From: Pseudomonas sp. St316
Lineage (GTDB): Bacteria; Pseudomonadota; Gammaproteobacteria; Pseudomonadales; Pseudomonadaceae
Length of the DNA: 64,000 nucleotides
NCBI RefSeq assembly: GCF_018325905.1
Contig: NZ_AP021901.1
Location: 2,728,001-2,792,000, forward strand
Direction: 5' to 3'
Shown here piece after piece: positions 1 to 64,000 of this stretch (position 1 is its first letter; each line of letters opens with the position of its first letter). The translations under genes and the position numbers were made by a program. The notes below the pieces were generated by a model. The model saw nothing but the letters and a program-made list of their open reading frames with translations. It was not told the DNA's origin and searched no databases.

Positions 1-18
1 GCACCTGCCAACAGGTGC
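1..18. other. Perfect short inverted repeat at the left edge
   Basis: GCACCTG, a CCAA loop and CAGGTGC form a perfect 7-bp hairpin 21 bases before the start codon of the permease gene. It may be an operator, a leader hairpin or the end of a terminator for a gene outside the window. Nothing to its left can be seen, so the role is open. Confidence 0.4.
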
Positions 19-39
19 GCGCGGCGTGAGAGATCCTGA

Positions 40-840
40 ATGGTACTGGCAAGTTTTTTTGGCGTGGTCATGGGCCTGGTGCTTGGCCTGACAGGGGCGG
101 GCGGTGGCATCCTGGCGGTGCCGGCGTTGGTATTGGGCCTGGGTTGGAGCATGACCCAGGCCGCGCCGGTGGCGTTGTTCGCGGTGGGCAGCGCAGCGGC
201 GGTGGGCGCCATCGACGGGTTGCGCCATGGCCTGGTGCGCTACCGCGCGGCCCTGCTGATCGCGCTGCTGGGCGCGGTGTTTTCGCCGCTGGGCATCTAC
301 CTCGCCCATCAGCTTTCGGAAAAAATCCTGATGATGCTGTTCAGCCTGTTGATGGTGCTGGTGGCTACGCGCATGTTGCGCCGGGAAACGCCGCAAGCGG
401 GGCCCAGCGATCACGGTGCCGCCAGTTGGGGCCAGAAGAATTGCATGCTCGACCGCGAGACCGGGCGCCTGGCCTGGACCGCTCGTTGCACCGCCACGCT
501 GTCGGCGTTGGGCGCCGTGACTGGAATAATCTCGGGCCTGCTGGGCGTGGGTGGCGGTTTCCTGATTGTGCCGGCGTTCAAGCAACTGACCGACGTGCAG
601 ATGCGTGGGATCGTCGCCACTTCCTTGATGGTCATCAGCCTGATTTCGTTGATCGGCGTGGTCGGGGCGTTTCATGCCGGAGTGAGCATCGACCAGGTGG
701 GCGCAGTGTTCATCGCCGCCAGCATCGTCGGCATGGTAGTGGGCCGGCGCCTGGCGGCCAAGGTCCCGGCCCGGGCGTTGCAGGTGGGGTTTGCCGGGGT
801 GTGCTTGGGGGTGGCGGTGTACATGTGGGTACGGGCGTAG
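40..840 (+). CDS. TSUP family (TauE/SafE-like) membrane permease
   Basis: A 266-residue inner-membrane protein with two homologous halves, as in the TSUP family of sulfite, sulfonate or organic anion permeases. The half-signatures are visible as GLTGAGGG at residues 16-23 and SGLLGVGGGFLIVPAF at residues 165-180. About eight hydrophobic segments surround a polar loop near residues 112-150. The length is normal for the family (about 250-270). It ends 40 bases before the convergent epimerase gene, so it is not in that operon. Its substrate cannot be read from the sequence, and any partner genes to the left are outside the window. Confidence 0.85.
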   Translation: MVLASFFGVVMGLVLGLTGAGGGILAVPALVLGLGWSMTQAAPVALFAVGSAAAVGAIDGLRHGLVRYRAALLIALLGAVFSPLGIYLAHQLSEKILMMLFSLLMVLVATRMLRRETPQAGPSDHGAASWGQKNCMLDRETGRLAWTARCTATLSALGAVTGIISGLLGVGGGFLIVPAFKQLTDVQMRGIVATSLMVISLISLIGVVGAFHAGVSIDQVGAVFIAASIVGMVVGRRLAAKVPARALQVGFAGVCLGVAVYMWVRA

Positions 841-880
841 CGACCTCATCGCCACAAGGGATGAGTGCAACTTTGGATTG

Positions 881-1750
881 TTATAGCTCCCGGCACTGCA
901 TCGTAAACCCCAGCGCCACCGACTGCCCTTGCTCCAGCAAACGCAACCCTGGCCGTCCTGGCAGATGATGGGCATTGACCGGATGGCTGACCGGTTCGAT
1001 GCAGAAGAAATCCAGGCCCACGGGGCAATAGAGCAGGAAGTAGTCGCTGCCGCTTGCCCGGCATTGCAATTCATACCCCAGGTCCGGTTGCTGGATCAGG
1101 CAATCGCCGTTCCAGCCACCGAAGCCATTGTCCACCAGTGTGTCGGGCAGCCCCCGGGCTTGCTGGAAATCCCACTCGGCAGGAATGGCGCTCAGCTCCG
1201 TTGGCAGTTTGCTGGCATCGCATTTCCAGACTTCGCTCGCCCGGGTTTGCAGGCGTGTGCCGGCGGTGCGCGGAAAATACGGATGTAAGCCCAGTCCATG
1301 CCAGGCAGGCTGTTTTGCCGTGTGGGTGACGAGCATTGCGATCTGCAGTTGGCCGCCGCTGAGGCGGATCCGCAGGCTGGCGCAGTAGGCGAACGGGTGT
1401 TGGCTGTCGAGTTGCAGCAAGGCTTCCTGGGCACTCTGCTCGATCACTTGCCACGGTTGTTGCCAGGCACTGCCATGGATCGGAAACGGGTCGTTGGGAC
1501 TATTGGCTTCCAGCGCGAGCCAACCCGCCGGGCAGTCGAAACCGCCGTTGGCGATCCGGTTCGACCAGGGAATCAACGGGAAACAGCCGAGTTTGCCCGG
1601 CAGGCCGTTTTCCAGCGCTTGCGGCGCGGGAGGGCGTAGCAGGGGAGCACCGGTGCTGCGCAAGGTCCATTCAACGAGACTGGCGCCCAAATGCGGGGCC
1701 AGGGTGAGACGGGTCAGTTCGTCTTCGAGTTGGAGAAGAGGCGGCGTCAT
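881..1750 (-). CDS. Aldose 1-epimerase (galactose mutarotase-like)
   Basis: A 289-residue cytoplasmic protein of the galactose mutarotase-like superfamily, which interconverts alpha and beta anomers of sugars. Two conserved histidine regions are visible: IHGSAW with His92 and GLHPYFP with His156. The C-terminal PVNAHHLPGRPGL stretch is also typical. It is the last gene of the minus-strand uronate cluster, 93 bases after the TRAP permease gene, with a REP palindrome between. Uronate dehydrogenase acts on a specific ring form, so an anomerase fits here; the exact substrate is inferred from context. It could instead be a hexose-6-phosphate epimerase of the same fold. Confidence 0.8.
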   Translation of the reverse strand: MTPPLLQLEDELTRLTLAPHLGASLVEWTLRSTGAPLLRPPAPQALENGLPGKLGCFPLIPWSNRIANGGFDCPAGWLALEANSPNDPFPIHGSAWQQPWQVIEQSAQEALLQLDSQHPFAYCASLRIRLSGGQLQIAMLVTHTAKQPAWHGLGLHPYFPRTAGTRLQTRASEVWKCDASKLPTELSAIPAEWDFQQARGLPDTLVDNGFGGWNGDCLIQQPDLGYELQCRASGSDYFLLYCPVGLDFFCIEPVSHPVNAHHLPGRPGLRLLEQGQSVALGFTMQCREL

Positions 1751-1793
1751 GGGAGTTGTCTGTTGGTTGGAATGGTGTGGGGGCAGATGCTGT

Positions 1794-1827
1794 TGTGGCG
1801 AGGGGATTTATCCCCTCTCCACAAGGG
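1794..1827. repeat. REP-type palindrome between the TRAP permease and epimerase genes
   Basis: GTGGCGAGGGGATTTATCCCC-type element; GAGGGGAT at 1800-1807 pairs with ATCCCCTC at 1810-1817 across a two-base loop. The same family recurs at 60066. Within this minus-strand operon it could stabilise mRNA 3' ends or lower epimerase expression. Confidence 0.75.
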
Positions 1828-1843
1828 GATTTGTCGTTGTCTC

Positions 1844-3124
1844 TTACAACACCAGGTGCGGCAGCCACAGCGAAATGGCGGGGACGTAAGTCACCAGCAG
1901 CAGGACGAAGAACAGCATGGCGTAGAACGGCAGCAGCGCCTTGACGGTGCTTTCGATGCTGACCTTGCCGATAGCGGAACCGACGAACAACACGGCGCCC
2001 ACCGGTGGCGTGATCAGGCCGATGCCCAGGTTCACCAGCATGATCATGCCGAACTGCACCGGGTCCACGCCGATGCCCACGATCACTGGCATCAGGATCG
2101 GCGTCAGGATCAGGATCAATGGCGCCATGTCCATCACGGTGCCCAACAGCAGCAACATCACGTTGATGCACATCAGGATCACGTAGCGGTTGTCCGACAG
2201 GGTCAGGAACGCGGTGGTGATCTTCGCCGGAATCTCCATCAGCGTCATGATGTAGCCGAAGCTGGCGGCGAAGCCGATCAGGATCATCACGATGGAGATG
2301 GTGCGTACCGTGCGGTGCATCAGTTTCGGCAACTCGCTCCACTTGTAGTCGCGATAGATGCACATCGTCACGAAGAACGCCCACACCACGGCAATGGCGG
2401 CCGATTCGGTGGCGGTGAAAACACCCGAGAGAATGCCGCCGAGGATGATGAACAGGGTCATCATGCCCCACATGGCTTCCCGGCAGATCTTCAACGCTTG
2501 CTTGAGCGGAATCACTTCGCCCTTGGGGTAGTTGCGTTTTTTCGCGAAAACCAGGCACAGCGCCATCAGGCAAAGGTTCATCATGACGCCGGGGACGATA
2601 CCGGCCATGAACAGCGAACCGATGGAGACGGTGCCGCCAGCGGCAAGTGAGTACAGCACCGCGTTGTGGCTGGGCGGTGTCAGCAGCGCTTGTACCGAAC
2701 CGCTCACGGTGACGGCGGTGGCGAACTCACGCGGGTAGCCCTGGCGTTCCATTTCCGGGATCAGCACCGAGCCGACCGAGGCGGTATCGGCCACCGAGGA
2801 ACCGGAGATCGCGCCAAAAAAACTCGAGGCCACGAGGTTGACCAATGACAGGCCACCTCGCACGAAGCCCACCAACACACTGGCGAATGCCACCAGTCGG
2901 CGGGACATGCCGCCCTCGGCCATGATCGCGCCGGCCAGGACGAAGAAGGGAATGGCCAGGAGCGAGAACTTGTTCACGCCGCCCGTTATCTGAATCATCA
3001 TGGCCTGAAACGGAATATCGATCCACCACGCTCCGATCAGGGCGGCAGCGCCCAGCGCGTAGGCGACCGGCATGCCGATCAGGATCAACAACAAAAAACT
3101 GCCCAGCAGAATCAGCGCGTCCAT
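1844..3124 (-). CDS. TRAP transporter large permease subunit (DctM type)
   Basis: A 426-residue, strongly hydrophobic protein with about twelve membrane segments, the usual size for the large subunit of a tripartite ATP-independent periplasmic transporter. It forms the sodium-coupled translocation channel for the acid delivered by the DctP-type binding protein. Family-like stretches include FFVLAGAIMAEGGMSRRLV near residues 61-79 and GLITPPVGAVLFVGSAI near the C-terminus. Its start codon touches the stop of the small permease gene, so the two are translationally coupled. The uronate neighbours suggest galacturonate or glucuronate as substrate. Confidence 0.92.
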   Translation of the reverse strand: MDALILLGSFLLLILIGMPVAYALGAAALIGAWWIDIPFQAMMIQITGGVNKFSLLAIPFFVLAGAIMAEGGMSRRLVAFASVLVGFVRGGLSLVNLVASSFFGAISGSSVADTASVGSVLIPEMERQGYPREFATAVTVSGSVQALLTPPSHNAVLYSLAAGGTVSIGSLFMAGIVPGVMMNLCLMALCLVFAKKRNYPKGEVIPLKQALKICREAMWGMMTLFIILGGILSGVFTATESAAIAVVWAFFVTMCIYRDYKWSELPKLMHRTVRTISIVMILIGFAASFGYIMTLMEIPAKITTAFLTLSDNRYVILMCINVMLLLLGTVMDMAPLILILTPILMPVIVGIGVDPVQFGMIMLVNLGIGLITPPVGAVLFVGSAIGKVSIESTVKALLPFYAMLFFVLLLVTYVPAISLWLPHLVL

Positions 3125-3651
3125 TAAGCGGCACCTTCGTTTTCTTCGACCAGGTCGAACTGCACAACCCGACGCTTGCTTTGATCACCCAGAAAGAGTT
3201 TTTCCAGGACAAAAATCAATGTCAGGAAACCACCGACCGGGATCGGCATGTAGGTGATGCCGACGCGCAGGGTGGGTATGGCGCTCATGAATTGGTTCCA
3301 GGTGGTCATGCACAGCTTGGTGCCCCAGATGGTCATGAAAATGCACACCGCCGCCATCAAGAGCTGGGTGAAAACCGAGGCCAAGGTTTGCCAGTGCCGG
3401 GGCAGGCGGCTGGTGAGCATGTCCACGGCCATGTGCGAGCCGGAGCGGTAGCTGGCGGCGGCACCGATGAAGGTAAACACGATCATCAGCAAAATGGCGG
3501 TGGGTTCAGGCCAGCTTGAGCCGGTACCGAGTACATAGCGGGCGAACACCCCCCACGGAATCATCAGCGCAACGGCGAGGACAGAAAGGCCGGCCACCCA
3601 GATGCAAGTCATGTAAATCGTGTCGTTGATACGCAGCAGTAAATTCTTCAT
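3124..3651 (-). CDS. TRAP transporter small permease subunit (DctQ type)
   Basis: A 175-residue membrane protein with four hydrophobic segments, typical of the DctQ subunit that partners the large TRAP permease. I chose the ATG at 3651 (MKNLLLRIND) over an upstream in-frame ATG at 3708. The longer version would add 19 basic residues unlike the family, and a GGAA motif precedes 3651. The family core AASYRSGSHMAVDML is visible. The gene lies between the binding protein gene (about 75 bases upstream) and the large permease gene it overlaps, giving the order P-Q-M. Confidence 0.9.
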   Translation of the reverse strand: MKNLLLRINDTIYMTCIWVAGLSVLAVALMIPWGVFARYVLGTGSSWPEPTAILLMIVFTFIGAAASYRSGSHMAVDMLTSRLPRHWQTLASVFTQLLMAAVCIFMTIWGTKLCMTTWNQFMSAIPTLRVGITYMPIPVGGFLTLIFVLEKLFLGDQSKRRVVQFDLVEENEGAA

Positions 3652-3727
3652 CGGGTTCCACCGTAACCGGGCGCGCCTTTTAACCGCAGGCGCGCCCAGC
3701 CTTTTCATGAGTACAGATCGAGAGGTG

Positions 3728-4696
3728 TTACTGGACAGCTTCGATACGCTTGATCAGGTCGGCATACGGTGCGCCGTATTTGGCCCGGATCGGCGCGGTG
3801 GCGTCGTAGAAAGGTTTTTTGTCGACGGTGATGAACTCGACGCCGGCAGCCTTGAGTTTTTCTTCACTGGCGGTGGACTTCTTGTCCCACAGCACGCGCT
3901 CTTCGGCCTGGGCCGCCTTGGCGGCTTTCTTCACCATGTCCTGCTGCGCCGGGGTCAGTTTTTCCCAGGTGATTTTCGACATCACGATCGGCTCAGGCAG
4001 GATCAGGTGACCGGTCAGGCTGTAGAACTTGGCGTTCTGGTAGTGGTTGTGCTCGAGCATGGTCGGTGGGTTGTTTTCCGCGCCGTCGATCACGCCGGTC
4101 TGCAAGGCGCTGAAGATCTCGCCGGTGTCCATGGCGATACCGTTGCCGCCCATCGCATTGATGGTCTCGATGAACATCGGGTTGCCTTGGACGCGAATCT
4201 TCATGCCCTTGAGGTCTTCGAGCTTGCGCACTGGCTTCTTGGTGTAGAGGTTGCGTGTGCCGCCGTCCATCCAGGCCAGGGCCACCAGGCCGAATTCGGA
4301 ATTGGTGATCCGGTCCAGGATCGCATCACCGACTTCACCGTCGATGACGGCGCGCATGTGGGCCTGGTCGCGGAAGATGAACGGCATGTTGAACACATTC
4401 ACGTCCGGCACCACCGGGCCGACGATACCCAGGCTGACCCGGGACATCTGGATCGCGCCGGCTTGCATCTGCTCGATGACTTCTTTTTCAGAACCCAGTA
4501 CGCCGCCTGGGAAATACTTGAACTTCAGCTCGCCGTTGCTCTCCTTTTCCAAGGTTTTACCCATGGACTCCTCGGCGACCACGGTCGGGTAGCCCTTGGG
4601 ATGGATGTCGGCGATCTTGATATCGAGGGCATGAGCCGCCTGTGCCAGAAAGGCCAGGGGGAGGGCTGCGATCAAAAGCGTGCGTTTGAAATTCAT
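3728..4696 (-). CDS. TRAP transporter periplasmic solute-binding protein (DctP type)
   Basis: A 322-residue periplasmic binding protein that captures an organic acid and passes it to the QM permease. The N-terminus (MNFKRTLLIAALPLAFLAQ, then AAHA) is a clear Sec signal peptide with cleavage near residue 23. The DctP hallmark region with MKIRVQGNPMFIETINAMG, then PFSALQTGVIDGAEN-like sequence (here IFSALQTGVIDGAENNPPT), is present, including the conserved arginine expected to salt-bridge a carboxylate. The ATG at 4696 has GGAG seven bases upstream; an in-frame TTG two codons earlier is less likely. Uronate is the likely ligand from context. Confidence 0.93.
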   Translation of the reverse strand: MNFKRTLLIAALPLAFLAQAAHALDIKIADIHPKGYPTVVAEESMGKTLEKESNGELKFKYFPGGVLGSEKEVIEQMQAGAIQMSRVSLGIVGPVVPDVNVFNMPFIFRDQAHMRAVIDGEVGDAILDRITNSEFGLVALAWMDGGTRNLYTKKPVRKLEDLKGMKIRVQGNPMFIETINAMGGNGIAMDTGEIFSALQTGVIDGAENNPPTMLEHNHYQNAKFYSLTGHLILPEPIVMSKITWEKLTPAQQDMVKKAAKAAQAEERVLWDKKSTASEEKLKAAGVEFITVDKKPFYDATAPIRAKYGAPYADLIKRIEAVQ

Positions 4697-4756
4697 CGTC
4701 AATCTCCAGTCTTGTTGTTTTTTTTAATGACTCATCCAGTGAAACGGTGCAGCAGA

Positions 4757-5659
4757 TCAGTTCGCGGCCTGTTCCCGTCCGAAAGCGGGTTCAGCCAGGC
4801 CCTTGACGCCGGGGTCGAGGGCGAACACCCCACCGGCCAGGGATTGCGGGTCGTTGTCGTCGCCCGGGCGGATCGAGGTGACGAAGAGGGTGTCCAGGCG
4901 GCTGCCGCCAAAGGCGCACATGGTCGGTTTTTTCACCGGCACTTGCAGCGAACGGTCGAGACGGCCATCCGGGGTGAAACGGTGAATCAGCCCGGCATCG
5001 TTGGCGCAGATCCAATAGCAGCCGTCAGCATCCACCGCGGCGCCATCCGGACGACCGGCCAACGGCAGCATGTCGACGAACAACCGCCGGTTGGACGGTG
5101 TGCCGCTGTCGATGTCGTAGTCGAAGGCCCAGATCTGCTGGATCAATGGGTGCGAGTCGGAGAGGTACATCGTGCGTCCGTCCGGGCTGAAACCCAGGCC
5201 ATTGGGTACGATGAAACCGCTCAGTTGCGCCTCGACCGGGCTGCGTTGCCCAGCCTCATACCGGTACATCCGGCCTTCGTCGGCGTTGGCGCCCATGTTC
5301 AGCACCATGCTGCCGGCCCAGAAGCGCCCCTGGCGGTCGCAACGACCATCGTTGAGGCGCATGTCGGCGCGGCTGTGCTGCACGCTTGCGCACAGCTCGC
5401 TGTCGAGGCTGCCGTCGTCATGGGGGTGCAAGCGGAAGAAACCGCTTTCCATGCCCGCGACCCAACCTCCGTCCTGGTGACGGGTAATGCAGGCGAGCAT
5501 TTCCGGGGCTTCCCAGCCGTGGATTTTTCCACTGCTGGCATCCCAGCGTTGCAGGCCGCCACTGGGAATGTTCACCCAATACAGGGCGTTTTCCTCGGGG
5601 ACCCATACCGGGCTTTCCCCGACGGCATTGCGTGCATCGACAATCAATTCGGCTTGCAT
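4757..5659 (-). CDS. SMP-30/gluconolactonase/LRE family lactonase
   Basis: A 300-residue six-bladed propeller hydrolase expected to open an aldonolactone or aldarolactone. Metal-site motifs of the family are visible: GESPVWVPEENALYWVNI near the N-terminus, NDGRCDRQGRFWAGSM mid-protein, PNGLGFSPDGRTMYLSDS, and GRPDGAAVDADGCYW. It sits directly downstream of uronate dehydrogenase, 42 bases away. That enzyme makes galactaro- or glucarolactone, so hydrolysis to the aldarate is the most economical role. The family also includes gluconolactonase and pentonolactonases, so the exact lactone is inferred. Confidence 0.88.
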   Translation of the reverse strand: MQAELIVDARNAVGESPVWVPEENALYWVNIPSGGLQRWDASSGKIHGWEAPEMLACITRHQDGGWVAGMESGFFRLHPHDDGSLDSELCASVQHSRADMRLNDGRCDRQGRFWAGSMVLNMGANADEGRMYRYEAGQRSPVEAQLSGFIVPNGLGFSPDGRTMYLSDSHPLIQQIWAFDYDIDSGTPSNRRLFVDMLPLAGRPDGAAVDADGCYWICANDAGLIHRFTPDGRLDRSLQVPVKKPTMCAFGGSRLDTLFVTSIRPGDDNDPQSLAGGVFALDPGVKGLAEPAFGREQAAN

Positions 5660-5701
5660 GGTGATTCCTTTGTGCGTGCGTATCCCATGAAGAACAGCGA
5701 A

Positions 5702-6523
5702 TCAGTTATCGAATGGGCCGGCCGCCACAAAGGCGCCACCCTGATAAACCATGGCCGGGTCATCGGCGGCCGGCATCGGCTGCGCTTGGACCTTGGCGCG
5801 GAAGATTTCCGAGGTGTCCTTGGGCTGGTAGCCCAGGTGTGCGGCTTGGCTGTTGTCCCACCAGACGTCGCGGTTGGCGGACACGCCGTAGACCACGGTG
5901 TGGCCGACTTTCGGGGTGTAGAGCGAGCATTCGATCAGTTGGGTGAGGTCGTCGAAGCTCAGCCAGGTGCTCATCATCCGGCGGTTCTGCGGTTCGGCGA
6001 ACGAGGAGCCAATGCGGATGCTGACCGTCTCGATGCCGTAGCGATCGAAGTAGAAGTTGGCGACGTCTTCGCCGTAGGACTTGGACAGGCCGTAGTAACC
6101 ATCAGGGCGGCGAGGGGAGAGCGCGTCGATGGTCTGGTCTTGTTTGTAGAAACCGATGACGTGGTTGGAGCTGGCGAAGATCACCCGCTTGACGCCGTGT
6201 TTGCGGGCGGCTTCATAGATGTGGAAGACGCCGCTGATGTTGGCGCCGAGGATTTCTTCGAACGGGCGCTCTACCGAAACACCACCGAAATGCAGGATGG
6301 CATCGACGCCTTCGACCAGTTGATGCACGGCCTGTTTGTCCGACAGGTCGCACGGCACCACTTCTTCGCTTTCGTCGATGGCCGGGGCCATGTTGGCGAT
6401 GTCCGACAGGCGAATGTGGCGGGCGAAAGGCTTGAGGCGTTCGCGCAAGACTTTACCAAGGCCGCCGGCGGCGCCGGTCAACAGGAGGCGATTGAAGGGG
6501 TGGCGAATCTGTGTCGTGGTCAT
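5702..6523 (-). CDS. udh: NAD-dependent uronate dehydrogenase
   Basis: A 273-residue extended short-chain dehydrogenase that oxidises D-galacturonate or D-glucuronate to the aldarolactone, the first step of the bacterial oxidative uronate pathway. The Rossmann motif GAAGGLG is at residues 17-23, and the catalytic Tyr144-x3-Lys148 pair lies in YYGLSKSYGED. FASSNHVIGFY and the IRIGSSF region match known Pseudomonas and Agrobacterium Udh proteins as I recall them. It heads the enzyme and transport genes running toward the epimerase. A GTCGTATGAC palindrome at 6568-6577 lies 45 bases upstream of the start and probably controls the operon. Confidence 0.92.
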   Translation of the reverse strand: MTTTQIRHPFNRLLLTGAAGGLGKVLRERLKPFARHIRLSDIANMAPAIDESEEVVPCDLSDKQAVHQLVEGVDAILHFGGVSVERPFEEILGANISGVFHIYEAARKHGVKRVIFASSNHVIGFYKQDQTIDALSPRRPDGYYGLSKSYGEDVANFYFDRYGIETVSIRIGSSFAEPQNRRMMSTWLSFDDLTQLIECSLYTPKVGHTVVYGVSANRDVWWDNSQAAHLGYQPKDTSEIFRAKVQAQPMPAADDPAMVYQGGAFVAAGPFDN

Positions 6524-6567
6524 GGCATTACCTGAGCAAACAATGAGAGGTACAGCTGTTATAAGTT

Positions 6568-6577
6568 GTCGTATGAC
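6568..6577. promoter_or_regulatory. Candidate operator upstream of udh
   Basis: GTCGTATGAC is an inverted repeat (GTC, GTAT, GAC) that matches, in reverse complement, the elements before the co-regulated porin gene at 8032-8051. FadR/UxuR-like GntR regulators bind palindromes of this style. A TTGACA-like box lies upstream on the minus strand near 6612. No regulator gene is adjacent in the window. Confidence 0.5.
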
Positions 6578-6658
6578 CTGGAGGGAATATCCTTATCCTT
6601 CCGTTACCTTGTCAACGCTTGATCGACAAACCGCTCTGGGTCGGCGTCCCTGCCGCAG

Positions 6659-6685
6659 ATTGCCATGGGATGCGCTCATGGCAAT
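6659..6685 (-). terminator. Hairpin just after the porin gene
   Basis: ATTGCCATG at 6659-6667 pairs perfectly with CATGGCAAT at 6677-6685, nine base pairs with a nine-base loop, 12 bases after the porin stop codon. No U-run follows on the minus strand, so it is not a classical intrinsic terminator. It may be a 3'-end stabilising or processing hairpin. Confidence 0.4.
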
Positions 6686-6696
6686 CGATCCTGGTG

Positions 6697-7998
6697 TTAC
6701 AGAAGCGAAATCGGGTAGCTGATGAAAATGCGGTTCTCGTCGAATTCGTTGGTGCTGTAGTCCCGACGAATCGATGCGTTACGCCATTTCACGTTGAGGC
6801 TTTTCAGCGCGCCGCTCTGCACGGTATAGGCCAGTTCGGTTTCACGGCCCCATTCCTTGCCATCGTCAACGGTGGCGGTGTGCACGTTGTCGCCGCTGAT
6901 GTAGCGGTTCATCAGGGTCAGGCCCGGCACGCCGACGGCGGCGAAGTTGAAGTCGTGGCGCAGTTGCCAGGATTTTTCCTTGGCATTGTCATAACTGGAG
7001 TTGTAGCTGTCGTTCGCCAGGGTGCCGCCGCTGGTGCCGTTGACGCGCATCCAGGCATCGTCGCCACCGACTTTTTGCAGGCCGACATAGAAGGTGTTGC
7101 CACCGTATTTGGCCGAGAGCATGGCGAACGTAGTTTTGTTGTCCAGGTCGCCGGCCAGGGCGCTGCCGTTTTCCTTGCCAGTGAAATAGCCGAGGTTGGC
7201 GCCCAAGGTCCAGTCGCCGATGGGTTGGCTGTGGGTCAGGTTGAAATATTGCTGCTGGTAGATGTCGGACAGTTCCGCGTACCAGACGCCGACCTGGGTG
7301 CGTTTTTCGTTGAAGGCATACTCGCCGCCGCCGAAGTTGAACCGGTCGGAGGTGAACGCGCCGCGGCCGTTCATCGACATGTCTTCCATGCTCGCGTCGT
7401 TGCGCGGGCTGTTGGCGCGGAACTGGCCGCCGTAGAGGGTCAGGCCGCTGATTTCGGTGGAGGTTACCTGGCCGCCACGGAAGGTCTGGGGCAGGGAGCG
7501 GCCGTCGTCGGAACGCAGGATCGGCAGCACCGGCATCCACTCACCAACCTTCAGCTCGGTCTTCGAGACCTTGGCCTTGAGGGCCACGCCCAGGCGCCCG
7601 AAGTCATCGGCCGGGCGACCGTCGTCGTGCACCGGCAGCAGTTGTGTACCTGTCGTGCCACGGCCGCCGTCGAGCTTGAGCGAGTACGTGCCCAGCACAT
7701 CCACGCCGAAACCGACCACGCCCTGGGTGAAACCGGACTTGGCGTCGAGGATGAAGTTCTGGGTCCATTCCTCGGCTTTGCCCTGGGCATTGTTCGGGTT
7801 GGTGAAGTTGCGGTTGAAGTAGGCGTTACGCAGAGTCAGCGTGGCCTTGGCATCATCGACGAAGCCTTCGGCGCTGGCCATCGTTGGCAGAAACGTGGCA
7901 AGACTGCTGCAACCGAGCAGGAGCAGCGTGGGGCTGGCGTTGAGAAGGGTACGGCGGTTTAGACGGATGTTGGGCGAAAAACGGACACATGTGCTCAC
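6697..7998 (-). CDS. OprD family outer-membrane porin
   Basis: A 433-residue outer-membrane channel of the OprD/Occ family, which takes up carboxylate-bearing small molecules. A long signal peptide ends near residue 43 (TMASA, then EGFVDDAKATLTLRN), followed by the typical NAYFNRNF opening strand and alternating amphipathic strands to a C-terminal ISYPISLL. The start is GTG at 7998 with AGGGA eight bases upstream. It is separated from udh by 173 bases with a hairpin and a separate promoter region. Shared operators suggest co-regulation, so the cargo is probably a hexuronate. Length is normal for OprD homologues (about 420-450). Confidence 0.92.
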   Translation of the reverse strand: MSTCVRFSPNIRLNRRTLLNASPTLLLLGCSSLATFLPTMASAEGFVDDAKATLTLRNAYFNRNFTNPNNAQGKAEEWTQNFILDAKSGFTQGVVGFGVDVLGTYSLKLDGGRGTTGTQLLPVHDDGRPADDFGRLGVALKAKVSKTELKVGEWMPVLPILRSDDGRSLPQTFRGGQVTSTEISGLTLYGGQFRANSPRNDASMEDMSMNGRGAFTSDRFNFGGGEYAFNEKRTQVGVWYAELSDIYQQQYFNLTHSQPIGDWTLGANLGYFTGKENGSALAGDLDNKTTFAMLSAKYGGNTFYVGLQKVGGDDAWMRVNGTSGGTLANDSYNSSYDNAKEKSWQLRHDFNFAAVGVPGLTLMNRYISGDNVHTATVDDGKEWGRETELAYTVQSGALKSLNVKWRNASIRRDYSTNEFDENRIFISYPISLL

Positions 7999-8031
7999 TA
8001 TGACGCTCCCTACTTTTTGTTGTTTTTATTT

Positions 8032-8051
8032 GTCATACGTCGTCGTACAAC
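8032..8051. promoter_or_regulatory. Tandem candidate operators upstream of the porin gene
   Basis: Two adjacent ten-base elements, GTCATACGTC (8032-8041) and GTCGTACAAC (8042-8051), resemble the reverse complement of the palindrome before udh. Together they give the consensus GTYGTAYGAC. They lie 33-53 bases upstream of the porin start codon, a position suited to repression. Confidence 0.5.
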
Positions 8052-8289
8052 ATGGGGGATTATTTGGAAGCCGTTGCTCGTTGTCAACTGGCCATTATCG
8101 GAATTATCCAACTCGGATGTGCTTCAAAATGAGGCGTTTCAATGGTCGTTGTCCACCGAGGTCAAGATTGAAGGCCGTGGGGCCGGGCAAACCTGTGGCC
8201 TGAGAATAGCGATGAGTGCGCTGGGTTGTGCGATGACTGGTCTAAGACATTAGTCGAATGATCACGATCTAACGGTCTGGAAAGTCTCT

Positions 8290-8404
8290 CGTGGCGAGGG
8301 AGCTTGCTCCCGCTGGACTGCGAAGCAGGCCCACGTTCTTTGTTTCAACGCAGAATTCCTGGGGCCGCTTCGCGCCCCAACGGGAGCAAGCTCCCTCGCC
8401 ACAG
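8290..8404. repeat. BIME: inverted pair of REP sequences
   Basis: GTGGCGAGGGAGCTTGCTCCCGCT at the left and its inverted partner (AGCGGGAGCAAGCTCCCTCGCCAC type, here with AACGGGAGC) at the right enclose about 70 bases with a GGGGCCGCTTCGCGCCCC hairpin inside. The same BIME family is at 50658-50790. The rest of the 7999-8620 gap shows no gene that I can support. Confidence 0.85.
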
Positions 8405-8619
8405 GGGTCGGTGTTTATCCAGATGTAGGATCGTTCTGGATCGGGCTACGTTGTCTTGCGCCGTTGCCTACAACTGCGCCAGAATCCGCCGGCTTGTGCG
8501 CCTTGGGGCCAGGGCTTTATCGTTTCCGGGTCGCTGATTGAATCAGTGATCGGGTTTGGTAGCCCGTGGTGTCGGTGCATAGCGTCATCTCTTGCAAGTG
8601 CAATCATGCACTTCGTTTT

Positions 8620-8756
8620 TTGGTGGCCATGCGCAGGGTCTCTTCGGAGGCGCCGGCTCCGATGCCCGGTCTACCAACCTTCGTATGGCCGCCACCCTAA
8701 TTCGTTTGGTAGCGAAAGGGTGCTGGCTCCTTTACAACTGCATCGGAGCTTTATCT
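8620..8756 (+). ncRNA. Structured 5' leader (candidate cis-regulatory RNA) of the DUF6124 gene
   Basis: The 137 bases before the start codon hold several strong pairings. CTC-TTCG-GAG at 8640-8649 is a UUCG tetraloop hairpin. CTACCAA (8671-8677) pairs with TTGGTAG (8706-8712). CACCCT (8693-8698), inside that loop, pairs with AGGGTG (8717-8722) outside it, which gives a pseudoknot. GCTCCGATG (8656-8664) pairs over nine bases with CATCGGAGC (8741-8749), which holds the GGAG ribosome binding site. From memory, similar leaders precede other DUF6124/DUF3077 genes in Pseudomonas. The function and any Rfam identity are unverified. Confidence 0.6.
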
Positions 8757-9107
8757 ATGTTCAAAGTAACCCCCAACCCACCAGATACAGATCCAACCCG
8801 CCCCAACTCAAAAGCGTTCGACAAAGCCGCCGACCGCATCCTCGACCACTACCTCAAGCCCAAACCCAACAAGCCCGAAACCGAACCCGGCCAACTGTTC
8901 ACTGTCGCCAACGGTGTTGACACCGAAACCCTGCTCGCCAACCTCAGCGAAACCCTGGCCTCGGCCAACGCCATGGTCAGCGACCTGGCTTTCGACCTGG
9001 AAGGCCCAAGGCGTCATGTCCTCCTGGGTATCCAGCAACTGATCGAACTGAGCGGATTGCTGGCAAATCGCGCGCTGGACAACATCGAGCCCCGCCAGTC
9101 GACATAG
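8757..9107 (+). CDS. DUF6124 family protein
   Basis: A 116-residue cytoplasmic protein of unknown function. It shows the family pattern: MFKVTPNPPDTDP at the start, a mid-protein FTVANGVDTETLLANLSETLASAN helix region, and a C-terminal helix pair ending LSGLLANRALDNIEP. The ATG at 8757 is preceded by GGAG at 8745-8748, part of the long-range stem described for the leader. An in-frame ATG 165 bases upstream would read through the structured leader and was not used. The protein is small and helical, with no catalytic motif. Such proteins occur in several copies per Pseudomonas genome. Confidence 0.85.
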   Translation: MFKVTPNPPDTDPTRPNSKAFDKAADRILDHYLKPKPNKPETEPGQLFTVANGVDTETLLANLSETLASANAMVSDLAFDLEGPRRHVLLGIQQLIELSGLLANRALDNIEPRQST

Positions 9108-9120
9108 CGCATCCCCCCCC

Positions 9121-9150
9121 TGTGGCGAGGGAGCAAGCTCTCTCACCACA
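9121..9150. repeat. Single REP palindrome
   Basis: TGTGGCGAGGGAGCAAGCTCTCTCACCACA is a near-perfect palindrome of the GTGGCGAGGGAG REP family, 13 bases after the DUF6124 stop codon, where it may serve as a 3'-end hairpin. A degenerate half element (GGAGCGAGCTTGCTCGGG) follows near 9182-9199. Confidence 0.75.
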
Positions 9151-9306
9151 AGAGCACCTGCGTACGCTGGCCTAACAAATGAGGAGCGAGCTTGCTCGGG
9201 ATTACGGTGGGCAGCCTACGTCGCAGGATGCTCGGCGGTGCCAGCTCGAGTTGCGAATATTATGTGTTGACCGAAGCTATAGCATGCATACCGGGCCGCT
9301 CGTCAG

Positions 9307-10364
9307 TTACTGATCGGTGCGAATTGCCTGGGCTGCTTTCATTGCTTTCATTGCTTTGAGAAGCCTCCATTTGAGTTCATGGCGAGTGTCTTGTACTCGT
9401 GCGCGTGCTTTTTTCTTCACCGCCGTCGATGGTTTATTTTTCAGCAGCGCGGTTAAATCGGCTTCAGCTTGCAGGTATTTTTCCTGCCATTGGGGATCTC
9501 CCGAGATCGGAACCCGTCCGTTCTCTTTCACGAACTTGTCGAATTCCCGTGCAGATGCAGCACGGGCTCTCTTCCAACGGCCTTGTTTTGTCAAGCTACT
9601 ATCTGGCCTCTTGAGGCCATAGGCTGATTGCTCCCAAGGTAATACAAATGTCTTGTCACTTTGTTCAGGAACAGCTGCTGCTGGAGTGGCAAGGGCTGAG
9701 CTGGTCTCGGCCTTGGTGATTTCGGAAGCAGGAGGAGATACACGAGGAGAAGTAGTTTTGGAGGAAGAACTCAACGTGCCTGATGCGTTTGGTTTGGTCT
9801 CCCATGGTCGGAAGTAGCGAACCCACGGCCGGAAAAATGGAGCATTCCCACTCGGATCATACCGATTAACCGGATCCCCTCCGCAATACGCATACGCATT
9901 AATCCCCCATCCCCAAAAGGGCTCAGCTCATCCGGGCTGTTGAAACGCATCAACGCCGGGTTAAAAGCCCGGTTGCCCTGTCCCAGTAAATAGTGCCCGG
10001 TTATCGAGTCGGGGGGCGCGCCGTTGAAACCGAGCAAGCTGCTCAAACCACTTTCGGCAGAGTGGTAACCGTATGCGGTATAGGCCAGGTGCCGGATGTC
10101 TGTGGCCGTCCGGGTTTTTAATACTGAATGTTGTTGATCCGTTGCCAACAGCGTCGTCTTGGCGACGTCAGCCACGCGCAGGCGTTGCGCCAGCGGCTGG
10201 GCTTCATTTCGCGTGATCGTGAGCTGTTCCTGACCCTCTATCTCATTCACCAAATCGTTCCTTTGATAGAACCGTTGTGTGCCGGTGCTTTCCAGAGGCT
10301 TTAACCCTATGAGGCGATCCAGCGGGTCGTATTGATAGCGGCACAGTAACTTCAGCGATGACAT
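9307..10364 (-). pseudogene. Orphan RHS repeat-associated core protein, broken by a one-base deletion
   Basis: The upstream part (10364 to 9771) has the RHS-core signature, with TAYGYHSAESGLSSLLGFNG and GHYLLGQGNRAFNPALMRF, then RFNSPDELSPFGDGGL. Here the frame is lost: the expected NAYAYCGGDPVNRYDPSGN continues in the next frame and runs into the 9774-9307 frame. One A is missing near 9897-9902 (TTAATGCG where TTAAATGCG is needed). Restored, the product is about 352 residues: a short RHS tip, the DPSGN cut-site region, then a basic, lysine/arginine-rich C-terminus of about 150 residues. That tail may be a toxin domain. No immunity gene is visible next to it. The deletion could be real or a base-calling error. 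Confidence 0.85.
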
Positions 10365-10635
10365 GGGCGAGGTTCTTCCGGGCGAACTGGGTTGTGTCAG
10401 GCTCGGATATTTTACGCGTAGCGTCTACTAGCAGAGCTGTTAGTTTGGGGCCTGCTTTTGGTGGGCGGGGCTTAGACGGTGACCGGTATGCTTTTGCCTG
10501 AGGGGGGTGGAGCACTCAGATCTTGGGGTGAAGCTTGTGGCCCTTTCATGAGCAAGCCCGCTTCCGCAGGGAGCCCAGTGTTTTTGAAAGTAGGCGAATG
10601 CTAGTCTTGGTCAACGCTGTCGTCAGGGAGCCCTC

Positions 10636-11256
10636 ATGGGCAATCACAAGATCGAGATTCGTCGCAGTAACGTCGAGAAAATCCTGCTGGCCGCCGAAAA
10701 GGTCTTTGCCGAGAAAGGCTTCGGCAGCACCGCCATGGCCGACATCGCCGCCGAAGTGCAGTTGCCCCGTTCCAACCTGCATTACTACTTCAGCACCAAG
10801 AGCGAGCTGTACAGTGCCGTGCTGTTCGACCTGCTGGAAGTCTGGAAGCAGGACGCCTTGTGCTTCGAGATGTTCGACGACCCCCGGGTGGTGCTCAGCA
10901 GCTACATCCGCGCCAAGATGAACCACTCCCGCAGCCGCCCCTACGGCTCGAAAGTCTGGGCCAACGAAATCATCCACGGCGCCCCGACGCTAGGCGAGGC
11001 CCTGGACGCCAGCCTCTACGACTGGGCCAAGATGAAGGAAGCGAAAATCCGCCAGTGGGTGGAGGACAAACGCATTCTCCCCGTGGAGCCTTCAAGCCTG
11101 CTCTACATGATCTGGGCCTCGACCCAGCACTACGCCGACTTCGACCATCAGATCAACATCCTCAATGATCACCAGCCGCTGTCGGACATGCAGTTCGAGC
11201 GGGCGGTGCAGACGGTGACCAGTGTGATTTTGCGGGGGATTGGGTTGGAACCTTGA
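10636..11256 (+). CDS. TetR family regulator, RutR-like
   Basis: A 206-residue DNA-binding regulator. The N-terminal TetR helix-turn-helix spans about residues 12-58 (ILLAAEKVFAEKGFGSTAMA, then IAAEVQLPRSNLHYYFSTK). The C-terminal part, with SRPYGSKVWANEIIHGAP and YMIWASTQHYADF, resembles the RutR/YcdC ligand domain, which senses uracil or related pyrimidines in E. coli. It diverges from the adjacent preT-preA genes only in the sense of lying beside and convergent with them. Given the pyrimidine-reducing enzymes on its right, control of that pathway is the likely role. The ATG at 10636 has AGGGA upstream. Confidence 0.88.
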   Translation: MGNHKIEIRRSNVEKILLAAEKVFAEKGFGSTAMADIAAEVQLPRSNLHYYFSTKSELYSAVLFDLLEVWKQDALCFEMFDDPRVVLSSYIRAKMNHSRSRPYGSKVWANEIIHGAPTLGEALDASLYDWAKMKEAKIRQWVEDKRILPVEPSSLLYMIWASTQHYADFDHQINILNDHQPLSDMQFERAVQTVTSVILRGIGLEP

Positions 11257-11278
11257 GGTTGTGTAGTGAGATTGCTGG

Positions 11279-11379
11279 CCTCATCGCGAGCAAGCTCGCT
11301 CCCGCACTGGAGCTCTGGCGAACACGAGTTTGGTGTTCGCAACCGATCCCCTGTGGGAGCGAGCTTGCTCGCGATGGCG
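11279..11379. repeat. BIME between the convergent tetR and preA genes
   Basis: Two inverted REP sequences, TCGCGAGCAAGCTCGCTCCC at the left and GTGGGAGCGAGCTTGCTCGC at the right, flank about 50 unique bases between two convergent genes, where they may act as a bidirectional transcription end. Confidence 0.85.
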
Positions 11380-11400
11380 CCAGTCCAGACACCTCACATT

Positions 11401-12675
11401 TCAGACAGCAACATGGTAGGGATTACGCGGATCATGGTTCCAATCCAAAAACGGCTTGCCCGTGTCCACCGTCACCATCTCAATGCAGTCCTGCACCGGG
11501 CAGGTGATCTGGCACAGGTTGCAGCCCACGCATTCGTCATCGATCACTTCATATTTACGTGTTCCGTCCGCTTGCTTGAGGCTGGCGATGGCCTGGTGCG
11601 AAGTGTCTTCACAGGCGATGTGGCAGCGGCCGCACCCGATGCAGGCGTCCTGGTCGATCTTGGCAATGACCTGATAGTTGATGTCCAGGTACTTCCAGTC
11701 GGTGGTGTTGCCCACCGCGCGCCCGGAAAAAGCCTGGAGGTTGGCATGCCCGTGATCGTCCATCCAGCGTGACAGGCCGTCCTTCATCTCTTCGACGATG
11801 CGAAAACCATGCAGCATTGCCGCCGTGCACACCTGTACCGCGCCGCTGCCCAGGGCGATGAATTCGGCGGCGTCGCGCCAGCTGCCGATGCCGCCGATGC
11901 CACAAATGGGCAAGCCCTGAGTCTGCGGGTCACGGGCGATTTCGGCGACCATATTCAGCGCGATCGGCTTGACCGCCGAACCGCAGTAACCGCCGTGGGT
12001 GCTCTGGCTGCCGACGCTGGGCAGGGCGACCATGCGATCCAGGTCGACGCTGGTGATGGAGTTGATGGTGTTGATCAATGACACCGCGTCCGCACCGCCG
12101 CGATGAGCCGCGCGGGCGGCGACGCGGATGTCGGTGATGTTCGGCGTGAGCTTGACGATCACCGGCAGCGAGCAATAGGTCTTGCACCAGCGGGTCACTT
12201 GCTCGACGTACTCCGGCACCTGGCCGACCGCCGCGCCCATGCCCCGTTCCGGCATGCCGTGGGGGCAGCCGAAGTTCAGTTCGATACCGTCGGCGCCGGT
12301 GGCTTCCACCAGGGGCAGGATGCGTTTCCACGACTCTTCGACGCAGGGCACCATCAACGATACGATCAAGGCCCGGTCCGGCCAGTCCTTTTTCACCTGG
12401 GTGATTTCCCGCAGGTTGATCTCCAGCGAGCGGTCGGTGATCAGCTCGATGTTATTGATGCCCAGCACCTCGCGATTGGCGCCGTAATGGGCCGAATAGC
12501 GCGACGATACGTTCACCGCCGCCGGGTCTTCCCCGAGGGTTTTCCAGACCACGCCACCCCAGCCGGCCTCGAAGGCACGGACCACGTTGTAGGCTTTGTC
12601 GGTGGGCGGCGCGGAAGCCAGCCAGAATGGGTTGGGGGCTTTGATGCCGGCGAAGACAATCGACAGATCGGCCAT
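11401..12675 (-). CDS. preA: NAD-dependent dihydropyrimidine dehydrogenase, catalytic subunit PreA
   Basis: A 424-residue flavin and iron-sulfur protein that reduces uracil and thymine to dihydropyrimidines with PreT. The N-terminal FMN barrel resembles dihydroorotate dehydrogenase (GIKAPNPFWLASAPP, ELNFGCPHGMPERGMG, GIGGIGSWRDAAEFIALG). The C-terminus carries two 4Fe-4S motifs, ACIGCGRCHIACEDT and ECVGCNLCQITCPVQDC, near residues 335-395. It starts immediately after the preT stop codon, so the two are co-transcribed and probably coupled. The length agrees with E. coli PreA (about 410). Confidence 0.95.
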   Translation of the reverse strand: MADLSIVFAGIKAPNPFWLASAPPTDKAYNVVRAFEAGWGGVVWKTLGEDPAAVNVSSRYSAHYGANREVLGINNIELITDRSLEINLREITQVKKDWPDRALIVSLMVPCVEESWKRILPLVEATGADGIELNFGCPHGMPERGMGAAVGQVPEYVEQVTRWCKTYCSLPVIVKLTPNITDIRVAARAAHRGGADAVSLINTINSITSVDLDRMVALPSVGSQSTHGGYCGSAVKPIALNMVAEIARDPQTQGLPICGIGGIGSWRDAAEFIALGSGAVQVCTAAMLHGFRIVEEMKDGLSRWMDDHGHANLQAFSGRAVGNTTDWKYLDINYQVIAKIDQDACIGCGRCHIACEDTSHQAIASLKQADGTRKYEVIDDECVGCNLCQITCPVQDCIEMVTVDTGKPFLDWNHDPRNPYHVAV

Positions 12676-14043
12676 TTACGCAGCCTCCACGTTGAGCATC
12701 AGTTGAGCGTTGATCGCCTCGGCGGCGAGCTTGCCATGTTGCACGGCCTGCACGGTGAGGTCCTGGTCCAGGCTGGTGCAATCACCGCCGGCGTAGACAC
12801 CGGGAATGCTGGTGCGCAGGTGTTCGTCCACCAGAATCCGCCCGTCCTGGCGCTTGAGTTCCCGGGCCAGCGGATCCACCAGTGCGTTGTCGTCGAAAGC
12901 TTGGCCAATGGCTTTGAAAATGGCGTCGGCGGGCAGGTCGAAGGTGTCGGTGCCGATGACCAGCCGACCGTTCTCCAGATGCGTGCGGGAGAAGCGCATG
13001 CCGCGCACATGACCGGCGTCATCAAGCAACACCTGTTGCGGTTGGGCCCAGGTCAGCAGGCGCACCTGATTGGCCTTGGCGATGTCTTGCTCGTGCAAGG
13101 TGGCACCCATGTCTTCAAGGCCGCGACGGTAGACCAGGTTGACGTCCCGGGCGCCGAGGCGAGCCATTTGCACGGCCATGTCGATGGCGGTGTTGCCGGC
13201 ACCGAGCACGATGCAACGATCCGCCAGCGGCAACTGGCTGAGGTCGTCGGCCTGGCGCAGTTCGCGGATGTACTCGGTGGCGGCCAGCAGCCCCGGTGCC
13301 TGTTCGTCGCTCAGGCCCAGCTGTTTGCTGGCGGCCAAACCGAGGCCGAGGAACACCGCGTCGAACTGCTGGTGCAGGTCGCTCAGGCTCAGGTTCTCGC
13401 CGAGTTTCTGGCCGTGGCGGATTTCGATGCCGCCGATCTCCAGCAGGAAGTCCAGTTCGCGTTGGGCGTAATCGTCCACCAGTTTGTACTTGGCGATGCC
13501 GTATTCGTTGAGGCCACCGGCCTTGTCCCGGGCTTCGAACATCACCACCTCATGGCCGTGCATGGCGCTGCGATGCGCACACGACAACCCCGCCGGCCCG
13601 GCCCCGACCACGGCGATGCGCTTGCCGGTGGCGGCGGCACGCTGGAAGGGGTGTTCGCTGAAGTGGGCGTTGTCCACGGCATAGCGTTGCAACGAGCCGA
13701 TCAGCACGGGTGCGCATTCATGAGCGTTGTTGCGTACGCAGGCTTGCTGGCACAGGACCTCGGTGGGGCAGACCCGAGCGCAACTGCCACCGAGGATGTT
13801 GGCTGAAAGAATCTTCTGCGCCGCGCCTTGGACGTTGTCCTGATGGATGTTGCGAATGAACGAAGGGATGTCGATCTCGCTCGGACAGGCGTTCACGCAG
13901 GGCGCGTCGTAGCAGTACAGGCAACGAGACGCTTCCAGGTGGGCCTGGCGCGCATTGAGTGGCGGCGCCAGGTCGCTGAAACGGGCGGCGAGGGTGGCCG
14001 GGTCTTCCTGGGAATGGGGGAGGTGACTCAAGGGCTGGATCAT
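12676..14043 (-). CDS. preT: NAD-dependent dihydropyrimidine dehydrogenase, electron-transfer subunit PreT
   Basis: A 455-residue flavoprotein related to the glutamate synthase small subunit. It moves electrons between NADH and PreA. The N-terminal iron-sulfur region holds CLYCYDAPCVNACPSEIDIP near residues 43-60. The FAD site VVGAGPAGLSCAHRSAMHG and the second dinucleotide fold VLGAGNTAIDMAVQMARLG follow, and the GGDCTSLDQDLTVQAVQHG region closes the FAD domain. It lies 163 bases downstream of hydA with a REP pair between, so it may share the hydA transcript or have its own start. Confidence 0.94.
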   Translation of the reverse strand: MIQPLSHLPHSQEDPATLAARFSDLAPPLNARQAHLEASRCLYCYDAPCVNACPSEIDIPSFIRNIHQDNVQGAAQKILSANILGGSCARVCPTEVLCQQACVRNNAHECAPVLIGSLQRYAVDNAHFSEHPFQRAAATGKRIAVVGAGPAGLSCAHRSAMHGHEVVMFEARDKAGGLNEYGIAKYKLVDDYAQRELDFLLEIGGIEIRHGQKLGENLSLSDLHQQFDAVFLGLGLAASKQLGLSDEQAPGLLAATEYIRELRQADDLSQLPLADRCIVLGAGNTAIDMAVQMARLGARDVNLVYRRGLEDMGATLHEQDIAKANQVRLLTWAQPQQVLLDDAGHVRGMRFSRTHLENGRLVIGTDTFDLPADAIFKAIGQAFDDNALVDPLARELKRQDGRILVDEHLRTSIPGVYAGGDCTSLDQDLTVQAVQHGKLAAEAINAQLMLNVEAA

Positions 14044-14112
14044 GGAATGGGCCTCACGGTGTTGAGGTGCTGCCTCGGGTGGGCAGTGGTTTTTTCGTTG
14101 TCTGGGCTGGTC

Positions 14113-14190
14113 TCATCGCGAGCAAGCTCGCTCCCACAGGGAATTTCAGTGCAACGCAGATCCAGTGTGGGAGCGAGCTTGTTCGCGATA
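14113..14190. repeat. REP pair between hydA and preT
   Basis: Inverted REP elements TCGCGAGCAAGCTCGCTCCCACA and TGTGGGAGCGAGCTTGTTCGCGA surround about 30 bases, just after the hydA stop codon (14207). Within an operon this could protect upstream mRNA. Confidence 0.8.
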
Positions 14191-14206
14191 GGCCGAAGGC
14201 CTGGGT

Positions 14207-16259
<2,053 letters not shown>

Positions 16260-17738
16260 ATGACCAGATCAACAGTGACTGAGCGCGACGGGTTGTTCGA
16301 GCTTGAAGCCGGCAGCGACGTCCTCGACAGCCCCCGTTATAACCACGACATCGCGCCGACCAAGGTGCACGAGCGAACCTGGAACAGATGGCACATCACC
16401 GCACTGTGGGTGGGCATGGCGATCTGCGTGCCGACCTACACCCTCGGCGGCGTGCTCACCGCCTATTTCGGCTTGACGGTGGGCGAGGCGCTGCTGGCGA
16501 TCCTGTTTGCCAACATCATCGTACTGATCCCCCTGACCCTGAATGCCTTTGCCGGAACCAAGTACGGCATCCCGTTTCCGGTGCTGTTGCGCTCGTCTTT
16601 CGGTGTGATTGGTTCCAACGTGCCGTGCCTGATCCGGGCCCTGGTGGCCTGTGGCTGGTTCGGGATCCAGACGATGTTCGGCGGGCTGGCGATCCACCTG
16701 TTTCTCGGCTCGGTGTTCGAAGGCTGGAAGAGCCTGGGCGGTACCGGCGAGGTGATCGGTTTCATGCTGTTCTGGGTCATGAACCTGTGGGTGGTGTTGC
16801 GCGGTGCCGAGTCGATCAAGTGGTTGGAAACCTTGTCCGCGCCGCTGCTGGTGCTGGTGGGCGCGGGGTTGTTGGTGTGGGCATTGCCCAATGTCTCGCT
16901 GACCGAGCTGATGGCGGTCCCGGCCAAACGCCCCGAAGGCGCCGGGGTAACGGGCTATTTCCTGGCCGGGCTGACGGCCATGGTCGGCTTCTGGGCCACC
17001 CTGTCGTTGAACATTCCCGACTTCAGCCGTTACGCCAAGAGCCAGAAAGACCAGATCGTCGGGCAGATCATCGGCCTGCCGCTGACCATGTTCCTGTTCG
17101 CCTCCCTCGGCGTGGTCATGACCGCCGCCTCGGAAAAGCTGGTTGGGGTGACCGTCTCCGATCCAGTGAGCTTGATCGGGCATATCCAGAGCCCGGTGTG
17201 GGTGGCCCTGGCCATGGTGCTGATCATCGTCGCCACGCTCTCGACCAACACCGCCGCCAACATCGTCTCGCCCACCAACGACTTCCAGAACCTGGCGCCG
17301 AAACTGATCGGCCGGACCAAGGCGGTGATGCTCACCGGGTTGGTGGGGCTGGCGCTGATGGCTCACGAACTGCTGAAAAAACTTGGCTTGATCGTTTCCG
17401 AGGTCAGTCTGGAGTCGGTCTATTCCAACTGGTTGCTGGGCTATTCGAGTTTGCTGGGGCCGATTGCCGGGATCATGGTGGTGGATTATTTCCTGATCAA
17501 GAAACAGCAACTGGACCTGGCCGGGTTGTACCGCGACGACGTTTACCCGGCGTGGAACTGGAACGGCTTCATCGCCTTTGGCGTGCCGGTGCTGCTGACG
17601 TTGCTGTCCCTGGGCAGCGATGCGTTCAGCTGGTTCTACAGCTATGGCTGGTTCACCGGCTCGGCGCTGGGCGGGGTGATTTATTACGGGTTGTGCAGCA
17701 TGCGAGCGAGCCCGTCCGTCGCTAAATCTGCGGTGTGA
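16260..17738 (+). CDS. NCS1 family nucleobase:cation symporter
   Basis: A 492-residue inner-membrane transporter with about twelve hydrophobic segments, of the NCS1 family that imports uracil, cytosine, allantoin or hydantoins. Family features are RTWNRWHITALWVGMAICVPTYTLGG at the first helix region, KYGIPFPVLLRSSFG-like sequence, and LNIPDFSRYAKS. I chose the ATG at 16260 (MTRSTVTERDG) because GGAG lies five bases upstream. Starts further up (16158, 16227) lack a good site. It runs toward the carbamoyl amidohydrolase gene and probably supplies the pyrimidine or hydantoin substrate. Confidence 0.92.
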   Translation: MTRSTVTERDGLFELEAGSDVLDSPRYNHDIAPTKVHERTWNRWHITALWVGMAICVPTYTLGGVLTAYFGLTVGEALLAILFANIIVLIPLTLNAFAGTKYGIPFPVLLRSSFGVIGSNVPCLIRALVACGWFGIQTMFGGLAIHLFLGSVFEGWKSLGGTGEVIGFMLFWVMNLWVVLRGAESIKWLETLSAPLLVLVGAGLLVWALPNVSLTELMAVPAKRPEGAGVTGYFLAGLTAMVGFWATLSLNIPDFSRYAKSQKDQIVGQIIGLPLTMFLFASLGVVMTAASEKLVGVTVSDPVSLIGHIQSPVWVALAMVLIIVATLSTNTAANIVSPTNDFQNLAPKLIGRTKAVMLTGLVGLALMAHELLKKLGLIVSEVSLESVYSNWLLGYSSLLGPIAGIMVVDYFLIKKQQLDLAGLYRDDVYPAWNWNGFIAFGVPVLLTLLSLGSDAFSWFYSYGWFTGSALGGVIYYGLCSMRASPSVAKSAV

Positions 17739-17740
17739 AG

Positions 17741-17931
17741 GAGGGCCTCATCGCGAGCAAGCTCGCTCCCACATTGGATTGGGGTGGATGCAAAGTCTGT
17801 GTGCTCAGCAGATACCCCTGTGGGAGGGAGGGCCTCATCGCGAGCAGGCTCGCTCCCACATTGGATTGGGGTGAATGCAAAGTCTGTGTGCTCAGCAGAT
17901 CCCCCTGTGGGAGCGAGCTTGCTCGCGATAG
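17741..17931. repeat. REP cluster with an 87-bp direct duplication
   Basis: A block starting GAGGGCCTCATCGCGAGCA at 17741 is repeated at 17828 with only a few differences, including the unique spacer GTGCTCAGCAGAT. A final inverted REP (GTGGGAGCGAGCTTGCTCGCGA) ends the cluster. It separates the permease gene from the amidohydrolase gene. Confidence 0.85.
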
Positions 17932-17977
17932 CGGCCTCAAACACACCTGAAAAATGCCTGAAAAAAAGGAGATCCCC

Positions 17978-19261
17978 ATGAACGCAGCCCTCGACGTCCT
18001 GCAATCGACCCATCAGCACATCAACCGTGATCGCCTATGGCAATCGCTCATGGACCTGGCCCAACTCGGTGCCACGGTCAAGGGCGGAGTGTGCCGGCTG
18101 GCCCTGACCGATCTCGACCGCCAGGCCCGCGACCTGTTCGTGCAATGGACCCAGGCGGCGGGCTGCACCGTCAGCATCGATGCGGTGGGCAATATCTTCG
18201 CGCGGCGCCCGGGGCGCAACCCGAACCTGCCGCCGGTGATGACCGGCAGCCACATCGACACCCAGCCCACCGGCGGCAAATTCGACGGCTGCTTTGGCGT
18301 GCTCTCCGGGTTGGAGGTGCTGCGCACCCTCAATGACCTGAATATCGAAACCGAAGCACCGCTGGAAGTGGTGGTGTGGACCAACGAAGAAGGCTCGCGC
18401 TTCGCCCCGTGCATGATGGGCTCCGGGGTGTTCGCCGAGAAATTCACCCTGGAAGAAACCCTCGCCAAGACCGACGCCGAAGGCATCAGCGTGGGTCAGG
18501 CGCTCAATGCCATCGGCTATGCCGGCACGCGCCCGGTCAGTGGGCATCCGGTGGGCGCGTATTTCGAGGCGCACATCGAACAGGGACCGATCCTGGAAGA
18601 CGAGGGCAAGACCATCGGCGTGGTGATGGGCGCCCTGGGGCAGAAATGGTTCGACCTGACACTGCGCGGCGTCGAAGCTCACGCCGGCCCGACCCCGATG
18701 CACCTGCGCAAGGACGCTCTGGTAGGCGCCTCGATCATCGTCGGTGCAGTCAACCGCGCCGCCCTCGGTCATCAGCCCCATGCCTGCGGCACGGTCGGTT
18801 GCCTGCAAGCCTATCCGGGCTCGCGTAATGTCATCCCGGGTGAGGTGCGCATGACCCTGGATTTTCGTCACCTGGAACCGGCGCGCCTGGACTCGATGAT
18901 CGCCGAGGTCAAGCAGGTGATCGAAGACACCTGTCGCCAGCACGGCCTGACCTTTGATTTGAAACCCACGGCCGACTTCCCGCCGCTGTATTTCGATAAA
19001 GGCTGCGTCGACGCCGTACGCGGCGCCGCCCAAGGGCTGGGCCTGTCCCACCTGGACATCGTCAGCGGTGCCGGCCATGACGCGATCTTCCTCGCCGAAC
19101 TGGGCCCGGCCGGGATGATCTTCGTGCCCTGCGAAGGCGGCATCAGCCACAACGAAATCGAAAACGCCGCCCCGGACGACCTCGCCGCTGGCTGCGCGGT
19201 GCTGCTGCGAGCGATGCTGGCGGCTTCACAGGCGATTGCCGAGGGGCGCATGGCAGCTTGA
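17978..19261 (+). CDS. N-carbamoyl beta-amino acid amidohydrolase (beta-ureidopropionase type, M20 family)
   Basis: A 427-residue zinc hydrolase of the allantoate/hydantoin carbamoylase family that releases CO2 and ammonia from N-carbamoyl-beta-alanine, the last step of reductive pyrimidine breakdown. Metal ligands are visible in TGSHIDTQPTGGKFDG and VVWTNEEGSRF. HIEQGPILEDE and GAGHDAIFLAELGP are also family motifs. The ATG at 17978 has AAGGAG seven bases upstream; an in-frame ATG eight codons earlier has none. The family also includes L-carbamoylases and allantoate hydrolases, but the preTA-hydA context favours the pyrimidine role. Confidence 0.9.
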   Translation: MNAALDVLQSTHQHINRDRLWQSLMDLAQLGATVKGGVCRLALTDLDRQARDLFVQWTQAAGCTVSIDAVGNIFARRPGRNPNLPPVMTGSHIDTQPTGGKFDGCFGVLSGLEVLRTLNDLNIETEAPLEVVVWTNEEGSRFAPCMMGSGVFAEKFTLEETLAKTDAEGISVGQALNAIGYAGTRPVSGHPVGAYFEAHIEQGPILEDEGKTIGVVMGALGQKWFDLTLRGVEAHAGPTPMHLRKDALVGASIIVGAVNRAALGHQPHACGTVGCLQAYPGSRNVIPGEVRMTLDFRHLEPARLDSMIAEVKQVIEDTCRQHGLTFDLKPTADFPPLYFDKGCVDAVRGAAQGLGLSHLDIVSGAGHDAIFLAELGPAGMIFVPCEGGISHNEIENAAPDDLAAGCAVLLRAMLAASQAIAEGRMAA

Positions 19262-19284
19262 AGGCACGATGCACTATTGCAAAC

Positions 19285-19338
19285 CCATGTGGTCGTAACC
19301 TTCAACGCATCCATGCTTGAAACCTACTGACCACATGG
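19285..19338 (+). promoter_or_regulatory. Long inverted repeat covering the ribosome binding site of the PAS-LuxR gene
   Basis: CCATGTGGTC (19285-19294) is the exact reverse complement of GACCACATGG (19329-19338), separated by 34 bases. The right arm overlaps the GGAG (19337-19340) six bases before the start codon at 19346. As RNA it would hide the ribosome binding site; as DNA it could be a repressor operator. Confidence 0.5.
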
Positions 19339-19345
19339 AGACCCA

Positions 19346-20830
19346 ATGAATCAGCAAGTTCCGACCACCGATACCAACCGTCGTCAATTGCTGCAGATCA
19401 TTGCCGGGCTGTCCGACGGGGTGATGTTGATCGAGGTCGACCAGACCATTGCCTGGGCCAACGCAGCGGCCTTGGCGATGCACGGGGTCGAGGACCTCAG
19501 TGAACTGGGCACCACGGCCCGGCAATACGCCCGGCGTTTCAATCTGCGTTATCGCAACAACCACCCGCTGACCGAAGATAACTACCCCATCGCCCGGGTT
19601 GCCCGTGGCGATGAGTTCAGTGATGTGCTGGTGGAAGTCACGCCCCAGGCCGACCCGGATCGCACCTGGGTGCATCGGATCCGCAGCATGGTGCTGGCCG
19701 ACCGTAACGGCGAGCCGGAGCTGCTCGTGCTGATCCTCAGCGATGCCACCGAATGGGCCAGCGCCGAGCAACGCTTCGAGAAAACCTTCGGGGCCAACCC
19801 GGCACCGGCGGTGATCTGTCGCCTCAGTGACCTGCGTTACATCAAGGTCAATCCGGGGTTCCTGGAGATGACCGGCTACAGTCGTGAGCAGGTGATCGGG
19901 CGTTCGGTGTATGAACTGGACGTGCTTGAAGCCGCTGAAAGGCGCGACCTGGCGATCGAGCGCCTGGGGCAGGGCGCGACCATTCCGCAAATGGAGGCCG
20001 AGTTGAAATTGCCCGACGGCACCAGCAAGCAGGTGATCGTCGCCGGCCAGCCGCTGGACCTGCATGACGAAGACTGCATGCTGTTTTCCTTCATGGACAT
20101 GGAGCCGCGTCGCAAGGCGCAAACGGCGCTGCGCCAGAGCGAGGAGCGCTTTGCCAAGTCGTTCCGCCTGTCGCCCGTGCCCACCCTGGTATGCAGCGCC
20201 GAACAACAGTTGTTGGAAATCAACGAGGCGTTTCTCCACACCTCCGGTTACGCCAGCGAAGAACTGTTGGGTAAAACCGTGGAGGAAATCGGCTTTCTTG
20301 ACAAGGACGCCAGCGCCGCGCTGTTTGCCCGGCTGGAAAAGGCTGCCGCGGTCTCGAGTATCGACGTCAAGGTGCACAAGAAGGGCGGCGAACTCATCGA
20401 CTGTGAGGTCGCCGCTGATACGGTGGTCATCCAGGACAAGCCTTGCTATCTGCTGGTGTTGATGAACATCACCGAGCGCAAACGCTCGGAGCTGGAGCTG
20501 GTGGCGGCTATCGAAGAGGTGATGAAAGACGCTTCCTGGTTCAGTCGGACCTTGATCGAAAAACTGGCTAACGTGAAGAGTATCAACGCCCAGGTGCCCA
20601 GTGTGTCATTCACCGAGCTGACGGCCCGGGAGCGGGACGTGCTGGGGCTGATCTGCGAAGGCCTGGCCGACAAGGAAATCGCCGCGCGGCTCAAACTGGC
20701 GCCCAATACCGTGCGTAATCACGTGGCTACGCTGTATTCGAAACTGGATGTCCATAGCCGCAGCGAAGCGATTGTCTGGGCGCGGGAGCGGGGTTTGTTC
20801 GCTAACGAATGGCGGATGAAGGCACCATGA
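19346..20830 (+). CDS. PAS-domain LuxR-type transcriptional regulator
   Basis: A 494-residue cytoplasmic regulator. Three PAS-like modules are visible: about residues 10-130; 145-260 (RLSDLRYIKVNPGFLEMTGY); and 270-385 (EQQLLEINEAFLHTSGYASE). A short linker follows, then a C-terminal LuxR/NarL helix-turn-helix at about 422-480 (LTARERDVLGLICEGLADKE, then IAARLKLAPNTVRNHVATLY). There are no membrane segments. It lies 84 bases after the amidohydrolase gene on the same strand, so it may regulate that pathway or simply adjoin it. The ligand and targets are unknown. Histidine kinase and GGDEF domains are absent. Confidence 0.88.
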   Translation: MNQQVPTTDTNRRQLLQIIAGLSDGVMLIEVDQTIAWANAAALAMHGVEDLSELGTTARQYARRFNLRYRNNHPLTEDNYPIARVARGDEFSDVLVEVTPQADPDRTWVHRIRSMVLADRNGEPELLVLILSDATEWASAEQRFEKTFGANPAPAVICRLSDLRYIKVNPGFLEMTGYSREQVIGRSVYELDVLEAAERRDLAIERLGQGATIPQMEAELKLPDGTSKQVIVAGQPLDLHDEDCMLFSFMDMEPRRKAQTALRQSEERFAKSFRLSPVPTLVCSAEQQLLEINEAFLHTSGYASEELLGKTVEEIGFLDKDASAALFARLEKAAAVSSIDVKVHKKGGELIDCEVAADTVVIQDKPCYLLVLMNITERKRSELELVAAIEEVMKDASWFSRTLIEKLANVKSINAQVPSVSFTELTARERDVLGLICEGLADKEIAARLKLAPNTVRNHVATLYSKLDVHSRSEAIVWARERGLFANEWRMKAP

Positions 20831-20963
20831 TAGCCAGTGCAAATGCACCGGGCATGCTGGTGCAAATTCGGGTTTTGCATGGGGGTTCGGTTCCTTAGGC
20901 TGTCAGGGTGCGGCATCGTCCATGATGTCGCGTCCCGACGAAACACTTAAGGAACACGCCACA

Positions 20964-21317
20964 ATGTGCAACGAACGAACCCAGTATCAGAGCGACGGGA
21001 TGTCTACGTGGACCAGGAGGTCGCAGCTGTGCACCGTTCATTTGCCCCCCGCGGCTGAGGTGCATCGCATGACCCATCTGGCCCCCTTGCGCAGCCGCCT
21101 CGAAGAAAGTTTTACGCCGCTGGCCTGCGAATGCAGCCTCAATGGCGACGGCACTCTCACTGTGCGCCTGTATCACCGTGAAAGCGGTGAGGTGGACCTG
21201 GTAGTGAGCGGCATGAGTGTCGACAGCGTCCGTTCGGAAGCGAGCATCGCCAAGTTGATCGAAGAGCTGCGCTATGAGCTGGAAAACATCCCGCTGCATC
21301 GCAATGACCCGGCATAA
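20964..21317 (+). CDS. DUF1652 family protein
   Basis: A small cytoplasmic protein of unknown function. The C-terminal 80 residues match the DUF1652 pattern: LRSRLEESFTPLACECSLN, then DGTLTVRLYHRESGEVDLVV, then IAKLIEELRYELE. Two starts are plausible. The ATG at 20964 (117 residues) has AAGGA ten bases upstream. The ATG at 21069 (82 residues) has GAGG eight bases upstream and gives the usual family length. I list the longer form but consider the shorter equally likely. It stands alone between the regulator and a REP-like block. Confidence 0.8.
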   Translation: MCNERTQYQSDGMSTWTRRSQLCTVHLPPAAEVHRMTHLAPLRSRLEESFTPLACECSLNGDGTLTVRLYHRESGEVDLVVSGMSVDSVRSEASIAKLIEELRYELENIPLHRNDPA

Positions 21318-21339
21318 ATAAAGGCCAGGCACCTCAACC

Positions 21340-21480
21340 TCTGTAGGAGCTGGCGAAGCCTGCGATCTTTTGATCTTGATCTTTTGCTCTAGATTCAATT
21401 GCTTTCGCTCTAGATTCAATTGACTGTGGAAAGATCGCAGCCTCGCTTCGCTCGACAGCTCCTACCGAGCTCCTACAGGG
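21340..21480. repeat. Second-class REP block between convergent genes
   Basis: CTGTAGGAGCTGGCGAAGCCTGCGATCTTTTGATC at the left is answered by GATCGCAGCC...GACAGCTCCTACCGAGCTCCTACAG at the right. A direct repeat, GCTCTAGATTCAATTG, occurs twice inside. The core (GTAGGAGCTGxCGAAGxCTGCGATCTTTT) differs from the other REPs of the window. It sits between convergent genes and may end transcription from both sides. Confidence 0.75.
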
Positions 21481-22866
21481 CTACAACAACGTCGCCCGGC
21501 AATCGAGCACCAACCGCGCGCCGCCGTGCTCACTGCTGCCCACCTCCAGCGTGAACCCATGCAGATTGACGATCGCCGCGACGATGGACAGGCCCAGGCC
21601 GAATCCGCCGTGCTGGCTGCTGCCTTCGGCACGGTAGAAGCGGCGAAACACGGCCCTGCGCTCCGCCTCGGGGATGCCCGGGCCAGAATCGAGCACTTCG
21701 ATGCGGGTGCTGTCGCCCTGATCGACCCCTCGCAGGATCACTGTGCCGCCTGGCGGGGTGAACTTGATGGAGTTGCTCAGCAGGTTCGACACGGCCTCGA
21801 ACAATAATGCCCGGTCGCCATTGAGCAGGGGCAGCGCATCAGGCACCTCTAGGGTGAAGGTCAGTTCGCCTTCTTCGGCCAGCGGCAGGTAAAAGTCATG
21901 CAGCTCCTGCAATAACTGCAACGGGTCGAGGCGCACGAACCCCGAGCGCCGTTGTTGGTCTTCCAGTTCGGAAATCCGCAACAGGCCCCGAAACCGAGCC
22001 ATCAGGGTGTCGGTTTCGGCGATCACCTGGTCCATCTGCAAGGCCTCGGGCGAGCCGTCCGGCGCTTGCTGCTGGATGCGATAAAGTTGGGCACGCAGGC
22101 GCGTCAGCGGGGTGCGCAGGTCATGGGCGATGTTGTCGCACACGCCCTTGACTTCATTCATCAAGCGTTCGATGCGGTCGAGCATGGCATTGACGATCGC
22201 CGCCAGCATGTCCAGTTCATCACGCCGGCTCGACAGCGGCAGGCGATGGGTCAGGTCGCCGGCGACGATAGCCTCGGCGCTGGCTTGCAGTTTGCGAATA
22301 CGCTGCAGCGGTCGGCGACGCAACAAATGCCAGCCGGCAATGCCCGGCAGGATCGTCAGCGATACTCCCCAGAACAGCGCGTGCAAGATGATGCGGGTCA
22401 CGGCGAACAGCGAGCCGTTGTCACGGGCCAGGACCAGCCAGCGACCGTCCTGGGTCCGGGTCGCCACCGCGTCACAACTGTCGGAAGGTACGCTCGGGTC
22501 GTCGGAATCGACGCAACCGCCGAGCATGTGGATCCTGCCGTCCAGTGGCAGGTCGGCGGGGATGCGTTGGATCGGCCCGTTCAAATGCCGCAATTGCGGA
22601 TCGAACAGTCCGTAGGCATCGACACCGCGATCGTCCAGCGTCAGGCTGGCCATGAGCGCATCTTCGAGTTGATCGCCATGGATCCGGGCGAACAGGTGCT
22701 GGCGCTGCATCAGGGAGTGCTTGGCCAGGCTGTCGAGGTAGCCAAACACTTCGTAGTACATGACCCCCATCAGGATCGCGCTCCATATCACGAACAGCGA
22801 ACTGTACAGCGCCAGCAGACGGCTGCTGGAGGAGCGCCAGCCTTTAGCAGGGTTCAGCAATGACAT
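21481..22866 (-). CDS. Two-component sensor histidine kinase (EnvZ/QseC-like)
   Basis: A 461-residue inner-membrane kinase. Membrane segments are near residues 18-38 and 158-180, enclosing a periplasmic region of about 120 residues with two cysteines (GGCVDSDD and SDSCDAV) that could form a disulfide. A HAMP linker follows. The H-box GVCDNIAHDLRTPLTRLR has phospho-acceptor His248. The N-box NLLSNSIKFTPPGG, the G1 box DSGPGIP and GGFGLGLSIV complete the ATPase domain. It overlaps its response regulator gene by 23 bases. The signal is unknown. Confidence 0.93.
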   Translation of the reverse strand: MSLLNPAKGWRSSSSRLLALYSSLFVIWSAILMGVMYYEVFGYLDSLAKHSLMQRQHLFARIHGDQLEDALMASLTLDDRGVDAYGLFDPQLRHLNGPIQRIPADLPLDGRIHMLGGCVDSDDPSVPSDSCDAVATRTQDGRWLVLARDNGSLFAVTRIILHALFWGVSLTILPGIAGWHLLRRRPLQRIRKLQASAEAIVAGDLTHRLPLSSRRDELDMLAAIVNAMLDRIERLMNEVKGVCDNIAHDLRTPLTRLRAQLYRIQQQAPDGSPEALQMDQVIAETDTLMARFRGLLRISELEDQQRRSGFVRLDPLQLLQELHDFYLPLAEEGELTFTLEVPDALPLLNGDRALLFEAVSNLLSNSIKFTPPGGTVILRGVDQGDSTRIEVLDSGPGIPEAERRAVFRRFYRAEGSSQHGGFGLGLSIVAAIVNLHGFTLEVGSSEHGGARLVLDCRATLL

Positions 22867-23527
22867 AGCCGGAACCCCGTACCGTGCGAATCAGCGGTTC
22901 CAGGCCCGGCGGGTCGATTTTCTTGCGCAGGCGGCCGATGTGGACATCGATCAGGTTGGTGCCTGGGTCGAAGTGATAACCCCAGACTTCCTCGAAAATC
23001 ATCATGCGCGAGAGGATCTGCCCGCTGTTGCGCATCAGGAACTCGAGCAGCTTGTATTCGGTGGGCAGCAGGCTGAGCAGTTGCCCGTTGCGGCTGGCTT
23101 CGCGGCTGATCAGGTTCAACTCCAGGTCGGCGACACGCAGCACGGTTTCCGGCTCGCGGGCACCATTGTTGCGTCGCAGCAGCACCTCGACCCGGGCAGC
23201 CATTTCGTCGGTGGCGAACGGCTTGGTCAGGTAATCATCGCCGCCGGCCCGCAGGCCACGGACCCGCTCATCCACGTCGGAGAGGGCGCTGATCATCAGG
23301 ATCGGCGTGGCCACGCCCATGGTGCGCAGCGTGGTGACGATCACCAGGCCGTCGAGCTCGGGCAGCATGCGGTCGAGGGTGATCAGGTCGTAGTCGCCGC
23401 TTACTGCCCGTTCCAGGCCTTCGCGGCCGTTGTCGACCCAATCGACGTCCAGGCCGTTGCGGGTCAGCTCGGCGACGATCTCACGGGCGGTCACGGCGTC
23501 GTCTTCGATGGTCAGGATGCGGTTCAT
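22844..23527 (-). CDS. OmpR/PhoB-family response regulator
   Basis: A 227-residue regulator paired with the downstream kinase. The receiver domain spans residues 1-115, with acidic pair EDD at 8-10, phospho-acceptor Asp52 in LITLDRMLPELDG, and the conserved lysine in YLTKPF. The winged-helix DNA-binding domain covers about 130-225 (LLPTEYKLLEFLMRNSGQIL, VWGYHFDPGTNLIDVHIGRL, RTVRGSGYVI). It is transcribed divergently from hcnA across 268 bases, but nothing in the sequence shows that it controls hcn. Confidence 0.94.
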   Translation of the reverse strand: MNRILTIEDDAVTAREIVAELTRNGLDVDWVDNGREGLERAVSGDYDLITLDRMLPELDGLVIVTTLRTMGVATPILMISALSDVDERVRGLRAGGDDYLTKPFATDEMAARVEVLLRRNNGAREPETVLRVADLELNLISREASRNGQLLSLLPTEYKLLEFLMRNSGQILSRMMIFEEVWGYHFDPGTNLIDVHIGRLRKKIDPPGLEPLIRTVRGSGYVIAEPC

Positions 23528-23629
23528 GGGCGGTACCGTGTTGGGAAATTGGTGCTATTGCGCAGCATTCTGCCAAAAAATACCTGTCGGCTTTCTGAAA
23601 AAAAGTTCATGAGCCGACGAGCCGATTCG

Positions 23630-23643
23630 CTGGCCTGGATCAA
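23630..23643. promoter_or_regulatory. ANR/FNR-type box upstream of hcnA
   Basis: CTGGC-CTGG-ATCAA matches the FNR/ANR consensus TTGAT-N4-ATCAA well in its right half and partly in its left. A -10 like TAACAT lies at 23665-23670, which places the start near 23677-23678. The box would then be centred at about -41.5, the usual class II activator position. ANR control of hcn genes under low oxygen is established in Pseudomonas. Confidence 0.65.
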
Positions 23644-23780
23644 CACTTGGTCACAAATAACTCCTAACATTAATGGGTGCGAACCATCATGTTTTGTCTG
23701 CTGCCCTGTTGTAGTGCGCTGTCGCTGCCGGGCACTGATGTACGTGGCGTGCCGCAAGGAGCCGAAACCTCACAGAACCT

Positions 23781-23790
23781 TCAAGGAAGA
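23781..23790 (+). promoter_or_regulatory. RsmA/RsmE-type site over the hcnA ribosome binding site
   Basis: UCAAGGAAGA fits the published pattern A/UCANGGANGU/A at every position and contains the hcnA Shine-Dalgarno sequence (start codon at 23796). A weaker GGA motif, GCAAGGAGCC, is at 23754-23763. Translational repression by RsmA/E relieved through the Gac/Rsm cascade is known for hcnA in P. protegens; here it is inferred from the motif. Confidence 0.65.
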
Positions 23791-23795
23791 GCAGT

Positions 23796-24122
23796 ATGAT
23801 CCAATCTCAAGACCTTCTACGCCGAAAATTTGATATCCAGCCGCTGACCCATGCCGACATGACGGTGCGCCTGGACGGGCAGGTTGTCAGCGCCGCCCAC
23901 GGTGAAACCGTCCTCACCGTCATTCAATCCCTGGGCCAACGTCAGGTGGCTCGTAACGATCACGACCAGATCAGCGGTGCCTACTGCGGCATGGGCGTGT
24001 GCCAGTGCTGCCTGGTCAAGATCGACGGTCGCCACAAGCGCCGCGCCTGCCAGACCCTGGTGCGCCCCGGCATGCAGATCGAAACCCGGGTCAACCGCAT
24101 GACCGAAACGGAGGCGCCATGA
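23796..24122 (+). CDS. hcnA: Hydrogen cyanide synthase subunit HcnA
   Basis: A 108-residue ferredoxin-like subunit of glycine-oxidising, membrane-associated HCN synthase. The 2Fe-2S pattern is Cys64, Cys69, Cys72 and Cys85 in AYCGMGVCQCCLV and RRACQTLV. KFDIQPLTHADMTVRLDGQ at residues 11-29 closely matches HcnA of other pseudomonads. Its stop overlaps the hcnB start by four bases (ATGA), so the three hcn genes form one transcript. The promoter carries an ANR-type box and the start region an RsmA/E-type site. Confidence 0.93.
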   Translation: MIQSQDLLRRKFDIQPLTHADMTVRLDGQVVSAAHGETVLTVIQSLGQRQVARNDHDQISGAYCGMGVCQCCLVKIDGRHKRRACQTLVRPGMQIETRVNRMTETEAP

Positions 24123-25528
24123 GCCTCGATCCGGTGATTGTCGGCGGTGGGCCGGCGGGCATGGCCGCGGCCATCGAACTGGCCTCCCACGGTGTGCGCT
24201 GCACCTTGCTCGAAGAAGCGCCGCGCCTGGGTGGCGTGGTGTATCGCGGACCGTTGCGCGATGGCGTGCGCCTGGATTACCTGGGCCCGCGCTACAACGA
24301 AGCCCTGGAGAAACTCCACGGTGAATTCCAGCAACACGCCGGCCTGATCGACGTGCGATTGAGCAGCCGTGTCATCGGTGCCGAAGGCTTCCGGGCGCTG
24401 ATGCTGCTCGATGCCGACGAGCGCCTGGGCGAGGTCGCCTATTCCCATCTGGTCCTGGCGGCCGGTTGCCACGAACGCAGCGTGCCGTTTCCTGGCTGGA
24501 CCCTGCCGGGCGTGATGATGCTCGGGGGCCTGCAATTGCAGATCAAGAGCGGCGTGGTCAGGCCGCCGAGCCCGGTGGTGATCGCCGGCACGGGGCCGTT
24601 GCTGCCTTTGGTGGCCTGCCAGCTGCACGCTTCGGGCGTGGCGGTGGCGGGTGTCTATGAAGCCTGTACGTTCGGTCGGATCGCCAAGCAAAGCCTGGCG
24701 TTGCTGAACAAGCCGCAACTGTTCCTCGATGGCCTGAGCATGCTGGCCTACCTCAAGCTCAATCGCATTCCCGTGCGCTATGGCTGGGGCGTGGTGCAGG
24801 CCGACGGCGAGGGAGAGTTGAGCGTTGTTACCGTCGCGCCTTATTCCACGACCTGGGAACCCGACCTCAAACGTGCTGAACAGGTACCGGCCCAGACGTT
24901 GGCGATCGGCTACGGGTTTATCCCGCGGACGCAATTGAGCCAGCAGATGGGCCTGGAGCACGGTTTCAGCGAGGACGGCTATTTGCGGGCGGTGTCCGAT
25001 GCCTGGCAACAAAGCAGCGAAGCGCACATCCATCTGGCCGGCGACATGGGCGGGATTCGCGGCGGTGAGGCCGCCATGCTCAGTGGACGCATCGCGGCGC
25101 TGTCGATCCTGATGCAACGCAACGTGCTGGATCCGTCCACGGCCCTGGCGCGCCGCGAACGTTACCAGGCGCAGCTGGACCGGATCATTCGCTTTCGCGC
25201 CGCCGTGGATCGCTACACCCAGCGTGGCGCCGGGCAAACCGCGCTGCCGGCCGCCGATACGGTGATCTGCCGCTGCGAGCACGCCACGCGCGCCGACATC
25301 GACCGGGCGCTGGAGCAAGGCGTGCAAGACATGGCCAGCCTGAAGATGCGCACCCGCGTGAGCATGGGCGATTGCCAGGGGCGGATGTGCGTCGGCTACT
25401 GCAGCGACCGCTTGCGCGAGGCCACCGGGCGTGCCGACGTGGGCTGGCTGCGGCCGCGTTTTCCCATCGATCCGATTCCCTTTTCAGCGTTCCAGAACGT
25501 CGGCATGGAGGTCGTTTCCCATGATTAA
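24119..25528 (+). CDS. hcnB: Hydrogen cyanide synthase subunit HcnB
   Basis: A 469-residue flavoprotein subunit of HCN synthase. The FAD-binding VIVGGGPAGMAAAIELASHG lies at residues 6-25, and CHERSVPFPGWTLPGVM and HLAGDMGGIRGGEAAM follow. The C-terminal cysteine-rich region (VICRCEHATRADID, then MGDCQGRMCVGYC) resembles a BFD-like iron-sulfur domain. I place the start at the ATG at 24119, overlapping hcnA by four bases, because upstream in-frame starts would lie inside hcnA. It overlaps hcnC by eight bases. Octopine/nopaline oxidase large subunits are relatives, but the gene trio matches hcn. Confidence 0.93.
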   Translation: MSLDPVIVGGGPAGMAAAIELASHGVRCTLLEEAPRLGGVVYRGPLRDGVRLDYLGPRYNEALEKLHGEFQQHAGLIDVRLSSRVIGAEGFRALMLLDADERLGEVAYSHLVLAAGCHERSVPFPGWTLPGVMMLGGLQLQIKSGVVRPPSPVVIAGTGPLLPLVACQLHASGVAVAGVYEACTFGRIAKQSLALLNKPQLFLDGLSMLAYLKLNRIPVRYGWGVVQADGEGELSVVTVAPYSTTWEPDLKRAEQVPAQTLAIGYGFIPRTQLSQQMGLEHGFSEDGYLRAVSDAWQQSSEAHIHLAGDMGGIRGGEAAMLSGRIAALSILMQRNVLDPSTALARRERYQAQLDRIIRFRAAVDRYTQRGAGQTALPAADTVICRCEHATRADIDRALEQGVQDMASLKMRTRVSMGDCQGRMCVGYCSDRLREATGRADVGWLRPRFPIDPIPFSAFQNVGMEVVSHD

Positions 25529-26783
25529 GGACTATGACGTGGTCATCGCCGGTGGCGGTGTGATCGGGGCCTCCTGTGCCTATCAACTGTCCAAGCGCAA
25601 ACACCTGAAGATCGCCCTGATCGACGCCAAGCGTCCCGGCAACGCGACCCGTGCGTCGGCAGGTGGCCTGTGGGCCATTGGTGAGTCGGTGGGCCTGGGC
25701 TGCGGGGTGATTTTCTTTCGCATGATGTCGGCCGACCGCAAGCGCCAGACCCAGGGCGCTGCCGTGGCGGTGGACGCCAGCACGCCGCACATCCTGCCCC
25801 AGTCGTTTTTTGATTTCGCTTTGCAGTCCAACGCGATGTATCCGCAGTTGCACCGCGAGTTGATCGACAACCATGGCATGGATTTCAAGTTCGAGGAGAC
25901 CGGGCTCAAGTTCGTGATCTACGACGATGAAGACCGTCTGTACGCCGAGCACATCGTCGCCTGCATTCCTCACCTGGCAGACCAGGTACGCTGGCTTGAC
26001 CAGGCTGCCCTGCGTGAGGCTGAGCCGAATGTCAGCCATCAAGCCCTGGGGGCGCTGGAGTTTCTCTGCGACCATCAGGTCAGCCCGTTCCGTCTGGCCG
26101 ACGCCTACACCGAAGGCGCCCGGCAGAACGGCGTCGACCTGTTCTTCAACACCAGCGTGACCGAGGTGCTGCGCAGCGGTACGCGGGTGACAGGCGTGAA
26201 AACCGCCGAGGCGGGGACGTTCAACTGCCGGACCCTGATCAACGCGGCCGGTGCCTGGGCGGCGGACCTGAGTGAGCAGGCCACTGGCGTGCGGATTCCG
26301 GTCAAGCCGGTCAAGGGGCAGATCCTGTTGACCGAGCGCATGCCGAAAATCCTCAACGGCTGCCTGACCACCAGCGACTGCTATGTGGCGCAGAAAGACA
26401 ACGGTGAGATCCTCATTGGCAGCACCACCGAAGACAAAGGCTTCGACGTGACCACGACCTATCCGGAGATTGAAGGGTTGGTGCAAGGCGCGGTGCGGTG
26501 TATCCCGCAACTGGCCGACATCAACCTCAAACGGACCTGGGCCGGCCTGCGCCCGGGGTCTCCTGATGAATTGCCGATCCTGGGGCCGATGCGCGGGGTG
26601 GACGGCTATCTCAACGCTTGCGGGCATTTCCGCACCGGCATCCTGACCTCGGCCATCACCGGGGTGCTGCTGGACAAGCTGGTGAACAACGAGCCCTTGC
26701 CGCTGGACATCACGCCGTTCCTGGCGGACCGCTTCGAGGTTGCGCCGAAGGCCGTTGAACCGAAGGAAGTGGAGCTGGCTTGA
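25521..26783 (+). CDS. hcnC: Hydrogen cyanide synthase subunit HcnC
   Basis: A 420-residue FAD-dependent oxidoreductase of the glycine oxidase/D-amino-acid oxidase (DAO) family, the third HCN synthase subunit, acting on glycine. The dinucleotide site VVIAGGGVIGASCAYQLSKR is at residues 7-26, and the GATRASAGGLW-like NATRASAGGLWAIGESVGLG region is typical. TWAGLRPGSPDELPILGP and CGHFRTGILTSAITG mark the C-terminal FAD contacts. The ATG at 25521 lies inside the hcnB end, so translation is coupled. HCN made this way inhibits cytochrome oxidases of fungi and other competitors. Confidence 0.93.
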   Translation: MIKDYDVVIAGGGVIGASCAYQLSKRKHLKIALIDAKRPGNATRASAGGLWAIGESVGLGCGVIFFRMMSADRKRQTQGAAVAVDASTPHILPQSFFDFALQSNAMYPQLHRELIDNHGMDFKFEETGLKFVIYDDEDRLYAEHIVACIPHLADQVRWLDQAALREAEPNVSHQALGALEFLCDHQVSPFRLADAYTEGARQNGVDLFFNTSVTEVLRSGTRVTGVKTAEAGTFNCRTLINAAGAWAADLSEQATGVRIPVKPVKGQILLTERMPKILNGCLTTSDCYVAQKDNGEILIGSTTEDKGFDVTTTYPEIEGLVQGAVRCIPQLADINLKRTWAGLRPGSPDELPILGPMRGVDGYLNACGHFRTGILTSAITGVLLDKLVNNEPLPLDITPFLADRFEVAPKAVEPKEVELA

Positions 26784-26835
26784 GATAAGCCTTCACTCAC
26801 TACAGAGATTTGTAGTGAACACAGGTCCAGTCACT

Positions 26836-28080
26836 GTGGGAGCCGAGCTTGCTCGCGATGACGGCGGCACAGTCAGCATCAATGCAAGCTGATCCACCGC
26901 TATCGCAAGCAAGCACAGCTCCCACACTGTTCTGGATGTTCACAAATCCTGCCTTCCCCCCAGACCCCCTGTGGGAGCCGAGCTTGCTCGCGATGACGGC
27001 GGCACAGTCAGCATCAATGCAAGCTGATCCACCGCTATCGCAAGCAAGCCCAGCTCCCACCTTGTTCTGGATGTTCACAAACCCGGCCTTCCCCCCAGAT
27101 CCCCTGTGGGAGCCGAGCTTGCTCGCGATGACGGCGGCACAGTCAGCATCAATGCAAGCTGATCCACCGCTATCGCGAGCAAGCTCAGCTCCCACACTGT
27201 TCTGGATGTTCACAAACCCGGCCATCTCCCCAGATCCCTGTGGGAGCCGAGCTTGCTCGCGATGACGGCGGCACAGTCAGCATCAATGCAAGCTGATCCA
27301 CCGCTATCGCAAGCAAGCACAGCTCCCACACAGTCCTGGATGTTCACAAATCCGGCCTTCACTCCAGATCCCCTGTGGGAGCCGAGCTTGCTCGCGATGA
27401 CGGCGGCACAGTCAGCATCAATGCAAGCTGATCCACCGCTATCGCGAGCAAGCTCGGCTCCCACCTTGTTCTGGATGTTCACAAACCCGGCCTTCCCCCC
27501 AGATCCCCTGTGGGAGCCGAGCTTGCTCGCGATGACGGCGGCACAGTGAGCATCAATGCAAGCTGATCCACCGCTATCGCAAGCAAGCACAGCTCCCACA
27601 CAGTCCTGGATGTTCACAAATCCGGCCTTCACTCCAGATCCCCTGTGGGAGCCGAGCTTGCTCGCGATGACGGCGGCACAGTCAGCATCAATGCAAGCTG
27701 ATCCACCGCTATCGCAAGCAAGCCCAGCTCCCACACTGTTCTGGATGTTCACAAACCCGGCCATCCCCCCAGATCCCTGTGGGAGCCGAGCTTGCTCGCG
27801 ATGACGGCGGCACAGTCAGCATCAATGCAAGCTGATCCACCGCTATCGCGAGCAAGCTCAGCTCCCACCTTGTTCTGGATGTTCACAAACCCGGCCTTCC
27901 CCCCAGATCCCTTGTGGGAGCCGAGCTTGCTCGCGATGACGGCGGCACAGTCAGCATCAATGCAAGCTGATCCACCGCTATCGCGAGCAAGCCCAGCTCC
28001 CACACTGTTCTGGATGTTCACAAATCCGACCTTCACTCCAGATCCCCTGTGGGAGGAGCTTGCTCGCGCGATTCATGGGG
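26836..28080. repeat. Tandem array of nine ~135-bp BIME units
   Basis: Units begin with GTGGGAGCCGAGCTTGCTCG at 26836, 26971, 27106, 27240, 27375, 27510, 27645, 27779 and 27914; a partial copy starts at 28049. Each unit holds two opposed REPs, a constant spacer with GTCAGCATCAATGCAAGCTG, and a variable linker with TGGATGTTCACAAA. Linker variants (such as CTTGTTCTGG, ACTGTTCTGG, CAGTCCTGG) alternate in a pattern suggesting block duplication. Apparent long reading frames on both strands are artefacts of the repeat. The array fills the gap between hcnC and the RpiR-type regulator gene, which are convergent. Confidence 0.95.
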
Positions 28081-28089
28081 CCGGGGGCG

Positions 28090-29013
28090 TTAATCCTCGA
28101 ACCCGACCTGTTCATGGATTTCATCGACCTTGAGCTCCAGTCGGTAAGCCACGGCGATGAACAACGCCTGGCACAGGCACAAGGTGGCACTCAACGAGCG
28201 GAAGGCGAACGAACTGCCTTCGTTGACCAGCAATACCGCGTTGGCCCGTTTGGCCAGGGGTGACAGGTTGCTGTCGGTGATGATCAGGGTCTTGGCCTGG
28301 TGGTGCTGGGCAATGCGCAGGCAGTGCTGGGTTTCCTTGCCATAGGGCGTGAAGCTGATGGCGATGACCAGGTCGTTGGCGCGCACGCTGCGCATCTGCT
28401 CGCGGTAACTGCCCCCCAGGCCGGACACCAGGTGAATGCGTTTATTGGTGTGTTGCAGGTTGTAGACCAGGTAATCGGCGACCGCGAACGAGCGGCGCAC
28501 ACCCACCACGTAGATGTTGTCGGCGTTGACTACCAGGTCCACGGCTTTTTCGAACGCCTGGTCGTCCAGCTCCAACCCCAGGCGCTCGATGCCCGACAGG
28601 GTCGCGTTGACGCATTCGCGGGCCAGGTCGCCGCCGCTGGCCTTCTGCGACTTGTTGGCGATCATGCTGCGGATGCGCTGCTGGTAGTTCTGCACCGGGG
28701 TGGTCTTGTGGGTGTAGGCCTCGCGGAACAGCGCCTGCATTTCACTGAACCCGCTGAAACCGAAACGCTGGGAAAACCTGACGATGGCCGAGGGGTGCAC
28801 TTCGCACTCGCGGGCGATGTCGCTGATGCGGTCGACCATGATCCGGTCGCTCTGCTGGCTCATGTAGCTGGCGATGCGTTTGAGCTGGCGCGGCAGGCTT
28901 TCGTATTCATCGGTGATCAGTTGCAGCAGGCGCTCGGCATTGATCGGTGGGCTCGAGAGGGCGGGGTCGGACGCGCTCTCGGACGGCGCCGGCAGATCAT
29001 CGGGGCGGGTCAT
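28090..29013 (-). CDS. RpiR/MurR family regulator of the inositol genes
   Basis: A 307-residue regulator with an N-terminal RpiR helix-turn-helix (about residues 28-105; SDIARECEVHPSAIVRFSQR, FGFSGFSEMQALF) and a C-terminal SIS sugar-phosphate-binding domain (about 150-290; NIYVVGVRRSFAVADYLVY, AISFTPYGKETQHC). It is divergent from iolC across 313 bases. Palindromes built on TGGAA...TTCCA occur before iolC and before the ABC transporter genes. It is therefore probably the IolR-like repressor whose effector is a phosphorylated inositol intermediate. Its function is inferred from position. Confidence 0.88.
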   Translation of the reverse strand: MTRPDDLPAPSESASDPALSSPPINAERLLQLITDEYESLPRQLKRIASYMSQQSDRIMVDRISDIARECEVHPSAIVRFSQRFGFSGFSEMQALFREAYTHKTTPVQNYQQRIRSMIANKSQKASGGDLARECVNATLSGIERLGLELDDQAFEKAVDLVVNADNIYVVGVRRSFAVADYLVYNLQHTNKRIHLVSGLGGSYREQMRSVRANDLVIAISFTPYGKETQHCLRIAQHHQAKTLIITDSNLSPLAKRANAVLLVNEGSSFAFRSLSATLCLCQALFIAVAYRLELKVDEIHEQVGFED

Positions 29014-29326
29014 AGAAAATCCTTCTGGCTTGTTCTTATAGGGCGGCCCGAAAAAAGGTCGGCCCTCGACAATAGGTTGGCTGGTCGCAGTCTACAGCGT
29101 AGGCGCAGGGAAAATCATGGGCGGACAAATGTTGCGGCATCTGCTGAAACGATGCACTGCGCCTGGCTCGCTTTGGTCATAGCGTATTGGAAAAAATATT
29201 CCACGTAAAAAATTTATAGAATAATTATTGATTATTGCGCGTCGCTCGTTTTAGTCTGCATTCACCAACAGCGTTGGCGCCGGTTTCGGCTCCAAGCGCA
29301 GGCTGATAAAAATAACAGGAGCCAGC
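29014..29326. promoter_or_regulatory. Divergent control region of the rpiR-type gene and iolC
   Basis: This 313-base gap holds no gene. TGGAAAAAATATTCCA at 29188-29203 is the key element, with perfect TGGAA/TTCCA arms. The following A+T-rich stretch (29203-29236) could hold the iolC promoter. The iolC ribosome binding site is ACAGGAG, six bases before the ATG at 29327. Confidence 0.6.
29188..29203. promoter_or_regulatory. Candidate RpiR-type operator before iolC
   Basis: TGGAAAAAATATTCCA: five-base arms TGGAA and TTCCA around a six-base A+T centre. The same arms occur at 40449-40464 before the ABC transporter, and degenerate copies at 61395-61410 and 61424-61439. Confidence 0.55.
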
Positions 29327-31264
29327 ATGGGCCAGACTCGTTTTGCCAGTGGGCGTCAATTGGATGTGATCTGCCTGGGACGCCTGGGCGTCGACCTTTA
29401 TGCGCAGCAAGTCGGCGCCCGCCTGGAAGATGTCGCAAGCTTCGCCAAGTACCTGGGCGGCTCGTCGGCCAACATCGCTTTTGGCACGGCACGCCTGGGG
29501 CTCCGATCGGCGATGCTGAGCCGGGTAGGGGACGACCACATGGGCCGCTTCCTGGTGGAGTCCCTGGCACGTGAAGGCTGCGATGTCAGCGGCATCAAGG
29601 TCGATCCCGATCGCCTGACGGCCATGGTCCTGCTGGGAATCAAGGACCGGGAAACCTTTCCCCTGGTGTTCTACCGGGAAAATTGCGCCGACATGGCGTT
29701 GCGCGCCGAAGACATCGACGAAGCCTTCATTGCCTCCAGCAAGGCGCTGCTGATCACCGGCACCCATTTCTCTACCGATGGCGTCTACAAGGCCAGTACC
29801 CAGGCGCTGGATTACGCTGAGAAGCACAACGTCAAATGCGTGCTGGACATCGATTATCGGCCGGTGCTCTGGGGCCTGGCGGGCAAGGCCGATGGGGAAA
29901 CCCGTTTTGTGGCCGACCAGAAGGTCAGCCAGCATGTGCAAGGCATCCTGCCGCGTTTCGATCTCATTGTTGGCACTGAAGAAGAATTTCTGATCGCGGG
30001 TGGCAGCGAAGACTTGCTGAGTGCCCTGCGCACCGTGCGCTCGCTGACGGCGGCGACCCTGGTGGTCAAGCTTGGTCCGCAAGGTTGCACGGTGATTCAT
30101 GGCGCCATTCCGGCCCGCCTTGAAGACGGCGCTCTTTACCCGGGTGTCCGGGTCGAGGTCTTGAACGTACTGGGCGCCGGTGATGCATTCATGTCGGGGT
30201 TCCTCGCCGGTTGGCTGGAGGACGCCAGCGATGAGCGCTGCTGTCAGTTGGCCAATGCCTGCGGCGGCCTGGTGGTGTCGCGCCATGCCTGTGCCCCGGC
30301 GATGCCGACTCGGGCTGAGCTCGACTATTTATTCAAGAGCCCGGTGCCGATTACCCGGCCGGACCAGGATGCCGTGCTGCAACGGCTGCACCGGGTCAGC
30401 GTCCCCCGCAAGACCTGGAAGCAGCTGTTCATCTTTGCGTTCGACCATCGCTGGCAACTGGTGGAGCTGGCCCAGAAGGGCGGCCGCGACCTGAGCTGCA
30501 TTGGTGACCTCAAGCAACTGTTCATCCAGGCGGTAGAGCGGGTCGAAGCCGACCTGCAAAGCCAGGGCGTCGAGGCCGACGTCGGTCTGCTGGCCGACCA
30601 ACGCTTCGGCCAGGACTCGCTGAACGCTGCCACCGGACGTGGCTGGTGGGTGGCGCGGCCAGTGGAGGTGCAGAACTCGCGACCACTGGCGTTCGAACAC
30701 GGGCGCTCCATTGGCAGCAACCTGATCGCCTGGCCACAGGAACAGATCATCAAGTGCCTGGTGCAATTTCACCCTGACGACGAACCACTGCTGCGCCTGG
30801 AGCAGGAAGCGCAATTGATGGGGCTGTACAAGGCGTCCCAGGTCAGCGGCCATGAATTGCTGCTGGAAGTCATCCCGCCCAAGGATCATCCGTCACCCCA
30901 CCCGGACGTGCTCTATCGCGCCCTCAAGCGCCTCTACAACCTGGGTATTTATCCGGCGTGGTGGAAGATTGAAGCCCAGAGCGCGCAGGAGTGGAAACAG
31001 CTTGATGAGCTGATCCAGCAACGCGACCCGTATTGCCGTGGCGTGGTCCTGCTGGGCCTCAACGCCCCGGCGGCCGCCCTGGCCGAAGGCTTCCGCCAGG
31101 CCAGCCAGAGCACCACCTGCCGCGGTTTTGCCGTGGGTCGCACGATCTTCCAGGAACCGAGCCGGGCCTGGCTGGCCGGGGAAATCGATGATGAAACGCT
31201 GATCAGGCAGGTGCAGGGCAGGTTTGTCGAGTTGATCGAGGCGTGGCGCAGTGCCCGTGCTTGA
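29327..31264 (+). CDS. iolC: Bifunctional 5-dehydro-2-deoxygluconokinase / phosphogluconate aldolase (IolC-DUF2090 fusion)
   Basis: A 645-residue fusion. Residues 1 to about 325 are a PfkB sugar kinase (LGRLGVDLYAQQVG, YLGGSSANIAFGTARLGLRS, VLNVLGAGDAFMSGFLAGWL with the catalytic aspartate), which phosphorylates 5-dehydro-2-deoxy-D-gluconate. Residues from about 345 to the end are a DUF2090 barrel (QLFIFAFDHRWQLVELAQKG, LEVIPPKDHPSPHPD), thought to be the aldolase that splits the product to dihydroxyacetone phosphate and malonate semialdehyde. The fused form is common in proteobacteria that lack a separate iolJ. It is the first gene of the iol series; a REP pair separates it from iolE. Confidence 0.94.
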   Translation: MGQTRFASGRQLDVICLGRLGVDLYAQQVGARLEDVASFAKYLGGSSANIAFGTARLGLRSAMLSRVGDDHMGRFLVESLAREGCDVSGIKVDPDRLTAMVLLGIKDRETFPLVFYRENCADMALRAEDIDEAFIASSKALLITGTHFSTDGVYKASTQALDYAEKHNVKCVLDIDYRPVLWGLAGKADGETRFVADQKVSQHVQGILPRFDLIVGTEEEFLIAGGSEDLLSALRTVRSLTAATLVVKLGPQGCTVIHGAIPARLEDGALYPGVRVEVLNVLGAGDAFMSGFLAGWLEDASDERCCQLANACGGLVVSRHACAPAMPTRAELDYLFKSPVPITRPDQDAVLQRLHRVSVPRKTWKQLFIFAFDHRWQLVELAQKGGRDLSCIGDLKQLFIQAVERVEADLQSQGVEADVGLLADQRFGQDSLNAATGRGWWVARPVEVQNSRPLAFEHGRSIGSNLIAWPQEQIIKCLVQFHPDDEPLLRLEQEAQLMGLYKASQVSGHELLLEVIPPKDHPSPHPDVLYRALKRLYNLGIYPAWWKIEAQSAQEWKQLDELIQQRDPYCRGVVLLGLNAPAAALAEGFRQASQSTTCRGFAVGRTIFQEPSRAWLAGEIDDETLIRQVQGRFVELIEAWRSARA

Positions 31265-31268
31265 AAAT

Positions 31269-31358
31269 GTGGGAGCGAGCTTGCTCGCGATGACGGTGGC
31301 ACATCCAACATTGAGGTGACTGTCAAACCGCTATCGCGAGCAAGCTCGCTCCCACAGG
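31269..31358. repeat. REP pair between iolC and iolE
   Basis: GTGGGAGCGAGCTTGCTCGCGATGACGG and the inverted TATCGCGAGCAAGCTCGCTCCCAC enclose about 40 bases. The pair lies inside the iol series and may modulate the relative levels of iolC and the downstream genes. Confidence 0.85.
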
Positions 31359-31409
31359 GATCCAGCGTCGTTTTTACTGAATGTGTGAAAAACAATAAAA
31401 GGTGCAGCC

Positions 31410-32303
31410 ATGCCCGCTATTCGAATTGGCATCAACCCGATTTCCTGGAGCAACGATGACTTGCCGTCGTTGGGCGGCGAGACGCCGTTGAGTACGGCGC
31501 TGAGCGAAGGCAAGGACATCGGCTACGAAGGTTTTGAACTCAACGGCAAATTCCCCAAGGACGCCAAGGGCGTCGGTGATGTGCTGCGTCCTTATGACCT
31601 GGCGCTGGTGTCCGGCTGGTATTCCAGCCGGCTGGCCCGGCGTTCGGCGGCTGAGGAAATCGACGCCATCGCCAGCCACGTGGAGTTGCTGGCGCAGAAC
31701 GGCGCGACGGTGCTGGTGTATGGCGAAGTTGCCGACTCGATCCAGGGCCAGCGGATCTCGCTGGTCGAACGGCCGCGTTTTCACACCGATGAAGCCTGGC
31801 AAGCCTACGCCGACAAACTCACCGAACTGGCGCGCTTCACCTTGTCCCAAGGCGTGCGCCTGGCCTATCACCACCACATGGGCGCCTACGTCGAATCGCC
31901 CTCGGACATCGACAAGCTGATGGCCCTGACCGGCAGCGAAGTGGGCCTGCTGTTCGACTCGGGCCACTGCTACATGGGCGGTGGCGAACCGTTGCAGGTG
32001 CTGCGCAAACACATCGAACGGGTCTGTCATGTGCACTTCAAGGACGTGCGCAAACCGGTGGTGCAACTGGCGCGCAATAACCTGTGGAGTTTTCCCGACT
32101 GCATCATCAACGGCACCTTCACTGTGCCGGGGGACGGTGACATCGACTTCGCCGCGTTGCTCGACGTCCTGCTGGCCGCCGATTACCAAGGCTGGCTGGT
32201 GGTGGAAGCCGAGCAGGATCCTGCCGTAGCACCGAGTTATGCCTACGCCAAGAAGGGCTACGACACGCTGCGGGCCTTGCTGCAAGAAAGGAGTCCGTCA
32301 TGA
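31410..32303 (+). CDS. iolE: Inosose dehydratase
   Basis: A 297-residue TIM-barrel enzyme of the xylose-isomerase-like family that dehydrates scyllo-inosose to the trihydroxycyclohexanedione. Opening GINPISWSNDDLPSLGGETP is characteristic of IolE. Metal and substrate regions YHHHMGAYVESPSDID, LLFDSGHCYMGG and VCHVHFKDVR are visible. It overlaps iolB by four bases (ATGA), so translation is coupled. The length is standard (about 297). Confidence 0.95.
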   Translation: MPAIRIGINPISWSNDDLPSLGGETPLSTALSEGKDIGYEGFELNGKFPKDAKGVGDVLRPYDLALVSGWYSSRLARRSAAEEIDAIASHVELLAQNGATVLVYGEVADSIQGQRISLVERPRFHTDEAWQAYADKLTELARFTLSQGVRLAYHHHMGAYVESPSDIDKLMALTGSEVGLLFDSGHCYMGGGEPLQVLRKHIERVCHVHFKDVRKPVVQLARNNLWSFPDCIINGTFTVPGDGDIDFAALLDVLLAADYQGWLVVEAEQDPAVAPSYAYAKKGYDTLRALLQERSPS

Positions 32304-33109
32304 GCCTGTTGATCAAGAGCCATTCCAGCGGCCGAACCATGGTCCAGTTGCCGGCAGGTGAGCTGGAATACGTCGGGTTCGCCGCCTATCGCTTGAGCCT
32401 GGGCGAAACCCTGCCGGTGGCCGCCGACGACAAGGAATTGTGCCTGGTGCTGCTCAGCGGGCGCATCAACCTCAAGGGCGAAGCACCGGGGCAGGGCGCT
32501 TTCGATTGGGACAACCTCGGTGATCGCCAGTCGGTGTTCGAGGACAAGTCACCTTATGCCGCTTACCTGCCGCCTGGCAGTCAGGCCCAGGTCACCGCCC
32601 TGAGCGATGTACAGATTGCCGTGTGCGCCGCGCCGGGGTCTGCGCAGAACAGTTATGGCCCACGGTTGATCCGCCCGGACAGCATGAAGCGCAGCGTGCG
32701 TGGCAAGGGCGCCAACACCCGTTATGTCTGCGACATCCTGCCCGACAGCGAACCGGCCCATTCGCTGTTGGTGGTGGAAGTGCGCACGCCGTCGGGGCAC
32801 TCCTCAAGCTACCCGCCGCACAAGCACGACACCGACGATCTGCCGCACCAGAGCTTTCTGGAAGAAACCTATTACCACCAGGTCAACCCGTCCCAAGGCT
32901 TCGTGTTCCAGCGGGTCTACACCGACGACCGCAGCATCGACCAGGCCATGGCCGTGGAAAACAGCGACCTGGTGGTGGTGCCCAAGGGTTATCACCCGGT
33001 CAGCGTGCCCTACGGGTACGAGTCGTATTACCTGAACGTCATGGCCGGCCCGAAGCGGGTCTGGCAGTTCCATAACGATCCGCAGCACAGCTGGCTGCTG
33101 GACCTCTGA
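32300..33109 (+). CDS. iolB: 5-deoxy-glucuronate isomerase
   Basis: A 269-residue double-cupin enzyme converting 5-deoxy-D-glucuronate to 5-dehydro-2-deoxy-D-gluconate. The cupin metal site is visible in SSYPPHKHDTDDLP near residues 170-183 and in EETYYHQVNPSQGFVFQRVY. GYHPVSVPYGYESYYLNVMA closes the second cupin motif. It starts within the end of iolE and is followed 30 bases later by the semialdehyde dehydrogenase gene. Confidence 0.95.
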   Translation: MSLLIKSHSSGRTMVQLPAGELEYVGFAAYRLSLGETLPVAADDKELCLVLLSGRINLKGEAPGQGAFDWDNLGDRQSVFEDKSPYAAYLPPGSQAQVTALSDVQIAVCAAPGSAQNSYGPRLIRPDSMKRSVRGKGANTRYVCDILPDSEPAHSLLVVEVRTPSGHSSSYPPHKHDTDDLPHQSFLEETYYHQVNPSQGFVFQRVYTDDRSIDQAMAVENSDLVVVPKGYHPVSVPYGYESYYLNVMAGPKRVWQFHNDPQHSWLLDL

Positions 33110-33139
33110 TTTCCAACATTCGCACGGAGAACAAGCACA

Positions 33140-34642
33140 ATGAGTGACGCCCCGGTAGTAGGCCATTACCTCAACGGCCACGTGCAGGACCGCGACAGCA
33201 CGCGGTTCAGCAATGTCTTCAACCCGGCCACCGGCGCGGTGCAGGCCCGGGTGGCCCTGGCCGAGCCGGGCACCGTCGACGCGGCAGTGGCCTCGGCGCT
33301 GGCGGCGTTCCCGGCCTGGTCCGAGCAGTCGTCATTGCGCCGTTCACGGGTGATGTTCAAGTTCAAGGAACTGCTGGACCGTCATCACGACGAACTGGCG
33401 CAGATCATCAGCCGTGAGCACGGCAAGGTGCTGTCCGACGCCCACGGCGAAGTCACCCGCGGTATCGAGATCGTCGAGTACGCCTGCGGTGCGCCGAATC
33501 TGCTCAAGACCGATTTCAGCGACAACATCGGCGGCGGCATCGACAACTGGAACCTGCGCCAGCCCCTGGGCGTTTGCGCCGGTGTCACGCCGTTCAACTT
33601 CCCGGTGATGGTGCCGTTGTGGATGATTCCCCTGGCGCTGGTCGCCGGTAACTGCTTCATCCTCAAGCCTTCGGAGCGCGATCCGTCCGCCAGTTTGCTG
33701 ATGGCCCGTTTGCTGACCGAAGCCGGCTTGCCGGACGGGGTGTTCAACGTGGTCCAGGGCGACAAAGTGGCGGTGGATGCGTTGTTGCAGCACCCGGACA
33801 TCGAAGCGATTTCCTTTGTCGGCTCCACGCCGATTGCCGAGTACATCCACCAGCAGGGCACGGCACGCGGCAAACGTGTGCAGGCCCTGGGCGGGGCCAA
33901 GAACCACATGATCGTCATGCCCGACGCCGACCTCGACCAGGCGGCGGATGCGTTGATCGGCGCCGCCTACGGCTCGGCCGGCGAACGCTGCATGGCGATT
34001 TCCATCGCCGTGGCGGTGGGTGATGTGGGCGACGATTTGATTGCCAAGCTGTTGCCCCGCATAGATCAACTGAAGATTGGCAACGGCCAGCAGCCCGGCA
34101 CCGACATGGGGCCGCTGGTCACCGCCGAGCACAAGGCCAAGGTCGAAGGTTTCATCGACGCCGGCGTAGCCGAGGGCGCTCGGCTGATCGTCGATGGCCG
34201 TGGTTTCAAGGTGCCCGGGGCCGAGCAGGGCTTCTTTGTCGGCGCGACGCTGTTCGACCAGGTCACCGCCGAGATGAGCATCTACCAGCAAGAAATCTTC
34301 GGCCCGGTGCTGGGGATCGTTCGCGTACCGGATTTCGCCACGGCGGTGGCGCTGATCAACGCCCATGAATTCGGCAACGGCGTGTCGTGTTTCACCCGTG
34401 ACGGCGGCATCGCCCGGGCGTTCGCGCGCAGCATCAAGGTCGGCATGGTGGGCATCAATGTTCCGATTCCGGTGCCCATGGCCTGGCATTCCTTTGGCGG
34501 CTGGAAGCGTTCGTTGTTCGGCGATCACCATGCCTACGGTGAAGAAGGCCTGCGCTTTTATAGCCGCTACAAAAGCGTGATGCAGCGCTGGCCCGACAGC
34601 ATCGCCAAGGGGCCTGAGTTCAGCATGCCGACTGCCCAATAA
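33140..34642 (+). CDS. iolA: CoA-acylating methylmalonate/malonate-semialdehyde dehydrogenase
   Basis: A 500-residue aldehyde dehydrogenase that converts malonate semialdehyde plus CoA to acetyl-CoA and CO2, the last inositol step; members also serve valine breakdown (mmsA). The catalytic Cys284 is in [26 protein letters not shown] has Asn where other aldehyde dehydrogenases have the general-base Glu, the hallmark of CoA-acylating [25 protein letters not shown] is the NAD-fold region. The iol context favours iolA over a valine role. Confidence 0.93.
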
Positions 34643-34677
34643 CTCATTTTCGAATGACTGCCGGAGGGAGAACAACA

Positions 34678-35514
34678 ATGAACAAGCCCCTGCGTTTTGC
34701 CTTGAACCGAATGGTTGCGCCACACCTGTCACTGCCCGCTTTCATCGACCTGGCCCTGGCGTTGAAAACCGATGCCATCGAGATCCGCAACGATCTGAAG
34801 GGCGTCGAGATCGAAGACGGCATGCCGCCGGCCAGGGTGCGCGAGTTGTGCGAGGCGCGCGGCATCAAGGTGCTGTCGATCAACGCCCTGTATCCCTTTG
34901 ACGTGTGGAACGAAGAGCGCCGCGCCCAGGCCGTGCGGTTGGCCGATTACGCCCGAGAATGCGGCGCCGAGGGCCTGGTGATGTGCCCGCTCAATGACCG
35001 CGCCGACCCGCGTGGTGAGGCCGAGCGCGCGGCGGGGCTGCGCACCGCCCTCAGTGAATTGGCACCGATCCTGCGCGCCTTCGGCATCTACGGGTTCATC
35101 GAGCCCCTGGGTTTCGAGGAATGCTCGTTGCGCCGCAAGCGCACGGCGGTGGAAGCGATCAAGAGCATTGGCGGGCTGGATGTGTTCCGCCTGGTGCATG
35201 ACACCTTTCACCATCACCTGGCCGGTGAACAGGAATTCTTCCCCGAGCTGACCGGGTTGGTGCACATCTCCGGTGTCGAGGATGCCCAGGCGCCCTTGGC
35301 AACGATCCGCGACGGCCATCGGGTGTTGGTGGGCGAGGCCGACATCCTGGGCAACGCTACGCAGATCGAGGCGCTGCGGGCCGGTGGCTACGAGGGCTAC
35401 CTGTCCTTCGAACCGTTCGCCGAGAGCGTCCATGACCTGGCCGACATCCGCCAGGCGCTGGGGGCGAGTATGAGCCACCTGCAAAGCTCCCAGGCCTGCC
35501 CCGGTTTTCAATAA
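34678..35514 (+). CDS. iolI: TIM-barrel sugar isomerase, probable inosose isomerase
   Basis: A 278-residue xylose-isomerase-like barrel. It probably interconverts 2-keto-myo-inositol and another inosose, by analogy to IolI of Bacillus. Metal-site stretches include [36 protein letters not shown] and [12 protein letters not shown]. The ATG at 34678 has GGAGGGAG about ten bases upstream; an earlier in-frame start at 34654 is weaker. It lies between iolA and iolD on the same strand. Members of this family are hard to tell apart, so the reaction rests on context. Confidence 0.82.
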
Positions 35515-35530
35515 CGACGAAGCCCCTCTT

Positions 35531-35621
35531 TGTGGGAGCGAGCTTGCTCGCGATGGCCGCAGTACATTCAACACATAGGCGCCTGACACACCGCTATCGC
35601 GAGCAGGCTCGCTCCCACAGG
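35531..35621. repeat. REP pair between iolI and iolD
   Basis: GTGGGAGCGAGCTTGCTCGCGATGG and the inverted TATCGCGAGCAGGCTCGCTCCCAC enclose about 40 bases, the third REP interruption of the iol region. Confidence 0.85.
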
Positions 35622-35666
35622 GGAACGATTCAGCCGCCAAATTTGCATTCCAGACAAGGTGCAAGC

Positions 35667-38641
<2,975 letters not shown>

Positions 38642-38668
38642 CCACAATCCCTATGGGGATGCAGTCAA

Positions 38669-38760
38669 TTGTGGGAACGAGCTTGCTCGCGATAGCGGTG
38701 GGGCAGTCAACACGATGCAGGGCTGTTCCACCGCCATCGCGAGCAAGCTCGCTCCCACAG
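38669..38760. repeat. REP pair after iolG
   Basis: GTGGGAACGAGCTTGCTCGCGATAGC and the inverted CATCGCGAGCAAGCTCGCTCCCAC around the ACACGATGCAGGGCTG spacer, directly after the iolG stop codon. Confidence 0.85.
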
Positions 38761-38782
38761 GGTAGTGCTTGAACCTTGATCT

Positions 38783-38848
38783 AAGGAGCTTCTCATGCGT
38801 GGTGAGCAGGGTTCCCGCAGTCACCCGAGAACAAACTGTGGGAGCTGA
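38783..38848 (+). other. Duplicated ribosome binding site and start codon with a 17-codon frame
   Basis: AAGGAGCTTCTCATGCG (38783-38799) is nearly identical to AAGGAGCTTTCATGCG (39366-39381), which starts the next gene. The left copy begins a frame of 17 codons (38795-38848) that stops inside the first repeat unit. It looks like the old gene start, separated from its gene by repeat expansion, or a decoy start. I do not claim it encodes a functional peptide. Confidence 0.55.
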
Positions 38849-39350
38849 GCTTGCTCGCGATGACGGTGGCACATTCAGCATCAATGCAAGCTGATCCACC
38901 GCTATCGCGAGCAGGCTCGCTCCCACAGGGAATCTGTGGTGAGCAGGGTTCCCGCAGTCACCCGAGAACAAACTGTGGGAGCTGAGCTTGCTCGCGATGA
39001 CGGTGGCACATTCAGCATCAATGCAAGCTGATCCGCCGCTATCGCGAGCAGGTTCGCTCCCACAGGGAATCTGTGGTGAGCAGGGTTTCAGCAGTCACCC
39101 GAGAACAAACTGTGGGAGCTGAGCTTGCTCGCGATGACGGTGGCATATTGAGCATCAATCCAAGCTGATCCACCGCTATCGCGAGCAGGTTCGCTCCCAC
39201 AGGGAATCTGTGGTGAGCAGGGTTTCAGCAGTCACCCGAGAACAAACTGTGGGAGCTGAGCTTGCTCGCGATGACGGTGGCACATTCAGCATCAATGCAA
39301 GCTGATCCACCGCTATCGCGAGCAGGCTCAGCTCCCACAGCGATTGCATT
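38799..39350. repeat. Four tandem ~137-bp BIME units before the second oxidoreductase gene
   Basis: Copies of CTGTGGGAGCTGAGCTTGCT start at 38836, 38973, 39110 and 39247, a 137-base period. Each unit carries two opposed REPs plus a linker with GTGGTGAGCAGGGTT and CAGTCACCCGAGAACAAA. The REP core and its AGCATCAATGCAAGCTGATC spacer resemble those of the 26836 array, but the linker is different. Confidence 0.92.
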
Positions 39351-39376
39351 CATTCAGTGATTAACAAGGAGCTTTC

Positions 39377-40428
39377 ATGCGAATCGGACTAGTGGGCTAC
39401 GGCAAGGGCGGGCGCTTTTTTCATGCGCCGCTGATCAGCAGCCTGCCGGGGGCTACGTTTGTTGGCGTGGTGACCCAGTCCGCCGAGCGGCGCGAGCAAC
39501 TGGCGAGTGATTACCCGCACGTCCAGGCCTTCGACACGCTCGAACAACTGGTGGCAGCGGGCGTCGATGCGGTGGTGGTGTCCACGCCGCTGGACGGTCG
39601 CCCAGCCGTGGTGATGCAAGCCATCGAACTCGGCGTGGCAGTGGTCAGCGATAAGCCTTTCGCCCAAGACGCCGGGCAAGCCGAGGCCATGGTGCTGGCG
39701 GCCGAACGGCGCAACGTGCCGTTGAGCGTGTACCAGAACCGCCGCTGGGATTCGGATTTCCTGACCCTGCGCAAGCTGCTGGCCTCCGGTGCCCTGGGGC
39801 AGGTCATTCGTTTTGAATCCAGCGTCGAGCGCTATTCGCCGACCTCGGTCGGCAAAGGCAGCGGTGGCGGGTTCCTGCGCGACTTGGGCAGCCACCTGGT
39901 AGACCAGGCGCTGCAACTGTTCGGGCCGGTGGAGCGGGTCTACGCCGAGCTGGACTACCGGCAGCCCGACCAGGCGTTCGACAACGGCTTCTTCATGTCC
40001 TTGACCCATGCCAGCGGCGTGATTTCCCACTTGAGCGGCAATTGCGTGCAAAACGCAGCGCGCCCGCGTTTTCGGGTCAACGGCACCCAGGGCTGCTATA
40101 CCGTCGAAGGCCTGGACGGGCAAGAGGCCCAGGCACTGGCGGGCTTGAGCCCGGCGACCGAGGGTGAACGCTGGGGGCTGAAGAGCATCGGCGCTGGGGC
40201 TGGTTCGAACACGGCACCGAGCGCGAGCGGGTGACCTCGGAGCGTGGCTGCTGGCTGGCGTTCTACCAACACCTGCAAACCGCGTTGCAGGGCGCAGGCC
40301 CGCTGCCGGTGGAGGCCCGGGATGCACTGGCGACCACGCGCATCCTTGATGCAGCCAGGCAGAGTGCCGAGCAGGGCGAAGTGGTGCGGTTGTCCACGCC
40401 TGTGGGTCATGGAATAAAAAACGAATAA
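39377..40428 (+). pseudogene. Gfo/Idh/MocA family oxidoreductase, frameshifted near the C-terminus
   Basis: The first 270 residues are a good NAD(P) oxidoreductase (MRIGLVGYGKGGRFFHAPL, VSDKPFAQDAGQAEAM, FLRDLGSHLVDQALQLFG). After GERWG the frame is lost and reading ends at 40234. The expected continuation (RWGWFEHGTERERVTSERG onward) is intact in the +1 frame up to 40428. The five-G run at 40173-40177 needs a sixth G to join them, giving about 350 residues, a normal family length. A real mutation or a homopolymer base-calling error would look the same. Intact, it could act on an inositol-related polyol. Confidence 0.85.
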
Positions 40429-40774
40429 AATTCTAAAATGAGTTGATATGGAAAATATTTTCCAATAAAGTCAATTCCAGGTTACCGACAATCCTGTCTG
40501 TCTCTCGTCAAGCCAGCCTTGAACGTAAGACAGACGAAACAAAAACAAGAAACACAGCTAGGTACCGTCGATGAAAACCTTCAGTCGCTCTGCGTTTCAC
40601 CTGTCACATCTATTGCGCCTGTCCGCAGTCCTTCCCCTGTTCCAATCCCTGTGTATCCAGCGCAACGGCGCCGTGGTGTGTTGCATGCCCGGCGCGCCCA
40701 TCGTGCGCTTGCCCCGTTCCTGATCCGTCACGCCTTATCCATAAAACCAACAAAAAAGTGGAGAAAGACCGTTC
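40429..40774. promoter_or_regulatory. Control region of the inositol/sugar ABC transporter
   Basis: This 346-base gap carries the TGGAAAATATTTTCCA palindrome (40449-40464). There is also a possible 50-codon frame at 40571-40723 that I do not call a gene. The binding-protein gene has its own site, GTGGAGAAAG, before the ATG at 40775. The distance from palindrome to gene implies a long untranslated leader. Confidence 0.55.
40449..40464. promoter_or_regulatory. Perfect palindrome, candidate RpiR-type operator
   Basis: TGGAAAATATTTTCCA is a perfect 16-base palindrome and the best copy of the motif found before iolC (29188-29203). It links the transporter genes to the same regulator. Confidence 0.6.
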
Positions 40775-41701
40775 ATGAAGACCAAGACCCGTATCGCCTC
40801 GCTGGCCCTGTCGTTGATGCTTACCAGCGGCGCTGCCCTGGCGGACCTGAAGATCGGCGTCAGCATGTCCCAGTTCGATGACACCTGGTTGACTTACCTG
40901 CGCGAATCCATGGACAAGAAAGCCAAGTCCCTGCCGGACGGCGTCACCCTGCAGTTCGAAGACGCGCGCAGCGACGTGGTCAAGCAGTTGAGCCAGGTGG
41001 AAAGCTTCATCAGCCAGAAGGTCGATGCGCTCATCGTCAACCCGGTGGACACCGCCGCAACCCAGCGCATCACCAAGGCCGCCGTGGCCGCCGGTATTCC
41101 ACTGGTGTACGTCAACCGCCGTCCGGACGATCCGAAGTTGCCAGAAGGTGTGGTCACCGTGGCCTCCGATGACCTGGAAGCCGGCCGCATGCAGATGCAA
41201 TACCTGGCCGACAAGATGGGCGGCAAGGGCGACATCGTGATTCTGCTGGGCGACCTCGCCAATAACTCCACCACCAACCGCACCAAGGGCGTCAAGGAGG
41301 TGCTGGCCAAATACCCCGGCATCAAGATCGAGCAGGAACAGACGGGCACCTGGTCCCGTGACAAGGGCATGACCCTGGTCAATGACTGGCTGACCCAGGG
41401 CCGCGAGTTCCAGGCTGTGGTGTCCAACAACGACGAGATGGCCATCGGTGCCGCCATGGCCCTCAAGCAGGCGGGCACCAAGAAGGGCAGCGTACTGATT
41501 GCCGGGGTCGATGGCACGCCGGACGGTTTGAACGCGATCAAGAAAGGCGAGATGGCCGTCTCGGTGTTCCAGGACGCCAAGGGCCAGGCCGACGGCTCGA
41601 TCGATACGGCGGTGAAAATGGTCAAGAAACAGCCGGTCGAACAGTCCGTCTGGGTGCCGTATCGCCTGATCACGCCGGAAAACGTCGATCAGTTCAAGTG
41701 A
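40775..41701 (+). CDS. Sugar/inositol ABC transporter periplasmic binding protein
   Basis: A 308-residue ribose-type binding protein (Peripla_BP_4 fold). A Sec signal peptide (MKTKTRIASLALSLMLTSG, then AALA) is cleaved near residue 23 before DLKIGVSMSQFDDTWLTYLR. QVESFISQKVDALIVNPVDT, VVSNNDEMAIGAAMALKQAG and IAGVDGTPDGLNAIKKGEM are family regions. With the ATPase and permease that follow it makes a complete importer. The iol neighbours and shared operator suggest myo-inositol (compare IbpA of Caulobacter), though ribose-like sugars are possible. Confidence 0.92.
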   Translation: MKTKTRIASLALSLMLTSGAALADLKIGVSMSQFDDTWLTYLRESMDKKAKSLPDGVTLQFEDARSDVVKQLSQVESFISQKVDALIVNPVDTAATQRITKAAVAAGIPLVYVNRRPDDPKLPEGVVTVASDDLEAGRMQMQYLADKMGGKGDIVILLGDLANNSTTNRTKGVKEVLAKYPGIKIEQEQTGTWSRDKGMTLVNDWLTQGREFQAVVSNNDEMAIGAAMALKQAGTKKGSVLIAGVDGTPDGLNAIKKGEMAVSVFQDAKGQADGSIDTAVKMVKKQPVEQSVWVPYRLITPENVDQFK

Positions 41702-41736
41702 CGTTTGACGCACCGGTCCCACCACAACAATAAACA

Positions 41737-41762
41737 GGCAAGGTTGCAACGCCGACCTTGCC
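41737..41762 (+). other. Intercistronic hairpin between binding-protein and ATPase genes
   Basis: GGCAAGGT (41737-41744) pairs with ACCTTGCC (41755-41762) across ten bases. No U-run follows. Hairpins here commonly protect the upstream message, giving excess binding protein over ATPase and permease. Confidence 0.55.
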
Positions 41763-41778
41763 GAGGGAGTACCTGATC

Positions 41779-43332
41779 ATGTTCGCTTCAGCGACTGCTT
41801 CGAGCGCCCCGGCGATGACTTTCCGGCCGGACGCAATACCTGATGAACCGTATCTGCTGGAAGTCGTCAATGTCAGCAAAGGCTTTCCCGGCGTGGTGGC
41901 CCTGTCCGATGTACAACTGCGGGTACGCCCCGGTTCCGTGCTGGCCCTGATGGGCGAGAATGGCGCGGGCAAATCCACCTTGATGAAAATCATCGCCGGT
42001 ATCTACCAGCCGGACGCCGGCGAACTGCGTCTGCGCGGCAAGCCGGTGACGTTCGACACGCCGCTGGCGGCCTTGCAGGCCGGCATCGCGATGATCCATC
42101 AGGAACTGAACCTGATGCCCCACATGAGCATCGCCGAAAACATCTGGATCGGTCGCGAGCAGCTCAACGGCCTGCACATGGTCGACCATGGTGAGATGCA
42201 TCGCTGCACCGCCCGCCTGCTGGAGCGCCTGCGCATCAAGCTCGACCCCGAGGAGCAGGTGGGCAACCTGAGCATCGCCGAGCGGCAGATGGTGGAGATT
42301 GCCAAGGCCGTCTCGTATGACTCCGACATCCTGATCATGGACGAGCCGACCTCGGCCATTACCGAGACCGAAGTCGCCCACCTGTTCTCGATCATTGCCG
42401 ACCTCAAGTCCCAGGGCAAAGGCATCATCTACATCACCCACAAAATGAACGAGGTGTTTGCCATCGCCGATGAAGTGGCGGTGTTTCGCGACGGTGCCTA
42501 CATCGGCCTGCAACGGGCCGACAGCATGGACGGCGACAGCCTGATTTCGATGATGGTCGGGCGGGAACTGAGCCAGTTGTTCCCGGTGCGCGAGCAACCC
42601 ATCGGCGAATTGGTACTGTCGGTGCGCGACCTGAGCCTGGACGGCATCTTCAAAGGCGTGTCCTTCGACCTGCATGCCGGGGAGATCCTCGGCATCGCCG
42701 GGTTGATGGGCTCGGGCCGGACCAACGTGGCCGAGGCGATTTTCGGCGTGACCCCGAGTACCGGTGGCGAAATCCTGCTCGATGGCCAACCGGTGCGCAT
42801 CAGCGACCCGCACATGGCCATCGAGAAAGGCTTCGCGCTGTTGACCGAGGACCGCAAGCTCAGTGGCCTGTTCCCGTGCCTGTCGGTACTGGAAAACATG
42901 GAGATGGCGGTGTTGCCCCATTACGTCGGCAACGGCTTCATCCAGCAGAAAGCCCTGCGCGCCTTGTGTGAAGACATGTGCAAGAAGTTGCGGGTCAAGA
43001 CCCCGTCGCTGGAACAGTGCATCGATACTTTATCTGGCGGCAACCAGCAGAAAGCGCTGCTGGCCCGCTGGCTGATGACCAACCCGCGCATCCTGATCCT
43101 CGACGAGCCGACCCGTGGCATCGATGTCGGTGCCAAGGCCGAGATCTACCGGCTGATCTCCTACCTTGCCAGCGAAGGCATGGCGGTGATCATGATTTCC
43201 TCGGAGCTGCCGGAAGTGCTGGGCATGAGCGACCGGGTCATGGTGATGCACGAAGGCGACTTGATGGGCACCCTCGACCGCAGCGAAGCGACCCAGGAAC
43301 GAGTCATGCAACTGGCATCAGGCTTGTCCTGA
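41779..43332 (+). CDS. Sugar/inositol ABC transporter ATP-binding protein (RbsA-like, two domains)
   Basis: A 517-residue protein with two tandem ATPase domains. The first has Walker [10 protein letters not shown] near residues 61-69, [14 protein letters not shown] and Walker [11 protein letters not shown]. The second has a degenerate P-loop, GLMGSGRTN, and intact [16 protein letters not shown] and [11 protein letters not shown] motifs, the usual asymmetry of RbsA/MglA-type subunits. The ATG at 41779 follows GAGGGAG; a TTG at 41758 is unlikely. It energises import with the flanking binding protein and permease. Confidence 0.93.
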
Positions 43333-43366
43333 TGCTCGTCAGTCCAGATAAAAAAGGTAAGTGGCT

Positions 43367-44389
43367 ATGAACGCGATACTGGAAAACAAACCCGCGGCAG
43401 CACCGAACAGGACCCGCCGACGGTTGCCGACGGAACTGAGTATCTTCCTGGTGCTGATCGGCATCGGCCTGGTGTTCGAAATGTTCGGCTGGATCATGCG
43501 CGACCAGAGTTTCCTGATGAACTCCCAGCGCCTGGTGCTGATGATCCTGCAAGTGTCGATCATCGGCCTGCTGGCCATCGGCGTGACCCAGGTGATCATC
43601 ACCACCGGTATCGACCTGTCGTCCGGCTCGGTGCTGGCGCTGTCGGCGATGATTGCCGCCAGCCTGGCCCAGACTTCCGACTTCGCCCGGGCGGTGTTTC
43701 CCTCCTTGACGGACTTGCCGGTGTGGATACCGGTGGTGGCGGGGCTCGGCGTAGGGCTGCTGGCCGGGGCGATCAACGGCAGCATCATCGCCATGACCGG
43801 TATTCCGCCGTTCATTGCCACCCTCGGCATGATGGTCTCGGCCCGTGGCTTGGCGCGCTACTACACCGAAGGCCAACCGGTGAGCATGCTGTCCGATTCC
43901 TATACCGCCATTGGGCATGGCGCGATGCCGGTGATCATCTTCCTGGTGGTGGCGGTGATCTTCCACATCGCCCTGCGCTACACCAAGTATGGCAAGTACA
44001 CCTACGCCATCGGCGGCAACATGCAGGCGGCGCGTACGTCGGGCATCAACGTCAAGCGCCATCTGGTGATCGTCTACAGCATTGCCGGGTTGTTGGCGGG
44101 GTTGGCCGGGGTGGTGGCCTCGGCGCGGGCGGCGACCGGACAGGCGGGCATGGGCATGTCCTATGAGCTGGACGCGATTGCCGCGGCCGTGATCGGCGGC
44201 ACCAGCCTGGCGGGCGGGGTGGGGCGCATCACTGGCACCGTGATCGGGGCGCTGATCCTCGGGGTGATGGCCAGCGGTTTCACCTTCGTCGGTGTCGATG
44301 CTTACATCCAGGACATCATCAAGGGGCTGATCATCGTGGTGGCGGTGGTCATCGACCAGTACCGCAACAAGCGCAAACTCAAGCGCTGA
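43367..44389 (+). CDS. Sugar/inositol ABC transporter permease (RbsC-like)
   Basis: A 340-residue membrane protein with about nine to ten hydrophobic segments. Family stretches include ITTGIDLSSGSVLALSAMIA, MTGIPPFIATLGMMVSARGL and YAIGGNMQAARTSGINVKRH, followed by AAAVIGGTSLAGGVGRITGT. The ATG at 43367 has AAGGT eight bases upstream; a GTG two codons earlier is possible. It is the last gene of the transporter operon, and a terminator-like stem follows. Confidence 0.93.
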   Translation: MNAILENKPAAAPNRTRRRLPTELSIFLVLIGIGLVFEMFGWIMRDQSFLMNSQRLVLMILQVSIIGLLAIGVTQVIITTGIDLSSGSVLALSAMIAASLAQTSDFARAVFPSLTDLPVWIPVVAGLGVGLLAGAINGSIIAMTGIPPFIATLGMMVSARGLARYYTEGQPVSMLSDSYTAIGHGAMPVIIFLVVAVIFHIALRYTKYGKYTYAIGGNMQAARTSGINVKRHLVIVYSIAGLLAGLAGVVASARAATGQAGMGMSYELDAIAAAVIGGTSLAGGVGRITGTVIGALILGVMASGFTFVGVDAYIQDIIKGLIIVVAVVIDQYRNKRKLKR

Positions 44390-44403
44390 GACCCGGAAAT
44401 TGT

Positions 44404-44445
44404 GACAAAGCGCCACGCCTGACCCGCGTGGCGTTGCCATTTGTC
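44404..44445 (+). terminator. Terminator-like stem after the ABC permease
   Basis: CGCCACGC (44411-44418) pairs with GCGTGGCG (44426-44433), and outer GACAAA (44404-44409) pairs with TTTGTC (44440-44445). A T-rich TTCTC follows. This probably ends the transporter transcript. Confidence 0.65.
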
Positions 44446-44646
44446 TTCTCAATACAGCTATTGCACCGAATTTCTTGTTATAAACGCACTCCGATGACTG
44501 CCAAAAGCCTGTCAGAGAACATTTGAAGGGGTTGTCGGACATTTTACCTATGTTTTCAGTTGCTGAGGCCTCGACTCGGCCTTAGACTGCCGCCCCTCTT
44601 AAATTGAGTGCCGGGTGGCGCTTGGAATAGACGGCGCCTTCCTGAT

Positions 44647-44675
44647 GAGCGTCGCAGCTGCGCTGCGGGACGCTC
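44647..44675 (+). other. Leader hairpin upstream of the dksA-like gene
   Basis: GAGCGTC+GCAGC (44647-44658) pairs with GCTGC (44662-44666) and GACGCTC (44669-44675) with a two-base bulge. It ends 40 bases before the start codon. No gene lies in the 44390-44715 gap; the rest is A+T-richer promoter-like sequence. Confidence 0.5.
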
Positions 44676-44715
44676 CATAATTCGCCTTAATGCACGTTTT
44701 TTTATAGAGATATCA

Positions 44716-45120
44716 ATGACAAAGGAAAAGTTGCTGGCCATGCCGGCGGATGACTACATGAATGCCGAGCAGCTGGCTTTCTTCACCAAGCTGTTGCAGA
44801 ACATGAAAGTTGAAACCCACGAGCGCATCGAACAGAACCGAATCGCCATTGAGAGCCTGGACACCCCGGCTGACCCGGCGGACGCTGCTTCCGTAGAAGA
44901 AGAGCGTACCTGGCTGGTCAACGCCATCGATCGCGACCAGCGCATGCTGCCTCAGTTGGAGCAGGCCCTGGACCGCATCAACGACGACAGCTTCGGCTGG
45001 TGCGACGACAGCGGCGAGCCGATCGGCCTCAAGCGCCTGCTGATCAGCCCGACCACCAAGTACTGCATCGAAGCCCAGGAACGTCACGAACAGATCGACA
45101 AGCACCAGCGTCAGGCCTGA
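44716..45120 (+). CDS. DksA/TraR family protein with incomplete zinc finger (DksA2-like)
   Basis: A 134-residue protein of the DksA family, which binds the RNA polymerase secondary channel with ppGpp. The coiled-coil tip DPADAAS keeps the D-x2-D-x-A pattern used by DksA. The zinc finger is reduced: CDDS and CIEA replace the two CxxC pairs (GWCDDSGEPIG, then KYCIEAQERHE). Two cysteines remain, as in the zinc-independent DksA2 of P. aeruginosa. The ATG at 44716 (MTKEKLLAMPADDY) was chosen over upstream frames. A strong terminator follows, so it is a single-gene unit. Confidence 0.87.
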   Translation: MTKEKLLAMPADDYMNAEQLAFFTKLLQNMKVETHERIEQNRIAIESLDTPADPADAASVEEERTWLVNAIDRDQRMLPQLEQALDRINDDSFGWCDDSGEPIGLKRLLISPTTKYCIEAQERHEQIDKHQRQA

Positions 45121-45134
45121 TTCGCGTTTTCCAA

Positions 45135-45175
45135 AAAGATCGCGACCTTTTGACGAAGGCCGCGATCTTTTGCTT
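45135..45175 (+). terminator. Intrinsic terminator of the dksA-like gene
   Basis: AAAGATCGCG (45135-45144) pairs with CGCGATCTTT (45161-45170); CCTT and AAGG extend the stem inward. TTGCTTT follows on the plus strand, and the upstream A-run makes it usable on either strand. Confidence 0.8.
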
Positions 45176-45297
45176 TCGCCTGTGCTCGTTCGTCTACTCC
45201 CGTTGATCTGCTGCAAGAACGCGACTAATGGACCATGGATAATGGCTCTGTAGTGGCGTTTAATGCGGTCATAACAACGAGAGTGTGGGTGACGAAC

Positions 45298-46902
45298 ATG
45301 GCGACAGACGGAACGCTGACCGGTGCAGTGTCGGCCTCGGTACCTGAGACAAAAAGCACGGCGCGCTGGCTGACGCCGACCTTGCAGAGTCTCGCCCTGG
45401 CATTGCTGCTGTGCGGCATGGCCCTGGGCGGCTGGTCGCTGTACCTGGGCCTGCCGCTGGTCATGCTCATCGTCTGGTTGCCACGCCTGCGTTCGCGCGT
45501 GGCCGCAGCGTCCGCACCCGCGACCGACACACTGGCCGAGCTGACTCGCGACCTGTCCTACACTACCAGCCATAATGCGCTGTCAGCGGCCGGTGTCGCC
45601 TATTCGGTCAAGCAACTGGCCGGCAAGGTCCAGTCCCAACTCGACGCGGCGGCGCAGATCGTCAGCAATGCCGAATCGATGATCGCCACCGAGCAAGCCA
45701 CTTCGCAACTCAGCCAGCAAGCGCTGGGCGCCGCCAGCGAGGCCCATCGCAGCAGTGTGGCCGGGCGCAGCGAACTGGTGGAATCGATCAGCCGCATGCA
45801 CCAGCTCAGCCAGCGCGCAAACGACAGCCGTGAGTTGATCGAGGCCTTGAGTGTGCGCAGCGATGAAATCCAGCGGGTCAGCCTGGTGATCCAGTCGATC
45901 GCCAGCCAGACCAACCTGCTGGCGCTGAACGCGGCCATCGAGGCGGCGCGGGCTGGTGAGCATGGCCGTGGGTTCGCGGTGGTGGCCGATGAGGTCCGCG
46001 GCCTGGCCGGGCGCACGGCTGCGGCGACGGGCGAGGTCGGCGTGATGGTGGCCGACATCCAGCAGCGCACCGCCCAGGTGGTGGAGCAGATCCGTCAACT
46101 GGCCGCTGACCTGGACATTGGCGTGCAGCAGGTCGAACACACCGGCCAACACTTGGAAAACATCGCCCGGCTCGCCGCTGGCGTCGAAACCCAGGTCAGC
46201 GCCATCGCCGAAGGCACCGACACCAATCGCGAACAACTCGACAGCCTGTTCCACGCCATCGAGCAGATGCGCGGCGACCTGTCCATCAGCGACCAGCAGA
46301 CCCAGCGCCTGGCCGAGGCGGCGGTACAAATGGAAGGTCAGGCCGAAACCATCAGCGAACGCCTGGCCGAGGTGGGTCTCGACGATTATCACCAACGGGT
46401 CTACGACCTAGCGCGGGAAGGGGCGAGCCAGATCGCTGCGCAGTTCGAAGCCGATATCGACCAGGGCCGTGTCAGCCTGGATGACCTGTTCGACCGCAAC
46501 TACCAGCCCATCCCCAATACCCAGCCAGCCAAATTCCAGACCCGTTTTGACCGTTACACCGACCAGGTACTGCCGGCGATCCAGGAGCCCTTGCTTGCCC
46601 GGCATGAGGGCCTGGTGTTTGCGATTGCCTGCACCCAGCAGGGCTATGTGCCGACCCATAACAAGGTCTTCAGCCAACCGCTGACCGGCGATCCCCAGGT
46701 GGACACGCTGAATAACCGCACCAAGCGCAAATTCTCCGATCGCACCGGGATCCGCTGCGGCAGCCACCAGCAGCCAGTGCTGCTCCAGACCTACACCCGC
46801 GACACGGGTGAGTTGATGCACGATCTTTCGGTCCCGATCATGCTCAAGGGGCGTCACTGGGGAGGCTTGCGCCTGGGCTACAAACCCGAGAAGCCGCGCT
46901 AG
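45298..46902 (+). CDS. Methyl-accepting chemotaxis protein with C-terminal sensor-like domain
   Basis: A 534-residue chemoreceptor. Two closely spaced membrane helices (about residues 26-62) leave almost no periplasmic loop. The signalling hairpin follows with the conserved tip [20 protein letters not shown] and [20 protein letters not shown]. Unusually, about 150 residues follow the signalling region ([55 protein letters not shown]), resembling a Cache-like fold. Sensing would thus be cytoplasmic. The ATG at 45298 was chosen because the next upstream start would add a non-conserved stretch. No che genes are nearby. Confidence 0.88.
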
Positions 46903-46906
46903 GCTG

Positions 46907-46994
46907 CGGGAGCAAAGCTAGCTCGCGATGCAGGCGCCTCGGTTCCCTGGAAAACCGCGTCGTCTTCATCGCGAGCAAGCTTTGCTCCCACAGG
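46907..46994. repeat. REP pair with GCAGGCGCCTCGGTTCC spacer
   Basis: CGGGAGCAAAGCTAGCTCGCGA and ATCGCGAGCAAGCTTTGCTCCCACA flank GCAGGCGCCTCGGTTCCCTGG. The same spacer occurs at 60118-60136, so the two loci carry related mobile copies. Confidence 0.85.
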
Positions 46995-47046
46995 TAAATC
47001 CCAATCGCCACAAAGGCGCTGGTGCACACGCCAATGGGACTTGCCG

Positions 47047-47283
47047 CTACTTGCCGTCGTGCAGGCGCACGTTCAGCTGATCCACCAGCACTGCCTCTTC
47101 GCCATCGGCGAGCAGCCATTCCCGGAGCAGGTCTTTTTGCTGGTCCGACCAGAAATCGGCCTCCACCAGCTTGGTCTCCGGGGTCAGCGGGTGGGCGATG
47201 ATGAAGTCGTCAATGGCCTTGTCGTCGGAGGGTAGGCCCAGTTGGTCGAACAGGGTCTTGAGTTCGTGGGAAGGTTGTTCCAT
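47047..47283 (-). CDS. DUF2789 family protein
   Basis: A 78-residue acidic cytoplasmic protein of unknown function. The pattern HELKTLFDQLGLPSDDKAID, HPLTPETKLVEADFW and LLREWLLADGEEAVLVDQLN is typical of DUF2789. AGGAGAC lies just before the ATG on the minus strand. It appears to be a single gene, convergent with the chemoreceptor gene. Confidence 0.85.
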   Translation of the reverse strand: MEQPSHELKTLFDQLGLPSDDKAIDDFIIAHPLTPETKLVEADFWSDQQKDLLREWLLADGEEAVLVDQLNVRLHDGK

Positions 47284-47370
47284 GGGAGTCTCCTTTGGGC
47301 AGGGCGCCGTCGTGGCGCCTCGGTGCTTCCCTTTATCTGAGGCAAGCGGTCATCAGGAGTTCGATCGGGC

Positions 47371-47601
47371 TCAGGCTTTCAAGGCCCCTTCGTCCACGGC
47401 GGCCTTCAAGGCCTTGGCCGCTTCCCTGGCTGCCTCGGCGGCGATCTCCGCAGTCTTGAACCAGCGATCCTTCTCCACCTGGTGGCAACTGACGGTGGTC
47501 AAGGGTGGCTTGGCGCGCATAACGATGACGGCCTGGAACTCGCCTTCGATTTCTCTGGCTTCGCCCCGGATAAAAAATTCGCCGATATCAAATTCCGTCA
47601 C
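47371..47601 (-). CDS. Small conserved protein of unknown function
   Basis: A 76-residue protein I do not recognise. I place the start at a GTG at 47601 (MTEFDIGEFFIRGEARE) because GAGGAGAAGG lies just upstream on the minus strand. An upstream ATG at 47625 would put that ribosome binding site inside the coding region. The N-terminal half is beta-like with alternating charges. The C-terminal half is an alanine/lysine/glutamate helix (EIAAEAAREAAKALKAAVDE). There is no signal peptide or membrane segment. Confidence 0.65.
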   Translation of the reverse strand: MTEFDIGEFFIRGEAREIEGEFQAVIVMRAKPPLTTVSCHQVEKDRWFKTAEIAAEAAREAAKALKAAVDEGALKA

Positions 47602-47732
47602 GTCGCGCCTTCTCCTCGAAGTCATACTATGGGTGCGCGATCCGTCGATGGGCGACGGCTTCGCTGGGCGGGCAGTATGGCAGCAGTTGCCCGTCGACGG
47701 CTGAGTTAAGTCATGGACGGGCATAGATAAGC

Positions 47733-47969
47733 TCAGGCGCTGCGTTCGAGACGCCTGGCCAGGTAGCAGGCTTCGTTATGATCGGTTCGGAATCCTCTTA
47801 CACGTCCGGTCGATGTTTCCTCAATGTGAAAAAAACACTTGCCCGCCAAAACGACTCGATAACGCGGCTGTATCAACGAAATAGGCAGGCGATCGACGCC
47901 GTCGAAGGTGTCAGCTGGATCAGCGATGCAAGGTGGGAAGGGGTGAGGCAGGGTTGTGAAAGTGGCCAT
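47733..47969 (-). CDS. Small conserved hypothetical protein
   Basis: A 78-residue protein of unknown function. The minus-strand start has AAAAGGA seven bases upstream, a strong site supporting a real gene. The C-terminal part (RYRVVLAGKCFFHIEETSTG, then RVRGFRTDHNEACYLARRLE) has a compact pattern of strands followed by a helix, and I have the impression of similar Pseudomonas proteins. No catalytic motif is evident. Confidence 0.6.
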   Translation of the reverse strand: MATFTTLPHPFPPCIADPADTFDGVDRLPISLIQPRYRVVLAGKCFFHIEETSTGRVRGFRTDHNEACYLARRLERSA

Positions 47970-48079
47970 GTGAATTCCTTTTCTATGGTTTACCGACGAA
48001 TTGTCGGGTACTTCGAGTAGTCTCCACGCCGTCGGCTGCTCTAGAATCAGCAGTGTCGTGTGGACGGTTGCGCCTATCT

Positions 48080-48119
48080 AAAGCAATTTTTTTTGGGCTC
48101 GATGTCAGAAAATTGCTTT
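48080..48119. terminator. A+T-rich inverted repeat, possible bidirectional terminator
   Basis: AAAGCAATTTT (48080-48090) pairs exactly with AAAATTGCTTT (48109-48119) across 18 bases, and T-runs lie on both sides. It sits in the 47970-48375 gap, between the divergent small gene at 47733-47969 and the gene at 48376. Confidence 0.5.
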
Positions 48120-48199
48120 TTTAAGTGAGAAACTTCCCTAAAGTTAGTAGTCCCATCTTTTCCGATGCTCAGAGTGGCTTTTTCCTTCAGCCTCTGGCG

Positions 48200-48358
48200 A
48201 CCCCCCGGGAAAGACGGCGAGAGCGGCAACCTTTAGTCTGCTCTCGGCCCGGGACAGGGCGCGCCGTTCACTTCGAATTTCAGTTACAGGTCCATTACGA
48301 CACTACAGTCGGCACGGGTTCTCGTGGTCCGTCCTTTGCGCAGGGCGGGCCTTTTTCA
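48200..48358 (+). ncRNA. Structured leader or small RNA upstream of the 48376 gene
   Basis: CGAGAGC (48218-48224) pairs with GCTCTCG (48240-48246), extended by CCCGGG (48204-48209) with CCCGGG (48248-48253). Further on, GTCCGTCCT and AGGGCGGGC around a TTGCGC loop form a nine-pair stem followed by CTTTTT, a terminator-like end about 20 bases before the TTG start at 48376. This could be an attenuated leader or a separate small RNA. I cannot assign it to a known family. Confidence 0.5.
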
Positions 48359-48375
48359 AAGATGGGGATGTTTCC

Positions 48376-48846
48376 TTGGCAGTAAGTAATCTCGACATGC
48401 ATGCGTTATTCGTACTTGGTGACCTGCGGGCAAAACTGGTCAAACTCTTCCAGTCACGTTTCGTCTACATCACCGAGCAGACCGCCGAAGGTATTTATGT
48501 CGCCGAAATCGACACCGAGTCGGCCCTGGTGGTCGATGACAAGCCCAGGCTCGAACTCAAGGTCGGTGATCATTTTCGCGCAGCGGTGTTGCCCAGCCGC
48601 GAAGGTGGCAAGTTTGAAATCCGCTTTCGCGAAATCAAGCTGGCGGTCTATGGCCTTGGCGATTACGCCTTCGTCACGACCCCCGGTGGTCAGGCAATCC
48701 TGTTCAAGGAAGGCCACAGCGTGGTGACTGTGTTTGCGGCCAACGAACAGCTGCAAGAAGGCTTGACCAAGACCCTGAAGGCGGTCACCGCCAAGGCCGC
48801 CAAGTGGCGCAAGGGCGAACTGGTGACCTTCAAGGCCAGCGAGTGA
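48376..48846 (+). CDS. Conserved hypothetical protein
   Basis: A 156-residue protein whose function I do not recognise. It appears as a soluble alpha/beta protein: LVKLFQSRFVYITEQTAEGI, a strand-rich middle (HFRAAVLPSREGGKFEIRFR, AFVTTPGGQAILFKEGHSVV), and a lysine-rich C-terminus (KTLKAVTAKAAKWRKGELV). The start is a TTG at 48376 with GGGGAT eight bases upstream; ATG at 48397 is the alternative, with a poorer site. The structured leader directly before it suggests post-transcriptional control. Confidence 0.75.
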   Translation: MAVSNLDMHALFVLGDLRAKLVKLFQSRFVYITEQTAEGIYVAEIDTESALVVDDKPRLELKVGDHFRAAVLPSREGGKFEIRFREIKLAVYGLGDYAFVTTPGGQAILFKEGHSVVTVFAANEQLQEGLTKTLKAVTAKAAKWRKGELVTFKASE

Positions 48847-49030
48847 TCGCTTCGGACCGCTGAAAAGTGCATAGGCATCGGGCTTGTGGGGCTGTGCGCC
48901 CAAACCGCCGACAGTTTCGCAAGATCTCGCTGGAACCTCGGCTACAGTCAATTGACTGAACTATTCAGGGCTTGCGTTCGGTTACGCAGGGCCGTTCAGC
49001 TATTGCTGTATCTAGCATGAGGTGCAAAGC

Positions 49031-50041
49031 ATGAAACGAGTTCGACAGTGGCTGGCTGCCTGGGCCACCTTCGCTGTGTTGGTTTCACCCCTTCCGGCGT
49101 CGGCCGCCACGGCGCCGATCCACTTTGCCGACTTGAACTGGGAAAGTGGCAGCCTGATCACCGATATCCTGCGGATCATCGTCGAAAAAGGCTATGGGCT
49201 TGCGACCGACACATTGCCGGGTACCACCATTACCCTGGAAACCGCCTTGGCCAATAACGACATCCAGGTGATCGGCGAGGAATGGGCCGGTCGTAGCCCG
49301 GTGTGGGTCAAGGCCGAGGCCGAAGGCAAGGTGGTTGCCCTGGGTGACACCGTCAAAGGCGCGACCGAAGGCTGGTGGGTACCCGAGTACGTCATCAAGG
49401 GCGACCCGGCCAAGGGCATCAAGCCCCTGGCCCCGGACCTGCGCAGTGTCCAGGACCTTGCGCGCTACAAGCATGTGTTCAAGGATCCGGAGAGCCCCGA
49501 CAAGGGCCGCTTCCTCAACAGTCCCATCGGCTGGACATCGGAAGTGGTGAACAAGCAAAAGCTCAAGGCGTATGGCCTGACCGACAGCTACGTGAACTTC
49601 CGCAGCGGCTCGGGGGCGGCGCTGGACGCGGAGATCACATCGTCGATCCGCCGGGGCAAGCCGATCCTGTTCTACTACTGGTCACCCACGCCATTGCTCG
49701 GACGTTTCAAGTTGGTGCAGCTGCAAGAGCCGCCGTTCGATGCCGAGGCCTGGAAAACCCTGACCGACGCCGATAACCCCAACCCGAAGCCGACCCGCTC
49801 ACTGGCCTCGAAACTGTCGATTGGCGTTTCTGCCCCGTTCCAGAAGCAATACCCGGACATTGCCGAGTTCTTCAGCAAAGTCGATTTGCCCATCGAACCG
49901 TTGAACAAGGCCCTGGCCGACATGAGCGAGAAACGCACCCCGCCCCGTGAAGCCGCCGAGGCATTCCTCAAGGCACATCCGCAGGTCTGGCAGGCCTGGC
50001 TGCCCAAGGAGGTGGCGGACAAAGTGTCTGCCGACCTCTAG
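49031..50041 (+). CDS. Glycine betaine/proline-type ABC substrate-binding protein (ProX/OpuAC)
   Basis: A 336-residue periplasmic protein. The signal peptide (MKRVRQWLAAWATFAVLVSP, then LPASA) is cleaved near residue 26. The OpuAC domain follows with IHFADLNWESGSLITDILRI, DIQVIGEEWAGRSPVWVKAE and EGWWVPEYVIKG. The tryptophan-rich pattern suits quaternary amine binding. No permease or ATPase gene is adjacent, so this is an orphan binding protein that may serve a transporter elsewhere. GAGGTG precedes the ATG at 49031. Confidence 0.87.
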   Translation: MKRVRQWLAAWATFAVLVSPLPASAATAPIHFADLNWESGSLITDILRIIVEKGYGLATDTLPGTTITLETALANNDIQVIGEEWAGRSPVWVKAEAEGKVVALGDTVKGATEGWWVPEYVIKGDPAKGIKPLAPDLRSVQDLARYKHVFKDPESPDKGRFLNSPIGWTSEVVNKQKLKAYGLTDSYVNFRSGSGAALDAEITSSIRRGKPILFYYWSPTPLLGRFKLVQLQEPPFDAEAWKTLTDADNPNPKPTRSLASKLSIGVSAPFQKQYPDIAEFFSKVDLPIEPLNKALADMSEKRTPPREAAEAFLKAHPQVWQAWLPKEVADKVSADL

Positions 50042-50180
50042 GACGGCCTGTGTGCCAACAGGTTGAACTCTTGATCCTGGGCAATGAGTCATTCGTTGGA
50101 AACTGGCAACCTGCGCCCGTCCAGCGAAATGCCAAATTCGAGCTAGGATGATTGTTCAACCTTTTTCAGGAGGCTGGCGA

Positions 50181-50618
50181 ATGACGCTTTTATTGGCTCG
50201 GTCGCTGGTCGCAATGTTTGCGGCCATCAGCTTGATTCATATGTATTGGGCCCTGGGTGGGCGGTGGGCGGCCAAGGCTGTGGTGCCTCAGGTGCCGGTG
50301 AAGCAGGGGGAGGCGCTGCGACCGGCGTTCGATCCCTCGGGCTGGCTGACCTTGCTGGTGGCCCTGGCGCTGCTGATGATTGCGCTGCTGGTGTGCCTGC
50401 GGGTCGGCCTGCTGGCGCAGCCGGTCACTCATCGGGCGTTGCAGTGGCTGATCAGCGCGATTGCCTTGCTGATGTTCGCCCGGGCCATTGGCGAATCGAA
50501 CCTGGTGGGCTTCTTCAAGGAGTTCAAGGACTCGACATTCGCCAGGCTCGACACCTGGGTCTATTCGCCGTTGTGCGTGGTGCTTGGGGCTGGGTTGCTG
50601 ACGGTGGCCTGGGCCTGA
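50181..50618 (+). CDS. DUF3995 family membrane protein
   Basis: A 145-residue inner-membrane protein with four hydrophobic segments and the DUF3995 opening AISLIHMYWALGGRWAAKAV. A typical later motif is FARAIGESNLVGFFKEFKDS, then FARLDTWVYSPLCVVLGAGL. The ATG at 50181 has a perfect AGGAGG eight bases upstream, so I reject the earlier in-frame ATG at 50148. The function of the family is unknown. Confidence 0.85.
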   Translation: MTLLLARSLVAMFAAISLIHMYWALGGRWAAKAVVPQVPVKQGEALRPAFDPSGWLTLLVALALLMIALLVCLRVGLLAQPVTHRALQWLISAIALLMFARAIGESNLVGFFKEFKDSTFARLDTWVYSPLCVVLGAGLLTVAWA

Positions 50619-50657
50619 TCCTTCTAAAGGCGAACCCGATCCCAAAGGCGAACACAA

Positions 50658-50790
50658 TGTGGCGAGGGAGCTTGCTCCCGCTGGAGGGCGCAGCCCTCCC
50701 AAAAAACTGGACACAATCAGCCTGGCACACCGAGGTGACAGGTCTCGGGGCTGCTGCGCACCCCAGCGGGAGCAAGCTCCCTCGCCACAA
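50658..50790. repeat. BIME of the GTGGCGAGGGAG family
   Basis: GTGGCGAGGGAGCTTGCTCCCGCT and the inverted AGCGGGAGCAAGCTCCCTCGCCAC enclose about 85 bases with a GGAGGGCGCAGCCCTCC hairpin. It lies between the convergent DUF3995 and mrpG genes. Confidence 0.85.
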
Positions 50791-50812
50791 GGGTGTTCGC
50801 CTCAGGTAGCCG

Positions 50813-51175
50813 TCAGCCGTGCTGCCCGGTTTTGCGACTACTGACCTCCGCTGGCACATCATCCCCAGCCATGCGCTTTCGAAACAATGCCGCCCGGGCC
50901 AGCAGCAGGGTGGTCACAGGGACGGTGATGGACAACAGGATCGGTATCAGCCAGGCGTGCAATACCGGCCCGGACTTGAGCGCGGAAAAGTAGATGATCG
51001 AAGCCAGCGCCACGCACCAGGCCCCCAGTGTGGACGCCAGGGCCGGTGGGTGCATGCGCTGGAAATAATCCTTCAGCCGCACCAGGCCGATGGCTCCGGC
51101 CAGGGCGCAGAGGCTGCTGAGCACCAGCAGGATCGCCACCGGAATTTCGACCCACATCGACAGTTCGCCGGTCAT
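50813..51175 (-). CDS. mrpG: Cation/proton antiporter subunit G
   Basis: A 120-residue membrane protein with three hydrophobic segments, matching the MnhG/PhaG family (VLSSLCALAGAIGLVRLKDY, then FQRMHPPALASTLGAWCVAL). It is the last gene of the operon and overlaps mrpF by four bases. Subunit G is a small membrane component required for assembly of the hetero-oligomeric antiporter. Confidence 0.92.
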   Translation of the reverse strand: MTGELSMWVEIPVAILLVLSSLCALAGAIGLVRLKDYFQRMHPPALASTLGAWCVALASIIYFSALKSGPVLHAWLIPILLSITVPVTTLLLARAALFRKRMAGDDVPAEVSSRKTGQHG

Positions 51176-51450
51176 TCGATCACCTCGCCGCGCAGCAGGA
51201 ACTTGGCCAGGGCAAACGAGCCGACAAAGCCGAACAGGGCGATCAGCAGCGCCGCCTCGAAATAGGTGTCACTGGCATAACGGATGCCCAGCACCAACAT
51301 CATCAGCATCGCCACGATGTACAGGTAGTCCAGGGCCAATACCCGATCCTGGGCCGATGGGCCCTTGAACAGCCGCCACAGGGTCAACACCATCGCCAGG
51401 GAGAACAGGAACAGGCTCAACAGGATCGCGTTGGACAGCAAGGGGCTCAT
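51172..51450 (-). CDS. mrpF: Cation/proton antiporter subunit F
   Basis: A 92-residue protein with three membrane helices, of the MrpF/PhaF family (MVLTLWRLFKGPSAQDRVLA, then LDYLYIVAMLMMLVLGI). The start at 51450 overlaps the end of mrpE (ATGA). A longer in-frame reading upstream lies inside mrpE and was not used. Confidence 0.92.
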   Translation of the reverse strand: MSPLLSNAILLSLFLFSLAMVLTLWRLFKGPSAQDRVLALDYLYIVAMLMMLVLGIRYASDTYFEAALLIALFGFVGSFALAKFLLRGEVIE

Positions 51451-51935
51451 TGGAAAATCTCCATCAACGGGCGCTCGTAGGTGGCCTTGAAATGGGCGAT
51501 GAAGGACGCCTCGTCCGCCAGATCGAACACATGCAACAACAGGATGCTGCGGTCCAGGGCCAGTTCCGACCAGACGGTCCCGGGAACCACCGTGGTGATC
51601 ATCGACAGCGCCGCCAGGCCGTTGGCGTCGTGCAGGTCCAGCGGCACCTTGACGAACCGCGAGCGTGGCGGGCGGCGGCTGGCGTTCAGTACACCCCAGG
51701 CCACCGCCAGGTTGGACACCAGTACGTCGCGGCCCACCAGCAGGAACAAGCGCAACACTACCCACGGCCGACGGATACGGATCGGCCGCGGTCGCAGCGG
51801 ACGCATCATCAGCGGTGCCAGGAAGCCCAGCGCGGCCCCCAGCAACAGGTGGCCAGCGCTCAGTGACAGGTTCATCACCAGCCACAGTATCCACAGTGCC
51901 AGGGACAGCCACGGGGCGGGGAACAGGCGCTTCAT
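51447..51935 (-). CDS. mrpE: Cation/proton antiporter subunit E
   Basis: A 162-residue membrane protein of the MrpE/PhaE family. N-terminal helices (LSLALWILWLVMNLSLSAGH) precede the soluble region with MITTVVPGTVWSELALDRSI and LLLHVFDLADEASFIAHFKA. The start at 51935 overlaps mrpD by four bases. The small subunit supports complex formation. Confidence 0.92.
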   Translation of the reverse strand: MKRLFPAPWLSLALWILWLVMNLSLSAGHLLLGAALGFLAPLMMRPLRPRPIRIRRPWVVLRLFLLVGRDVLVSNLAVAWGVLNASRRPPRSRFVKVPLDLHDANGLAALSMITTVVPGTVWSELALDRSILLLHVFDLADEASFIAHFKATYERPLMEIFQ

Positions 51936-53617
51936 GGCTGCACCTCCCGCAAGGCGGCGCGAGTTTCGGGGCTGGGCACGGCGCGAGTGGCGAGGACCGA
52001 CATCACGTAGTGCTCCGGATTGTTCAGCGCATCGGCCGCCGATTGTGTATAGCGCAGCAGCGGCTCGGCCTTGAAGGTCAGGGCGATGCCCAGGCCCAGC
52101 AGCACGATGATCGGCAGGCATTCGAACGGTCGCAGCAACGGCGACGGGCGTTCCTGGGGCGTCCAGAACCGTTGGATGCCCAGCCGCGAGAACGCGATCA
52201 ACGAGGCCAGCCCCGACAGGATCAGCAGCGCCAACAGGCCCCACGCCTGGTTCGATACCTGCCCCCCGACGCTGGCTTCGAGCCCCTGAGGATTGAGCAA
52301 GGCGCTCAGCAAACTCAGCTTGCCGATGAACCCCGACAACGGCGGCATGCCGATAATCAACAGCGCACAGAAGATAAAGCTCAAGCCAAGGAAGGCCATG
52401 GTCCAGGGAATCACTTGCCCAACCACGGCTTTCTGCTCGTCATCGAGGTTGATGCCCTTGGGCGGTTGCAAGGATTCCAGCGGTCGCGGCAAGGTGTCGA
52501 AGTCGTCGTCCAGGGCCATGTCATTGGCCGAGCGCGAACGTTCGATCAGCTCCGCCAGCAAGAACAGCGCGCAGAGTGCCAGGGTCGAACTCACCAGGTA
52601 AAACAGCGCCGCGCCCACCAGGTTGGGTTGGGCGAAGCCGATGGCTGACAACAGGATCCCGGCCGACACCAGGATGCTCAGGCTCGCCATGCGCTCCAGG
52701 CGTTGGGCCGCCAGAATGGCGATGGCGGCGCAGACGATGGTCGCCATGCCGCCATAGACCAGCCAGTCGGCGCCGAAATACGCCGAGGCGCCGGCCTGGC
52801 CGGAGAACAGCAACGTCCACAGGCGCAGGATCGTGTAGACGCCAACCTTGGTCATGATCGCAAACAGCGCCGCCACTGGTGCGCTGGCGGCGCTATAGGC
52901 CGGCACCAGCCAGAAGTTCAGCGGCCACATGCCAGCCTTGGCCAGGAACGCCACTGCGAGGATGCCTGCCCCTGCGTGCAGCAAGCCGCGGTCGGCCTCT
53001 GGTACCAGCGGGATTTTCAGGGCCAGGTCGGCCATGTTCAACGTGCCGGTAACGCCATAGATCAGCGCTGCGCCGATCAGGAACAACGACGAAGCCAGCA
53101 GATTGATGGAGATGTAGTGCAAACCCGACGACACCCGCGCCCGGCCCGAACCGTGCAGCAGCAAGCCGTAGGAGGCCGCCAGCAGCACCTCGAAGAACAC
53201 GAACAGGTTGAACAGGTCCGCCGTCAGGAAGGCGCCGTAGAGGCCCATCAACTGGATCTGGAACAGCGCGTGGAAACTCGCCCCGGCGCGGTCCCAGCGG
53301 GCCATGGCGAAGAGCAGGGCGCTGACGCCAATGATGCCGGTCAGTACCAGCATCAGCGCCGACAGGCGATCGACCACCAGGACAATGCCGAACGGCGCCT
53401 GCCAGTTGCCAGGCAGATACACACCAATGGACGCGGGCAGGGCCTGGTCCTGGGTCCAGTACAGCAACAGTACGGCGATGCCCAGGCCCAGCAGGCTGGA
53501 AAGCAGATTGATCCGGGCCTTGAGCGGGCGGTGTTTCTCGCCCAGCATCAGCATCAACGCGGCGGTCAGCAGCGGCAGCAGGATGGGCGCGGCGATCAGA
53601 TGGGGGGTCAACATCAT
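51932..53617 (-). CDS. mrpD: Cation/proton antiporter subunit D
   Basis: A 561-residue membrane protein with about fourteen hydrophobic segments, related to respiratory complex I proton channels (NuoM/N). Family regions include GLYGAFLTADLFNLFVFFEV with its conserved glutamate, LAKAGMWPLNFWLVPAYSAA with the conserved lysine, and ALFAIMTKVGVYTILRLWTL. The start at 53617 (ATGATG) overlaps the mrpC stop. A longer in-frame reading inside mrpC was rejected. Confidence 0.94.
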   Translation of the reverse strand: MMLTPHLIAAPILLPLLTAALMLMLGEKHRPLKARINLLSSLLGLGIAVLLLYWTQDQALPASIGVYLPGNWQAPFGIVLVVDRLSALMLVLTGIIGVSALLFAMARWDRAGASFHALFQIQLMGLYGAFLTADLFNLFVFFEVLLAASYGLLLHGSGRARVSSGLHYISINLLASSLFLIGAALIYGVTGTLNMADLALKIPLVPEADRGLLHAGAGILAVAFLAKAGMWPLNFWLVPAYSAASAPVAALFAIMTKVGVYTILRLWTLLFSGQAGASAYFGADWLVYGGMATIVCAAIAILAAQRLERMASLSILVSAGILLSAIGFAQPNLVGAALFYLVSSTLALCALFLLAELIERSRSANDMALDDDFDTLPRPLESLQPPKGINLDDEQKAVVGQVIPWTMAFLGLSFIFCALLIIGMPPLSGFIGKLSLLSALLNPQGLEASVGGQVSNQAWGLLALLILSGLASLIAFSRLGIQRFWTPQERPSPLLRPFECLPIIVLLGLGIALTFKAEPLLRYTQSAADALNNPEHYVMSVLATRAVPSPETRAALREVQP

Positions 53618-53958
53618 TCCTTGGGCTCCCGTCCGTCCACGTGGTCGGTACCGGTCAGTCCTCGGGACGCCAGCAGTACCACCAGGAACAGCGCGGTCAT
53701 GGCGAAGCTGATCACGATGGCGGTCAGCACCAGGGCCTGGGGCAGCGGGTCGGTATAGTGCAGCAGGTCCTGGGGCACGCCGTCCTTGATGATCGGCTCC
53801 TTGCCGATGAACAGGCTGCCCATGCTGAAGATGAACAGGTTGACGCCGTAGGACAGCAGGCACAGGCCCATGACCACCTGGAAGGTCCGTGGCCGCAACA
53901 CCAGCCAGACACCGGAAGCGGCCAGTACGCCGATTGCGATTGCGATGACTTCTTCCAT
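53614..53958 (-). CDS. mrpC: Cation/proton antiporter subunit C
   Basis: A 114-residue membrane protein with three helices, homologous to complex I NuoK. Features are VWLVLRPRTFQVVMGLCLLS, YGVNLFIFSMGSL and the loop with DPLPQALVLTAIVISFAMTA. It touches the mrpA stop at one end and overlaps mrpD at the other. Confidence 0.94.
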   Translation of the reverse strand: MEEVIAIAIGVLAASGVWLVLRPRTFQVVMGLCLLSYGVNLFIFSMGSLFIGKEPIIKDGVPQDLLHYTDPLPQALVLTAIVISFAMTALFLVVLLASRGLTGTDHVDGREPKE

Positions 53959-56882
53959 CAGGCGGTGGCTCCTTTGGCGGGGGCAATGGGTTTGGCTTGC
54001 AGGCCCGGCTTATGGGCCCGCACCGACTGGTGCGCCAGGGCGGTGAGGATCAACAGCGTGGAGCCGACCACCACGGCGTACACACCGATGTCGAAGAACA
54101 GCGCGCTGGCCACATGGAGATCACCCAGCAGCGGTAATTCGAAATGCCAGGTGTGGGTGGTCATGAACGGGTAACCCACGGCCATCGATCCCAGGCCCGT
54201 GGCGGTGGCGAACAACAGCCCGGTGCCCATCCAACGCAGTGGACGCAGGCTCATTTGCGCTTCGACCCACTGAGTGCCGGCAACCATGTATTGCAGGATG
54301 AACGCCACCGACATCACCAACCCGGCCACGAAGCCGCCACCGGGTTGATTGTGGCCGCGCATGAACAGGTAGAACGACACCACCAGGGCGATCGGCAGCA
54401 GCAAGCGCACCAGCACCGACGGCACCATCATGAAGCCCAATGCGGTGTCGCTGGCATGGCGCGGGTTGACCAGGTCGGTGACCACGTCCGGCGCGAGCAG
54501 ACGCTGTTGCGCCGGCAGTTGCATGCTTTCCTTCGGTGGACGGAAACGCCGCAGCAGGGCGAACACCGCCAAGGCCACCGCCACCAGCACGGTGATTTCC
54601 CCGAGGGTGTCGAAGCCCCGGAAATCCACCAGCATCACGTTCACCACATTGCTGCCGCCACCTTCGGGCAGGGCACGGCTCAAGTAGAACGAAGAAATGT
54701 CGTTAGGCGTCTGCCGCGTGAGCATCGCATAGGACAACAGCGCCATGCCGCCGCCGACGGCGATGGACAGCAGCAGGTCCCGCAGGCGTCGGATACGCGC
54801 GCGCCGCTCGCTGTTGGGCAGCGGTGAGACGTCCTCGATCCGCCGTGGCAGCCAGCGCAGGCCCAGCAGGATCAGCACGGTGGTGACCACTTCCACCACC
54901 AGTTGCGTCAAGGCCAGGTCGGGGGCGGAGAACCAGACGAAGGTTACGCAGGTCATCAGGCCGCAGACGCTGACCATGGTCAGGGCCGCGAGCCGGTGGT
55001 ACTTGGCCTGCCAGGCCGCGCCCAGGGCACAGGCGATTGCCAGCAGCCACAGGGTGACGAAGACGATGGAACCGGGGATCTTCGGCCGGTCGCCCCAGAC
55101 CAGCGTGCTGTGCAGCATCGGGATCAGCCCCGCGAGCACGGCGGCGAGGACCAGCCAGAACAACTGGGCCTGCAGGCGGCGGGTGCTGATCCGTCGTTCC
55201 AGGCGCCGGCCCTGGCGCATCATCAGCACCAGGCAGCGCTCGAACAGGCGCTTGCCGCTGAGGCGGCCAATGAACGGCGGATGCTTGATATGCCCCTGCC
55301 TGAGCTGGTTGCGCAGCAGCAGGTACAGCACGATGCCGCCGGACATCGCCACCAGGCTCATGATCATCGGCGCGTTCAGGCCGTGCCAGATCGCCAGGCT
55401 GTACTGCGGCAGTGTGCCGCCCACCACCGGCAGTGCAGCCGCCGCGAGCAACGCGCCGACCACCTGGGCCGGAAAGATCCCCACCAACAGGCAGGTGAAC
55501 ACCAGCAACTCCACCGGCGCGCGCATCCAGCGCGGTGGTTCGTGGGGGGTATGGGGCAGGTCGGTGGCGGTGGGGCCGAAGAACACGTCCACGGTGAATC
55601 GCAAGGAGTAGGCGACGCTGAAGGTCCCGGCGATGGTGGCGATGATCGGCAGCGCCAGTTCGACCCAGGCCGTGGCGGAAATGAACACGGTCTCGGCGAA
55701 GAACATTTCCTTGGACAGGAAACCATTGAGCAGCGGCACCCCGGCCATCGCCGCGCTAGCGACCATGGCCAGGGTCGCGGTGAACGGAATCAGTCGCACC
55801 AGGCCGCTGAGCCTGCGAATGTCGCGGGTGCCGCTTTCGTGGTCGATGATCCCGGCGGCCATGAACAGCGAGGCCTTGAAGGTGGCGTGGTTGAGGATAT
55901 GAAACACGGCCGCCACGGCCGCCAGTGGACTGTTCAGGCCCAGCAGCAGGGTGATCAGCCCGAGGTGGCTGATGGTGGAGTAGGCCAGCAGGCCCTTGAG
56001 GTCGTTCTGGAACATTGCGCAGTAGGCGCCCAGCAGCAACGTACAGGCCCCCGCGCCGCCGACGATGTAGAACCACTCTTCGCTGCCCGACAGCGACGGC
56101 CATAACCGCGCCAACAGGAACACCCCGGCCTTGACCATGGTGGCCGAGTGCAGGTACGCCGACACCGGCGTGGGGGCGGCCATGGCATGGGGCAGCCAGA
56201 AATGGAAAGGGAATTGTGCGCTTTTGCTCAGGGCGCCGATCAGGATCAGCGGCAGCAGGATGGGGTAGAGGGCATGAGTACGGATCAAGTCGCCGGCGGC
56301 CAGGACCTTGTCCAGGTCATAGCTGCCCACCACATGGCCGAGCAGCATCACCCCGGCCAACAGGCACAGACCGCCAGCCCCGGTCACCATCAACGCCATA
56401 TAGGCTCCACGCCTGGCGTCGGCGCGGTGGTGCCAGTAACCGATCAGCAGGAACGAGAACAGGCTGGTCAGTTCCCAGAAGAACACCATCTGGATCAGGT
56501 TGCCCGAGATCACCAGGCCGAGCATGGCGCCCATGAACGCCAGGAAAAACGCGAAGAAGCGCGGCACTGGATCGTCCGGCGACATGTAGTAGCGGGCATA
56601 CAACGACACCAGCGTGCCAATGCCCAGCACCAGCAGCGAGAACAGCCAGGCGAAGCCGTCCAGGCGCAGGACGAAGTCCAGGCCCAGGCTGGGCAGCCAG
56701 GAATAGGTTTCACGGATCACGCCGCCGTCGGCGATCTGCGGGTACAACAAGGCCACCTGCACAGTGCCGACCAGGGCCACGAGGCCGGCCAGCAGCGATT
56801 CGGCGTTACGGGCGTTATGCGGCAGCAGCGCCGCGACACAGCTGCCGATGAAGGGCAAAAGCAATAGAACTATCAGTGACAT
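53958..56882 (-). CDS. mrpA: Cation/proton antiporter fused subunit A+B
   Basis: A 974-residue membrane protein in which the NuoL-like A subunit is joined to the B subunit, as in other pseudomonads (Sha/Pha type). The A part has MVFFWELTSLFSFLLIGYWH, SKSAQFPFHFWLPHAMAAPT and YLHSATMVKAGVFLLARLWP. The C-terminal B-like part (about residues 820-950) has VRLLLPIALVVSFYLFMRGH and NQPGGGFVAGLVMSVAFILQ. The operon exports Na+ or K+ in exchange for protons, aiding pH and salt tolerance. Which cation is used cannot be told from the sequence. Confidence 0.95.
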   Translation of the reverse strand: MSLIVLLLLPFIGSCVAALLPHNARNAESLLAGLVALVGTVQVALLYPQIADGGVIRETYSWLPSLGLDFVLRLDGFAWLFSLLVLGIGTLVSLYARYYMSPDDPVPRFFAFFLAFMGAMLGLVISGNLIQMVFFWELTSLFSFLLIGYWHHRADARRGAYMALMVTGAGGLCLLAGVMLLGHVVGSYDLDKVLAAGDLIRTHALYPILLPLILIGALSKSAQFPFHFWLPHAMAAPTPVSAYLHSATMVKAGVFLLARLWPSLSGSEEWFYIVGGAGACTLLLGAYCAMFQNDLKGLLAYSTISHLGLITLLLGLNSPLAAVAAVFHILNHATFKASLFMAAGIIDHESGTRDIRRLSGLVRLIPFTATLAMVASAAMAGVPLLNGFLSKEMFFAETVFISATAWVELALPIIATIAGTFSVAYSLRFTVDVFFGPTATDLPHTPHEPPRWMRAPVELLVFTCLLVGIFPAQVVGALLAAAALPVVGGTLPQYSLAIWHGLNAPMIMSLVAMSGGIVLYLLLRNQLRQGHIKHPPFIGRLSGKRLFERCLVLMMRQGRRLERRISTRRLQAQLFWLVLAAVLAGLIPMLHSTLVWGDRPKIPGSIVFVTLWLLAIACALGAAWQAKYHRLAALTMVSVCGLMTCVTFVWFSAPDLALTQLVVEVVTTVLILLGLRWLPRRIEDVSPLPNSERRARIRRLRDLLLSIAVGGGMALLSYAMLTRQTPNDISSFYLSRALPEGGGSNVVNVMLVDFRGFDTLGEITVLVAVALAVFALLRRFRPPKESMQLPAQQRLLAPDVVTDLVNPRHASDTALGFMMVPSVLVRLLLPIALVVSFYLFMRGHNQPGGGFVAGLVMSVAFILQYMVAGTQWVEAQMSLRPLRWMGTGLLFATATGLGSMAVGYPFMTTHTWHFELPLLGDLHVASALFFDIGVYAVVVGSTLLILTALAHQSVRAHKPGLQAKPIAPAKGATA

Positions 56883-57009
56883 AGGCTTCTATTCGGCGGT
56901 AGGTTCTCAAGGATCATACGTACCCTGACCCGGATCACCAACCGCGAGGATGTCGCAGAATCCTACAAGATAGGTGGAGTTTTCTGACTTTGCCGGGATT
57001 CAGGCAGCC

Positions 57010-57942
57010 TCAGCCCTCACGCTCCAACACTTCGTCCGCGTCGATGGCGACTTTGCTCCGTGTCTTCAACTCACTGACAATCACCGCCGCCACGATCAGC
57101 GCCGCGCCGAACAATGCGATCGCCGGCAGCCGCTCGCCTGCCAGACGCCCGGCAATGCCGGCCCACACTGGCTCGCCGGCATAGATCAGCGTGGCGCGGG
57201 TCGGTGAGACGCTTTTCTGTGCCCAATTCATCGCCACCTGGATCGCTGCGCTGGCGGCGCCAAGGCCCACGGCGCTGACCAGCAGCAACATGGAAAAGTC
57301 CGGGATCGCTTCCTGGGTCGGCACCACCATCAGGAAGGCCAGCACCGCCGTGGTTGCCAGTTGCACCACGGTCACCCGGCGCACATCGACCTGGCCGGCA
57401 TAGGCGCTGATCAGGATGATCTCGGCGGCAATCGCGATGGCACTGATCAACGTGGCGATTTCACCGGGGCTGAAGTTCAGCGAGGCCCCGGCCGGGCCCG
57501 ACACCAGCATCAGCCCGGTGAACGCCAGCATGATCCCGATGCTGGGCATCAGGCTAGGGCGACGGCCCAGCACCAGCCATTGCAACAAGGGCACGAACGG
57601 CACGTACAGCGCGGTGATGAAGGCCGATTGGCTGCTGGGGATGGTTTGCAGGCCGACGGTCTGCAAGCCGTAGCCGAGCATGATTGCCACGCCGATGAAA
57701 CAGCCTGCCTTGAGTTCGAACAGCGTCAGGTCGCGCAGGTGACGCCAGGAGAACAGCGCGACAAATGCGGCCGCGGCGGCAAAGCGCAGGCCGACGAAAA
57801 ACATCGGTCCGCTGACCGTCATGGCATGCTGCACCAACAGGAACGTCCCGCCCCAGATCATGGTGATCAGCACCAGCACGCATTCGGCCTTGCTGAACCT
57901 TGAGAAACGGGAGGAAGCTTGCGGGGAGTTCACCGATGCCAT
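57010..57942 (-). CDS. DMT family (EamA) permease
   Basis: A 310-residue inner-membrane transporter with ten hydrophobic segments in two EamA repeats (ECVLVLITMIWGGTFLLVQH, and LLLVSAVGLGAASAAIQVAM). The ATG at 57942 (MASVNSPQASSRFSRFSKAE) has AAGG close upstream. Earlier in-frame starts at 58014 and 58098 would run into the divergent regulator gene. It and the XRE-cupin gene diverge, so that regulator may control it. The exported metabolite is unknown. Confidence 0.87.
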   Translation of the reverse strand: MASVNSPQASSRFSRFSKAECVLVLITMIWGGTFLLVQHAMTVSGPMFFVGLRFAAAAAFVALFSWRHLRDLTLFELKAGCFIGVAIMLGYGLQTVGLQTIPSSQSAFITALYVPFVPLLQWLVLGRRPSLMPSIGIMLAFTGLMLVSGPAGASLNFSPGEIATLISAIAIAAEIILISAYAGQVDVRRVTVVQLATTAVLAFLMVVPTQEAIPDFSMLLLVSAVGLGAASAAIQVAMNWAQKSVSPTRATLIYAGEPVWAGIAGRLAGERLPAIALFGAALIVAAVIVSELKTRSKVAIDADEVLEREG

Positions 57943-57993
57943 GACCTTGCGCGCCACTTGAGGCGGACGCACAATGCGCCCGAAGTTGGGCAG

Positions 57994-57999
57994 TATAAT
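57994..57999 (+). promoter_or_regulatory. -10 promoter element of the XRE-cupin gene
   Basis: A perfect TATAAT lies 28 bases before the GTG start at 58027. The -35 is not convincing (ACAATG at 17-base spacing), which suggests activator dependence. Confidence 0.45.
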
Positions 58000-58026
58000 G
58001 CGCAACCCAGCCATGTGAGCAATATA

Positions 58027-58590
58027 GTGCACAAAGAATCCGGCCAGCGGGCGTCCGTCCTGCAACACGTCAGCCAGAACGTCCGTCGCCTGCGGCATGC
58101 CGCCGAGCTCAGCCAGACCGCGTTGGCCGAGTTGTCGGGGGTCAGCCGGCGGATGTTGGTGGCCATCGAGGCGGGCGAAAAGAACGTCAGCCTGACTACT
58201 CTGGATCGCGTCGCCGAAGCCCTCGACGTGGCTTTCAGTGACTTGATCCAGGCCCCCGATGCCCGCGACCCGAGCCGCATCAACGAACTGGCCTGGGCCG
58301 GGACCATTGCCGGCAGCAAAGCCGTATTGCTCGCCAAGGCCACCGCCAGCCGCGAGGTGGAACTCTGGGAGTGGCGCCTGGAGCCCGGCGAGTATTACCC
58401 TTCAGAGCCCGACGCCGACGGTTGGAGCGAGCAACTCTACGTATTCGAGGGCTGCCTGACGCTGCTGTTGGGCAGCGAGGAGCGTCGGATTGGCGCCGGT
58501 GAGTTTTTCATGTTCGCCAGCAACCAGCCCCATGCCTATCGCAACGATGGCCCGGTGGCGGCGAGATTCGTACGCAACGTGGTGATTTGA
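58027..58590 (+). CDS. XRE family regulator with cupin domain
   Basis: A 187-residue regulator. The helix-turn-helix covers about residues 15-68 (VRRLRHAAELSQTALAELSG, then VSRRMLVAIEAGEKNVSLTT). The cupin sensor covers about 105-185 (WEWRLEPGEYYPSEPDADGW, EQLYVFEGCLTLLLGSEERR). I use the GTG at 58027 because it begins the conserved HKESGQRASVLQHVSQNVRR region. Its ribosome site is weak. It is divergent from the DMT permease, and its product may sense a small metabolite handled by that exporter. Confidence 0.88.
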   Translation: MHKESGQRASVLQHVSQNVRRLRHAAELSQTALAELSGVSRRMLVAIEAGEKNVSLTTLDRVAEALDVAFSDLIQAPDARDPSRINELAWAGTIAGSKAVLLAKATASREVELWEWRLEPGEYYPSEPDADGWSEQLYVFEGCLTLLLGSEERRIGAGEFFMFASNQPHAYRNDGPVAARFVRNVVI

Positions 58591-58605
58591 TTCCTGGAGA
58601 GCGGT

Positions 58606-60054
58606 ATGGACACAGCGCTGGAGCGACATGAGCAGGGCATCACCCGGGAGGCCGATATCCTGATCATCGGCGGCGGCCTGAGCGGTGCCATGCTGGCCGC
58701 GCAGCTGCTGCGCCTGCCGGGCCGGCGTGAGGTGCTGATTGTCGAGCCGCGCAGTGAACTGGGCCGGGGCGAGGCCTACAGTGCCGTGGAGCTGGGGCAC
58801 ACCTTGAACGGCAACGCGGCGCGGATGAGCGTCGAACCGGACAACGCCGATGACCTGACCCAATGGCTCACCGCGTTCATCGAGGCTGGCGGCTGGCCCG
58901 AGTCGGATCAACAGCACGTGCCGATCAGCGAGTTGTTCCCGCCCCGGGGGATGTTTGGCCTCTATGTCCAGCAACGTCTGGCCGAGGCTCGCGAGTTGGG
59001 CGCACGAAACGGTTCGACCGCCGAGCACGTGCGTGGGGAGGCCGTGGACCTGCGGGTTGCTGACGATGCCGTAATGCTGAAGCTGGATGACGGCCAGGTC
59101 TTGCGCGGCCGTTTCGCGGTACTGGCCACCGGCATGTTCCCGGCGGCGCGAACCCCGCAAACCGAATCCAGCGGCTTGAATGCCGCGGCCCTGGACCCCT
59201 GGGATGTGGCTGCGATGCGCCAGCTCGATCCGCAGTCCACGGTGCTGATCATCGGCTCGGGACTGACCATGGTCGATGCCGTCGTGTCCCTGGAGCAGGC
59301 CGGGCACCGTGGGCCGATCGAAGTGTTTTCCCGTCATGGTTTGTTGCCCCATGTGCGCCGCCAGCCACCTGCCTGGGTGGATTTTCTCGCCGACGATCAC
59401 AGCCTGCGCTCGCCACGTCAATTGATGCGGGCCCTGCGCGAGCAATGCCGTCAGGCCCAGGCTCAGGGTGTCGATTGGCAGGCTCCGTTGGACACGGTGC
59501 GCGCGCACATCGGGCGGTTGTGGAACCAGGCCAGTGATGTGCAACGCCGGCAGTTCGTCCGGCATGTACGACCATGGTGGGAGAGCCATCACCATCGTTC
59601 GCCACCGCTGAGCGCCGAACGGGTGGCGCGCCTGCACGAAGAAGGGCGGTTGCGGATCCAGGCGGCATCGTTCAAGGGGCTGGTGTCCTCTGCCGAGGGC
59701 ACGCTGGGAATTACCATCCGTCGCCGGGGCGAGGCCGGGTTGACCGTGGTGCAGGGCGCGGCACTGATCAACTCCAGCGGCATCGAGTATGACTGGCGCC
59801 GGGTTGCGCGACCGTTGCCGCAACAGCTGTTGGCCCGGGGGCTGATCCAGCCCGGGCCGCTGGCCCTGGGCATCGCCGCGCGTGCTGACGGTGCGGTGTT
59901 GGATGCCAACGGCAAGCCCGCCGAACGCCTGTTCGCCATGGGCCCGCCACTGCGGGGGATGTGGTGGGAAAGTACTGCCGTGACTGATGTGGCGAGTCAG
60001 GCCAAGGCGTTGGCGGGGCGGTTGGCTGAACTGCAAGCCCAGGACCCAGGCTGA
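58606..60054 (+). CDS. FAD/NAD(P)-binding protein (COG4529-like)
   Basis: A 482-residue flavoprotein. The FAD site ADILIIGGGLSGAMLAAQLL is at residues 16-35 and a second dinucleotide fold, VLIIGSGLTMVDAVVSLEQA, near residues 212-231. The pattern (RGEAYSAVELGHTLNGNAAR, PPRGMFGLYVQQRLAEAREL) is typical of the FAD-NAD(P)-binding domain family that includes HydN-like proteins. It starts 16 bases after the XRE-cupin gene and is probably co-transcribed. Its substrate is unknown. Confidence 0.85.
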   Translation: MDTALERHEQGITREADILIIGGGLSGAMLAAQLLRLPGRREVLIVEPRSELGRGEAYSAVELGHTLNGNAARMSVEPDNADDLTQWLTAFIEAGGWPESDQQHVPISELFPPRGMFGLYVQQRLAEARELGARNGSTAEHVRGEAVDLRVADDAVMLKLDDGQVLRGRFAVLATGMFPAARTPQTESSGLNAAALDPWDVAAMRQLDPQSTVLIIGSGLTMVDAVVSLEQAGHRGPIEVFSRHGLLPHVRRQPPAWVDFLADDHSLRSPRQLMRALREQCRQAQAQGVDWQAPLDTVRAHIGRLWNQASDVQRRQFVRHVRPWWESHHHRSPPLSAERVARLHEEGRLRIQAASFKGLVSSAEGTLGITIRRRGEAGLTVVQGAALINSSGIEYDWRRVARPLPQQLLARGLIQPGPLALGIAARADGAVLDANGKPAERLFAMGPPLRGMWWESTAVTDVASQAKALAGRLAELQAQDPG

Positions 60055-60065
60055 GCAGCGTTTCC

Positions 60066-60205
60066 TGTGGCGAGGGGATTTATCCCCGCTGCGTGGGAGC
60101 AAAGCTTGCTCGCGATGCAGGCGCCTCGGTTCCCAGGGGGACCGCGTCATCTTCATCGCGGGCAAGCCTTGCTCCCACAGATGGGGATAAATTCCCTTTC
60201 CACAG
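60066..60205. repeat. Nested double REP
   Basis: An outer pair, TGTGGCGAGGGGATTTATCCCC and GGGGATAAATTCCCTTTCCACA, surrounds an inner pair, GTGGGAGCAAAGCTTGCTCGCG and CATCGCGGGCAAGCCTTGCTCCCAC, with the GCAGGCGCCTCGGTTCCC spacer seen at 46907. One REP family appears inserted in another. Confidence 0.85.
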
Positions 60206-60235
60206 GGGGCACACAAAATGGGCACAAATGAGCGC

Positions 60236-61351
60236 TTATAGCTCGCTGATGCTCACCCAACGCTCCTCCCGCGCCGCCACACGAATCGCCGCCGCCAGCC
60301 GCTCCACTTCCCAGGCCTCTTCGAAGTCGGTCCCGCTGCCGCCTTCGCCGGCGAGGGCCATCATCAATTCGTGCACTTCCAGGGTCTTCAATTCGTTGTA
60401 CCCCAACTGGTGCCCGGCCGCCGGACTGAACGCGGCATACCCCGGTAAATCCGGACCGGCCAGCAGGCGCTGGAAACCTGCCTGGCCGACGCGACACAGG
60501 CGCAGTTCATTGAGCCGTTCCTGATCGAACACCAGCGTGCCGAGGGTGCCGCTGATCTCGAAGCTCAGGTGGTTCTTGTAGCCGTGCTTGAGCCAACTGC
60601 TGCTCACCGTGCCTCGGGCGCCATTGGCGAAACGCAGCAGGGCGTGGACCTGGTCGTCCACCGCAATGGCGCGTTGTTCGGCATTGCCTGCGCTGGCGGG
60701 GCGTTGGCGGTGCACGGTCTGGCTGTCGGCGCACACCGCTTCGACGTCGCCCAACAGGTGACGGGCCATGGCCAGCAAGTGACTGCCCAGGTCGGCCAGT
60801 GCGCCGCCGGCGTGGGCCGCTTCGCAACGCCATGACCACGGCGAGGCGGGGTCGGCCATGAAGTCTTCACTGAATTCGCCCTGGAAACTGATGATCTGTC
60901 CCAGTTCCCCGCGCTGGATCATGTCCCGCGCCAGTTGGATGATCGGGTTGTGCTGGTAGTTGTAGCCGACCCGCGTCACCACCCCGGCGGTCTTGGCTGC
61001 CTGGCGCATCTGCTCGGCCTGTTCCAGGGACACCGCCAGGGGCTTTTCGCAATAGACCGGCTTGCCCGCCGCCAACGCCGCCATGGCCATGGGGAAGTGC
61101 AGGTGGTTGGGCGTGGTGATGGCGATCAGATTGACCTTCGGGTCGTCGATCAGTTGTTGCCAGTCGCTGTGAGCCGTCTCGAACCCCCAGCTGTGGGCAC
61201 ATTGCCGGGCACGCTGCGGATCGGCGTCGGCCAGGGCCGCCAGTTTCAGGTTCAGGGGGAGGTCGAACACCGCCTTGGCGTTGTGGAATGCCAAGGCATG
61301 GGCACGGCCCATGAAGCCGGTGCCAATCAGACCGATGCCGAGTTCACGCAT
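60236..61351 (-). CDS. Gfo/Idh/MocA family oxidoreductase
   Basis: A 371-residue NAD(P)-dependent enzyme. The Rossmann motif LIGTGFMGRAHALAFHNAKA is near residues 9-28, YCEKPLAVSLEQAEQMRQAA holds the catalytic lysine, and ADLGSHLLAMARHLLGD the conserved histidine. HTN-type substrate is unknown; a polyol or sugar is likely. Its promoter region (61352-61440) carries two degenerate copies of the TGGAA/TTCCA palindrome found before iolC, which hints at control by the same RpiR-type regulator. Confidence 0.88.
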   Translation of the reverse strand: MRELGIGLIGTGFMGRAHALAFHNAKAVFDLPLNLKLAALADADPQRARQCAHSWGFETAHSDWQQLIDDPKVNLIAITTPNHLHFPMAMAALAAGKPVYCEKPLAVSLEQAEQMRQAAKTAGVVTRVGYNYQHNPIIQLARDMIQRGELGQIISFQGEFSEDFMADPASPWSWRCEAAHAGGALADLGSHLLAMARHLLGDVEAVCADSQTVHRQRPASAGNAEQRAIAVDDQVHALLRFANGARGTVSSSWLKHGYKNHLSFEISGTLGTLVFDQERLNELRLCRVGQAGFQRLLAGPDLPGYAAFSPAAGHQLGYNELKTLEVHELMMALAGEGGSGTDFEEAWEVERLAAAIRVAAREERWVSISEL

Positions 61352-61394
61352 GAGGAAGAGCCCTTTGAATTGTTATTTTCAGGAGGGCTATTTA

Positions 61395-61439
61395 TGGAAT
61401 AAATATTCTTTAATTGCAAATAGTAGAATAAATATTCAT
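61395..61439. promoter_or_regulatory. Two degenerate RpiR-like palindromes before the oxidoreductase gene
   Basis: TGGAATAAATATTCTT (61395-61410) and TAGAATAAATATTCAT (61424-61439) share the A+T centre and the GAA/TTC arms of the inositol-region motif, 44-88 bases before the gene start on the minus strand. Confidence 0.4.
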
Positions 61440-61463
61440 TTCGGCTATTGCTGAAGATTCCTT

Positions 61464-61553
61464 TGTGTGAGCGAGCTTGCTCGCGATAGCGGTCGGTCAG
61501 CAGTACTTGTGTGACTGATGCAATGCTATCGCGAGCAAGCTCGCTCCCACAGG
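61464..61553. repeat. REP pair after the SDR gene
   Basis: GTGTGAGCGAGCTTGCTCGCGATAGC and the inverted TATCGCGAGCAAGCTCGCTCCCAC around about 40 bases, between the SDR gene and the oxidoreductase promoter. Confidence 0.85.
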
Positions 61554-61572
61554 GGCCCCTCGGGGCAAGCTG

Positions 61573-62340
61573 TCAGGACAGGAACCCCCCATCCACATTC
61601 AACGCCACACCCGTGGTGTAGCTCGATGCATCGCTGGCCAGGTACAACACCGCGCCGGCCATTTCGCTCGGGTCGGCCACGCGCTTGAGCGGGATCTGCG
61701 CCAGGGCGGTCTTCAGGATGGCGTCGTTCTTGACCAGTGCCGAGGCGAACTTGGTGTCGGTCAGGCCCGGCAACAGGGCGTTGCAGCGGATGCCGAATTG
61801 CGCACACTCCTTGGCGAAGACTTTGGTCATGTTGATCACCGCAGCCTTGGTCACCGAGTAGATGCCCTGGAAGATCCCCGGCGAGATGCCGTTGATCGAC
61901 GCCACGTTGATGATGCTGCCGCCGCCGTTCTCGCGCATCAGCTTGCCGGCCTCCACCGACATGAAGAAGTAGCCGCGAATGTTCACGTCGACGGTTTTCT
62001 GGAACGCCCCCAGGTCGGTGTCCAGGACGTTGCAGAATTGCGGGTTGGTGGCGGCATTGTTGACCAGGATGTCCAGGCGCCCGAACTGCTCGCGGATGCC
62101 CGCGAACACCTGGCTGATCTGCTCCATTTCACCGATGTGGCAGGCAATGGCGGTGGCCTTGCCGCCAGCGGCGATGATGGCGTCGGCCACATGCTGGCAA
62201 CCATCGAGCTTGCGGCTGGAAACGATCACATGGGCGCCTTGCTGGGCCAGCAGTTTGGCGATGGCCTCGCCGATGCCGCGGCTGGCGCCGGAAACGAAAG
62301 CGATTTTACCGTCGAGGTCGAACAACTGGGTCTTGGACAT
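61573..62340 (-). CDS. Short-chain dehydrogenase/reductase
   Basis: A 255-residue classical SDR. The cofactor motif VSGASRGIGEAIAKLLAQQG is near residues 15-34; the NNAATNPQF motif and SIINVASINGISPG with catalytic Ser precede YSVTKAAVINM (Tyr-x3-Lys). Length is typical. It begins 24 bases after the phosphotransferase-like gene, so the two are an operon. With acyl-CoA-linked phosphotransferases, such SDRs are often 3-hydroxyacyl or alcohol dehydrogenases, but the substrate is uncertain. Confidence 0.9.
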   Translation of the reverse strand: MSKTQLFDLDGKIAFVSGASRGIGEAIAKLLAQQGAHVIVSSRKLDGCQHVADAIIAAGGKATAIACHIGEMEQISQVFAGIREQFGRLDILVNNAATNPQFCNVLDTDLGAFQKTVDVNIRGYFFMSVEAGKLMRENGGGSIINVASINGISPGIFQGIYSVTKAAVINMTKVFAKECAQFGIRCNALLPGLTDTKFASALVKNDAILKTALAQIPLKRVADPSEMAGAVLYLASDASSYTTGVALNVDGGFLS

Positions 62341-62364
62341 GCTGTTTCCTTGTTATAGGTGCGC

Positions 62365-63432
62365 TCAGAGCGTGGATTTGCTGATGACCTGCAGGCTCAT
62401 TTGCTCCAGCAGTTTGTTCATCTGAACGAACTGCGCGAAGCGTTTGTCCTGGGTCTGGCCATGGTAGAAGCGGTAGTAGATCTGCTGGACGATGCCGGCC
62501 AGGCGGAACAGCCCGTAGGTGTAATAGAAGTCGAAGTTGTCGATGCGGATCCCGGCACGCTCGGCGTAGTAATCGACGAACTCGCGGCGGGTCAGCATGC
62601 CGGGCGCGTGGCTTGGCTGGCGGCGCATCAGTTGCACCGGCGCCGGGTCGCCGGCTTCGATCCAATAGGCGAGGCTGTTGCCCAGGTCCATCAACGGATC
62701 GCCGAGGGTGGTCAGCTCCCAGTCCAACACGCCGATGATCTGCATCGGGTTGTCCGGGTCGAGAATGACGTTGTCGAAGCGGTAGTCGTTGTGCACGATG
62801 CTCGAAGTCGGGTGGTCGGCCGGCATCTTGTCGTTGAGCCAGGCCTTGACCGCTTCCCACTTCGGCGCATCGGGCGTCAGGGCTTTTTCGTAGCGCTCGC
62901 TCCAGCCGCGGATCTGCCGGGCCACGTAGCCTTCGGGCTTGCCCAGGTCGGCCAGGCCGCAAGCGTTGTAGTCGACCCGGTGCAGTTCCACGAGCCGGTC
63001 GATGAAGCTCTTGCACAGCGTTTCGGTGCGGGCGGCGTCGAAACCCAGCTCCGGTGGCAACTCGGAGCGCAGGATGATGCCCTTGACCCGTTCCATCACA
63101 TAGAACTCGGCACCCATCACCGACTCGTCGGTGCAGTGCACGTAGGCTTTGGGGCAGTAGGGGAAACCTTCGCGCAATTGATTGAGGATGCGGAACTCAC
63201 GGCCCATGTCGTGGGCGGACTTGGCCTTGTGGCCGAACGGCGGACGGCGCAGGACGAATTCCTGTCCGGGGTATTCCAGCAGGTACGTCAGGTTCGACGC
63301 GCCACCGGGAAACTGGCTGATCTGCGGCACGCCGGTCAGGCCGGGAATGTGGGCCTTGAGGTACGGGTCGATCAAGTTGGCATCGAGTTCTTCACCGTCG
63401 CGCACGCGGGTGGACTGATCAGTAAACGCCAT
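62365..63432 (-). CDS. Aminoglycoside-phosphotransferase-like kinase (APH family)
   Basis: A 355-residue protein of the APH/choline-kinase fold, similar to the ACAD10/11-type kinases linked to 4-hydroxy acid degradation. The nucleotide region SNLTYLLEYPGQEFVLRRPP is near residues 47-66. The catalytic loop SIVHNDYRFDNVILDPD and the metal aspartate in VLDWELTTLGDPLMD are clear. The start has AAGGGATAAGC before the ATG. It is the first gene of the pair with the SDR. It is not expected to confer antibiotic resistance; the acid substrate is inferred. Confidence 0.88.
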   Translation of the reverse strand: MAFTDQSTRVRDGEELDANLIDPYLKAHIPGLTGVPQISQFPGGASNLTYLLEYPGQEFVLRRPPFGHKAKSAHDMGREFRILNQLREGFPYCPKAYVHCTDESVMGAEFYVMERVKGIILRSELPPELGFDAARTETLCKSFIDRLVELHRVDYNACGLADLGKPEGYVARQIRGWSERYEKALTPDAPKWEAVKAWLNDKMPADHPTSSIVHNDYRFDNVILDPDNPMQIIGVLDWELTTLGDPLMDLGNSLAYWIEAGDPAPVQLMRRQPSHAPGMLTRREFVDYYAERAGIRIDNFDFYYTYGLFRLAGIVQQIYYRFYHGQTQDKRFAQFVQMNKLLEQMSLQVISKSTL

Positions 63433-63622
63433 GCTTATCCCTTCTGCTTATTTTGGAGGCCATCGATCATTGGCTAATCTAATGGCGCGCGGGAGGCGTC
63501 ACAAGCACGCCAGGGTCTTATAGGTTAGCGTGTTGCAGGATAATCATCGGGCCTGATGCACGCGCACGAGCAGATTGGCCGCGGACCGGCTAAGGTTTCG
63601 GGATCTTCAGGGAGGAGCCGCG

Positions 63623-64000
63623 ATGGGATGCCCGCAGGTCTGCAGCACCGCCACCTTGCAATGCAGCTTCGGCGCCGCGCCGGCGGTGCTCAACGTATTG
63701 CCGGTCAACCGAATGCTGACCGGCGGGATGCCGGCAGCGAACATCATGGATCACATTCCGTTGGTGAATGTCACCACGTTCGGGATGTGCACGAGCCTGG
63801 CAAACCCGACCGTCGCTGCCGCCACGGCAGCCGCCCTGGGCGTACTCACCCCCATGCCGTGCATTCCCGCCACCGCCACCCCCTGGATCCCCGGCGGCGC
63901 GCCAACCCTGTTGCTGGGCAACATGCCGGCCATCGACGCCAACAGCACCTTGATGTGCACCTGGGCCGGGGTGATCAAGATCGTGGTGCCGGGGCAGGTG
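63623..64000 (+). CDS. DUF4280 PAAR-like protein (cut by the window edge)
   Basis: The first 126 residues of a PAAR-like protein of the DUF4280 family. It opens MGCPQVCSTATLQCSFGAAP, with GGMPAANIMDHIPLVNVTTF, GVLTPMPCIPATATPWIPGG and STLMCTWAGVIKIVVPG. Repeated cysteines and glycine-rich turns are typical. GGAGGAG lies six to ten bases before the ATG at 63623. Proteins of this type cap type VI secretion spikes or carry effectors, so the following gene may be a toxin or chaperone. Confidence 0.88.
   Translation, partial: MGCPQVCSTATLQCSFGAAPAVLNVLPVNRMLTGGMPAANIMDHIPLVNVTTFGMCTSLANPTVAAATAAALGVLTPMPCIPATATPWIPGGAPTLLLGNMPAIDANSTLMCTWAGVIKIVVPGQV

Follow-up and report, generated by a model that had tools for sequence, protein, structure and literature searches.

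The leader of a small DUF6124 gene on the chromosome of Pseudomonas sp. St316 is, by its fold and its pairings, a C4 antisense RNA with matching target sites over the ribosome-binding site. The locus is best read as a chromosomal copy of the C4 antisense switch of phages P1 and P7, repressing DUF6124, a reading to which we assign a probability of about 0.87 and in which repression is suggested by the anatomy of the locus and by analogy with P1.

Organization of the cassette

Coordinates refer to the window, the whole 64-kb stretch of chromosome analysed here, and features lie on the + strand unless noted. The cassette, comprising leader and gene and measuring about 650 bp, occupies 8450-9107 as delimited by similarity among paralogous loci, which are dispersed in the genome. 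At the left edge, similarity to these loci climbs between 8440 and 8460 (from 2 to 11 of 16 own copies, and from 20 to 62 of 74 others), and at the right edge it drops at about 9080-9100, near the stop codon. A conserved upstream box of 24 bases (8467-8490) recurs with at most three mismatches at 12 places in the genome, 11 of which precede C4 cassettes, the exception being place 109593. A possible promoter, TTGTGC-18-TATCGT (8494-8523), was picked by eye, and a similar hexamer is similarly placed in other copies; it is absent from the promoter-scan list and is also not the choice of hexamer scoring in this copy. Transcription would start near 8530.

Within the cassette the elements follow in the order a1'b1', C4, a2'b2' and gene, which we take to be the P1/P7 order, as partly supported by the Rfam name of RF03163 and by PMC5320573. 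The c4-a1b1 target region (RF03163; 8517-8570) scores 41.4 bits against a gathering score of 46.7, a value exceeded by 11 of the 24 RF03163 matches across the St316 genome. Target a1' of C4 segment a (8552-8563) is predicted to form a duplex of -10.0 kcal/mol with 8670-8679, and target b1' of C4 loop b (8567-8579) a duplex of -16.6 kcal/mol with 8655-8667. The C4 antisense RNA itself (RF01695; 8616-8699; 68.4 bits, cut-off 45) is the sole Rfam match at gathering score in the window, and contains a GG at 8622-8623 that is invariant in 25 of 25 own C4 copies. Its segment a (8671-8677) has seven pairs with target a2' (8706-8712; -8.5 kcal/mol), which is cognate in the permutation test described below, and its loop b (8656-8665) has ten perfect pairs with target b2' (8740-8749; -21.0 kcal/mol), which includes the Shine-Dalgarno GGAG (8745-8748) of the DUF6124 gene (8757-9107; 116 aa; PF19619, 109.4 bits, cut-off 27).

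A putative terminator-like hairpin with a T run was located by scan at 8596-8621. Such sites occur in 10 of 25 own leaders (4.8 expected from shuffles) and in 18 of 42 leaders of other genomes (8.2 expected), and because this is only about twofold above the shuffles, an attenuator between a1'b1' and C4 is not claimed.

Inverted copies of GTGGCGAGGGAGCTTGCTCCC, similar in appearance to the REP-type repeats of Pseudomonas, flank the cassette on both sides (8291-8402 and 9122-9149) and recur in the window at 50659-50788, with six matches at three or fewer mismatches where none is expected. The DUF6124 gene adjoins an OprD porin gene. The product of a nearby reading frame (9774-10364, - strand), which resembles the end of an RHS/YD-repeat protein, has no Pfam match.

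An earlier note had described positions 8620-8756 as a pseudoknot-like leader that could hide the start of the DUF6124 gene, and had proposed an Rfam search, which identified the C4 at 8616-8699 above cut-off, and a covariation check, whose outcome is given below. A structured leader able to cover the Shine-Dalgarno sequence is borne out, with support from compensatory changes, and the structure exceeds chance: the 137 bases contain six perfect helices of at least six pairs, which 10 of 2000 dinucleotide shuffles equal or exceed (helices of ten or more pairs appear in 4, and of nine or more in 35, of the 2000), while the RNA 8530-8759 folds with z = -4.16 (equally stable shuffles, 0 of 200). 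The pairings of CTACCAA (8671-8677) with TTGGTAG (8706-8712) and of GCTCCGATG (8656-8664) with CATCGGAGC (8741-8749) lie where the note placed them and are the conserved cognate a:a2' and b:b2', the second of which actually extends to ten pairs, covering the GGAG ahead of the ATG at 8757; the UUCG hairpin is found at 8638-8651. The C4 fold itself and the upstream targets a1' and b1' had been missed, and the limits had been set too far downstream, the element starting about 100 bases 5' of 8620.

The third pairing of the note, CACCCT (8693-8698) with AGGGTG (8717-8722), is present and draws on the basal stem of C4 (its 3' arm and tail), but does not clearly belong to the conserved system. In the cognate test, applied to the three sets of sequences defined below, 1, 576 and 1469 of 10,000 permutations reach its run length, and 1, 37 and 6 its duplex energy. 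Given this mixed support, the partner at 8717-8722 is not counted as an established part, and of the two pairings that the note had described as crossing, a:a2' is conserved while the other is not clearly so.

Conservation of the fold and specificity of pairing

The three-helix C4 fold is kept by covariation, both among the own copies and in other genomes. In the 25 own copies, 97.0% of helix cells are paired, and two-sided changes occur in 15 of 27 pairs (0 of 500 shuffles); in 70 distinct rows from other genomes, in an alignment that was fitted to the model from the own copies and so leans towards structure, 97.3% are paired, with two-sided changes in 19 of 27 pairs and 176 cells (again 0 of 500 shuffles).

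The loops prefer the targets of their own leader. Cognate pairing was assessed in three sets, namely the 25 own copies, those 17 of them that precede DUF6124, and 42 leaders from other genomes, the last retained from 83 C4 matches in 80 named loci on the basis of a distinct a plus b and at least 110 bases upstream; four weak opposite-strand matches had been dropped beforehand. The longest Watson-Crick run is greater with own targets for a:a1', a:a2', b:b1' and b:b2' alike (0 of 10,000 permutations each), and the means of duplex energy agree (0 or 1 of 10,000), although, when partners are ranked by energy, the own target comes first less often (for b:b1', in 3 of 25, 5 of 17 and 2 of 42). Both downstream pairings reach at least six pairs in 19 of 25 cognate combinations, compared with 4 of 600 other combinations; in the remaining six own copies, at least one of the two is shorter. 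Variability within the C4 RNA is highest in loop b, and 25 distinct b and 15 distinct a sequences are found among the 25 own copies.

These data bear on the suggestion of the earlier note that the leader is a sensing switch, in which a ligand or temperature would free the ribosome-binding site by opening a cis-acting pseudoknot. Such a riboswitch or thermosensor would account for a leader more stable than its shuffles and for pairings that lie in cis. Its 5' part is, however, a C4 antisense RNA, another set of targets for these loops lies upstream, loop b varies more than any other segment, unlike a ligand pocket, and no riboswitch family is matched at gathering score in an Rfam search of the window (at a permissive threshold, the leader yields C4, c4-a1b1, isrK and a chance-level PhotoRC-I match, and nothing else). 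Since a and b each have targets on either side of C4, RNA is what is recognised, and a ligand-sensing pseudoknot is very improbable.

Loop and target changes at orthologous sites

Relatives of OprD lie beside six of the 80 named loci, and four of these were used as orthologues of the St316 site: L097 (Pseudomonas sp. Q11), L099 (P. zanjanensis), L111 (Pseudomonas sp. RGM2987) and L149 (Pseudomonas sp. K18), the two not included in the comparison being L164 and L168. The left flank is common to all four (87-90%), while the right flank has long stretches at 91-94% in L097 and L099, and only about 74% in L111 and L149. Relatives of the 9774-10364 product adjoin L099, L111 and L149.

By comparison of these sites, loop and targets have changed together. 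The orthologues retain the same segment a, helices and gene start, whereas b, b2' and (by eye) b1' occur in three versions. The b:b2' duplex on the own target has -21.0 kcal/mol in St316 and -17.0 in L097 and L099, compared with -9.1 to -12.8 across these two versions; the version of L111 and L149 discriminates little, with -12.2 to -13.8 on its own target and -13.0 on that of St316. At another orthologous site, which adjoins a repressor gene, the change amounts to one base at three places: a single base of a (T or G) agrees with its counterparts in a1' and a2' in 9 of 9 loci.

It might be argued that the cassettes are relics of phage immunity genes, devoid of present function and maintained by duplication alone, in keeping with the phage origin of C4 and with the existence of decayed copies in St316 (L005, whose DUF6124 gene appears frameshifted, L025, which has no recognisable gene, and L057 and L058, which lack the start region). 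The two-sided helix changes across genomes and the coordinated changes of loop and target at orthologous sites require selection, and we consider a functionless relic improbable.

Copies in the St316 genome

The St316 genome (one contig, 6.78 Mb) contains 25 C4 matches, all above cut-off. As assigned by position and translation, the genes behind them encode DUF6124 in 17 cases (L005 included), DUF3077 in three, a family starting with RYMPITG in two and an LSRF family in two, the remaining copy being L025. Conversely, 17 of the 22 DUF6124 matches in the genome lie directly behind a C4, one is a second, partial match behind the gene of L018, and four (L056-L059) are without C4; all three DUF3077 matches lie behind a C4. 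In L001, L002 and L006, DUF3077 begins about 130 bases behind the C4, and a short reading frame directly follows the C4, an arrangement that we take to resemble that of icd before ant in P1.

Genes behind an a1b1 target hairpin and without C4 are found in L056, L062 and L063, and could be trans targets or escaped copies. When the leaders of L060-L063, which have the a1b1 hairpin without C4, were compared, together with that of L056, with all 25 own C4 RNAs, none of the latter was a clear match.

Distribution in the genus, the class and mobile elements

C4 is present in 138 of 149 genomes of the genus; with 27 C4 candidates scored per genome, 33 of the 149 reach this number and thus hold at least 27 each. 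DUF6124 is found in 118 of the same 149 genomes, and is linked to C4 in its occurrence, being absent from all 11 C4-negative genomes (Fisher P = 6e-9, uncorrected for relatedness), while 20 of the 149 have C4 without DUF6124. At the level of loci, a C4 stands directly ahead on the same strand at 76 of 80 DUF6124 loci in named genomes; it is missing from L112, L127 and L163, and L114 starts too near the contig end for a C4. Elsewhere in the class, in a sample whose listed genomes include one further member of the family and another two of the order, C4 occurs in 17 of 273 genomes with one to six matches each.

Other proteins are also found behind C4. Ten proteins behind C4 in other genomes of the class matched AntA (one), Rha (two), Bro-N (two), ORF6C below cut-off (one) or nothing (four), and because these were picked by eye from 20 of 26 non-own loci, with five antirepressor-like proteins included, the antirepressor share is no estimate. 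Among Pseudomonas loci, L038 encodes behind its C4 a Bro-N domain protein with matches to PHROG antirepressors, and similar proteins stand behind other C4 copies. A family of 52-57 aa proteins is located behind C4 in L027 and twelve similar loci (alignment A8) of other Pseudomonas genomes; the member tested (L042 sequence for Pfam) has no Pfam, NCBIfam or PHROG match. Cassettes also occur in tandem within 8 kb, with three C4 matches in L165 and two in L143, and the small gammaproteobacterial genome G409 (1.5 Mb; L073, L082, L087) contains six C4 matches, of which four fall in 1.4 kb of a single contig.

Two simple accounts of this distribution were rejected. DUF6124 is not phage or plasmid cargo, occurring in 1 of 50,697 phage records and in 0 of 72,556 plasmid records, and there are no constant neighbour genes, every flanking family being present at no more than 9 of 80 loci, with recurring sets that look like orthologous sites. 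In IMG/VR, C4 is found in 9 of 10 DUF3077 loci and 39 of 40 DUF6124 loci, many of these loci being near-copies, and with 23 of the 40 representing one site beside a repressor gene of 94-100% identity. This site is exemplified by L196 (1718-2461, - strand), where a few hundred bases separate the C4-DUF6124 cassette from a gene for a repressor that has HTH and S24 peptidase domains, and is known from 23 viral and 9 chromosomal loci. The neighbouring repressor gene hints at an antirepressor role for DUF6124, at what is a single orthologous site.

The DUF6124 protein

For DUF6124, AlphaFold2 predicts a helical hairpin and, with less certainty, an N-terminal helix (mean pLDDT 79, pTM 0.52), and DUF3077 is likewise predicted as a helical hairpin, at low confidence (mean pLDDT 66). 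A Foldseek search with the DUF6124 model returned nothing at E <= 0.001 in PDB or BFVD, no sequence relatives were found in PDB, and there are no matches in NCBIfam, PHROGs or PADLOC; the protein is not recognised as an antirepressor by these three collections or by Pfam. A single superfamily for all C4-linked proteins was considered and rejected: the DUF6124-DUF3077 similarity is weak (hhalign E 5e-5, probability 67%), and the RYMPITG-type family matches neither of them, and matches the LSRF-type family (hhalign E 4e-12).

The same RNA anatomy could belong to a toxin-antitoxin or selfish element, in which DUF6124 would harm growth and C4 would act as the antidote. Mutually specific antisense control of a small protein by a compact, multi-copy, dispersed cassette would suit such an element, and P1 Icd, from the C4-controlled operon, blocks cell division according to PMC8201110. 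Set against this are the lack of a PADLOC match for DUF6124, its predicted helical-hairpin structure and its occurrence without C4 at four places in the own genome, and a toxin role seems to us rather unlikely.

Proposed mechanism and relation to known systems

In the preferred reading, a C4 antisense switch repressing DUF6124, one transcript starting near 8530 would carry a1'b1', C4 and a2'b2' ahead of the DUF6124 gene. By analogy with P1, the C4 RNA is probably released by RNase P cleavage at the GG at 8622-8623, and its a and b would then pair with a2' and b2' of its own mRNA, covering the Shine-Dalgarno sequence and keeping DUF6124 translation off. Acting in trans, C4 would also repress any other RNA that carries this target. 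Pairing with a1'b1' may provide feedback on transcription, or a decoy that titrates C4. Many such modules, of differing specificity, are dispersed over the chromosome.

In P1, C4 controls an antirepressor. The immI systems of P1 and P7 (RF01695, RF03163) share with the St316 locus the C4 fold, the two target sets around C4 and the b target on the ribosome-binding site. They differ in that the St316 C4 is chromosomal and multi-copy and is followed by DUF6124 instead of icd/ant; with DUF6124 as the gene, it falls outside a P1-type immI in the sense of a C4 controlling the phage antirepressor gene ant. The C4 mechanism of P1 is described in section 16 of PMC5320573 (Weiss et al. 2016), which also reports 21 C4-like RNAs from A. 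baumannii, expressed, apparently processed and with unknown targets, and cites the prediction of C4 by Weinberg et al. in Pseudomonadales among others; the c4 and c4-a1b1 motifs are listed by Weinberg et al. 2010 (PMC2864571). The A. baumannii Group 1 sRNAs resemble the St316 C4s in their number per genome (21, and 25 in St316) and in their variable loops; their RNAs are expressed, whereas those of St316 have been read from the genome, each with targets on both sides and mostly with a small gene behind.

A further comparison is offered by the Salmonella Gifsy-1 IsrK-orf45-AnrP operon (PMC4825925), described as a prophage operon where a short upstream RNA relieves repression in trans. The likeness lies in a short RNA before a terminator and a stable RNA of the read-through transcript, followed by an antirepressor gene; the difference is that the weak isrK match in St316 (8530-8621; 22.8 bits) is far under the cut-off of 50, and that the St316 gene is not a known antirepressor. 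A term search of that paper found no mention of C4 RNA, C4-like RNA or phage P1.

C4 is known, and multi-copy C4 is known in another genus. No paper on Pseudomonas C4 modules or on DUF6124 was found in the open-access literature, and cis-linked Pseudomonas C4 modules with separate specificities seem undescribed.

Biological meaning

A tentative extension, on the doubtful side in our own estimation, is that the 20 or more mutually orthogonal and quickly re-specified C4 modules of Pseudomonas chromosomes, derived from phage immunity, would form a trans-acting library of immunity specificities against incoming elements that use C4-controlled genes; titration of C4 by a matching target would then free DUF6124 and DUF3077 as antirepressor-like effectors. 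On the reading as C4 switches, bacterial chromosomes carry a phage-immunity regulator as many parallel switches, each with its own specificity, suggesting a mode of control for DUF6124 and DUF3077, two families without known function. The many natural variants of loop and target make the specificity and evolution of an RNA testable in one cell, and a possible target of multi-copy bacterial C4 RNAs is the gene that immediately follows each of them.
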